DNA of 37,061 bases, from contig QOQC01000010.1 of assembly GCA_003331365.1 (NCBI GenBank), forward strand, positions 1 through 37,061, written 5' to 3'. This document shows positions 1 to 37,061 of this stretch, piece by piece. The notes below the pieces were generated by a model that saw only the letters and a program-made list of their open reading frames with translations, did not search any database and had not been told where the DNA came from. Position 1 is the first letter of the stretch, and every line of letters starts with the position of its first letter. The stretch comes from Flavobacteriales bacterium (GTDB taxonomy: Bacteria > Bacteroidota > Bacteroidia > Flavobacteriales_D > Crocinitomicaceae). The position numbers and the translations under genes are program-made.

Positions 1-13
1 AATATGTTCAAAT

Positions 14-45
14 AAAAAAGGAACCCCAATGAAGTGATTCCTTTT
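14..45 (-). terminator. Rho-independent terminator of fabI
   Basis: Read on the minus strand just after the fabI stop, AAAAGGAA (45-38) pairs with TTCCTTTT (23-16) around a 14-nt loop and runs into six T residues. An 8-bp stem plus T-tract in this position is a typical intrinsic terminator. Confidence 0.75.
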
Positions 46-70
46 GTACGGTAGGTTATTGGTAAAATTT

Positions 71-886
71 TTATTCGTCTCCGAATCTTTCGATTACAGG
101 TTGAGTTACACCTGTGTTTGAGAATCCTCCATCATGAAAGAGGTTTTGCATCGTGACGTATTTGGTTAAATCTGAGAACATGCTGATACAATAATCTGCA
201 CAGGCCATTGCAGAGGCATTGCCTAATGGTGACATTTGTTCTGAGAAATTGATAAATTCATTGAATCCTTTAATTCCTTGACCAGCAGTGGTAACTGTTG
301 GAGATTGAGAAATGGTATTCACACGTACCTTATTTTTGATTCCGTAGTGATATCCAAAAGAACGTGCAATGGACTCCAATAATGATTTTGCATCAGCCAT
401 ATCATTGTAATCTGGAAATATTCTTTGCGCAGCTATATAGGAAAGAGCGAGAACAGAACCCCATTCATTCATGGCATCGTGCTTATATAAAGTGGCCAGC
501 GTTTTGTGAAGTGAAGTGGCTGAAACGTCCATAGTCTGACTATAAAAACGATAGTCGTTTTCGGTATAATGTTTCTTTTTTCTGACATTTGGAGACATAC
601 CAATAGAATGCAAAACAAAATCAATCTTACCTCCTAATATTTCCATAGATTGAGTAACCAAGTGATCAAGCTCCTCAACATTAGTTGCATCTGCAGGAAT
701 AATTTGACTTCCTGTCTCTTCGGCAAGTTGGTTGATTTCTCCCATGCGCATTGCAATTGGTGCATTCGTTAATACAAATGTTGCTCCCTCTTCATGAGCT
801 CTTTGCGCAACTTTCCAGGCAATAGACTGGTTGTTTAATGCGCCAAAGATGATTCCTCTTTTTCCTTTCAATAAATTGTTAGCCAT
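71..886 (-). CDS. fabI: Enoyl-[acyl-carrier-protein] reductase (NADH), FabI
   Basis: This is the last reductive step of each type II fatty-acid elongation cycle: NAD(P)H-dependent reduction of trans-2-enoyl-ACP in the cytoplasm. The 271-residue protein is a short-chain dehydrogenase-type Rossmann fold. The FabI-specific nucleotide loop GALNNQSIAW is at residues 15-24. The catalytic set is Tyr150, Tyr160 and Lys167 in the arrangement SY-x9-Y-x6-K, which matches Y146/Y156/K163 of E. coli FabI offset by four. E. coli FabI is 262 residues, so length is normal. It starts at ATG 886, has a TAATTTTG promoter element 15 bp upstream and a terminator directly after it, so it is probably monocistronic. 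The family assignment is secure. It is the usual target of triclosan-type inhibitors, but sensitivity cannot be judged here. Confidence 0.97.
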   Translation of the reverse strand: MANNLLKGKRGIIFGALNNQSIAWKVAQRAHEEGATFVLTNAPIAMRMGEINQLAEETGSQIIPADATNVEELDHLVTQSMEILGGKIDFVLHSIGMSPNVRKKKHYTENDYRFYSQTMDVSATSLHKTLATLYKHDAMNEWGSVLALSYIAAQRIFPDYNDMADAKSLLESIARSFGYHYGIKNKVRVNTISQSPTVTTAGQGIKGFNEFINFSEQMSPLGNASAMACADYCISMFSDLTKYVTMQNLFHDGGFSNTGVTQPVIERFGDE

Positions 887-900
887 CGTAATATTTTGGA

Positions 901-908
901 CAAAATTA
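901..908 (-). promoter_or_regulatory. fabI promoter -7 element (TAnnTTTG)
   Basis: The minus strand reads TAATTTTG, an exact match to the Bacteroidota -7 consensus TAnnTTTG, ending 14 nt before the fabI ATG. No clear TTG lies 17-23 bp upstream of it. Further upstream the 8-mer TGTGAATT occurs twice on the plus strand (938-945 and 961-968), 23 bp apart start to start, which could be an operator but may be chance. Confidence 0.5.
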
Positions 909-992
909 ATAAAACTTGTTTGTCTAAACCTTAATTATGTGAATTACATGAACAAGCCATTGTGAATTGTTGTAATCAGCTAAACTCTAAGA

Positions 993-1286
993 TTATTGTA
1001 TCTTTTTCAGATACTTGGCATCAATATAGAATGTCCCAAATGGAATTAGTGATGCGATGAAGAATAATATGCCCTCCGACCATGACCATGAATTTCGTAC
1101 GGTTAAAACCAATAACCAAAGACAATATAAAATGAATACAAATCCATGTATCATTCCCACAACATAATTCGGCTCTAATATTTGAAAAATATATTTTAAG
1201 GGCATGGTAATCCCAAAGCATATGTATGATACGCCTTCAATTAAGGCGAGAATTCTAAATTGGTTTAAATTGAAGTTATTTATCAT
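993..1286 (-). CDS. DUF3817 family integral membrane protein
   Basis: A 97-residue, very hydrophobic protein with about three membrane segments (roughly residues 10-32, 40-62 and 70-88). It fits the DUF3817 family of small bacterial membrane proteins: an N-terminal FRxxALIEGxSY motif, MPLKY at about 28-32, a GxxHG motif near residues 44-48 and a late SLIPFGTF motif. The biochemical role of the family is unknown. Its ATG overlaps the uvrB stop as ATGA (1283-1286), so it should be translationally coupled to uvrB and share its mRNA. Whether this pairing has meaning for DNA repair is not shown by the sequence. Confidence 0.85.
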   Translation of the reverse strand: MINNFNLNQFRILALIEGVSYICFGITMPLKYIFQILEPNYVVGMIHGFVFILYCLWLLVLTVRNSWSWSEGILFFIASLIPFGTFYIDAKYLKKIQ

Positions 1287-3301
1287 TTAAACTGGTTTTC
1301 TATTTTCTGTAAATCTCTCATCTGATCACGGAATTTAGCAGCTTCAATAAAATCTAAATCTTTTGCTGCTTTTTCCATAAGCTTCCGAATACGTTTTATT
1401 TCTTTCACAAGTGCTTTTTGATCTTTAAAATCATTGGCAATCGGTGCTTGGGCTTTCGCCTCCATTCTTTCTGCTTTTTGCGCTGATGACTCACCATCAG
1501 CAACTTTAGTGGATTCTAGTATAACATCTTTTGATTTTTGAAGTGCTGTTGGCGTTATGCCATGTTTTTCGTTATACCCCATTTGTAATTTTCTTCTCCG
1601 TTCTGTTTCATCGATGGTACGTTTCATAGATTTTGTAATTTGATCCGCAAACATGATTACATATCCGTTAACATTTCGGGCTGCACGTCCAACAGTTTGA
1701 ACCAATGATCTTTCGTTTCTTAAGAACCCTTCTTTATCAGCATCAATAATAGCTACGAAGGAAACCTCTGGTAAATCAAGTCCTTCTCTAAGGAGATTTA
1801 CGCCAATCAACACATCGAACTGTCCAAGACGTAATTGTCGCAGAATTTCAACGCGTTCAATGGTGTCAATTTCACTATGTATATATCTACAGAGAATTCC
1901 CATCTTGTCAAGATATTTCTGAAGTTCTTCTGCCATTCTTTTTGTCAATGTCGTTACTAGTGTTCGTTCGTTTTTTTGAATCCGGTTTTGAATTTCTGTA
2001 ATTAAGGCATCGATTTGATTCAAGCTAGGTTTTACCTCGATTACTGGATCCAATAATCCTGTTGGGCGTATTAATTGTTCAACAAGAATTCCTTCAGATT
2101 TTTCAATTTCGTAATCTGCGGGTGTTGCGGACACATAAATACATTGTTGAAACATTGTTTCGAATTCCTCAAATTTTAGGGGTCGATTGTCAATTGCGGC
2201 TTGCAGTCTAAAACCGTATTCAACCAAATTGGTTTTTCTTGCGCGATCACCACCGTACATCCCTTTAACTTGCGGTAAGGTTACATGACTTTCATCAATG
2301 ACCATTAGAAAATCATTTGGAAAATAATCAAGCAGACAAAAAGGCCGTTGACCAGGAACTCTTCTGTCAAAATATCTCGAATAATTCTCAATTCCTGAGC
2401 AATAACCGAGCTCTTTGATCATTTCGAGATCATATTCAACCCGGTCTTTCAGTCGTTGAGCCTCTTCCGCTTTGCCTTCCTTTTGAAATGACTCCACTTG
2501 AACCAATAAATCATCTTGGATTTCAATTATGGCTTGATGCGTGTTTTCCGGACTTGAAACAAATAAATTAGCAGGGTAGATTAAAATTTCTTCTAAATTT
2601 TCAATGGTCTTCCCCGATTCAGGGTCAATCGTGGAAATATCTTCTATTTCATCACCCCAAAATTCGAATCGGATAGCATAATCCGTGTAAGCCAAGTATA
2701 AATCAATGGTATCTCCCCTTACTCTAAAATTTCCCCTTTCAAAATTATCATCAGATCTTGAATAGAGATTTTCAACAAATTTCAGGAGCAATTTATTCCG
2801 TGAAATGGTTTGACCTTTTTTCAAAGTAATAATACTCTTTTTGAACTCTGTTGGATTCCCTATTCCATATATACATGAAACTGAGGCTATAATAATTACA
2901 TCACGTCTTCCCGATAGCAAGGCAGATGTAGCTGACAACCTCAATTTTTCAATTTCATCATTAATCTGAAGGTCCTTTTCAATGTATGTATTGGTTACGG
3001 GAAGATACGCTTCTGGCTGATAATAGTCATAATAGGATACAAAATATTCAACCTTATTTTCTGGAAAAAACTGTTTAAACTCACCGTAAAGCTGAGCAGC
3101 AAGTGTTTTATTGTGAGACAGGATAAGTGTAGGTTTATTCACTTTTTCAATGACGTTAGCAACCGTAAACGTTTTACCACTTCCGGTTACACCAAGAAGT
3201 GTTTGTTGATTTATGCCTGAGTCCATACCGTCTATTAATTGCGAAATGGCCTCAGGTTGATCTCCAGTTGGTTGATAATCAGAAACGAGTTTGAATTCCA
3301 T
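1283..3301 (-). CDS. uvrB: Excinuclease ABC subunit B (UvrB)
   Basis: UvrB is the damage-verifying helicase-like subunit of nucleotide excision repair; it is loaded by UvrA and recruits UvrC. The 672-residue protein shows the full family layout. Walker A GVTGSGKT is at 37-44. The tyrosine-rich beta-hairpin that inserts between DNA strands lies around residues 90-113 (YYDYYQPEAYLP). The Walker B-type DESH box is at 336-339, helicase motif VI (QTVGRAARN) is near 540, and a C-terminal UVR motif that binds UvrC lies around 630-665. Length equals that of E. coli UvrB (673). It starts at ATG 3301 with no better alternative, and a DUF3817 gene follows with a 4-nt overlap. No SOS box was identified. 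Confidence 0.98.
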   Translation of the reverse strand: MEFKLVSDYQPTGDQPEAISQLIDGMDSGINQQTLLGVTGSGKTFTVANVIEKVNKPTLILSHNKTLAAQLYGEFKQFFPENKVEYFVSYYDYYQPEAYLPVTNTYIEKDLQINDEIEKLRLSATSALLSGRRDVIIIASVSCIYGIGNPTEFKKSIITLKKGQTISRNKLLLKFVENLYSRSDDNFERGNFRVRGDTIDLYLAYTDYAIRFEFWGDEIEDISTIDPESGKTIENLEEILIYPANLFVSSPENTHQAIIEIQDDLLVQVESFQKEGKAEEAQRLKDRVEYDLEMIKELGYCSGIENYSRYFDRRVPGQRPFCLLDYFPNDFLMVIDESHVTLPQVKGMYGGDRARKTNLVEYGFRLQAAIDNRPLKFEEFETMFQQCIYVSATPADYEIEKSEGILVEQLIRPTGLLDPVIEVKPSLNQIDALITEIQNRIQKNERTLVTTLTKRMAEELQKYLDKMGILCRYIHSEIDTIERVEILRQLRLGQFDVLIGVNLLREGLDLPEVSFVAIIDADKEGFLRNERSLVQTVGRAARNVNGYVIMFADQITKSMKRTIDETERRRKLQMGYNEKHGITPTALQKSKDVILESTKVADGESSAQKAERMEAKAQAPIANDFKDQKALVKEIKRIRKLMEKAAKDLDFIEAAKFRDQMRDLQKIENQFK

Positions 3302-3307
3302 GTGTTG

Positions 3308-3342
3308 TAAAAATAAATAAACAACGGAATGATTCGTTCAAA
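3308..3342 (-). promoter_or_regulatory. Candidate uvrB promoter
   Basis: On the minus strand TTTG (3342-3339) is followed after 23 bp by TATTTTTA (3315-3308), one mismatch from TAnnTTTG, ending 6 nt before the uvrB ATG. Spacing is at the upper end of the 17-23 bp range known for flavobacteria. The TTTG lies in the T-tract of the terminator immediately upstream, so terminator and promoter would share bases. Confidence 0.35.
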
Positions 3343-3364
3343 AAAAACGCCCTGAGGCGTTTTT
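3341..3364 (-). terminator. Hairpin terminator of the 51-aa small gene
   Basis: A 9-bp perfect stem, AAAAACGCC (3343-3351) with GGCGTTTTT (3356-3364), closes a four-base loop. On the minus strand it sits directly after the stop codon of the small gene at 3366 and is followed by a seven-T run. It could also work on the plus strand, but no plus-strand gene precedes it. Confidence 0.8.
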
Positions 3365-3365
3365 C

Positions 3366-3521
3366 TTAATTTTTACAAACCAATATCTTCTTTTTCTTTA
3401 GTTTTTTAACTTCAAATGCCTTACTATAACTCAAGATAAAGTTTATTGAGGCTGGACTGGGTAAAGATTGGGTGTGAATTGGTTTACTTTCAGCAGAGTA
3501 TTTATGCATCATACGCAACAT
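3366..3521 (-). CDS. Small basic protein, 51 aa, function unknown
   Basis: This short frame runs from ATG 3521 to TAA at 3366. Its product begins MLRMMHKYSAESKP and ends KKKKILVCKN. It has a Pro/Ser-rich middle (HTQSLPSPAS, residues 16-25), a short stretch that could be helical (INFILSYSKAFEV, 26-38) and a run of lysines. Three things suggest a real gene: it fills a gap that is otherwise empty, it is divergent from fbaA with both starts facing a shared A/T-rich region, and a strong intrinsic terminator begins two bases past its stop. The composition looks constrained and not like random AT-rich translation. I have an impression of similar short proteins in other Flavobacteriia but cannot verify it. 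No signal peptide, Cys pair or known domain is visible. Confidence 0.6.
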   Translation of the reverse strand: MLRMMHKYSAESKPIHTQSLPSPASINFILSYSKAFEVKKLKKKKILVCKN

Positions 3522-3582
3522 GTTTTTTTTATTAAAACGAACGATTCTTGAATTTATTTTAACCCTTCCTTTTTTAATTTTT

Positions 3583-3590
3583 TACATTTG
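3583..3590 (+). promoter_or_regulatory. fbaA promoter -7 element
   Basis: TACATTTG matches TAnnTTTG exactly and ends 21 nt before the fbaA ATG at 3612. Its last three bases are the TTG that would otherwise serve as an upstream start, which argues against that start. No TTG is seen 17-23 bp upstream. Confidence 0.5.
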
Positions 3591-3611
3591 CAAAATCAAA
3601 ACAATTTTGAA

Positions 3612-4679
3612 ATGAGTCATAATATAAAACCGGGAGTAGCTACGGGTTCAGAAGTTCAAGAAATATTTCGCTATGCGAAAGAAAAGAACTTTGCTTTGCC
3701 TGCTGTGAACGTCTCTTCAACGAGCACAGTGAACGCGGTAATGGAAACTGCTGCGAAGCTAAATGCACCAGTAATTATACAATTTTCAATAGGAGGCTCT
3801 CAGTTTTTCGCTGGAAAATCATTAGACAATTCTAACCACCAAGCGGCCATTTTAGGAGCTTCCTCAGGGGCTCGTCACGTGCACCGTTTGGCTGAGGCTT
3901 ATGGAGCCACTGTTATTCTTCATACTGACCATTGTCATAAGGCAAAATTACCTTGGATTGATGGTCTTATGGATGAAGGGGAAAAGTATTTCGGTTATTA
4001 TGGAGTTCCTTTGTACAGCTCTCACATGATTGATTTATCAGAGGAACCGATTAATGAAAATATTGAATTGTGTAAGGTATATCTCGAACGCATGAGTAAA
4101 ATGGGAATGACCCTGGAAATTGAATTGGGCATAACTGGTGGAGAAGAGGATGGCGTTGATAATACCGATATAGATTCTTCAAAGCTTTATACACAACCAG
4201 AGGAGGTTTCATATGCCTATGAAGAATTAATGAAAATATCGCCAAACTTTACAATTGCTGCTGCATTCGGAAATGTTCATGGTGTATATAAACCAGGCAA
4301 TGTCAAGTTGACTCCAAAAATCCTTAAAAATTCTCAAGAATATATTCGTGATAAATTTCAAACGGAATACAATCCGATAGACTTTGTATTTCATGGAGGC
4401 TCAGGATCCTCCCTTGAAGAAATTCGTGAGGCGATTAGTTATGGAGTGATTAAAATGAATATTGATACTGATTTACAATATGCTTTCACTGAGGGAGCAA
4501 GAGATTATATACTTAATAAGCAAGAATACCTCAAGAGTCAAATAGGTAATCCAGAAGGAGAAGATTTGCCCAACAAAAAATACTACGACCCACGAAAGTG
4601 GTTACGTGAAGGGGAAAATACATTCGTTCATAGGTTAGAGAAATGTTTTTCGGATTTAAATAATCTTCAAACCTTATAA
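3612..4679 (+). CDS. fbaA: Class II fructose-bisphosphate aldolase
   Basis: It catalyses the reversible zinc-dependent cleavage of fructose-1,6-bisphosphate into glyceraldehyde-3-phosphate and dihydroxyacetone phosphate in glycolysis and gluconeogenesis. With the ATG at 3612 the protein has 355 residues (E. coli FbaA 359) and is of the class IIA type. Asp106 and His107 in LHTDHC are the catalytic acid and a metal ligand. The NVHG (His223) and FHGGSGSS (His261) motifs supply the other zinc histidines and the phosphate-binding loop. The frame is open back to a TTG at 3588, but that TTG is inside a promoter element and MSHNIKPG is the usual beginning of this family. accD follows after 30 nt, so the two are probably cotranscribed and share the hairpin at 5579. 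Confidence 0.96.
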   Translation: MSHNIKPGVATGSEVQEIFRYAKEKNFALPAVNVSSTSTVNAVMETAAKLNAPVIIQFSIGGSQFFAGKSLDNSNHQAAILGASSGARHVHRLAEAYGATVILHTDHCHKAKLPWIDGLMDEGEKYFGYYGVPLYSSHMIDLSEEPINENIELCKVYLERMSKMGMTLEIELGITGGEEDGVDNTDIDSSKLYTQPEEVSYAYEELMKISPNFTIAAAFGNVHGVYKPGNVKLTPKILKNSQEYIRDKFQTEYNPIDFVFHGGSGSSLEEIREAISYGVIKMNIDTDLQYAFTEGARDYILNKQEYLKSQIGNPEGEDLPNKKYYDPRKWLREGENTFVHRLEKCFSDLNNLQTL

Positions 4680-4709
4680 ATCTTTATTAATTTTAAGCAA
4701 AGAAATAAA

Positions 4710-5555
4710 ATGAGTTGGTTCAAAAGAAATAAAGAAGGAATAACCACTACCACAAGTGAGAAAAAAGAAGTTCCTGAAGGTTTATGGTCAAAGTGCACCA
4801 ATTGTAAAACGATTTTTACAAAAGGCGATTTGGAAAAATTGAACTATGTATGTGACCGTTGCTCACATCACGAGCGTATTGGTTCTGAGGAATATTTTTC
4901 TATGATTTTTGATGGTGGAAAATATACCGAACTGAATGCAAAGGTAAAGCCTGGTGACCCATTGTCATTTGAGGACACTAAAAAATATACGGATAGGGTT
5001 AAGACAACACAGCAGAATACAGGATTATCAGATGCTGTTAGGACCGCCAAGGGAAAACTCAATAAAAAAGATATTGTCGTGGCTGCAATGGATTTTAAAT
5101 TCATAGGTGGTTCAATGGGTTCTGTTATGGGGGAAAAAATTGCGAGAGCCATTGATGAAGCTTTAAAGTTAAACTGCCCATTTATGATTATCTCGAAATC
5201 AGGAGGAGCAAGGATGATGGAGGCAGGCTTTTCATTAATGCAGATGGCTAAGATATCTGGTAAGTTGGGTCAGCTTTCTGATGCCAAATTGCCTTATATT
5301 TCATACTTAACTGATCCGACAACTGGAGGTGTTACTGCCTCTTTTGCTATGCTTGGGGATGTAAATATAGCTGAGCCCGGTGCATTAATTGCTTTTGCAG
5401 GTCCAAGAGTCGTTAAAGAAACTATTGGAAGGGATCTTCCAGAAGGATTTCAAACCTCGGAGTTTTTATTAGAGCATGGTTTTCTTGATTTTATCGTTGA
5501 CCGAACGGTAATTAGGGATAAACTGACTCTTGTCATTGATTTGTTCACAAAGTAA
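4710..5555 (+). CDS. accD: Acetyl-CoA carboxylase carboxyltransferase subunit beta
   Basis: AccD forms, with AccA, the carboxyltransferase that moves CO2 from carboxybiotin to acetyl-CoA, giving malonyl-CoA for fatty-acid synthesis. The 281-residue protein carries the N-terminal zinc ribbon (Cys29, Cys32, Cys48, Cys51), then the crotonase-like carboxyltransferase core with GGSMGSVMG (133-141) and SGGARM (164-169), the acyl-CoA oxyanion-hole region. Length is close to E. coli AccD (304). It sits 30 nt downstream of fbaA, linking a glycolytic enzyme with the first committed step of fatty-acid synthesis in one likely transcript. accA is not in the window. Confidence 0.97.
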   Translation: MSWFKRNKEGITTTTSEKKEVPEGLWSKCTNCKTIFTKGDLEKLNYVCDRCSHHERIGSEEYFSMIFDGGKYTELNAKVKPGDPLSFEDTKKYTDRVKTTQQNTGLSDAVRTAKGKLNKKDIVVAAMDFKFIGGSMGSVMGEKIARAIDEALKLNCPFMIISKSGGARMMEAGFSLMQMAKISGKLGQLSDAKLPYISYLTDPTTGGVTASFAMLGDVNIAEPGALIAFAGPRVVKETIGRDLPEGFQTSEFLLEHGFLDFIVDRTVIRDKLTLVIDLFTK

Positions 5556-5578
5556 ATTAGATCAATAATTTGGGTTAT

Positions 5579-5607
5579 TGAAACGAGTTTATTTTTCGTT
5601 TCATTTT
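5579..5607 (+). terminator. Probable terminator of fbaA-accD
   Basis: TGAAACGA (5579-5586) and TCGTTTCA (5596-5603) form a perfect 8-bp stem with a 9-nt loop, followed by TTTT. The stem is only moderately GC-rich and the T run short, so termination strength is uncertain, but it lies 24 nt after the accD stop. Confidence 0.55.
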
Positions 5608-5610
5608 ACG

Positions 5611-5618
5611 TATTTTTG
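5611..5618 (+). promoter_or_regulatory. -7 promoter element of the PNGase F-like gene
   Basis: TATTTTTG matches TAnnTTTG exactly, 12 nt before the ATG at 5631, implying a leader of only a few nucleotides. It starts just after the hairpin ending the previous transcript. No TTG at the proper spacing upstream. Confidence 0.45.
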
Positions 5619-5630
5619 AAAAAAAATACT

Positions 5631-8600
5631 ATGCTCAGAACTGCCTTAATTTTCTTGCTATTGATTTGTTGCTTAATGTCAAATGAAACATTAAAAGCAC
5701 AAGACACCACTTGGGTACAAACTTTTACCTTTGATTCTATAAGCACAAGACGTGCTAATTTTGAATTCCCCAGCTCTTTAAATGAAAAACGTTTTGAAAA
5801 AGTACTCATGTACTACAAATTAAAATGCAGTCCTTTAACTCCATGGGATCAATTCAATTGCGGAGAGTGGGATTACCTAACCTACACGCGTGTTTTTGAT
5901 CATACGGGCGAATATGATTCAGTTCAGGTAGATAGTGTAAGATATTTACACAATTATAGCTCACTGTCGCCTTTTGAATATGAGCCATGGGGGTACGATT
6001 ATCATAATAGTGCTATTGTAACTGAACATGAAAGACTGAATCTTAACAATCCCATACAATTCAATTTAGGACAAGTATCTTCTTCGAGTTCTTTGTATCC
6101 TTTTGATATGAATTATCAAGGAGGAAAATATCAAATGATCATAAATGCCTCCGAATTGGAGATGTCCGGTATGTCTCCTGGAGAAATCAAGTCCTTATGG
6201 TTGAATGTCGCCAATTTAACAAATGGAGGGGAACTCATGCATCCAAGGATATCATTAAAGTCTACTCAAGATACAGATTTAAATCAATTTCATACAAGTG
6301 GATTTACAACGGTGTATGACTTGAGTAGAGGAAATAACGTTTCATCAGTTTATGGGGAGCTTGAATTAGGGCCAAATGAATTTGTATTTAATGAGGCATT
6401 TACTTGGAATGGTTCAGACAATATTATTGTTGAAATTACATTTGATCATTCTTACCCTACAACAAATCTAATTGAGTTTGAAACAGAGCTTAGCAATGTA
6501 GGTCAGGCACTCAATTATTCTTCTAAGAATGGAAGTATGAAATTTAACGGCTCGAATCATGCTCTTTTCGAGCTTTCGGATATAGATATGGGAGATGAAT
6601 TGACCATTTCAATGTGGGTGAAGGGCAATGGCAATACAGGAGTAAACACGTCTATTCTCGAAGGTTATGATACATTGAATCAAAGGGTCATCAATATTCA
6701 CATGCCATGGAGCAATAATCGCATTTACTGGGATTGTGGTGCGGGCTCAAGTTATGATCGTATTGATAAGGACATGAGTAATGATGGTATTGACAATGAA
6801 TGGCATCATTGGGCATTTGTGAAAAAGCAAAGCACGGGGGAGATGATGATTTATAAGGATGGTATTTTGTGGCATAGTGGATTGGATAAAAACCGAACCA
6901 TAGGTGAGCTCCATAGACTAGTTTTAGGAGCAAACAGGAATTTAGGTAATCATTGGAAAGGAAATATCGATCATTTTCGAGTCTTTAATGCGGCCCTTGA
7001 TGAACCAACCATAAGTAATTGGATTTTTAGGAAAATAGATGATTCACACCCGAATTGGAATAATTTAATGGTTGCCTATGATTTTGATAATTTCAGCTAT
7101 GCAAGAGATGCATCACCTAATAATTACTTGTTGATGCCTTCAGAATTGGGAATGATTGATTTTAGTGAAGGGTCAATACCTGGAATGGAAAGAGCGGCAA
7201 ACAGGCTTTTGGTGTCTTTTGGAAATGGGGATTATCAAGACGCTGTTAGTACTCAGATTGGTGTAAGTAAAAAGTTTTTGATTGAGCCAGAGGTTATTTT
7301 TGAATTTGAAACTGTCGATAGACATTTTGAAATTTCCAATGCATTTTTGGGAGCACCTGCAGGAGCAGAAATATCTTATGATGAACAAGGAACAATTATT
7401 ACTTCTACTCCATATTCAACCAGTGAACTATTGACAAATGAAACCATAACCTATTATCAGAAACCTTATGAAATCATATTTGATGTAGAAATCGCAAGAT
7501 ACATCACACCATATGGAATTGGATTTGACCTAGGTCCAAATGGATTTTCATGGATATATGATGTAACTGACTACCAAGACTATCTGAGAAATATTGTTGA
7601 TCTAGCAGCCCATAATACCCAAGAGCTATTGGATTTAAAATTTGCTTTTATAGAAGGTATTCCACCCAGAGACATTCACAAGAGAGAGCCTATTTGGTCG
7701 GATTTTAGGTCATATGGTTTCACGGCTATGGCAGAGGATAACGTTCTTCAAGAAAAGAAAGTTTATTTGTCAGATACCTCACAAGGATTTAAAATTAAAA
7801 CGAGGATGTCCGGACATGGTCAAGTAGGTAATTTTGCCTGTTGCGAGTGGGTTTCAAATGATCATAGTCTTAAGATTGATGGAGTTACTAGATTTGAATG
7901 GGATATTTTCGAAGAGGAAGATTGTGGTACTAATCCCCTTATTGGGCAGGGAGGAACATGGCCTTATGCAAGAGAGGGATGGTGCCCAGGAGATAAGGTT
8001 AAAGAATATGAATTTGAACTAACACCATTTGTCACTCCGGGAGATTCTGTTGCTATAGATTACGTCATTAATGATGTTCCTGCATTAGATCCTGGACAAG
8101 GTGGTGGAAATTATCGTGCAGCATATGATTTAATTTCCTATTCGGCACCTAACTTTGAAAATGATGCCTCAATTGTCGAGATATTGAACCCAAACAATTA
8201 TGAATACTATAGAAAATACAATCCTACTTGTTCAAATCCAAGAGTTATTTTAAGAAACACAGGTGCTGAGCCATTAACTTCATGTACTATTAAATGCTGG
8301 ATAACCTATGGTGATTTTATAGATTATCAATGGACAGGTAACTTAGGTTTTATGGAAGAGGAGATTGTTGAAATACCTGTGGTGGACGATTCATGGTGGA
8401 CAGATCTAGATCAAAACCAAACGTTTACGGCATATGTCCGTGACCTTAATGGGGCATGGGGTAATGATGATTATCAACAAAATAGCGTAAAAAAGTCAAA
8501 ATTTCAAGCACCAGAATCAGTTGACGGACCTTTTTTAATCTGGTTTACAACGAACAATAAAGCCTCTGAAAACGCATATAGATTAATGGATGCTTCTGGT

Positions 8601-9128
8601 ACTGTTTTATTTGAGCGAACGAACTTGCAAAACTCAACTCAATACAAGGACACCTTTGACCTTGAACCAGGCTGTTACTCCATTGTCCTTGATGATTATG
8701 ACGATGACGGGTTGTCATTTTGGTATTCTTCTCAGACAGAGGGTGAAACGGCAGGAGCCTTTAGAGTGAGAAAAGTAGGCGGTAATTATATGGAAATTTT
8801 CCCTGGTGATTTTGGAAGCTACCACAGGTATGATTTTTCTGTAGGTTTTACTTTAGGGGTTGACGAAATTCCAGAACATGGAGAGCTTTCTATTTTTCCA
8901 AATCCAGCTCTAAATGAATTGTCAGTGGACCTATCGGCTAAAGTTGATGGTAAAGCTGAGATACAAATGATGGACTTATCGGGTAGAATTTTATTGCAAG
9001 ATGAAATGAATGCTACGGCTACATTCGCAGAATATTTCGCAGATATAAGTTCCTTTAAAAAAGGAACATACGTCATACGAATTATTACAGCCAATGGGAT
9101 TTATACCCAAAAATTTGTAAAGAGTTAA
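5631..9128 (+). CDS. T9SS-exported PNGase F-family protein with an inserted LamG domain
   Basis: 1165 residues from ATG 5631; the in-frame TTG at 5616 lies in a promoter element. Residues 1-23 are a signal peptide ending LKA. Residues 28-110 resemble the start of the PNGase F N-terminal domain: CGEWDY (77-82) aligns with CDEWDR of the Elizabethkingia enzyme, so Asp81 matches catalytic Asp60. A laminin-G-like domain follows (about 290-465, with WHHWAFV). The N-domain seems to resume at about 615-680, where ARYITPYGIG and DVTDY match PNGase F. The C-terminal PNGase F domain spans about 720-840: CCEW (Glu739 equals Glu206) and GWCPG (783-787). The Glu118 equivalent is not clear; the region reads HNTQELL. 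A T9SS sorting domain (IFPNP, GTYVIRI) covers about 1085-1165. If active it would remove N-glycans from glycoproteins outside the cell; the fold assignment is firm, the activity is inferred. Confidence 0.82.
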   Translation: MLRTALIFLLLICCLMSNETLKAQDTTWVQTFTFDSISTRRANFEFPSSLNEKRFEKVLMYYKLKCSPLTPWDQFNCGEWDYLTYTRVFDHTGEYDSVQVDSVRYLHNYSSLSPFEYEPWGYDYHNSAIVTEHERLNLNNPIQFNLGQVSSSSSLYPFDMNYQGGKYQMIINASELEMSGMSPGEIKSLWLNVANLTNGGELMHPRISLKSTQDTDLNQFHTSGFTTVYDLSRGNNVSSVYGELELGPNEFVFNEAFTWNGSDNIIVEITFDHSYPTTNLIEFETELSNVGQALNYSSKNGSMKFNGSNHALFELSDIDMGDELTISMWVKGNGNTGVNTSILEGYDTLNQRVINIHMPWSNNRIYWDCGAGSSYDRIDKDMSNDGIDNEWHHWAFVKKQSTGEMMIYKDGILWHSGLDKNRTIGELHRLVLGANRNLGNHWKGNIDHFRVFNAALDEPTISNWIFRKIDDSHPNWNNLMVAYDFDNFSYARDASPNNYLLMPSELGMIDFSEGSIPGMERAANRLLVSFGNGDYQDAVSTQIGVSKKFLIEPEVIFEFETVDRHFEISNAFLGAPAGAEISYDEQGTIITSTPYSTSELLTNETITYYQKPYEIIFDVEIARYITPYGIGFDLGPNGFSWIYDVTDYQDYLRNIVDLAAHNTQELLDLKFAFIEGIPPRDIHKREPIWSDFRSYGFTAMAEDNVLQEKKVYLSDTSQGFKIKTRMSGHGQVGNFACCEWVSNDHSLKIDGVTRFEWDIFEEEDCGTNPLIGQGGTWPYAREGWCPGDKVKEYEFELTPFVTPGDSVAIDYVINDVPALDPGQGGGNYRAAYDLISYSAPNFENDASIVEILNPNNYEYYRKYNPTCSNPRVILRNTGAEPLTSCTIKCWITYGDFIDYQWTGNLGFMEEEIVEIPVVDDSWWTDLDQNQTFTAYVRDLNGAWGNDDYQQNSVKKSKFQAPESVDGPFLIWFTTNNKASENAYRLMDASGTVLFERTNLQNSTQYKDTFDLEPGCYSIVLDDYDDDGLSFWYSSQTEGETAGAFRVRKVGGNYMEIFPGDFGSYHRYDFSVGFTLGVDEIPEHGELSIFPNPALNELSVDLSAKVDGKAEIQMMDLSGRILLQDEMNATATFAEYFADISSFKKGTYVIRIITANGIYTQKFVKS

Positions 9129-9976
9129 GTGTATTTGCCAACGATTCCTTGAATTGGCTTAAGATAAGATTCACCAAATAAAGTTAAATGCACAAGGAGT
9201 GGATATAGCTGGTGAATATCTGTTCTTTCTTTCCAATTTTTTTCCAATGGAAAAATGTCATTATATGTTTCAATGGTTTGTTCTGAAATCGAACCAAACA
9301 AAAGAAGCATTGATAAATCCATTTCACGATGCCCATAATATACTGCAGGGTCTATCAAAACAGGCTCAGCATATTCGTCACTAATGATGTTTCCTTTCCA
9401 TAAGTCCCCATGTAAAAGAGCAGGTACTTCTTTTGGAATGATTTTATCAAGTTCCAAATAAAATTTTTCAAATAAACGAATGTCACTTTTATGGAGTTTA
9501 TTTTGATCAAAACAAATTTTTACCAAGGGCTGAAGGCGCATTTCTAGATAAAATGAAGACCAGCTTTTTTTTACGCTGTTTTGTTGAGGAATTGAACCAA
9601 TATAATTGTCGTATTCCAAACCAAAATACTGTGAGGTAATTAAATGCATTTTTGCTAGGTTTTCACCTAGCTTTTCATTGCTATATGAAGTGCCTTTATC
9701 ATTTATAAATTCGAGAATCAAATAGCTCCACTTTTGAAAATAGCCTTGTTTCAATATTTTCGGAATACGAAAGGGAGTCAATGACAAAAGGTTTAATCCT
9801 TCTACCTCTTTTTCAAACATTTTGGGAAACTTTTCTACTTCATTTAATTTGAGAGCAACATGAAAATTATTTGTTTGACATTCTATAACATCATTAATGC
9901 TTCCGCCAGAACACCTTTGAAGTTTGTTTACCTCTTCTTTAAGCTCTAACTCAAGAATATCCTGGATATGTTTCAT
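9125..9976 (-). CDS. Fructosamine kinase / ketosamine-3-kinase family protein
   Basis: The 283-residue protein has the aminoglycoside-phosphotransferase-like kinase fold of the Fructosamin_kin family. Lys43 is a candidate ATP-anchoring lysine in the N-lobe. The catalytic loop HGDLWKGN is at 189-196, with the metal-binding aspartate in IDP (209-210), followed by YYGHREMDLSMLLLFG, which is highly characteristic of this family. Members phosphorylate ketosamines on O3, which destabilises the adduct and repairs glycated proteins; the bacterial substrate is often unknown. It is the last gene of the acs operon, starting 2 nt after its neighbour ends. Its stop overlaps the convergent PNGase F-like gene stop by 4 nt (TTAA), leaving no room for a terminator between them. 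Confidence 0.9.
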   Translation of the reverse strand: MKHIQDILELELKEEVNKLQRCSGGSINDVIECQTNNFHVALKLNEVEKFPKMFEKEVEGLNLLSLTPFRIPKILKQGYFQKWSYLILEFINDKGTSYSNEKLGENLAKMHLITSQYFGLEYDNYIGSIPQQNSVKKSWSSFYLEMRLQPLVKICFDQNKLHKSDIRLFEKFYLELDKIIPKEVPALLHGDLWKGNIISDEYAEPVLIDPAVYYGHREMDLSMLLLFGSISEQTIETYNDIFPLEKNWKERTDIHQLYPLLVHLTLFGESYLKPIQGIVGKYT

Positions 9977-9978
9977 AA

Positions 9979-10947
9979 TTACAGTGGAAAAACTTCATTT
10001 AATTTTGCCACATGGAAGCCACTTTCCATTATGGCTCGATAAGCTTTGGTTTCCACATTCAATGCAGGATTGGTATGATTAAGGTGTATGAAATAAACTT
10101 TATTTTTTTCCTTTGGCGATAACTTTTTTAAAAGTTGTATGGATTCAATTATAAATGGATGGGGGATTTCAGAAATATCCCTATAATTTATTTCTTCTTC
10201 ATCATAAAAAGTCCCATCTATAAAAGCAAAGTCTACCATTGCAATTTCTTTAACGATATTTTTATTCCATCTATTCCATTTGTCAATATCCGGAATAAAT
10301 ATTGCCGAACGTTTCGGTCCTATAATTTTATAGCCTACTGTTTCTGAATATTCATCACGATGCGGAACGATAAAAGGTATGATCTTTAATTTTTCGCTTA
10401 AATAAAGCGTATCTTTATTATTAATTTTTTTCAAGGAAATATTGTCATTATTGACAAGTTGATTCCAAGGTCCATTTGTTTCTAGAAAACTTTTCATTCT
10501 ATCCATGACATGTACCTTAACTCCTTGGGTATTAGCCCCTTCTTTTCCAAGAAACATCAAACCTGTATAATGTCCAATATGTGCGTGAGTTAAGAAAATG
10601 TCCTCAGGAATTTCTTTTGTTCTGCTGTACTGGTTGAGAATGTTGATTTGCCTTTCTATATCTGGTGTTGCATCTATAAGATATTTTTTGTCGCCTTGAG
10701 GTTCAATAATACCAATGGCGCAAACCAATCGATCCTCGGAATCTTTAATTGATGTGCAACATTCTTTTACACAGCCAATTTGAGGAGAACCTGCGTCTTG
10801 AGTTGTACCCAATATAATCAGGGAAGTTTCGTTTAAAACTTTCATTTCATTAGAAAGCGTAACTACTTCTTTACGCTGCTTTACAGCATTTTCCTCACAT
10901 GCGAGAAGTGGAATTAAAAGGGACAAAGAAATAACGAATTTGACCAT
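9979..10947 (-). CDS. PqqB-like metallo-beta-lactamase-fold lipoprotein
   Basis: A 322-residue protein beginning with a lipoprotein signal (LLAC, Cys17), so it is probably anchored in a membrane. The rest resembles the PqqB branch of the metallo-beta-lactamase fold: LGTTQDAGSPQIGC (46-59), followed by a CxxxCC cluster (59-64), IDATPD (91-96), and a C-terminal HLNHTNP motif. The metal motif normally written HxHxDH reads HAHIGH at 121-126, so the aspartate that binds the second zinc is a glycine. PqqB itself makes part of the cofactor PQQ, but no other pqq gene is in the window and this protein is exported, so a PQQ role is unlikely. It sits in the acs operon with 2-nt gaps on both sides. Real substrate unknown. 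Confidence 0.8.
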   Translation of the reverse strand: MVKFVISLSLLIPLLACEENAVKQRKEVVTLSNEMKVLNETSLIILGTTQDAGSPQIGCVKECCTSIKDSEDRLVCAIGIIEPQGDKKYLIDATPDIERQINILNQYSRTKEIPEDIFLTHAHIGHYTGLMFLGKEGANTQGVKVHVMDRMKSFLETNGPWNQLVNNDNISLKKINNKDTLYLSEKLKIIPFIVPHRDEYSETVGYKIIGPKRSAIFIPDIDKWNRWNKNIVKEIAMVDFAFIDGTFYDEEEINYRDISEIPHPFIIESIQLLKKLSPKEKNKVYFIHLNHTNPALNVETKAYRAIMESGFHVAKLNEVFPL

Positions 10948-10949
10948 GT

Positions 10950-11753
10950 TTATTTTTTTCTGAATACCATTGAATATACCATTGGTATTTTACTGTCCAA
11001 ATGCTTTATTCTAAATTTTCGATCCGATACTTCTATGGTATGTCTAAAACAATTATAGGGTGAATAATCGTATTCATTGAATGCCATTAGATCGAAATCA
11101 TTATCTAAAAGTCCTTTCATGATTTCCGATAAACTATGATTCCACCAAACAGATGTAATTTCTTCCTTTTCATCCCTTGACGCGTAGCTACCAGATTCTA
11201 TTTCGATGTATGGTTTTTCATTGAAATAGGAATATCCGATATTTTTAAAATTGTCATCAAACATCCAGACTGCAGGGTGGAAGTCAACGATTGTAAAAGT
11301 CGAACCTTTTTGCAAGTGCTTTGAAATAATTTCACCCCACTTATGTAGATCCGGAAGCCATCCACAGATACCATAGCTACAAAAAACCATATCAAAATTG
11401 TGGGTTTTAGTGAGGTCAAGATCGTAAATATCTGAACAAATAAATTCTGAGAATAGACCCATCTCTTGTTTTAAGGTATTGGCATATGAAATGGCATCCT
11501 CACTGAAATCAACTCCAGTAGCCAAAGCACCGTGTCTTTCTAGGCTTAAAGTGTCCATTCCAAAATGACATTGCAAGTGAAGAATTTTCTGATTATCAAT
11601 ATTTCCTAGTAATTGAAGTTCAATATCATTTAGCGAATCTTTACCTTTTTTAAAACTCTCAACAGCATAAAAATCTGAGTTAATGTGCATTTTTGTTCTT
11701 TGATTCCAAGAAATGCGATTCACATTTAGCCAATCTGAGGGAACTAATGCCAT
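10950..11753 (-). CDS. Class I SAM-dependent methyltransferase
   Basis: 267 residues with a Rossmann-type methyltransferase core. Motif I is HLQCHFGMDTL (59-69), where the more usual GCGxG is replaced by QCHFG. It is followed by the acidic end of beta-2 (GVDFS, Asp82), then FDMVFCSYG (motif IV/post-II region) and IVDFHPAVW. The QCHFG-type motif occurs in a group of methyltransferases of unknown substrate. No signal peptide; expected in the cytosol. It starts 1 nt after the acs stop and ends 2 nt before the PqqB-like gene, so it should be cotranscribed. The target cannot be predicted from the sequence. Confidence 0.85.
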   Translation of the reverse strand: MALVPSDWLNVNRISWNQRTKMHINSDFYAVESFKKGKDSLNDIELQLLGNIDNQKILHLQCHFGMDTLSLERHGALATGVDFSEDAISYANTLKQEMGLFSEFICSDIYDLDLTKTHNFDMVFCSYGICGWLPDLHKWGEIISKHLQKGSTFTIVDFHPAVWMFDDNFKNIGYSYFNEKPYIEIESGSYASRDEKEEITSVWWNHSLSEIMKGLLDNDFDLMAFNEYDYSPYNCFRHTIEVSDRKFRIKHLDSKIPMVYSMVFRKK

Positions 11754-11754
11754 T

Positions 11755-13650
11755 CTATTTTTTACCTTTTTTTATTTCTTCGACAACCTCGGGATTTAAC
11801 AAAGTACTGATATCTCCAAAATTCGATAAATCACCTTCAGCAATCTTACGTAATATTCTACGCATAATTTTACCAGACCTTGTTTTCGGTAGTCCTGATG
11901 TAAATTGAATACGGTCAAGCTTTGCGATTGGACCAATTTTTTCTGAAATCAAGGCATTGATTTCAGATTCGAGGTGCGTTAATTTTTCAGTATCTTCTTT
12001 TAACGTAACAAAACCATATAGGGCATTTCCTTTAATATCATGAGGAAATCCTACGATTGCTGACTCAGCTACATTTGGGTGCTCATTAATGGCATCCTCG
12101 ATAGGAGCTGTACCTAAATTATGTCCTGATACAATGATTACGTCATCTACACGTCCTGTAATCCTATACATTCCATTATCATTTCGTTTGGCACCATCAC
12201 CAGTGAAGTAATATCCAGGGAATGCAGAAAAATAGGTTTCTATATATCTTTTGTGATCTCCCCAGATGGTTCTTGCAATAGAAGGCCAAGGTTCCTTAAT
12301 GCATAGCTTACCAACTGTATTGTTTTCATTCAGTTCATGACCATTTTCATCCATCAAGACAGGTTCGATTCCTGGCAATGGATTTGTTGCAAATGTTGGT
12401 ATTTGAGGTGAAATATGAGGCAAAGGTGAAATCAATATCCCTCCTGTTTCTGTTTGCCACCAAGTATCCACAATAGGACATCTTTCTTTACCGATATTTT
12501 TGTGATACCATTGCCATGCCTCTTCATTGATGGGCTCTCCTACAGTACCAATTACCTTCAAACTGGAAAGGTCATATTTATTTACGTAGTCTATGGATTC
12601 TTTTGCTAAAGAGCGAATAGCTGTAGGTGCAGTATAAAATTGATTGACTTTAAATTTTTCAACAATTTCCCAAAACCTTCCGGGGTTCGGGTAGGAGGGA
12701 ACCCCCTCAAACATAATTGTTGTAGCACCATTTAAAAGGGGACCGTAAACAATGTAGGAGTGACCGGTGATCCAGCCAATGTCGGCAGTACACCAATAAA
12801 TATCGTTTTTTTCATATGCAAAAACATTGTTAAATGTATATGCAGTATATACCATATAACCTGCAGTACTATGAACCATTCCTTTTGGCTTTCCCGTTGA
12901 ACCAGAGGTATACAATATAAATAAAGGATCTTCAGCATCCATTTTCACAGCTTCATGCTTTACTGAAGCTTTTTCCAATAAGGGAGCCAAAAAGAAATCT
13001 CTATTGTTTTTCATTTTGACCTGGGTCATTGTTCTTTCGGCAACCAAAACGCTTTTTACGCAAGGACATTCCAATAAAGCCTCGTCTACAATTCCTTTTA
13101 AATCAATGGTTTTATTCCCTCGGAAGCTACCATCAGCAGTGATGACCATTTTACAACTGGCATCATTAACCCGAGCCGCCAGGGCTCCTGATGAAAAACC
13201 TGCAAAGATTACAGAATGAATCGCTCCAATTCGGGCACATGCCAATACGCTCACTGCCAATTCCGGAATCATAGGCAAATATAATGCAACTCGATCCCCT
13301 TTACCTATCCCCATATCAATCAGGAGATTTGCCATTTTACATACTTTTTTATGTAGTTCATTATAAGATATATGAATGGCCTTATCACTGGGCAAATTAG
13401 ATTCAAATATGATGGCAGTTTGTTCTCCGATAGTATTTAAATGTCGATCAATACAATTAAATGAAATATTTGTCTTTGCACCCTGAAACCAATTGAATTT
13501 TGCTTCTTTCATACTACAATCCATGAGCTTTTCCCAAGGTTGAAACCATGTAAATTCCTTTGCTATTTCCTCCCAAAATTGGTTTTTCCGTTCAACAGAA
13601 TGTAAATAATTTTTTTCGTAATCTTGTTTCGTTCGTATATGATAACTCAT
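11755..13650 (-). CDS. acs: Acetyl-CoA synthetase (AMP-forming)
   Basis: It activates acetate with ATP and CoA to acetyl-CoA through acetyl-AMP. The 631-residue protein has the acyl-adenylate fold. The P-loop-like YTSGSTGKPKG is at 247-257, WWQTETGG lies near 400, YFTGDGAKRND is the A8 hinge region, and the C-terminal RSGKIMRR carries the catalytic Lys594, which is also the usual site of regulatory lysine acetylation. Length is typical for Acs (E. coli 652). It is the first gene of a four-gene minus-strand run with 1-2 nt spacing. Its promoter should lie in 13651-13800; the nearest element, TACTTTTA on the minus strand (13683-13676), is an imperfect match, and a 16-bp palindrome sits just upstream. 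Confidence 0.96.
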   Translation of the reverse strand: MSYHIRTKQDYEKNYLHSVERKNQFWEEIAKEFTWFQPWEKLMDCSMKEAKFNWFQGAKTNISFNCIDRHLNTIGEQTAIIFESNLPSDKAIHISYNELHKKVCKMANLLIDMGIGKGDRVALYLPMIPELAVSVLACARIGAIHSVIFAGFSSGALAARVNDASCKMVITADGSFRGNKTIDLKGIVDEALLECPCVKSVLVAERTMTQVKMKNNRDFFLAPLLEKASVKHEAVKMDAEDPLFILYTSGSTGKPKGMVHSTAGYMVYTAYTFNNVFAYEKNDIYWCTADIGWITGHSYIVYGPLLNGATTIMFEGVPSYPNPGRFWEIVEKFKVNQFYTAPTAIRSLAKESIDYVNKYDLSSLKVIGTVGEPINEEAWQWYHKNIGKERCPIVDTWWQTETGGILISPLPHISPQIPTFATNPLPGIEPVLMDENGHELNENNTVGKLCIKEPWPSIARTIWGDHKRYIETYFSAFPGYYFTGDGAKRNDNGMYRITGRVDDVIIVSGHNLGTAPIEDAINEHPNVAESAIVGFPHDIKGNALYGFVTLKEDTEKLTHLESEINALISEKIGPIAKLDRIQFTSGLPKTRSGKIMRRILRKIAEGDLSNFGDISTLLNPEVVEEIKKGKK

Positions 13651-13719
13651 TGTAATCTAGTTTTGGTGGTATTTATAAAAGTAAAGAGTTTCATTAAATT
13701 TCTCTAAATTTACGTCATG

Positions 13720-13735
13720 TGAATTTTAAAATTCA
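13720..13735. promoter_or_regulatory. Perfect 16-bp palindrome between acs and the divergent T9SS gene
   Basis: TGAATTTTAAAATTCA is identical to its own reverse complement. It lies in the 150-bp divergent region, 70 bp from the acs start and 66 bp from the 13801 start, a fitting place for a dimeric repressor or activator. AT-rich palindromes can arise by chance, so this is a candidate operator only. Confidence 0.35.
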
Positions 13736-13800
13736 TTTTGTTTTTTTCTAGTGAACAACTTTTACTCTCCATGAACGTCAATTAATCAATTACTATTTCT

Positions 13801-16125
13801 ATGAAAACTATCTTATTCACAATATGCGTCCTCTTATCTTATTTTGGGTGTACACAAGCGGAATTGAATTTTGTATCAAACATCGATTATCAAGCTCTAC
13901 ATGATGCCAATTTGAATGATATTTGGGGATATGAAGATGAAGATGGTAACGAATATGCCATTGTAGGAACTACAAAAGGAACTTCCATAGTTGATGTCAC
14001 AGATCCCTTGAACCCTCAAGAAATATACTGGCTTGAAGGACTTCAAAGTGTATGGCGAGACCCAAAAGTTCATGGAGATTATGCTTATGTTACTACAGAG
14101 GCGGAAGAAGGGATGACCATAATCGACCTTTCACCCTTACCTGGAAGCACAGCATTGACGAGTACTGTTTTTATGGGAGATGGTGGAATGACCTGGGAAT
14201 CAGCACACAATTGTTTTGTCGATGAATTAGGATATTTATATGTTTTTGGTGCCAATTATGGAGAAGGCGGAGCTATTATTTACGACGTGAATACTGCACC
14301 GATGAATCCTGTTCAGGTAGGTATTTTCGATAACTGGTATGTTCATGATGGTTATGCTCGAAATGATACACTGTATCTTGCACATGTTTATGATGGTTTT
14401 CTGAGTTTGGTCGATGTAAGTAACAAATCCAATCCTATTTTACTTGGAACTAAAATTACATCAAATGCATTTACTCATAATATTTGGCCCTCAGATCAGG
14501 GAGACGTTGTTTACACGACAGATGAATTACCAGATTCTTACATTACCTCATACGACATTTCAGATCCCATAAATATTATAGAACTTGATCGTGTTCAAAG
14601 TTCTCCTGGAGCAAATGTGATACCACATAATACTTTTGTAATTAATGATTATTTAGTTACCAGCTATTACGTGGATGGAATTACCATTCACGATGCTACT
14701 TTCCCCTATAATCTAATTGAAGTGGCGGCCTATGATACTTATCCGGGTCAAACCCCAACATATGATGGTTCATGGGGTGTTTATCCCTATTTGAATTCCG
14801 GAATTATACTAGCGGCAGATATGACGGAAGGCTTATTTATCTTGAGTCCAACTTATGCAAAAGCCTCCTATTTAGAAGGAACAGTTACTGACCAGTCGAC
14901 ATCTTCACCTCTTCTTAATGTCTCCGTTCAAATAGAATCTAATGATCAGATTGAAAATACAAATTCAATTGGCTTTTATGCAACGGGTTCTGGAGTTCAA
15001 GGCACCTATAACGTAACCTATTCAAAGGTTGGATATTTTCCTCAAACCTTAAGTGTAAATCTTACCCAAGGAGATATTACCATCCAAGATGTACAATTGG
15101 TTCCTATTGAACAATTTGATGTCACCATAAATGTATTTGATGATTTTGGAAATCCTATATCCGATGCTCAAATTTTCCTAAGTCATCCTTTGATCAATTA
15201 TGAAGGTATAACTAATGGTGTAGGAGAAGAAAATTTTAGTCTATTTTATCAAGAAAATTATGAATTAATTGTAGGTAAGTGGGGCTACTACACCCAATGT
15301 TTAGAACAAGTAATTAATCCTTCAACTGATGTAATTAACATAAACCTGACGAATGGATATTATGATGACTTCACTTTTGATTTTGGATGGACAGTTTCAG
15401 GAAGTGCTGAAACGGGAGAATGGGAGAGAGGCATCCCGAATCCAACAACAAATACAGTCATGGGCTTTGATTCAGATTTTGATTGTGGTTCTCAGGCATA
15501 TGTTACCGGCAACAGGGATAATGTAGATCCAGATTATGATGATGTAGATAATGGCATCACTGTTTTGACATCGCCTCCTATGGATTTGACACAATATGCA
15601 AATCCTCTTTTTATTTTCGAATATGCATTCTTTTGTAATCACGGACCAAATAATATAGATGACACACTAAGTTTTATGATAAGTAATGGCACTGAGAATG
15701 AAATATTTGGGCAGATTATTCCTCCTCAAGGTAATCCGATGGAGTTCAATCAATATTCATATCCGATAGCGGAAAGTTCATTGACTATAACCAATTCAAT
15801 GACCTTTAAGATTTTTGTTTCTGACCTCGAGCCACACGTCAATATCACGGAGGCTGCATTTGATTATTTTAGGGTAGAAGAAGCATGGGGAATTGACGAA
15901 TCAACCATGAATACATTCAGTGTTTATCCGAATCCTGTAAGTGAGAGTGCAATTATTAAAGGAGCCAAATTGGGTTCAGATTTCAAGTTGATCTCTTCAA
16001 GTGGTAGAGTTTTGGTAAAAGGAGTTATTAAAAGTGAAAGTCATTCAATTGAGTTAGATGATTTATCTAATGGATTTTATTTTGTCTTCATTGATGGCGT
16101 GCAAAAGAAAATTATCAAACAATAA
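13801..16125 (+). CDS. T9SS-exported choice-of-anchor B family protein
   Basis: 774 residues. A signal peptide ends near Ala20. Residues about 25-350 contain LVIVD-like beta-propeller repeats (SIVDVTDPLNP, IIDLS, LVDVSNKSNP, SYDISDP) with conserved histidines (SAHNC, VHDGY, THNIWP, IPHNT), the hallmark of choice-of-anchor B proteins. Two carboxypeptidase-regulatory-like beta-sandwich domains follow (about 355-435 and 436-516). A domain at about 520-697 carries a DYDDVDNG acidic stretch that could bind calcium. A T9SS C-terminal sorting domain (VYPNPVSES, LSNGFYFV) ends the protein at about 700-774. It should be exported by Sec, then secreted or surface-attached by T9SS. The function of this family is not established; it may be adhesive or scaffold-like. 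It has its own promoter region shared with acs. Confidence 0.85.
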   Translation: MKTILFTICVLLSYFGCTQAELNFVSNIDYQALHDANLNDIWGYEDEDGNEYAIVGTTKGTSIVDVTDPLNPQEIYWLEGLQSVWRDPKVHGDYAYVTTEAEEGMTIIDLSPLPGSTALTSTVFMGDGGMTWESAHNCFVDELGYLYVFGANYGEGGAIIYDVNTAPMNPVQVGIFDNWYVHDGYARNDTLYLAHVYDGFLSLVDVSNKSNPILLGTKITSNAFTHNIWPSDQGDVVYTTDELPDSYITSYDISDPINIIELDRVQSSPGANVIPHNTFVINDYLVTSYYVDGITIHDATFPYNLIEVAAYDTYPGQTPTYDGSWGVYPYLNSGIILAADMTEGLFILSPTYAKASYLEGTVTDQSTSSPLLNVSVQIESNDQIENTNSIGFYATGSGVQGTYNVTYSKVGYFPQTLSVNLTQGDITIQDVQLVPIEQFDVTINVFDDFGNPISDAQIFLSHPLINYEGITNGVGEENFSLFYQENYELIVGKWGYYTQCLEQVINPSTDVININLTNGYYDDFTFDFGWTVSGSAETGEWERGIPNPTTNTVMGFDSDFDCGSQAYVTGNRDNVDPDYDDVDNGITVLTSPPMDLTQYANPLFIFEYAFFCNHGPNNIDDTLSFMISNGTENEIFGQIIPPQGNPMEFNQYSYPIAESSLTITNSMTFKIFVSDLEPHVNITEAAFDYFRVEEAWGIDESTMNTFSVYPNPVSESAIIKGAKLGSDFKLISSSGRVLVKGVIKSESHSIELDDLSNGFYFVFIDGVQKKIIKQ

Positions 16126-16159
16126 TTCCATTGCCTTAAAGGTTCTTTAAAGAATTCCT

Positions 16160-16167
16160 TAATTTTG
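16160..16167 (+). promoter_or_regulatory. -7 promoter element of the glycosyltransferase cluster
   Basis: TAATTTTG matches TAnnTTTG exactly and ends only 7 nt before the ATG at 16175, which would give an almost leaderless mRNA. A TTG occurs at 16131-16133 but the 26-bp spacing is too long. Confidence 0.4.
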
Positions 16168-16174
16168 ATTCCGT

Positions 16175-17116
16175 ATGTCGAAGCAAATATCCATAGTTAT
16201 CCCCTTACTCAATGAAGAAGAATCATTAACTGAATTATTTGCTTGGATAAATAAAGTTTTAAATGAACGCTTTACCTTTGAGGTGATTTTTGTTGATGAT
16301 GGGAGTAAGGATAAATCTTGGTCGATTATTGAAGATTTACAAAAAAAGCATAAAGAGGTAAGGGGAATAAAATTCCAAAGAAATTATGGTAAATCTGCAG
16401 CACTTCAAAAAGGCTTTGAATTGTGCGAGGGGGATGTTGTTATTACTATGGATGCTGATTTGCAAGATTCACCTGAAGAAATCCCTGAGTTGTATGAAAT
16501 GATCGTTAAAAAAGATTTTGACTTGGTCTCTGGATGGAAAAAGAAACGTCATGATCCTTTATCCAAAACAATTCCTACTAAATTGTATAACTGGACCGCG
16601 CGTAGGGTAACAGGAATATATTTACATGACTTTAATTGTGGTTTGAAAGCCTACAAAAGTGTCGTTGTGAAAAGTATAGAAATATATGGTGATATGCATC
16701 GTTATGTTCCCGCTTTGGCTAAATATGCTGGTTTTACAAATATCGGTGAAAAAGTTGTGCAACATCAAGCTCGAAAATATGGTGTTACAAAGTTTGGTCT
16801 TAATAGATTCTTAAACGGCCCATTGGATTTAATTACGGTTGCTTTTATGGGCAAATTTGGAAAGAAACCCATGCACTTTTTCGGAGCTTTGGGAACCTTG
16901 ATGTTTGCCATTGGTTTTTCTCTTACTTTATATTTAGGAATTGATAAATTATTCATTCATAAAAGTGCTAGGCTTTTGGCAGACCGTGCCGAGTTTTATG
17001 TTGCTCTTGTCTCCATGATCGTAGGAGTTCAGTTTTTTATGACTGGATTTATTGCTGAATTGATTGGCAGAAATTCTACGCATCGAAATGTATACCTAAT
17101 TGAGAAAGAAATTTGA
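16175..17116 (+). CDS. Family 2 glycosyltransferase, membrane-anchored (GtrB/DPM1-like)
   Basis: 313 residues. The N-terminal GT-A domain starts with ISIVIPLLNEEESL (5-18) and FVDDGSKDKS (39-48); the metal-binding DxD is Asp93-Ala-Asp95 in DADLQDSP, and DFNCGLKAY lies near residue 152. Two hydrophobic segments at about 233-255 and 275-297 anchor it in the inner membrane. This layout is that of polyprenyl-phosphate sugar transferases such as GtrB and bacterial DPM1 homologues, which load a sugar onto undecaprenyl phosphate from a nucleotide sugar. The sugar cannot be read from the sequence. A HAD phosphatase gene starts 1 nt after its stop, suggesting a short surface-glycan operon. Confidence 0.9.
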   Translation: MSKQISIVIPLLNEEESLTELFAWINKVLNERFTFEVIFVDDGSKDKSWSIIEDLQKKHKEVRGIKFQRNYGKSAALQKGFELCEGDVVITMDADLQDSPEEIPELYEMIVKKDFDLVSGWKKKRHDPLSKTIPTKLYNWTARRVTGIYLHDFNCGLKAYKSVVVKSIEIYGDMHRYVPALAKYAGFTNIGEKVVQHQARKYGVTKFGLNRFLNGPLDLITVAFMGKFGKKPMHFFGALGTLMFAIGFSLTLYLGIDKLFIHKSARLLADRAEFYVALVSMIVGVQFFMTGFIAELIGRNSTHRNVYLIEKEI

Positions 17117-17117
17117 G

Positions 17118-17660
17118 ATGAAGCTCAATTGGAATGTGGATTCATCTTGGACTCTTTTCATTGATCGAGATGGCGTAATTAATGAAAGGAATTTTGACGG
17201 TTATATCCTTGATAAAGCGTCATTTGTTTTCAAAAAAGGTGTTCTTGAGGTTTCAGAATCTCTCTTCTCAAAGTTTAAATACGTTATTGTAGTTACAAAT
17301 CAACAATGTATAGGTAAAGGACTGATTACTTCAGCTCAATTAAATGATATTCATATGTACATGAACAATTGCTTTGTTCAGAACAATGCTAATATCGATA
17401 TGATCATAGTCGCACCGGAGATTAAGGGTTCTCAATCTCATTTAAGGAAACCATCACCTCAAATGGCTTATCAAGCAAAAGATAAACTAAAGGATATTGA
17501 TTTTTCAAAATCCATTATGGTTGGAGACACAGATACAGATATTGAGTTTGGCAAGAATCTTGAGATGAAAACTGTACTTATTGAATCGAGGGAGAAGTGT
17601 TTTTCTAATCCAGATATAAAGGTGAGTTCATTATCAGATTTAAATCAATTGCTTTCATGA
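17118..17660 (+). CDS. HAD-IIIA family phosphatase (GmhB/HisB-N-like)
   Basis: 180 residues from ATG 17118, which follows the upstream stop by 1 nt; a longer frame from TTG 17100 would overlap it. The four HAD motifs are present: FIDRDGV with Asp16 and Asp18, VTNQ (59-62), Lys111 in LRKPSP, and VGDTDTD (135-141). The order and DRDGVIN signature place it with HAD-IIIA enzymes such as D,D-heptose 1,7-bisphosphate phosphatase (GmhB) and the HisB N-domain. However, the cysteines of the GmhB/HisB zinc loop before RKP are absent (the sequence reads GSQSHLRKP), so the substrate may differ. Its position between a GT2 gene and exported proteins suggests a sugar phosphate, but this is inference. Confidence 0.85.
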   Translation: MKLNWNVDSSWTLFIDRDGVINERNFDGYILDKASFVFKKGVLEVSESLFSKFKYVIVVTNQQCIGKGLITSAQLNDIHMYMNNCFVQNNANIDMIIVAPEIKGSQSHLRKPSPQMAYQAKDKLKDIDFSKSIMVGDTDTDIEFGKNLEMKTVLIESREKCFSNPDIKVSSLSDLNQLLS

Positions 17661-18406
17661 GATTTATAATTGCTTTTTTTATTTTATGTTGTTTACCAAT
17701 TCTCGGACAGAACACTACTGATAAATTAGGACGAAAACAGGGTGTTTGGGTAAAGTATTGGGATAAATCAGAGACCATTCCTCAATATAAGGGAGAGTTT
17801 ATTGATGGAACTCCAGTTGGACAGTTCTGGTATTATTATCCCAGTGGAGAGGTTAGAGCAATCATCGAGCATTTAAATAAGAGTCAATCCTATGTGACTT
17901 TCTATTTCAGAAATGAGGAGGTGATGTCCGAAGGAATGTATCTGGATAAAAAAAGGGATTCTATATGGATTAATTATAATCAGAGTGGACATACAGTTTC
18001 AATGGAAAAATATAAAGAAGGTAAGTTAAATGGTAAAAAGCTTACCTTTTATCTTCAAAATCAAATTGATCGAGGAGAAATAAAGGTTCTCTCAGAAACT
18101 TATTATTTAGATAGTTTAAAATCCGGTCCACATCGAGAGCTATTTTCATCAGGCAAAGTTCGTCTAAATGGTCAGTATTTGAAAGACCTTCCTCATGGCT
18201 TGTGGCGAAAGTTTGATTCAGAAGGACGATGTATTCAATCTTTTAGATTTAAAAAAGGTTTAAAACATGGATGGGTAATAAATTATGGTCAAAACAATGA
18301 GATTATTCACAAAGAGTTATATAATAAGGGTGAATTGCTAAAAGGAAAAGCAAGAGTCGCCTATTTGAAGGAATGCGAAATTAAAGGGATTGACCCCAAC
18401 GAATAG
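17657..18406 (+). CDS. Exported MORN-repeat protein (YwqK-like)
   Basis: 249 residues with an N-terminal signal peptide (RFIIAFFILCCLPILGQN). The body is a series of MORN_2-type repeats of about 20-23 residues, with the pattern GxxxxGxWxxYxxxGxxxxxxxYxxG; examples are GEFIDGTPVGQFWYYYPSG (about 55-73) and GQYLKDLPHGLWRKFDSEG (about 173-191). Similar proteins are labelled YwqK-family antitoxins in databases, but no toxin partner is present and the signal peptide makes an antitoxin role unlikely. The ATG overlaps the upstream HAD gene stop as ATGA (17657-17660), so it is translationally coupled to it. Cell-envelope protein of unknown function. Confidence 0.85.
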   Translation: MRFIIAFFILCCLPILGQNTTDKLGRKQGVWVKYWDKSETIPQYKGEFIDGTPVGQFWYYYPSGEVRAIIEHLNKSQSYVTFYFRNEEVMSEGMYLDKKRDSIWINYNQSGHTVSMEKYKEGKLNGKKLTFYLQNQIDRGEIKVLSETYYLDSLKSGPHRELFSSGKVRLNGQYLKDLPHGLWRKFDSEGRCIQSFRFKKGLKHGWVINYGQNNEIIHKELYNKGELLKGKARVAYLKECEIKGIDPNE

Positions 18407-18420
18407 ATTTCGTAAATTTG
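18390..18420 (+). promoter_or_regulatory. Promoter of the 18430 lipoprotein gene (TTG-N20-TAAATTTG)
   Basis: TTG at 18390-18392, 20 bp, then TAAATTTG at 18413-18420: both Bacteroidota promoter elements with correct spacing. It overlaps the 3' end of the MORN-repeat gene and ends 9 nt before the ATG at 18430. Confidence 0.6.
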
Positions 18421-18429
18421 ATAAAGAAG

Positions 18430-19110
18430 ATGTTAAAATGGGCTTGTATTATTTTTGTTGGATGCTGCATTCTTTCTTGTGGTAAGGATGACAACACATC
18501 ATCATTGAAATTCTACGACACGTACTACCCATTGAGTTCAGGTGTTTATGTCGATTATCATGTTCGGGAGATTATCCATGATGAACTTGCCTCTAATCCT
18601 CACGATACATCAAGCTATTATTTGAGAACCCAAATTTCTGATACAGTGATTGACAATCAGGGAAGATTAGCATATAAATTTATGAGGTTGACCAGAATGG
18701 ATACCACTGATACATGGGAAATTTCTGATGTTTGGACTACAATTAGGAATAATAATAATATTGAATTGACAGAAGAAAACCAAAGAAAAGTTAAGCTTGT
18801 TCTTCCACCTAATAACTTTACTTCATGGGATGCAAATGCCTATAACACCCTGAGTGTTATGAACTGTTTTTATGAGGATATTCATCAGCCTTTTTCAATC
18901 AATTCCTTTAGCTTTGATAGTACAATTAGGGTTCAGCAGGAAGATGTTTTAAATTTGGTTTCATACCGAAAAAAGTATGAAGTATATGCGAATCATGTTG
19001 GTTTGATTCAGAAATATTCTAAAGATTTGGTGATTTCTAATTTTGACACGCTCAATATTTCTTCTGGAAAAGAGCTTATCTATAATTGTATTGATTTTGG
19101 AGTCGAGTAA
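18430..19110 (+). CDS. Putative lipoprotein, function unknown
   Basis: 226 residues from ATG 18430 (an in-frame TTG at 18418 is inside the promoter element). The N-terminus MLKWACIIFVGCCILSCGK is a lipoprotein signal with lipobox ILSC, lipid-modified at Cys17. The mature part starts with a polar GKDDNTSS linker and then a mostly beta-strand domain with YYPLSSGVYVDYHV and LVSYRKKYEVYANHVGLIQKY, a layout that recalls small Bacteroidota lipoproteins in which an extended envelope domain ends in YA.HVGLI-type strands. I do not recognise a named family. It has its own promoter and its end overlaps the start of the following GT4 gene. Confidence 0.8.
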   Translation: MLKWACIIFVGCCILSCGKDDNTSSLKFYDTYYPLSSGVYVDYHVREIIHDELASNPHDTSSYYLRTQISDTVIDNQGRLAYKFMRLTRMDTTDTWEISDVWTTIRNNNNIELTEENQRKVKLVLPPNNFTSWDANAYNTLSVMNCFYEDIHQPFSINSFSFDSTIRVQQEDVLNLVSYRKKYEVYANHVGLIQKYSKDLVISNFDTLNISSGKELIYNCIDFGVE

Positions 19111-20251
19111 TCAAAGTAAAAAAATAAAAATCACATTTTTTTCGGTTCTTCCACCATTTAGGGGAGGGATTTCTAGTTTCAGCTTGATGGTCATTCAACA
19201 CCTTAAATCTTCAGTGGAGCTTGTGCCTTATACATTTTCAAAGTTATACCCCAAGATTTTGTTTCCGGGTAAATCTCAAACGGATAACAAATTGAAGGGT
19301 AGCTTTCCTCGAATCGTTTCAACTTTTAACCCTTTTAGTTATATCGGTGCGCGTAAAAAATTGAAAAAGTCAGAACCGGATGTTTTTATCGTGAATTATT
19401 GGATGACCATTTTTGCGCCGATGTATGCTTTTTTTGCTCGGGGATTCAAAGATGACGTTTTGAAAATTGCATTGATACATAATTTAGTTCCTCATGAAAA
19501 ACGATTTTTTGACGATTATTTTAATCGTATCTTCCTTCGAAGGTACGATTCATTCATCGTGTTGTCAGAGCAAGTTAAAAATGAATTATTGACTCAAAAA
19601 CCAAATGCTTCGTGTTTACTTTTGAGCCATCCGCAGTATACCCATTTTGGTTCGCCATGTAATAAGGAGGAATCGAGAAGTTTCCTAGGTATACCTCAAA
19701 AGTCAAAAGTGTTATTATTTTTTGGTTTAATACGTGAATACAAGGGTTTGGATTTGTTAATTCAAGCGATGAATTTCCTAGATGAGTCTTATTACCTAAT
19801 GATTGCAGGTGAGATATATGGTGATGAAGGCACATATGAAAAGCTCATTTCAAAATGTAAAAACCGAAATATTATTCTGAAAAATGCTTACATACCAGAT
19901 GAAGATGTGAAATATTATTTTAGTGCTGCCGATTTATGTGCACTACCCTATAAAAAAGGGACTCAAAGTGGCGTACAGGCGGTAGCAGATTCGTTTAGTG
20001 TACCTGTTTTAGTTTCTAAAAATGGTGGTTTACATGAAAATTTGGATGATGGAAAAAATGGATTTGTACTGAATGATCTTCATGTAGAGAAATTGGCCCA
20101 AAAAATACAAAATATTTTCTCCGGGGGTAAGATTGATATTGTTCGTGATAGGCTCAACTCTATTAAGACTCAAAAACAAAACGAATGGGAGAAATTTACC
20201 GAAGATTTGTTGGAATTCATTAAAACGGAAAAAGAGAAAATCAATATTTAG
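19097..20251 (+). CDS. Family 4 glycosyltransferase
   Basis: 384 residues if started at TTG 19097. GT-B fold: the first strand of the N-domain is KITFFSVLPPFRGGISSF, with the glycine-rich loop, and the C-domain contains LLFFGLIREYKGLDLLIQA, LMIAGEIYG and the nucleotide-sugar region SAADLCALPYKKGTQSGVQAVADSFSVPVLVSK. This is a retaining GT4-type enzyme that transfers a sugar from a nucleotide donor. There is no in-frame ATG before the first beta-strand: the first ATG lies inside it, so a non-ATG start is required. TTG 19097 gives a 14-nt overlap with the lipoprotein gene; TTG 19091 and TTG 19043 are longer options. It probably adds to the same surface glycan as the upstream GT2, although the lipoprotein has its own promoter. 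Confidence 0.88.
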   Translation: MESSNQSKKIKITFFSVLPPFRGGISSFSLMVIQHLKSSVELVPYTFSKLYPKILFPGKSQTDNKLKGSFPRIVSTFNPFSYIGARKKLKKSEPDVFIVNYWMTIFAPMYAFFARGFKDDVLKIALIHNLVPHEKRFFDDYFNRIFLRRYDSFIVLSEQVKNELLTQKPNASCLLLSHPQYTHFGSPCNKEESRSFLGIPQKSKVLLFFGLIREYKGLDLLIQAMNFLDESYYLMIAGEIYGDEGTYEKLISKCKNRNIILKNAYIPDEDVKYYFSAADLCALPYKKGTQSGVQAVADSFSVPVLVSKNGGLHENLDDGKNGFVLNDLHVEKLAQKIQNIFSGGKIDIVRDRLNSIKTQKQNEWEKFTEDLLEFIKTEKEKINI

Positions 20252-20291
20252 ATTTAATACCTTCTTTAATTTACATTTTAGTGGGGATATA

Positions 20292-20323
20292 TTTGAATAT
20301 AAATATTGTAAACTCTATATTTG
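20292..20323 (+). promoter_or_regulatory. secDF promoter (TTTG-N20-TATATTTG)
   Basis: TTTG (20292-20295) and TATATTTG (20316-20323) are exact -33 and -7 elements with a 20-bp spacer, the clearest promoter in the window. It would give a leader of about 25 nt before the ATG at 20355. Confidence 0.7.
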
Positions 20324-20354
20324 CACGCTTATTTAAACATAAATCTGAAATTGC

Positions 20355-23306
20355 ATGCGTATTAAAGGATTCTTTTGGGGTTTAACCATTTTACTTACTG
20401 TGGTTTGTTTGTATCAATTGTCATTTACATGGGTGGCAAATAATGTTGAGGCGGATGCCGAAAAACAAGCAATTAGTGAAGTATCAAAAGCGAAAAAAGA
20501 GGCATTAGCCAGCAACAATGGAATAGGTGTTATTGGAGTGAATAACGATACCATTGATTTTAACGATCCTGAAGCTGAAGAGATTGCGAAAGGAATACTG
20601 ATTAATCAAATATTACGTTCAAAGGCAGATGCTGTAGTATATCCTCTTTTGGGTTCTACGTTTTCTGAGGTAAAGAAGAGGTCCCTGGCATTTGGTTTAG
20701 ATTTGGTTGGTGGAATGAGTGTTACACTCGAGGTTTCTACCCCTGAATTTGTAAAGTCTCAGGTAAAAAATCAAAATGACATTGCCTTTACTAGTCCATA
20801 TGAAAAGGCGTTAAAGCAATATAACAATAATAGCTCTCTTGATTTTATTGATGTTTTTGTATCAGAATTCCGTAAGGAAAATGACAATTTACAACTGAAC
20901 ACTATTTTTTACGGAGAGAATATTGAAATCACAACAAGTGATGATGCCGTCATTAAACATCTCAGAGACTTGATTGCAAAGTCAATGGATGGTATTGAAA
21001 ATGTGATGAGTAAACGTATCAATCAATTTGGAGTTGCACAACCAAATATTCAAAAGGATGCAGCTAATAATAGATTATACATTGAGTTACCTGGGGTTCA
21101 AGATGAGGAAACAGTTGCTGAAAAACTTCAGTCTACGGCTAATTTGGAATTTTTCGAAACATACGAGCTAAACCAAATCCAGGCTTCATGGATAGCTGCT
21201 GATGAATTATCTAAAAATGAGGAAGGTTATGAAGTTGATACTTCTTCTACCGATGATTTATCTTTTGATGATGAGCCATCTTCAAATGTGGTTTCATTGG
21301 CAAATCTTACCGTTCCTATTCAGGGGGCTATTGGATATGCTAAAAATGACCAGGATAAAGCAAAAATTAGCACCATTCTTAACCGTTCGGATATAAAAGC
21401 CCAGTTTGATGCTCAGCTGAGATTTATGTGGGGTGCTGAAAAAGAATTCGTTGACCAAGACAAAAAGAAGAAGGGTTGGTATTTATATGCCTGTAGAGTT
21501 CCCGAAAATGGAAAAGCAAAAGTGAATGGTAGTCATATATCAAAAGCAAGCCAGGGATACGATCAAATGAATGGAGACATTACCGTTGATTTGAGTATGA
21601 ATGACGAAGGAATTGAGCAATGGGGTAGGATGACATCAGAAAATGTGGGCCGAATTGTTGCGATTTCAATGGATAATGTTGTGTATAGTGCTCCTGTTGT
21701 TAGAGGGGCAATTAACAATGGTAATACACAAATATCTGGTGATTTCACTTTTGATGAGGCAAATGACCTTGCAGGTCTTCTAAATGGTGGTGCTTTACCA
21801 GCGCCATGTGTAATAAAGGAACAAACAAAGGTTGGGCCTACCATTGGTAAAGAAAATACTAAAGCGGGATTAATGTCTTTTGCTATTGCATTCTTAGTCG
21901 TATTTATATACATGTACTTCTATTACGGGAAAGCTGGATTGGTTGCGGATGTAGCTCTTTTAGCCAACGTAATCTTCATATTTGGTTCTCTTGCCTCATT
22001 TGGGGCAGTGCTCACGTTAGCTGGAATTGCCGGTATCGTTCTTACCATTGGTATGGCTGTTGATGCGAATGTTCTGATTTTTGAGCGTATTAGAGAGGAA
22101 CAAACGAGAGGTAAAGATCTTGGAGCAGCTGTAAAAACAGGTTTTCAAAAAGCCTTATCATCAATTATTGATGCGAATGTGACCACCTTATTAACGGCTA
22201 TTGTTTTAAAGGTATTTGGAACAGGCCCTATCGAATCTTTTGCTACAACATTGATTATAGGTATATTTTCTTCTGTATTTGCAGCTTTAATTATATCTAG
22301 ATTGGTATTTGAATGGTGGCTGAGTAAAGGAAAGAATATCGCCTTTGATACAAAACTTACAAAAAATGCATTTAAGGGACTGAATATTAACTTTTTGGAT
22401 AAGCGAAAGATGACTTACGCGCTATCCACTGTTATGGTTATTGGTTCGCTTGCCTTGTTATTTACAAAAGGCATTTCACAATCTGTAGAATTTACTGGAG
22501 GAAGGACATATGGTGTAAAATTTGAGAAATCAGCCGAAAATAACACAGAATTCATAAAGAAAGAGCTTTCAAAAGCAATGCCAGGTGCTTCTGTTGACGT
22601 AAAAACAAAAGCCAGTTCTTTTAATGTTGAAATCACTACAAACTACTTATTGAACCAGCAAAATGCTGAAACACAAGTAAAAGAAAAGTTAGAAGAGGCC
22701 ATTAAAAATTGTGAATCAAAGTTAGGTAAAGGTGTTATCCAACCGGACTCTCGATTTGTTTCGTCAAAAGTTTCAGAGGAGTTAGAGACTTCCTCAAAAA
22801 TATCAATTGCTTTGAGTCTAATTATCATTTTTGCATACATCTTTATACGTTTTGGAAAGTGGCAATTTTCGATGAGTGCTATAGTTGCACTTTTCCATGA
22901 TGTGATTATTGTACTAGGTTTGTTTTCTTTATTGAGTGGAATATTACCATTTAACATGGATATTGATCAGGCATTTGTCGCAGCTATATTGACGGTTATT
23001 GGATATTCCATTAATGACACGGTTGTTGTATTCGATAGGATTCGTGAGGATCTTTCGTGGAAAAAAGAGGCTGATTTTAAATCTGAAATTAACGGTGCCT
23101 TGAACTCTACATTGTCAAGAACAATTAATACCTCTATGACAACATTTGTTGTATTGTTAATCATCTTTATTTTCGGTGGTGCAGCAATTAAAGGGTTCAT
23201 CTTTGCTTTGATTATTGGAATATTGGTTGGAACGTATTCATCAATGTTTGTAGCTACGCCACTTCTCGTTGATTTCACTAAGAAAATTAAACTTAGCAAG
23301 GCATAA
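20355..23306 (+). CDS. secDF: Fused protein translocase subunit SecDF
   Basis: SecDF uses the proton gradient to pull exported proteins through SecYEG on the periplasmic side. The 983-residue protein fuses SecD and SecF, as usual in Bacteroidota. A first membrane helix (about 5-27) is followed by a large periplasmic region that includes FGLDLVGGM (113-121) and an acidic Ser/Asp linker near 300. The SecD membrane block carries the conserved DANVLIFERIREE (about 570-582). The SecF half begins near residue 680, with its own periplasmic domain and SINDTVVVFDRIRED (about 885-899). All twelve membrane segments seem present. It has its own consensus promoter, and a TonB-dependent receptor gene follows after 14 nt. 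Both the T9SS substrates and the lipoproteins in the window need this pathway. Confidence 0.97.
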   Translation: MRIKGFFWGLTILLTVVCLYQLSFTWVANNVEADAEKQAISEVSKAKKEALASNNGIGVIGVNNDTIDFNDPEAEEIAKGILINQILRSKADAVVYPLLGSTFSEVKKRSLAFGLDLVGGMSVTLEVSTPEFVKSQVKNQNDIAFTSPYEKALKQYNNNSSLDFIDVFVSEFRKENDNLQLNTIFYGENIEITTSDDAVIKHLRDLIAKSMDGIENVMSKRINQFGVAQPNIQKDAANNRLYIELPGVQDEETVAEKLQSTANLEFFETYELNQIQASWIAADELSKNEEGYEVDTSSTDDLSFDDEPSSNVVSLANLTVPIQGAIGYAKNDQDKAKISTILNRSDIKAQFDAQLRFMWGAEKEFVDQDKKKKGWYLYACRVPENGKAKVNGSHISKASQGYDQMNGDITVDLSMNDEGIEQWGRMTSENVGRIVAISMDNVVYSAPVVRGAINNGNTQISGDFTFDEANDLAGLLNGGALPAPCVIKEQTKVGPTIGKENTKAGLMSFAIAFLVVFIYMYFYYGKAGLVADVALLANVIFIFGSLASFGAVLTLAGIAGIVLTIGMAVDANVLIFERIREEQTRGKDLGAAVKTGFQKALSSIIDANVTTLLTAIVLKVFGTGPIESFATTLIIGIFSSVFAALIISRLVFEWWLSKGKNIAFDTKLTKNAFKGLNINFLDKRKMTYALSTVMVIGSLALLFTKGISQSVEFTGGRTYGVKFEKSAENNTEFIKKELSKAMPGASVDVKTKASSFNVEITTNYLLNQQNAETQVKEKLEEAIKNCESKLGKGVIQPDSRFVSSKVSEELETSSKISIALSLIIIFAYIFIRFGKWQFSMSAIVALFHDVIIVLGLFSLLSGILPFNMDIDQAFVAAILTVIGYSINDTVVVFDRIREDLSWKKEADFKSEINGALNSTLSRTINTSMTTFVVLLIIFIFGGAAIKGFIFALIIGILVGTYSSMFVATPLLVDFTKKIKLSKA

Positions 23307-23320
23307 TTAATCCCATTTAT

Positions 23321-25678
23321 TTGGAATATATAAAAGCTACCTTTTTGAGAACATTAGTTGACTTTAAGGTATGTGTTTTAATTATTTTTATAGTATTCTT
23401 GAATGTTGATTGCCCCTTTGCCCAAGGAACTATCAAGGGTATTGCGATTTCGGAAGATAGCCCCGCGGAATATGTAAGAATTTCTGTTTACCCTATTTCA
23501 AAGCATGTATTGACAAATTCAAACGGAGAGTTTCAGTTCAATAAGTTGGCATATGGAACCTATACCATTCAAGCTTCATTTATTGGCTTTAAAACAATTT
23601 CTGATACCATAATTATATCAAAGGAAAATTCATTAGTCGACGTGCAAATGGATTTTAAAGAAAAAGTAATGGAGCTAGATGCAGTTGTTGTTACCGGAAC
23701 CAAAACTTATAAAAGGCAAACCAATTCAAATATCATTGTAAATGTTTTGAACAGTGAAAATTTGGAAATGGTGCAAGCATGTAATCTTTCAGAAGGCTTG
23801 AAGTTTCAGCCTGGACTTAGGGTAGAAACGGATTGTCAGACTTGTAATTACACTCAGCTTCGCATGAACGGATTATCAGGAGGTTATTCTCAAATTTTAA
23901 TTAATGGAAGGCCAGTGTTTAGTCCACTTACTGGATTATACGGTATGGAACAGCTTCCTGTAAACATGATTGATCGTATTGAGGTAATTCGAGGTGGCGG
24001 TTCTTCTTTATATGGTTCAAGTGCAATTGGTGGCACAGTGAATGTAATTACGAAGATTCCAAAGAAAAATAATTTTGAATTGAGTTACACTTTTCAGAAT
24101 ATTAATTTCCAAACCAATGACCATATTTTAAGTGGAAACGGAACTTTTTTGTCGAAAGACAGAAAGATGGGTATCTCCTTATTTATAAATAACAGATCCA
24201 GAGGATTTTATGATCATAATGAAGATCAATTCTCCGAAATGCCACTCATTCAAAATACGTCGTTTGGTTTTAAATCATTCTTTTTACCAAAGTATAATCA
24301 TAAAATTGAGCTTAGCTTTAGTAACATTGATGAGTACAGATTTGGTGGAGAAATGAATAGAGATAAACCCGCTCATTTAACAGCCCAATCTGAGGAAAGA
24401 CAGCATCATGTTTGGACTGGAGCTTTGGATTATCAAATTGGATTTAAAAATGAACAAACTTCATTGATTTCTTATGCCGCTTTTCAGTATACCAATAGAG
24501 ATCATTACACCGGTATTTTTCCTGATGATTCTCTGGAAATCCTATCTCATATTGAAAATCCCCCATATGGAATTTCCGATGTCGTAACAGCCAATATGGG
24601 AGTACAATTAAATCATGAATTTTTAAATTTTTTGTCTACAGGAAGTAATGTATTTACTTTTGGTACAGAGCTTTTATGGGATGATGTTTATGATGAAATA
24701 CCGAGCTATCAATATTTAATTGATCAAAACACATCAGATTTAGGTGTATTCATTCAAAGCGATTGGAATCTAATCCAGAGTCTTTCTCTTCTATCGGGTG
24801 TACGAATGGATAGACATAATCTTGTTGAATCAGTGGTTTTTAGTCCGAGGATATCTCTATTGTATAAGTTTAAGAAGAATACCCAATTTAGATTGGGATA
24901 TGGGTCTGGGTTTAGAGCACCACAGGCTTTTGATACAGATCTTCATATTGCATTTGCAGGCGGAGGTGTATCAAGAATTACACTTTCCCCAAATTTATTA
25001 CCAGAGAACTCAAACTCTTACACCGCATCCATAAACTTTGATAAGCCCTATGAACATTTTATTACTGGATTTACTTTAGAGACATTTTATACAAGGCTAA
25101 ATCAGGCATTTTATCTTCAACCCATTGGGGAAGATGAATTTGGTTATCTATTTGAAAAACAGAATGGTCAGGGAGCAACAATTCAAGGAGCTACTTTAGA
25201 ATTCAGGTTGAATTATGACCGAAAAATTCAGTTTGAAGGTGGGTTTACCTTACAAAGTAACCTGTACGATGATCCTGTGGAATATATTGAAGGAGTAAAT
25301 GGGCTGACTCAATTTGTTCGAACACCTAATGATTATGGATTCGCTCTATTACGATTTACACCTAACAAAAAAATTAGGGGAAGTATCAATTATGTGTATA
25401 CAGGAAGGATGTTAGTACCGCATTTTGCTGGTGCGGTTAACCAAGATTTAGATGAAATTATAACGAGTAAAAGATTTTCCGAGCTCAGTGCGAAGGTTGC
25501 TTATACAGTGAAAGTTAAAAAATCAAATATGAATTTAGAATTTTACTTAGGAATAAAAAATATTTTAAATGCCTATCAGGAACAATTTGATATTGGAAAA
25601 AATCGTGATAGTAACTTTATCTATGGGCCTGCTCAACCAAGAACATTTTTTGCAGGCTTAAAATTAATGAGTCTTTAA
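23321..25678 (+). CDS. TonB-dependent outer-membrane receptor
   Basis: 785 residues as given from TTG 23321. A hydrophobic signal segment (about 17-35, ending PFAQ), a CarboxypepD_reg-like domain (about 37-112), a plug (about 125-245) and a 22-strand barrel to the end. The plug carries DCQTCNYTQLRMNG (171-184), with a CxxC pair, and INGRPVFSPLTGLYGMEQ; the region IEVIRGGGSSLYGSSAIGGTVNVIT (220-244) is the classical plug signature. It lacks the SusC-type fused signalling features, so it looks like a cofactor or metal-chelate receptor and not a polysaccharide porin; the ligand is not readable. No in-frame ATG exists before the mature domains, so the start is non-ATG: TTG 23321 or TTG 23345, the latter giving a more standard signal peptide. 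Confidence 0.9.
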   Translation: MEYIKATFLRTLVDFKVCVLIIFIVFLNVDCPFAQGTIKGIAISEDSPAEYVRISVYPISKHVLTNSNGEFQFNKLAYGTYTIQASFIGFKTISDTIIISKENSLVDVQMDFKEKVMELDAVVVTGTKTYKRQTNSNIIVNVLNSENLEMVQACNLSEGLKFQPGLRVETDCQTCNYTQLRMNGLSGGYSQILINGRPVFSPLTGLYGMEQLPVNMIDRIEVIRGGGSSLYGSSAIGGTVNVITKIPKKNNFELSYTFQNINFQTNDHILSGNGTFLSKDRKMGISLFINNRSRGFYDHNEDQFSEMPLIQNTSFGFKSFFLPKYNHKIELSFSNIDEYRFGGEMNRDKPAHLTAQSEERQHHVWTGALDYQIGFKNEQTSLISYAAFQYTNRDHYTGIFPDDSLEILSHIENPPYGISDVVTANMGVQLNHEFLNFLSTGSNVFTFGTELLWDDVYDEIPSYQYLIDQNTSDLGVFIQSDWNLIQSLSLLSGVRMDRHNLVESVVFSPRISLLYKFKKNTQFRLGYGSGFRAPQAFDTDLHIAFAGGGVSRITLSPNLLPENSNSYTASINFDKPYEHFITGFTLETFYTRLNQAFYLQPIGEDEFGYLFEKQNGQGATIQGATLEFRLNYDRKIQFEGGFTLQSNLYDDPVEYIEGVNGLTQFVRTPNDYGFALLRFTPNKKIRGSINYVYTGRMLVPHFAGAVNQDLDEIITSKRFSELSAKVAYTVKVKKSNMNLEFYLGIKNILNAYQEQFDIGKNRDSNFIYGPAQPRTFFAGLKLMSL

Positions 25679-25717
25679 TTTAATTGTTAAAATTGGCTGG
25701 GCCGGTATAATGGAAAT

Positions 25718-25750
25718 TTTTGACTAAAAAGTAATAATTAATAGTCAAAA
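25718..25750. repeat. Inverted repeat upstream of yaaA
   Basis: TTTTGACTA (25718-25726) and TAGTCAAAA (25742-25750) are perfect 9-bp inverted arms 15 nt apart. No T-tract follows, so it is not a typical terminator of the TonB receptor gene. It lies 116 bp before the yaaA ATG, within the longest gene-free stretch (25679-25865). That stretch shows no clean promoter and no other gene that I can see. Confidence 0.4.
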
Positions 25751-25865
25751 TCAGCGAATTACTTATCATGAAATTCATAGTTTTATATTGTTGTTAAATC
25801 TAAAAAAAGCTTGTACTATTAATTGAACAAAATAGATTGAATCAGGTTAATTAAAAAAAACTGAA

Positions 25866-26627
25866 ATGCTTAAAATACTTTTATCTCCGGCCAAGTCTAT
25901 AGATACAAATGCTAAATGTCTTGAACATCCCACGCCTCCAACATTTGAATATGAGGCGGAGCAATTGGTATTGAAATTGAAAAAGAAAACACCAAAAGCT
26001 ATTGCAGAACTCATGTCCATAAGTGATAATCTTGCTCAAATCAATTGGAGTCGATTTCAGAATTGGAATAGGATGGATGCCAATTCGAATAATATACAGC
26101 CAATCTTTTGCTTTACAGGGGAGGTATATCGAGGCTTGGATGCTGGTAGTTTGAATAACGCGGAAATTGAATATGCCCAAAAAGCCATACGGATATTATC
26201 TGGTTTATATGGGTTGTTGAAGCCACTTGATGGGATTTCCCCTTACCGTCTAGAAATGGGAACGAAGCTTCCAGAAGGCTGGAAGGATAAGAATTTGTAT
26301 CAATTTTGGGGCGATAAACTCACGAATTATATAGAATCAGAATTAGCTGAAAACGATACCATAATTAATTTAGCGTCAAAGGAATATTCTAAAGCTGTTC
26401 ATTTAAAGAGGTTTTCTCAGCCGATTATTACACCCATTTTTAAGGATTATAAAAATGGAAAGTTAAAAACAATTATGATGTACGCTAAAAAAGCGAGAGG
26501 CGCTATGGCTAGATACATTGTTCAGAATAAAATTGAGAATTTAGAGGATTTAAAGCAATATAATGTCGATTCATATATGTATGATGAGTCCCTATCGAAT
26601 GAATCCGAATGGGTTTTTACCCGTTAA
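25866..26627 (+). CDS. yaaA: YaaA family peroxide stress protein
   Basis: 253 residues, matching the DUF328/UPF0246 family (E. coli YaaA 258). Recognisable blocks: LLSPAKS at the N-terminus, FTGEVYRGLDA (about 80-90), ILSGLYGLLKPLDGISPYRLEMG (a strongly conserved central block), and MYAKKARGAMARYI near 205-217. E. coli YaaA limits hydrogen-peroxide damage by lowering free intracellular iron and binds DNA; a similar cytosolic role is likely but inferred from the family. ATG at 25866 is the natural start. The 3' end overlaps the convergent DUF2452 gene by 11 nt. Confidence 0.93.
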   Translation: MLKILLSPAKSIDTNAKCLEHPTPPTFEYEAEQLVLKLKKKTPKAIAELMSISDNLAQINWSRFQNWNRMDANSNNIQPIFCFTGEVYRGLDAGSLNNAEIEYAQKAIRILSGLYGLLKPLDGISPYRLEMGTKLPEGWKDKNLYQFWGDKLTNYIESELAENDTIINLASKEYSKAVHLKRFSQPIITPIFKDYKNGKLKTIMMYAKKARGAMARYIVQNKIENLEDLKQYNVDSYMYDESLSNESEWVFTR

Positions 26628-27096
26628 ATTCAACATTATCGTTTTTTTCAATAATTTCCCAGGTATGATCTGCAAGGAGTTTGACACTTGCAACAAATTC
26701 AAATTCCGTTTTACTTTTACCCCATTGTCTAGGGCCAATTAACGATAATAAATAAGAACCTTTTTTTCGTTTATATAAATGATATGTATGGTTAATAAAG
26801 GGTTCAAAACGGGCTTCAGCTTTATAAATAAACTCTGATATTTTTTTTCGTTCATTTAACTTTTGCGCCTGGCTCGCAAGCAATTTCATTTGCTCGTAAA
26901 TTTGGCCAAGTTGCATATCCGTTTGATGGTCCATAGCTTTTAAAGCTCGACTTTTTAGTTTTCCTTCGTCATCAGGTTTGATTAAAGCACTTCCACTATG
27001 ATGACCATATTCAAGGTTATGCGGGTTTTCCGTAATCTTGTCCGAATCAATAGGATTTTCAAATGGCACCTCTTCTATTTTTTTCTTTTTTTTCAT
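26617..27096 (-). CDS. DUF2452 family protein
   Basis: 159 residues, cytosolic, with a highly basic beginning (MKKKKKIEE). The core contains NPHNLEYGHHSGSALIKPDDEGKLKSRAL (about residues 25-52), a helical region with heptad character (QLGQIYEQMKLLASQAQKLNERKKIS) and a late block with YHLYKRKKGSYLLSLIGPRQWG; these fit DUF2452, a family of unknown function found in Bacteroidota and other bacteria. It starts 2 nt after the stop of the FAD oxidoreductase and is presumably translated from the same mRNA. Its 3' end overlaps yaaA by 11 nt on the opposite strand. Confidence 0.85.
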   Translation of the reverse strand: MKKKKKIEEVPFENPIDSDKITENPHNLEYGHHSGSALIKPDDEGKLKSRALKAMDHQTDMQLGQIYEQMKLLASQAQKLNERKKISEFIYKAEARFEPFINHTYHLYKRKKGSYLLSLIGPRQWGKSKTEFEFVASVKLLADHTWEIIEKNDNVEFNG

Positions 27097-27098
27097 TT

Positions 27099-28226
27099 TT
27101 AAAATAAATCTGCAAGCTTTTTACCTACTTGTGCACCAATAGCAACACCCATTCCTCCCATACGAACACCTATTGCCGTATTATTGTTTATTTTTTTGAT
27201 AATCGGACTTTTGCTATTACCAACGCCCATAATGCCTGACCAAGAGTCTTGAATTTTATATGAGTATTTGGGTAATATTACATTTTTTAAGAGCTCTTTT
27301 AGTTTTAGTTGTATTTGTTCGCTTGAACCAAATTCTTCTGTTGTTTCACCTTTGAAATCTAAATTTCTTCCTCCTCCTAAAAGGACTCTATTTCCGACAT
27401 TACGAAAATAATAGTATCCTTTTTCATAATGGAATGTGCCCTTTATTTTCAAGTCAGGAATTTCGTCAGTAATTATTACTTGAGCTCGAGCCGGAAAAAT
27501 GTCATCCGTAATCCATTTTTTTGCAAAACCATTTGTAGCAATAATTGTATTTTTTGCCTTGATTTCACCAAATTGAGTTTCAATTACATTTTCTTGAGCT
27601 GAGTGTTCCAATTTTTCAGCGTTCATCCCAAATAAAATATTGACATCGTTAAGGATGGCTTTTTTGTACAATTCCTGTATCATCTTTCCTGTATGAATAG
27701 CGCCTTCTAGTTTGTTGCAATATGAGGTCTCTATACCTTGAAATCCAAATTTTGATGATATGAGTTTATCCTCATGGTATATTTCTTTAACACCTGTTAT
27801 CTCATATGCTTTGCCGTTAATGTATTCAATAAAATCTTCTGTAATATCATTATTCTTTTTGGAGGAAATAATATCCCAAGACTTACATTCTTGATATGCG
27901 ATTTTATCTTTTTGGACGAGTTCAAATAATGTATTTAACCCCATATACCTATTCGAAAAAGTATCCCAAACTGTTAAATCATTCATGTTTTGAAGGTCAT
28001 CAAAAAGTTCTGTTGGGCTTCCAAAACAGGTAAAACCAGCATTTTTAGTACTTGCTCCCGTGGGCAAATAACCTCGATCAATGACCAAAACTTTATATTG
28101 TTTATTCTTCCTTTTAAGGAAAATTGCCGTAGAAAGTCCAACAATTCCAGATCCTATTATGAGAAAATCAATGTTTTCAAGATAGGTCGATTTTTCCCAG
28201 TAACTTAGATTATCAATTCGAAGCAT
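27099..28226 (-). CDS. FAD-dependent oxidoreductase, DAO family
   Basis: 375 residues of the D-amino-acid oxidase/glycine-oxidase fold. The dinucleotide loop IIGSGIVGLSTA (23-34) binds FAD ADP; VIDRG (48-52) ends strand beta-2; STKNAGFTCFGSP (59-71) is the segment that in this family covers the isoalloxazine ring. The C-terminal GVRMGGMGVAIGAQVGKKLADLF is the second FAD-contact strand plus helix. No signal peptide. It probably oxidises a small amine or amino acid with oxygen or a quinone acceptor; the substrate cannot be chosen from the sequence. Upstream is a divergent region with nested inverted repeats, and DUF2452 follows by 2 nt. Confidence 0.88.
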   Translation of the reverse strand: MLRIDNLSYWEKSTYLENIDFLIIGSGIVGLSTAIFLKRKNKQYKVLVIDRGYLPTGASTKNAGFTCFGSPTELFDDLQNMNDLTVWDTFSNRYMGLNTLFELVQKDKIAYQECKSWDIISSKKNNDITEDFIEYINGKAYEITGVKEIYHEDKLISSKFGFQGIETSYCNKLEGAIHTGKMIQELYKKAILNDVNILFGMNAEKLEHSAQENVIETQFGEIKAKNTIIATNGFAKKWITDDIFPARAQVIITDEIPDLKIKGTFHYEKGYYYFRNVGNRVLLGGGRNLDFKGETTEEFGSSEQIQLKLKELLKNVILPKYSYKIQDSWSGIMGVGNSKSPIIKKINNNTAIGVRMGGMGVAIGAQVGKKLADLF

Positions 28227-28254
28227 TATTTTTATTCGTCTTTTTTCCGCATTT

Positions 28255-28303
28255 TTGTATATGCAACAAATTTAGTTTTTTGCGTTGCAATTATTATATA
28301 CAA
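28255..28303. promoter_or_regulatory. Nested inverted repeats in a divergent promoter region
   Basis: Outer arms TTGTATAT (28255-28262) and ATATACAA (28296-28303), and inner arms TGCAAC (28262-28267) and GTTGCA (28284-28289). They enclose TAAATTTG on the minus strand (28274-28267), a candidate -7 element for the FAD oxidoreductase gene. On the plus strand TTG (28285-28287), 19 bp and TAGCTTTC (28307-28314) approximate a promoter for the next gene. The repeats cover most of the 89-bp divergent spacer, so a shared regulator is plausible. Confidence 0.4.
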
Positions 28304-28315
28304 AGATAGCTTTCT

Positions 28316-30835
28316 ATGATTCGGTTTTTGTTTCTCGTGTTATTCATGTGCTCTTTTGTGATTTCAGCTCAGAAAAAACTTGAAATTTCTTTAGAAGGTT
28401 TTGTTAATAATTTTTCATCTAAAGAAAAGTTAAACGGAGCTAGTTTATATTTATTTCAAGATGGCAGAATGGTGTCAAAGTCATTATCTGATGTGAATGG
28501 GAATTATTTTATTAGTGGTGATATTACTACTAAAATGCCCTTCGACATGATGATTTCAAAACCTGGTTTTATAACCAAAAAGGTTTTACTAGACTTTAAA
28601 GAGCTAAAAGTTCAAAATCCAAATGGAATTCTTCAAGCCATGGAAGAGCTGGTGATAGAGCTTTTTGAAATTAAGGATGGAGTGGATTTGGGCTTTATCA
28701 AAAATAATTATGCCGAAAAATTTCATTGGGATGCATCAAGGAATATTGCAGTTCCTGAGGAGAAATTTAAAAAAGACATCGAGGAACAAGTGCTACAGGC
28801 ATACAATAAAATGTCCGATTTAAATAAGTCCGAGACTTTTAAGAAAAAGGTAAATCTGGCTTTAAAGGAAAACAAATACCAAGAGGCCATAGTTTATGTA
28901 GATTCCGCACTATTTTACAACAAAAACAATCCAGATTTATTAAATACTAAAGCTAAAATTGAGGCTTCGATTGAAAAGCAGGCCAAGGATGTCGAAAAAC
29001 GCAAAGAATTTGAAAGTCTTAAAAAGCAAGGGGATATGGCTTATGCCTCGAAAGACTATGAGACGGCAGAAAATTTTTTTACAGATGCTTTGAAAATAAT
29101 GAGCGACAATCAAATAAAATTCAAGCTTACCAAAATTGAAGAGTACAAAAGCACAATATCTAAACTAGAATCTAATAAGGAAAAACTTAAGTCTTTAAGG
29201 TCATCATCAGACTCCTTAATTGCATTAGCTGAATATGATGCAGCCGTAATAAAACTTCGGGAGATTCAATATTTAGACCCGAATCAAAGAATGAAAATTC
29301 AATCAGAAATAAAGACGATAGAAAAACAAAAGAAGAATTCAAATTATGAAGATAGAATTCAAAAATATTTAAATACGGCTAAAAGGTTAGAAAACTCAAA
29401 AGACTCCCTTGATGCTAGTTTACAGCTTTATGAAAGAGCTGAAAAAATTATTAATAATCTTTCAGATCAAAAGCTCATTGATAAGTATAAAGTGCAAGTT
29501 AGAGACGGTATTGAGGGGATATCACAAAAGAAGCTTCAGGAGAGAGAGGCTTTCAATCAGCAGCTAGAAAAAGCAAATAGTAATTTTTTAAATGGACCTG
29601 ATTTTTATGATAAGGCTCTAAAAATTCTTGAATCAGATTTAATGAAGCCATATAAAAATGATCGAGAGGTCTTAAAGCTCAAGAATCGAATTACGAGTAT
29701 GGATGAATTCTATAAATTAAAAAATGATGCATTTTCTAAGTATAAGAACAACAGAAAAGATGCTGTTTTGGATTTGAAAAAAGCGCTAAAAATTGGTAAT
29801 GACAATTATAGAGTTACACCAAGAACAGATTTAATCGAAATTCGTGACTCACTCAATAATTGGACTGGAGGATCCAATGCCTTATCTTCTGCGAATAATT
29901 CTATTTCTAGAGATCCAAAATCATCAGGAAGTATTGTTAGATCTCCCGGTTCACTGCACAGTGGCTCAGATTTAGATGCCTACAATGATTTGACACTTAC
30001 GATGAAAAGGAAAGAAAATGATCCTCTAGAAGATTTACAACGAATTAAAAATGAAATTGACTATGAAATTTACTTTAACAATACTGTTAATGCGGTGCGA
30101 AATGAAAAGTCATCGAGTGAATTAAAGTCATATCAAGACGAACTTGAATTAAAAGAAAGAGAGGTTGCAATTCAAAAGCTAGAGCTGCAAAAGAAACAAG
30201 ACGAGGAAAGGCAAAGTCTAGAGTCGGCTATTAAGGATCGAAATGAATTTGCGTTATATCAGCAAGAGGCATCAGCAGAACAAATAAGAAAATGGAATGA
30301 TGAGAAGGATTATTTGATAGAACTTGAGCTACTCAATCAGGCAAGAAGAAATCAGGTTTTTGAGGAAAAGAATAGGCTTCACGAAAGCGAACGATTACTT
30401 ATTGCTCAGGAAAACACGAAGGATAATGAGCGAAGGCTTTATGCCAGCCAAGATTATTTGATGAAGATAGATTATGAAAGATTTATTAAGGATTCACTAG
30501 CTAAATTGGGAGGTGAAGATAGGGCTATTGAAATTGAAAAATTAAAAATGTCTAAACCAGATTATCCATCTCAACCGAATTTTTTAAAAGATGAAGATGG
30601 GATTTTATTTCCACCAAATGCTGTAACTGAGCGTGTCTTTAAAAGCACAAACTCGAAGGGTTTTGTAACATCAGTTATTGTTCAGCGTGTTGTGGTAGAC
30701 CCCAATGGATATGGTGTAGTTTATGAAAAAACAACAAATGAAAATGGTTCCACTTACTTTTCAAGAAATGGTGCCTCAATAACTGAATACGTTTGGTTTA
30801 ATGAATCCATGGGACAAAATGTTATTGAAAAATAG
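28316..30835 (+). CDS. Exported TPR/coiled-coil protein with a carboxypeptidase-regulatory-like domain
   Basis: 839 residues. Signal peptide 1-18 (ending VISA). A beta-sandwich of the carboxypeptidase-regulatory-like type spans about 20-105 (NGASLYLFQDGRMV, SDVNGNYFISG). Residues about 160-270 have TPR-like helices (KYQEAIVYVDSALFYNKNNPDLL; DYETAENFFTDALKI). A long charged helical region runs to about 505, then a Gly/Ser-rich linker (about 507-550), a second coiled coil (about 560-745, rich in E, K, Q and R), and a compact C-terminal domain (about 765-839: ERVFKSTNSKGFVTSVIVQRVVVD, SITEYVWF). It has no OmpA or T9SS sorting domain, so it is probably periplasmic or bound to the outer membrane. 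No named family recognised. The apbE gene overlaps its end by 17 nt. Confidence 0.8.
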   Translation: MIRFLFLVLFMCSFVISAQKKLEISLEGFVNNFSSKEKLNGASLYLFQDGRMVSKSLSDVNGNYFISGDITTKMPFDMMISKPGFITKKVLLDFKELKVQNPNGILQAMEELVIELFEIKDGVDLGFIKNNYAEKFHWDASRNIAVPEEKFKKDIEEQVLQAYNKMSDLNKSETFKKKVNLALKENKYQEAIVYVDSALFYNKNNPDLLNTKAKIEASIEKQAKDVEKRKEFESLKKQGDMAYASKDYETAENFFTDALKIMSDNQIKFKLTKIEEYKSTISKLESNKEKLKSLRSSSDSLIALAEYDAAVIKLREIQYLDPNQRMKIQSEIKTIEKQKKNSNYEDRIQKYLNTAKRLENSKDSLDASLQLYERAEKIINNLSDQKLIDKYKVQVRDGIEGISQKKLQEREAFNQQLEKANSNFLNGPDFYDKALKILESDLMKPYKNDREVLKLKNRITSMDEFYKLKNDAFSKYKNNRKDAVLDLKKALKIGNDNYRVTPRTDLIEIRDSLNNWTGGSNALSSANNSISRDPKSSGSIVRSPGSLHSGSDLDAYNDLTLTMKRKENDPLEDLQRIKNEIDYEIYFNNTVNAVRNEKSSSELKSYQDELELKEREVAIQKLELQKKQDEERQSLESAIKDRNEFALYQQEASAEQIRKWNDEKDYLIELELLNQARRNQVFEEKNRLHESERLLIAQENTKDNERRLYASQDYLMKIDYERFIKDSLAKLGGEDRAIEIEKLKMSKPDYPSQPNFLKDEDGILFPPNAVTERVFKSTNSKGFVTSVIVQRVVVDPNGYGVVYEKTTNENGSTYFSRNGASITEYVWFNESMGQNVIEK

Positions 30836-31883
30836 ATTCTCCCCAATCATTGTTTTATTAATCCTTTCCATTCTATATTCATGTTCCAATGTAGATTCTA
30901 AAGAAAGGTCAATAAGTTTATATAAATTATCTGGAGAAAGCCAAGGAACAACTTATCTCATTCAAGTATACGATGATCAGATAAATTTTGAAGCCAAACA
31001 GATTGATTCTCTACTTGAGGCCTTCGATCAACAATTGTCGACCTACGAACCTTCTTCTTTGATATCAAGATTTAATCAAAAGGACTTCACAGATACGGTG
31101 TTGCCCTTGAATTCTCTTTTTTTCTCCATGTTAGACATGAGCGATTATATGTTTCAAGTAAGTAATGGCATATTTGACCCTTCAATTAAACCCATTATGG
31201 ACTTATGGGATTTTGATGGTGATAGTAATGATATCCCAACAAAAGAGTCTATAGACTCTGCCTTGCAGTTTGTGAGCTTTGAGAATGGACTTCATTTTAA
31301 AATATCTCCTCGCTTACCAGATTCAAGTGCTGTAATTGTAAAGAAGAAGCCTGAATTTCAATTGGACTTTAATGCCATAGCTCAGGGATATGCGGTAGAT
31401 CTATTATTGGATTTCATCAATTCAAAAGGACATCAAAATGTATATGTAGAATTGGGAGGAGAGATTGCTGTTTCCGGCGTTAAGTTTAATCAAGAGAAAT
31501 GGCGTATAGGCGTTGAATCACCCATCGATAATAATCAATCTGCGGATAGAGTCATACAGAAGGTATTCGCTATAAAAGACAAACGTATTGCAACAAGTGG
31601 GAATTATCGAAAGTTTTTTGAGGCTAATGGTAAGAAGTATGCCCATACCATCAATCCATTTACAGGTTATCAAAATAATCATAACCTACTTTCGGCAACG
31701 GTTTTTTCGGATTACTGTTGGAAATCTGATGCATACGCTACATTTTTCATGTTGATTGGAGTCGATTCTACTAAGGCTTTCCTGAAGGAAAATCCACAAC
31801 GGGATCTAGAAGTTTTCTTGATTTATGATGAAAACAACACCTTTAAGACCTATACGTCTGAAGGATTAATTTTGGCTCAATAG
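30819..31883 (+). CDS. apbE: FAD:protein FMN transferase (ApbE), lipoprotein
   Basis: ApbE covalently attaches FMN from FAD to threonine or serine of exported flavoproteins such as Na+-NQR or Rnf subunits. The 354-residue protein from ATG 30819 starts with a lipoprotein signal (lipobox ILYSC), so it is periplasmic and membrane-anchored; an ATG at 30801 would add a polar stretch before it. Family motifs: GTTYLIQVY, DFNAIAQGYAVDLL, VELGGEIAVSG, ATSGNYRKFFE, YAHTINPFTGYQ and KSDAYATFFML, the last containing the Mg-binding Asp. No NQR or RNF operon is in the window, so its client is elsewhere. It overlaps the preceding gene by 17 nt and is probably cotranscribed with it. Confidence 0.93.
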   Translation: MLLKNRFSPIIVLLILSILYSCSNVDSKERSISLYKLSGESQGTTYLIQVYDDQINFEAKQIDSLLEAFDQQLSTYEPSSLISRFNQKDFTDTVLPLNSLFFSMLDMSDYMFQVSNGIFDPSIKPIMDLWDFDGDSNDIPTKESIDSALQFVSFENGLHFKISPRLPDSSAVIVKKKPEFQLDFNAIAQGYAVDLLLDFINSKGHQNVYVELGGEIAVSGVKFNQEKWRIGVESPIDNNQSADRVIQKVFAIKDKRIATSGNYRKFFEANGKKYAHTINPFTGYQNNHNLLSATVFSDYCWKSDAYATFFMLIGVDSTKAFLKENPQRDLEVFLIYDENNTFKTYTSEGLILAQ

Positions 31884-31951
31884 TAAAGCAATTCATATCT
31901 GGGTGTCAGTAACTCCTAAATGACGCCATTAAATCATTTAGAATAGCTTAT

Positions 31952-31968
31952 ATCTTTAACTTAAAGAT
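31952..31968. repeat. Short inverted repeat before mpl
   Basis: ATCTTTA (31952-31958) and TAAAGAT (31962-31968) form a perfect 7-bp stem with a 3-nt loop, ending 6 nt before the mpl ATG. A second hairpin, GGTGTCA/TGACGCC (31903-31909 and 31921-31927, one G-T pair), lies upstream after apbE but lacks a T-tract. Confidence 0.35.
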
Positions 31969-31974
31969 AAATTA

Positions 31975-33330
31975 ATGAAGGTACATTTTATTGCGATAGG
32001 GGGTAGTGCGATGCATAACCTAGCCATTGCTCTTAATAGAAAAGGAATTGAAGTTAGCGGTTCTGACGATGAGATTTTTGAGCCTTCAAGATCAAGACTT
32101 GAAAAAGAAGGTATATTACCCAGTGCCATTGGTTGGGATACGACTCTAATAAAACCGGATTTAGATGCGGTGATTCTAGGTATGCATGCCAGACAGGATA
32201 ATCCTGAATTAATGAAATCAAAAGAATTAGGAATACCGATTTATTCTTATCCTGAATATCTATATGAACAAAGTAAATTCAAAAAAAGAATTGTAATTGG
32301 GGGAAGTCATGGTAAAACGACCATAACTTCAATGCTATTACATGCTTGTATGAAAAAGGGTATAAATGTTGATTATATGGTTGGTGCTCAACTTGAAGGC
32401 TATGATTGCATGGTCAAACTAACTAACGAAGCCGAATATATGATTCTTGAAGGAGATGAATATTTAAGCTCTCCTATTGACCGACGTCCAAAGTTTCATT
32501 TATACAATCCTGATGTTGCAATCATTAGTGGTGTAGCCTGGGACCATATTAATGTGTTTCCGACTTTTGAGAATTACGTAAGCCAGTTCGATATGTTTTG
32601 CTCCTTAATTCATAAAGATGGTATACTTATATATAATGAGGAGGATTCTGAGGTCAAGAAACTGGGTCATAAATACAGCAAAAAATTAGAGACCCAAGCT
32701 TATGCTACGCCCAAATTTGAGCCCACAAGAACGGGCACAAGACTGAATTATGATGGGCAATTCTTTGAATTACAAATTTTTGGAAGTCATAATTTACAGA
32801 ATCTCATGGGTGCTATGCATTTGGCAAATCAAATTGGAATTTCTAATCAGGTTTTTTTGAATTCGATGGTTGATTTTACAGGGGCGGGAAAACGATTACA
32901 AAAGGTCAGCGAGAATGAATCATTTGTGATGTATAAAGATTTTGCGCATTCACCTTCAAAGCTCAAAGCGACTACCAATGCAGTAAGAGAGCAATATCCA
33001 AATCGAAAAATTATTGCTTGTATGGAATTGCATACATTTTCATCACTTAAGAAAGAGTTTTTACCCCTATACAAAGGATCGATGGAAAGTGCCGATGAAG
33101 CACTCGTATACTTTAGTCATGAAGTGGTAAAACATAAAAAGCTTTCTCCAATTACAAAAGAATTGGTTGTTGATTGTTTTGGAGGGGATGTTTTAGTATT
33201 GAATGATACACAAGATGTATTATCTCAATTGAAAAGCAAATCGTGGAAAGATGCTGTTTTGTTAATGATGTCTTCAGGAAATTTTGACGGAATAGATTAT
33301 GAATCTTTAGGGGAAGAGCTATCAAAATAG
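31975..33330 (+). CDS. mpl: UDP-N-acetylmuramate:L-Ala-gamma-D-Glu-meso-DAP ligase (Mpl)
   Basis: Mpl reattaches the murein tripeptide recovered from cell-wall turnover to UDP-MurNAc, closing the peptidoglycan recycling loop. It is a Mur ligase of 451 residues (E. coli Mpl 457). HFIAIGGSAM (4-13) is the N-terminal nucleotide-sugar loop; the ATP P-loop is GGSHGKTTITS (109-119); ILEGDEY and WDHINVFPTFENY are the conserved Glu and His-Asn motifs of the central domain; the C-domain contains HSPSKLKAT. MurC is about the same size, but the GGSHGKT loop and EGDEY with a following SSPIDRRPKF favour Mpl. No other murein gene is adjacent. It overlaps the convergent DUF4199 gene by 34 nt. Confidence 0.92.
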   Translation: MKVHFIAIGGSAMHNLAIALNRKGIEVSGSDDEIFEPSRSRLEKEGILPSAIGWDTTLIKPDLDAVILGMHARQDNPELMKSKELGIPIYSYPEYLYEQSKFKKRIVIGGSHGKTTITSMLLHACMKKGINVDYMVGAQLEGYDCMVKLTNEAEYMILEGDEYLSSPIDRRPKFHLYNPDVAIISGVAWDHINVFPTFENYVSQFDMFCSLIHKDGILIYNEEDSEVKKLGHKYSKKLETQAYATPKFEPTRTGTRLNYDGQFFELQIFGSHNLQNLMGAMHLANQIGISNQVFLNSMVDFTGAGKRLQKVSENESFVMYKDFAHSPSKLKATTNAVREQYPNRKIIACMELHTFSSLKKEFLPLYKGSMESADEALVYFSHEVVKHKKLSPITKELVVDCFGGDVLVLNDTQDVLSQLKSKSWKDAVLLMMSSGNFDGIDYESLGEELSK

Positions 33331-33869
33331 TTCTTAAAAATCACACGTCTAAAAATAAGTGCAAGAACAAGCCCGTTTAGGATGCTCCAAATCGACATGA
33401 TTAATAAAGAAATTGACATGTTGAATGAGGGTGATAATAAAGTCTTCGCCGTGTTCATTTGTTGACTCTTTATTTCTTCGTCAGATAGGTGGTCATAAGC
33501 CATTTTATTTTTGCTTTTGATCGCTTGTATATTTGTCGAATCGCTCCATCGAATCTCCTCGAGTTTTAGTTTATCTGAGATATAATCTTTATTGATATTA
33601 TTGTAGTATACATAAGAAAAAAAACTTGCGATTACAGCAAATATCATTGCAGGTGCCATAGCTGTTTTTAAGTCGTCAATAAGATTGTTTTGGTTCTTTT
33701 GTTTTCGTTTTGAAATGTATAGAGCAATTGAAGCAGAGCAGGTTACAAACAACATGCTTAATAGCATTATAGGTTTCTCACTAATTTCTATTTTAGCGAG
33801 AAAAAAAACCATTCTGATCAAAATCAGGATTAAAGAAAAGAGTAATCCAATCTTAACGGAGCTTTTCAT
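33297..33869 (-). CDS. DUF4199 family membrane protein
   Basis: 190 residues with about four membrane segments (near 6-23, 32-52, 69-90 and 150-175) and a polar loop of about 60 residues between the third and fourth. This is the layout of DUF4199, a membrane family common in Bacteroidota whose function is unknown. It starts 1 nt after the rho stop, so it is probably cotranscribed and may be coupled to rho. Its 3' end overlaps mpl by 34 nt on the other strand. Confidence 0.75.
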   Translation of the reverse strand: MKSSVKIGLLFSLILILIRMVFFLAKIEISEKPIMLLSMLFVTCSASIALYISKRKQKNQNNLIDDLKTAMAPAMIFAVIASFFSYVYYNNINKDYISDKLKLEEIRWSDSTNIQAIKSKNKMAYDHLSDEEIKSQQMNTAKTLLSPSFNMSISLLIMSIWSILNGLVLALIFRRVIFKNYFDSSSPKDS

Positions 33870-33870
33870 C

Positions 33871-35424
33871 CTAACTGTTCATAGAGATGAGGAATTCCTC
33901 GTTTGATTTGGTATTTTCCATATGAGATTTCATGAATTCCATAGCTTCAACTGGATTCATATCTGCAATAAATTTACGCATTAACCAAATTCTTTGCATC
34001 ACATCTTTGCTCATTAATAGGTCTTCTCTTCTCGTACCAGATGCCGTAATATCTATTGCTGGATAGATTCTTCGATTTGATATTTTTCGATCTAACTGGA
34101 GCTCCATATTTCCAGTCCCTTTAAATTCCTCAAAAATGACCTCATCCATTTTTGAACCTGTTTCGGTAAGGGCAGTAGCCAATATTGATAAGGAACCACC
34201 GTTTTCAATTTTTCTTGCAGAACCAAAAAATCTTTTGGGTTTATGTAAAGCATTAGCGTCAACACCACCTGACAAGACCTTACCTGATGCTGGAGAAACC
34301 GTATTGTATGCTCGAGCTAAACGCGTAATAGAGTCTAATAGAATACAAACATCATGACCACATTCTACCATTCTTTTTGCTTTTTCAAGAACGATGTTAG
34401 CAACTTTGACATGTCTATCAGCAGGCTCGTCAAAGGTAGAAGCTACTACCTCGGCTTTAACGCTTCTCGCCATATCCGTAACCTCTTCAGGTCTTTCATC
34501 AATAAGTAGAACAATTAAATAAGTTTCCGGATGATTTGCCGCAATTGCATTTGCTACATCTTTCAATAGCATTGTTTTACCTGTTTTCGGTTGAGCAACA
34601 ATCATTCCACGCTGACCTTTACCTATAGGAGAAAACAAATCCATTACACGGGTAGATAGTGTCTCTTGTTTGTGTCCTGTAAGATTAAATTTTTCAGATG
34701 GAAAAAGGGGTGTTAAATATTGAAATGGAACACGATCTCTGATATAAGATGGATCTCTTCCGTTTATTGACTCGACTTTAACCAATGGGAAAAACTTTTC
34801 ACCTTCTTTGGGTGGTCTTATGGTACCTTTAACTGTATCACCTGTTTTTAAACCAAATAATTTTATTTGATTTTGCGAAACATAAATATCATCAGGGGAT
34901 GGCAGGTAATTATAATCCGATGATCTTAGAAAACCATATCCATCCTGAATTACTTCTAAAACGCCCTCAGCAGAAACAATGCCGACAAGGTCATAATTGT
35001 CATTTGATTTTTTCGGTTCGTTTCGATTATTCTGATCGCTTCGATTGTTCTGTTGGCTTTGATTGTTATCGTTTGATTTATCTTTTTGATGATTTTTTTT
35101 AGAATTATCGTCAAAAGGAAGTTCATTTTTACTCTTTTCTTCTTCTATTTTTTCATTTTCCGTTTGTGATTCAGATTTTGTTTCTGACTCAACAATTATT
35201 CTTTTCCTGGTTCTTTTTCGAGGCTGTTCATTTTTAGAATTTTGTTCCTTAGTAGATTCCTCCGATTTACTCAATAAATCTGAGGTTTTATCTTCAGATT
35301 CATCTCCAAGAATTTTAGAAATTAATTCAGCTTTCTTAAGTGATTCGATATTTGAGAGACCTAATGAAGATGCAATAACCTTTAAATCGGATATGCTTTT
35401 ACTCTCTAAAGTTTTTTTGTCCAT
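33871..35424 (-). CDS. rho: Transcription termination factor Rho with disordered insert
   Basis: Rho is the hexameric RNA-dependent ATPase that ends untranslated transcripts. From ATG 35424 the protein has 517 residues (E. coli 419). Residues 1-42 form the Rho_N (SAP-like) domain. Residues about 43-145 are low-complexity, rich in Asn, Lys, Ser, Glu and Gln (for example [16 protein letters not shown]). The RNA-binding cold-shock-like domain lies at about 148-222 ([23 protein letters not shown]). The ATPase domain has Walker A AQPKTGKT (277-284) and RPEEVTDM. A longer frame to 35472 adds a hydrophobic stretch before the SAP domain and is not credible as the start. Inserts of this type are known in Bacteroidota Rho, and in Bacteroides thetaiotaomicron the insert drives condensate formation. 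Confidence 0.95.
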
Positions 35425-35459
35425 TAATTGTATGAATAAAAGTAAAGGGATTAAGAGTT

Positions 35460-35480
35460 GATGAAAAGACACGTTTCATC
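35460..35480. repeat. Inverted repeat in the rho leader
   Basis: GATGAAA (35460-35466) and TTTCATC (35474-35480) are perfect 7-bp arms around 7 nt, located 36-56 nt before the rho start. It lies between the candidate promoter and the gene, so it could be part of a leader that responds to Rho level; this is inference. Confidence 0.35.
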
Positions 35481-35491
35481 CTAACAACACA

Positions 35492-35525
35492 CAAGTTTAA
35501 GAAAAACCTTTCAATAAACATCAAA
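35492..35525 (-). promoter_or_regulatory. Candidate rho promoter
   Basis: Minus-strand TTTG (35525-35522), 22 bp, then TAAACTTG (35499-35492), which has one mismatch to TAnnTTTG. It would give a leader of about 60 nt containing the 35460-35480 inverted repeat. The gap to the upstream gene is 114 nt, consistent with a separate transcript. Confidence 0.35.
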
Positions 35526-35538
35526 AACTAATGAAAAT

Positions 35539-36804
35539 TTATGTTTTTCTCTTTTTCTTTTTCGCTGCAGGGAATAAAATATTATTTAATATTAATCTAT
35601 AACCGGGAGAATTTGGGTGTAAATTAAGGTCTGTAGGAGGATCACCGACAAAATGTTGATAATCCTCTGGGTCATGACCTCCATAAAATGTCCAAGTACC
35701 TTGTCCATATTCTCCATGAATATACCTGGCTGTTCCAGCTGCTTTTGTCTCACCTAAAATAAGTACATCAGATTTAATTAAGTCTTTTTTAAAGTCTGTT
35801 GTTTGCCCCATGAATCCTTTTACCACGTCAACATGACATTGAGTAAGCATGGTTGGAACAACATCCCATTTAGCAGAAAATTCAAAAAGGGTAAATTCAT
35901 CTAAACTTTTTGGAATCGTTCCATTCGTCCTGAGAAATGTCCCATCAATATTCGAATATTCATATATCATTGGATTTTTATCTAATTTAAAATCCTTAAA
36001 TGCAAAAGTCTTACTGAAGTCTAATTGAGCATCACTATTAGGACTAGATGGATCGCCATCAAATACACTTTCACATATATCAGTATTTTCTGCCGCCAAA
36101 GCAATGTCAAAACTATCCGTACCACTACACATTGTAAAAACAAATCCACCACCAACAACGAAATTCTTGATATTCACAGCAACAGCCAATTTTAGTTTCG
36201 ATACCTTTGAATAACCTAACATTTTCGCATTCCCCTCAGCTACGTCGATTTGGTCCTGATACCATTTCTGATAGCGAGCCGAACGATAAAACTTACCGTA
36301 TTGACCTGTAAAGTCTTCATGATGAAGATGGAGCCAGTCATATTCAGGTAATTTGCCCATAACAATAGCTGAATCATAAATTTTGTCATAAGGAATTTCA
36401 GCATATTCCAATACCATTGTTACAGCATCATCCCAAGGTTGTTTGTTGGGCGGTGTATAAACAGCAATTTTTGGAGCTTTTTCTAATTGAATCACCTCCA
36501 TATTTATTTCTGGATTACCAATCTCTCTTTTTATTTGATTGATTTGTCCATCCGTTCTAATTTCATATGAAACACCTCTAATTACCATTTCTTCCTCTAT
36601 ACTTTTTAGATGAGGTATCAAGAAGGAACCTCCACGATAATTTAATAGCCACTCAATGGTAATATCATGGTCAATGGCCCAATATGCGATTCCGTATGCT
36701 TTGAGATGGTTTTTTTGACTTTCATCCATTTGGATTAAAATCTGAGTTGAATACCCCAATAGTGAGAAAATTAAAAAAATAGATAATGAAAGGTATCGGA
36801 GCAT
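35539..36804 (-). CDS. Secreted protein of the family misnamed 'asparagine synthetase B'
   Basis: 421 residues from ATG 36804, which is 1 nt after the dnaB stop; an ATG at 36855 would overlap dnaB by 50 nt. A signal peptide (about 1-21, LRYLSLSIFLIFSLLGYST) leads into a domain starting near 30. Bacteroidota homologues are often labelled asparagine synthetase B, but the N-terminal Cys2 amidotransferase domain is absent and SGTDS (227-231) is only a superficial PP-loop match. From about 110 on it looks like a class I amidotransferase/ThuA-like fold: FVVGGGFVFTMCSGTD (215-230), with Cys226 at a nucleophile-elbow position, and HGEYGQGTWTFYGGHDPEDY (363-382) near the end. HLHHEDFTGQYGKFY (159-173) is a further conserved block. 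A periplasmic or exported enzyme is likely; activity unknown. Confidence 0.75.
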   Translation of the reverse strand: MLRYLSLSIFLIFSLLGYSTQILIQMDESQKNHLKAYGIAYWAIDHDITIEWLLNYRGGSFLIPHLKSIEEEMVIRGVSYEIRTDGQINQIKREIGNPEINMEVIQLEKAPKIAVYTPPNKQPWDDAVTMVLEYAEIPYDKIYDSAIVMGKLPEYDWLHLHHEDFTGQYGKFYRSARYQKWYQDQIDVAEGNAKMLGYSKVSKLKLAVAVNIKNFVVGGGFVFTMCSGTDSFDIALAAENTDICESVFDGDPSSPNSDAQLDFSKTFAFKDFKLDKNPMIYEYSNIDGTFLRTNGTIPKSLDEFTLFEFSAKWDVVPTMLTQCHVDVVKGFMGQTTDFKKDLIKSDVLILGETKAAGTARYIHGEYGQGTWTFYGGHDPEDYQHFVGDPPTDLNLHPNSPGYRLILNNILFPAAKKKKRKT

Positions 36805-36805
36805 T

Positions 36806-37061
36806 TTAAAATGGATTTTGATCAACTCCATTAGAATCAAAATCGCCCTTATCACTTTTCTTGTCAGTGTCGTTCATTTTACTTGGAATGGTAAATGTCC
36901 CTGATTCAGGTTTCAATGAGCTTGTTCTTAGATCACTATGAGGTGTCTCGTATTCGGGGAATACATTTAAGTTGTCGAATCGTGCATATTCACTTATAAA
37001 ACGAAGTCTAACATTTCCTTGTGCTCCATTTCGATGCTTTGCGATTATAATTTCTCCAATT
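36806..37061 (-). CDS. dnaB: Replicative DNA helicase DnaB, C-terminal part (partial)
   Basis: The last 84 codons of a gene that continues past the window edge. The visible part begins IGEIIIAKHRNGAQGNV and includes LRFISEYARFDNL, the end of the RecA-like ATPase domain of DnaB (typical IVAKHRNGATG motif, where the Arg-containing hairpin contacts DNA and the neighbouring subunit). A polar tail of about 50 residues (SLKPESGTFTIPSK and acidic stretches, ending QNPF) follows, longer than in E. coli and likely flexible. DnaB is the hexameric helicase at the replication fork. It ends 1 nt before the downstream gene's ATG, so the two are probably cotranscribed. Confidence 0.9.
   Translation of the reverse strand, partial: IGEIIIAKHRNGAQGNVRLRFISEYARFDNLNVFPEYETPHSDLRTSSLKPESGTFTIPSKMNDTDKKSDKGDFDSNGVDQNPF

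Follow-up and report, generated by a model that had tools for sequence, protein, structure and literature searches.

A putative secreted N-glycan amidase of the PNGase F superfamily from a Flavobacteriales bacterium, with a LamG-containing arm inserted in its N-domain

Background

PNGase F is a standard laboratory enzyme. Its Trp120, located on the same hairpin as Glu118, serves as a platform for the sugar. In the available part of a 2025 study of the superfamily (PMC12381499), the conserved site is composed of an aromatic-Asp-positive/aromatic motif together with a His and a Glu, PNGase F being exceptional in carrying a Trp. Accessory modules are placed there before or after the catalytic module, and PNGaseL, an active enzyme, takes its platform aromatic from a different loop. 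Active type II PNGases have a Gly at position 118, and the PNGase F-II and plant-type enzymes are active without Glu118 (both from the accessible text of PMC9522356). No description of the insert treated here appeared among the listings of the open-licence PMC literature, and words starting with "insert" are absent from the main text of PMC12381499. The protein described here carries an accessory region of about 510 residues inside its N-domain.

Gene product and domain architecture

The gene occupies 5631..9128 of the window, i.e. the whole stretch of 37,061 nucleotides that was analysed (positions 1 to 37,061 of contig QOQC01000010.1, assembly GCA_003331365.1), and encodes 1165 amino acids. 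An alternative TTG start, 15 bases upstream, is likewise open. All features given below lie on the (+) strand. The product belongs to the PNGase F superfamily, and its N-domain is broken about 13 residues past the catalytic Asp. A probable signal peptide (residues 1-24, 5631..5702), recognized by eye from the sequence and the model as a hydrophobic helix at 2-16 followed by ...KAQ-D, precedes the first part of the N-domain (25-92, 5703..5906). The second part (613-690, 7467..7700) carries the ITPY and DVTDY motifs and is followed by the C-domain (700-841, 7728..8153; PF09113). Two beta modules come next: one labelled Ig (840-960, 8148..8510), a label rather than a fold, whose family HMM matches insert-free and inserted members of the family alike, and one labelled GBD (962-1075, 8514..8855), also defined by a family HMM, with Pfam GBD_IRG7_N below threshold. 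The motifs listed in the first-pass annotation were all recovered at their places in the translation of 5631-9128: C77-G-E-W-D81-Y82, R623...T626-P-Y628, D644-V-T-D647-Y648, H661-N-T-Q-E-L666, C737-C-E739-W740 and G783-W-C-P-G787.

Membership of the PNGase F family, as proposed there, is supported. A phmmer search of PDB sequences (E up to 1) retrieved three PNGase F sequences and no others, spanning 619-812 (3e-10). Pfam N-glycanase_C matches 707-821 (4.7e-10, 39.9 bits against a cut-off of 25). The VIA alignment to 1pgs (Z 25.0, rmsd 3.2, 276/311 residues) covers residues 24-841 of the model; further VIA fold matches include Ngly2 (9lwg, Z 22.9), PNGF-II (Z 21.2) and 7zgn (Z 21.1). In the predicted full-length model (pLDDT 85.9, pTM 0.49) both N-domain halves rejoin as one double jelly roll: the 1pgs alignment includes 276 residues while 612-841 provides only 230, so the first half must participate. 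The earlier idea of a split N-domain would have failed had the two halves not formed one domain; the predicted model instead displays a single 1PGS-like double jelly roll. Three features used to define the superfamily are present: two adjacent eight-stranded jelly rolls (from the VIA alignment to 1pgs), an aromatic-Asp-aromatic/positive motif (W80-D81-Y82) and a His with a Glu in the second jelly roll (H729, E739). Pfam N-glycanase_N has no match in the window protein at E up to 1, and five tested relatives, among them the short PNGase F-like protein L103, likewise score under its cut-off or show no match; this profile is therefore too narrow for judging membership. The insert was considered as the cause of the missing match and rejected, since insert-free relatives are missed too.

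A three-module insert in the N-domain

The CxxWD and ITPY motifs lie 548 residues apart in the window protein; in L103, L109 and L301, all short PNGase F-like proteins, the spacing is 26. Another 66 ORFs of more than 1100 aa match P0001 along nearly the full length, and the stretch equivalent to residues 86-622 measures 522-538 aa in 68/69 aligned relatives, the remaining one being truncated by a contig end. The insert is thus neither a chance event nor an assembly error.

LamG had been the only module named in this region. It is indeed present, but insertion of LamG alone was rejected since the insert comprises three modules. At the family level, profile comparisons place module Y and a pentraxin-like LamG inside a domain of about 110 aa, domain X, itself inside a PNGase loop, the whole insert reaching about 510 aa. 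Aligned to its relatives, the window protein would have the same nesting: a left piece of domain X (about 94-128, 5910..6014, approximate boundaries), module Y (about 139-295, 6045..6515), LamG (296-519, 6516..7187) and a right piece of domain X (about 540-603, 7248..7439). Profile-profile comparison with hhalign gave a probability of 92.8 for the left edge (columns 1-33) and 96.4 for the right edge (columns 36-100), whereas LamG columns, module Y columns and a reversed profile all remained at or below 1.5. An HMM of the insert of about 110 aa matches 26/91 long inserts at i-E <0.01, 17 of them on both edges, with no match in the middle of these 91 inserts and none for a reversed profile or shuffled targets. 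The mid-insert profile was built from 13/15 domain-X-only rows, L093 being excluded for a false motif match. In the window protein this HMM leaves the left edge unmatched and gives i-E 1.4 at the right one; among same-genus inserts 1/44 is matched, and profile-profile comparison restricted to same-genus rows is weak yet in register (probabilities 7.2 and 35.4). Judged by its sequence, the domain X of the window protein is too diverged to be recognized alone.

Predicted alone, the insert reaches pLDDT 91.7 and pTM 0.86, compared with a pTM of 0.49 for the whole protein. LamG lies inside it as announced by the first-pass annotation (Pfam Laminin_G_3, PF13385, 307-461, 2.7e-15), although its extent by fold is about 295-519 rather than about 290-465. 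VIA Z scores are 22.6 and 22.9 to 4dqa and about 20-22 to PAPP-A and PTX3, in fold searches that are filled with PNGase and LamG rows and that, for the insert alone, cover chiefly model residues 214-432. Module Y is composed of beta strands, and stretches resembling it recur in other long open frames (1001-3054 aa), with A2 matches lying at about positions 40-210.

Active-site residues and the shortened hairpin

Alignment columns give the following equivalences with PNGase F: D81 (in W80-D81-Y82, 5868-5876) corresponds to Asp60, H729 to Trp191, E739 to Glu206, R781 to Arg248 and W784 to Trp251, the last four residues being located in the C-domain. Retention of the two acids, Asp81 and Glu739, was thus correctly anticipated. 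In alignment A1 (70 rows chosen by homology and length, identity to the window protein down to 27%), D81 is found in 69/69 residue-bearing rows (one gap) and H729, E739, R781 and W784 each in 70/70. A wider census of 149 rows gave E206, R248 and W251 in 148/149 each, with one gap. Asp60 is found there in 149/149, a circular figure because the motif that selects the rows contains this residue; the A1 counts are free of this circularity. The position of PNGase F Arg61 is a Tyr in 132/132 family rows. Tree and census omit 9/157 PNGase-bearing ORFs: L048, L051, L232 and the second half of L095, whose first half is missing, and L222-L225 and L230, whose Asp was not picked up by the search motif. 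These last five still have aromatic-Asp, GHG...EF and RxxWCP.

The suspected loss of Glu118 at HNTQEL was borne out: the column is a gap in the window protein and in 94/94 full-insert rows, an alternative alignment placing either a gap or L658 there. The window protein therefore lacks the Glu (or Asp) at 118 of type I PNGases, but a Glu occurs in only 1/132 family rows and an Asp in 1. A binding protein derived from a deglycosylase had been one of the readings suggested. The loss is no argument for it, because insert-free members and active type II PNGases also lack Glu118; inactivity deduced from this position was rejected, and loss of Glu118 need not equal a dead PNGase.

The Glu118/Trp120 hairpin (661-668, 7611..7634) is about 5 residues shorter in the window protein, and E665 is only a candidate for the stand-in Glu that, together with Gly at 118 and a core a1,3-fucose pocket, characterizes type II enzymes. 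In A1, Q664, E665 and D668 are invariant (70/70 rows). The Gln-Glu motif, searched as a regular expression, occurs in 90/94 full-insert rows and in the 6 trimmed or insert-free rows of the same clade; the remaining 32 family rows and the 17 outgroup rows all lack it. Column 120 is Gly (49) or His (45) across the 94 full-insert rows, compared with Tyr or Trp in 16/20 insert-free and 13/15 domain-X-only rows. With the usual Trp120 platform gone, a platform for the second GlcNAc would need another loop, as in PNGaseL.

Since a Gln-Glu pair occupies the place of the second-sugar platform, the protein might be an amidase with the same chemistry and a changed substrate, either stubs (GlcNAc-Asn, short glycans) or non-eukaryotic glycoproteins. 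The invariance of the three residues, the restriction of the motif to full-insert clade rows and the change at column 120 agree with this, as does the presence of PF09113 over cut-off in 53/61 same-genus genomes, closer to a core role than to a niche polysaccharide locus. However, the alignment of so short a hairpin is not certain, the active PNGaseL obtains its aromatic from another loop (available part of PMC12381499), and GH92 and GH20, both encoded in the same genome, are consistent with ordinary N-glycan use. We regard a changed substrate as rather unlikely.

Insert states among relatives

Relatives show four states at the same loop: no insert, a small insert, domain X only and the full insert. 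The full-insert clade (47 rows, 100/100 support) contains the insert-free L279 and L290 and the trimmed L234, L235, L236 and L256, and an AU test opposes the grouping of all full-insert rows as a single clade (p 1e-59). The 112-row tree includes the window protein and 7 same-genus rows, the 62-row trees a subset of those rows. L329, an outgroup-type protein, has a very long branch in one tree, to which it does not properly belong. One relative, locus L176, comes from the cultured Fluviicola chungangensis MAH-3 and has 49% identity over its best segment. Since the full form is not monophyletic, the simplest interpretation is that inserts were shortened later and, in two genomes, lost entirely: the arm probably arose by a single early assembly in this family, and repeated trimming or loss would have followed.

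Unordered parsimony does not separate gain from loss, which leaves room for several gains of the full insert at this loop, or for its transfer between lineages. A second gain would fit the five full rows that neighbour two domain-X-only rows and two small ones, and the N-terminal LamG-PNGase fusions detected with the family LamG HMM (L032, L034, L280, L292, L297) indicate at least one separate union of LamG with a PNGase. Against this, module order and the domain X breakpoint are the same throughout and the 522-538 aa stretch is nearly constant in 68 relatives, and we consider repeated gain very unlikely. The split-PNGase architecture defines an old and widespread family and not a one-off.

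Export and genomic context

The C-terminal sorting domain (1088-1164, 8892..9122; PF18962) is of T9SS type A, with TIGR04183 (NCBIfam) at 58.4 bits for a cut-off of 23 and Pfam Por_Secre_tail at 1088-1163 (3.7e-13). SprA is encoded in the same genome, in agreement with the T9SS secretion proposed initially. In the draw from the class, PF09113 is found in 106/191 SprA-bearing genomes compared with 0/6 without SprA.

The gene is surrounded by housekeeping genes (fbaA, accD, fructosamine kinase, acs) and not by a glycan-use locus. Among 47 same-genus loci, fbaA recurs in 23, accD in 24 and an LVIVD protein in 27. Beyond the genus, five gene matches were obtained across 33 same-order loci and none at 3 same-family or 107 same-class loci, many loci in these sets being cut by contig ends. 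The neighbourhood carries no functional hint. GH92 is present in 70/106 PF09113-positive and 31/91 PF09113-negative genomes of the class. This association was reached in 190/5000 within-family shufflings (by family p 0.044), with p 0.076 in the 100 nearest relatives and p 0.31 in the genus; co-occurrence is therefore weak once family is allowed for.

Proposed function

Fold, family-level nesting, active-site conservation, T9SS tail and non-monophyly of the full form are computed results; we infer the catalysis, the substrate, the position and binding of the arm, the direction of change among insert states and, by alignment to relatives, the nesting in the window protein itself. The protein is most likely an N-glycan amidase of the cell surface, equipped with a lectin-like arm. 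The protein would be exported, cross the outer membrane via T9SS and then be held at the surface or released. Its double-jelly-roll core would act as a PNGase F-type amidase in which Asp81 cuts the Asn-GlcNAc link of N-glycoproteins, assisted by His729 and Glu739. The catalytic Asp stands at the start of a strand, and the loop at the other end of this strand would be where a firm arm of about 510 residues leaves the core. This arm, domain X with module Y and LamG, probably binds glycans or surfaces and delivers the core to its substrate, and would not form the active site.

The loss of Glu118 and Trp120, the large binding-type modules and the absence of glycan-use genes next to the gene might point instead to a pseudoenzyme, i.e. 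a glycan-binding surface protein in which the PNGase fold is only a scaffold for LamG. Yet the Asp60, Glu206, Arg248, Trp251 and His positions are invariant in A1 down to 27% identity, and it is the binding module that was apparently lost in L279, L290, L234, L235, L236 and L256 while the core stayed, the reverse of what a pseudoenzyme predicts. We consider this very unlikely.

A more speculative variant, to which we give a limited chance, sees the nested arm as a detachable cartridge. Its carrier would be an ancient surface amidase of Bacteroidota, distinct from standard N-glycan PNGases, that cuts another glycan-asparagine or glycan-amide link at targets chosen by the LamG arm. The clade would then have lost the second-GlcNAc platform and acquired the invariant Gln-Glu-x-x-Asp hairpin, a change of the active site that would mark the whole clade, later arm-less members included.

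The putative N-glycan amidase belongs to a family that is common in the genus of the window and extends to one or more further classes of the phylum. If it is a working enzyme, it would provide aquatic Bacteroidota with an additional widespread route to open N-glycoproteins.

Comparison with known PNGases

PNGase F type I from Elizabethkingia (1PGS, 1PNF) shares with the window protein the double jelly roll and Asp60, Glu206, Trp59, Tyr85, Arg248 and Trp251. In contrast, its solved chain of about 314 aa has no insert between the Asp60 strand and ITPY, and it possesses Glu118, Trp120, Arg61 and Trp191, which the window protein lacks. PNGase F-II and the plant-type PNGases (4R4X, 4R4Z, 7ZGN) share the fold (Z about 21) and likewise do not keep Glu118, but they have a stand-in Glu (E418/E419), for which the window protein offers the candidate E665 only, and their accessory bowl-like domain is N-terminal rather than inserted. 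Zebrafish Ngly2 (9LWG) shares the fold (Z 22.9) and, in the available portion of PMC12753239, an Asp421/Glu555 pair with nearby histidines; it differs by its N-terminal thioredoxin-like and PA domains and its lysosomal, acid setting.

PNGaseDo and PNGaseL are, as far as the accessible text of PMC12381499 goes, T9SS-tailed members of the PNGase F superfamily with C-terminal beta modules and, as a further likeness, a site open at C3 of the core GlcNAc. The three beta modules of PNGaseDo may match the insert-free members of our family. The modules of both enzymes are however described as lying before or after the catalytic domain, while in the window protein the catalytic jelly roll accepts about 510 extra residues in one loop, probably in two nested layers. 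The natural series, from no insert through domain X only to the full insert, with two genomes showing apparent secondary loss, offers natural proteins on which the role of the insert can be tested directly.

Architecture and predicted fold

The PNGase F-superfamily ORF at 5631-9128 (+) encodes 1165 residues. The product opens with a hydrophobic stretch, continues through a PNGase F N-domain in two interrupted pieces, a C-domain and two more beta modules, and ends in a type A sorting tail for T9SS; all the motifs named in the first-pass annotation were recovered at the same residues. In a phmmer search of PDB sequences, residues 619-812 match three PNGase F sequences and no others.

A structure model of the whole protein was built from 70 aligned sequences (mean pLDDT 85.9, pTM 0.49). 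It superposes on 1pgs with Z 25.0 and an rmsd of 3.2 over 276 of 311 residues, spanning model residues 24-841. The next structural matches are Ngly2, PNGF-II and the plant-type 7zgn (Z 21-23). Since residues 612-841 provide only 230 positions against the 276 aligned, the first half of the N-domain must share a fold with the second. The first-pass annotation had made its proposal depend on both halves forming one PNGase-like unit, and in the model they do so. Strand 83-91 begins just past Asp81 and is directly followed by the insert. Judging from the antiparallel topology, the insert-bearing loop would lie on the jelly-roll face opposite the active-site loops.

Active site

The 70-row family alignment was assembled without selection by motif. 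All 69 of its rows that have a residue at W80-D81-Y82 retain this motif, and H729, E739, R781 and W784 are each found in 70/70. A census of 149 rows shows Tyr at the position of Arg61 (PNGase F numbering) throughout the 132 family rows. Trp191 is replaced by His in 131 of these, the remaining row having a gap, and also in 14 of the 17 outgroup rows. This site matches the conserved site described in PMC12381499, in which PNGase F itself is the exception at the His.

The Glu118 column of the 132 family rows contains one Glu (L240), one Asp (L261) and 100 gaps, including all 94 full-insert rows. The suspected loss of this residue is therefore real, but its absence is no sign of a dead enzyme because type II PNGases have Gly at position 118 and are yet active (PMC9522356). 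The more distinctive feature is the hairpin bearing Glu118 and the Trp120 platform, which in this clade lacks some 5 residues; Q664, E665 and D668 of the shortened hairpin are invariant (70/70). The Gln-Glu motif is also carried by the insert-free and trimmed members of the clade and by 0 of the 32 other family rows.

An insert nested at the family level

HMMs cut from the family alignment were run on fetched ORFs (n=157 with a PNGase part). The spacing between the Asp60 motif and ITPY falls into classes of 24-35 (no insert), 49-57, 135-136 and about 533-556 residues. An insert-only profile of 106 columns was derived from the central part of 13 mid-size inserts (domain X). Of 91 full inserts, it matches 26 at i-E <0.01: 18 at the left edge, 25 at the right edge, 17 at both and none in the middle. 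A column-reversed profile and shuffled targets gave no matches. Among the matches listed, those at the left edge reach no further than about profile position 51 and those at the right edge cover about 27 to 105; the roughly 390 residues between them comprise module Y and LamG. In profile-profile comparison, the family left edge corresponds to columns 1-33 (probability 92.8) and the right edge to columns 36-100 (96.4); columns from LamG or module Y, like the reversed profile, do not exceed 1.5. At the family level, these profile matches indicate that the insert is nested.

Of the 44 same-genus inserts, just one belongs to this set of 26, and same-genus rows alone give weak profile-profile values (7.2 and 35.4), though in register. 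The mid-insert profile does not recognise the insert of the window itself (i-E 1.4 at best), so the nesting there rests on end-to-end alignment with relatives.

Modelled alone, the insert reaches pLDDT 91.7 and pTM 0.86, and is therefore predicted to be one firm unit whose placement relative to the core is less certain. Its LamG resembles 4dqa (Z 22.9), PAPP-A and pentraxins. Open frames elsewhere, 1001-3054 residues long, also contain stretches similar to module Y. Three, at G169:C8:469614-472733, occur in a single 2026-residue frame, and other long frames contain one each, which suggests a recurrent Bacteroidota module.

Distribution and history

Of 100 relatives, 82 have N-glycanase_C (PF09113), and in 81 of these the match exceeds the cut-off. 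It is over cut-off in 53 of 61 same-genus genomes, the own genome counted, and found in 106 of 197 genomes drawn from the class and 25 of 148 from the phylum. The full form occurs beyond the class in 12 ORFs from 11 genomes. A scan of named genomes matched at least 590 stretches; among the matches listed, 583 encode a relative, and 80 loci were retained.

The same-genus genome G005, in which no ordinary copy was found, has a 4031-residue open frame whose N-glycanase_C match, at G005:C4:150688-150915, is weak and falls under the cut-off (E 7.2e-4). In G099, a full-insert gene is broken into two overlapping frames (L095, 3870-6026 and 5977-7335), either by a frameshift or by an assembly error. 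Short PNGase F-like proteins of 360-380 residues with WD and CAEW motifs (L103, L109 and L301) come from genomes also carrying the full-insert form (G076, G097 and G270). A separate PNGase clade (L032, L034, L280, L292 and L297) has a LamG-type domain ahead of the PNGase part, not inside it; LamG and PNGase have thus been joined in two different ways.

A careful tree of 62 rows, with five insert-free members as the root, places the remaining 57 in one clade (100/100). Inside it, a 47-row clade (100/100) consists of 41 full forms together with two rows each of the domain-X-only, small and insert-free kinds. The AU test rejects a topology that unites every full row (p 1e-59). L279 and L290, both insert-free, branch within full forms (supports 99/98 and 100/98), and their motif spacing is 25 versus 26 in the PNGase F-like proteins. 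The simplest reading is a single gain followed by trimming, a direction not given by change counts alone. In a second tree including rows from outside the class, those rows fall in the same clade, although one outgroup-type row had been included in that tree in error.

Possible role and relation to known systems

The own genome encodes GH92, GH20 and SprA, and the neighbours of the gene are housekeeping genes. In the class draw, GH92 occurs in 70 of 106 PF09113-positive and 31 of 91 negative genomes, and all six SprA-less genomes are without PF09113. Much of the GH92 association is shared ancestry: when shuffled within families, 190 of 5000 replicates attain the observed count (by family, p 0.044).

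Taking these points together, we lean, with moderate confidence, towards a predicted N-glycan amidase that is exported by T9SS and bears a lectin-like arm. The main rival is an amidase with a changed substrate.

The window also encodes, at 13801-16125 (+), a second T9SS-tailed protein with LVIVD repeats and a carboxypeptidase-regulatory domain. Of 47 same-genus loci, 27 have a relative of this protein close to the PNGase gene.

Our searches of open-licence PMC papers returned no description of a nested insertion in the catalytic jelly roll, of its graded states or of the Gln-Glu hairpin clade. The PNGase family and the secretion route are of known kinds.
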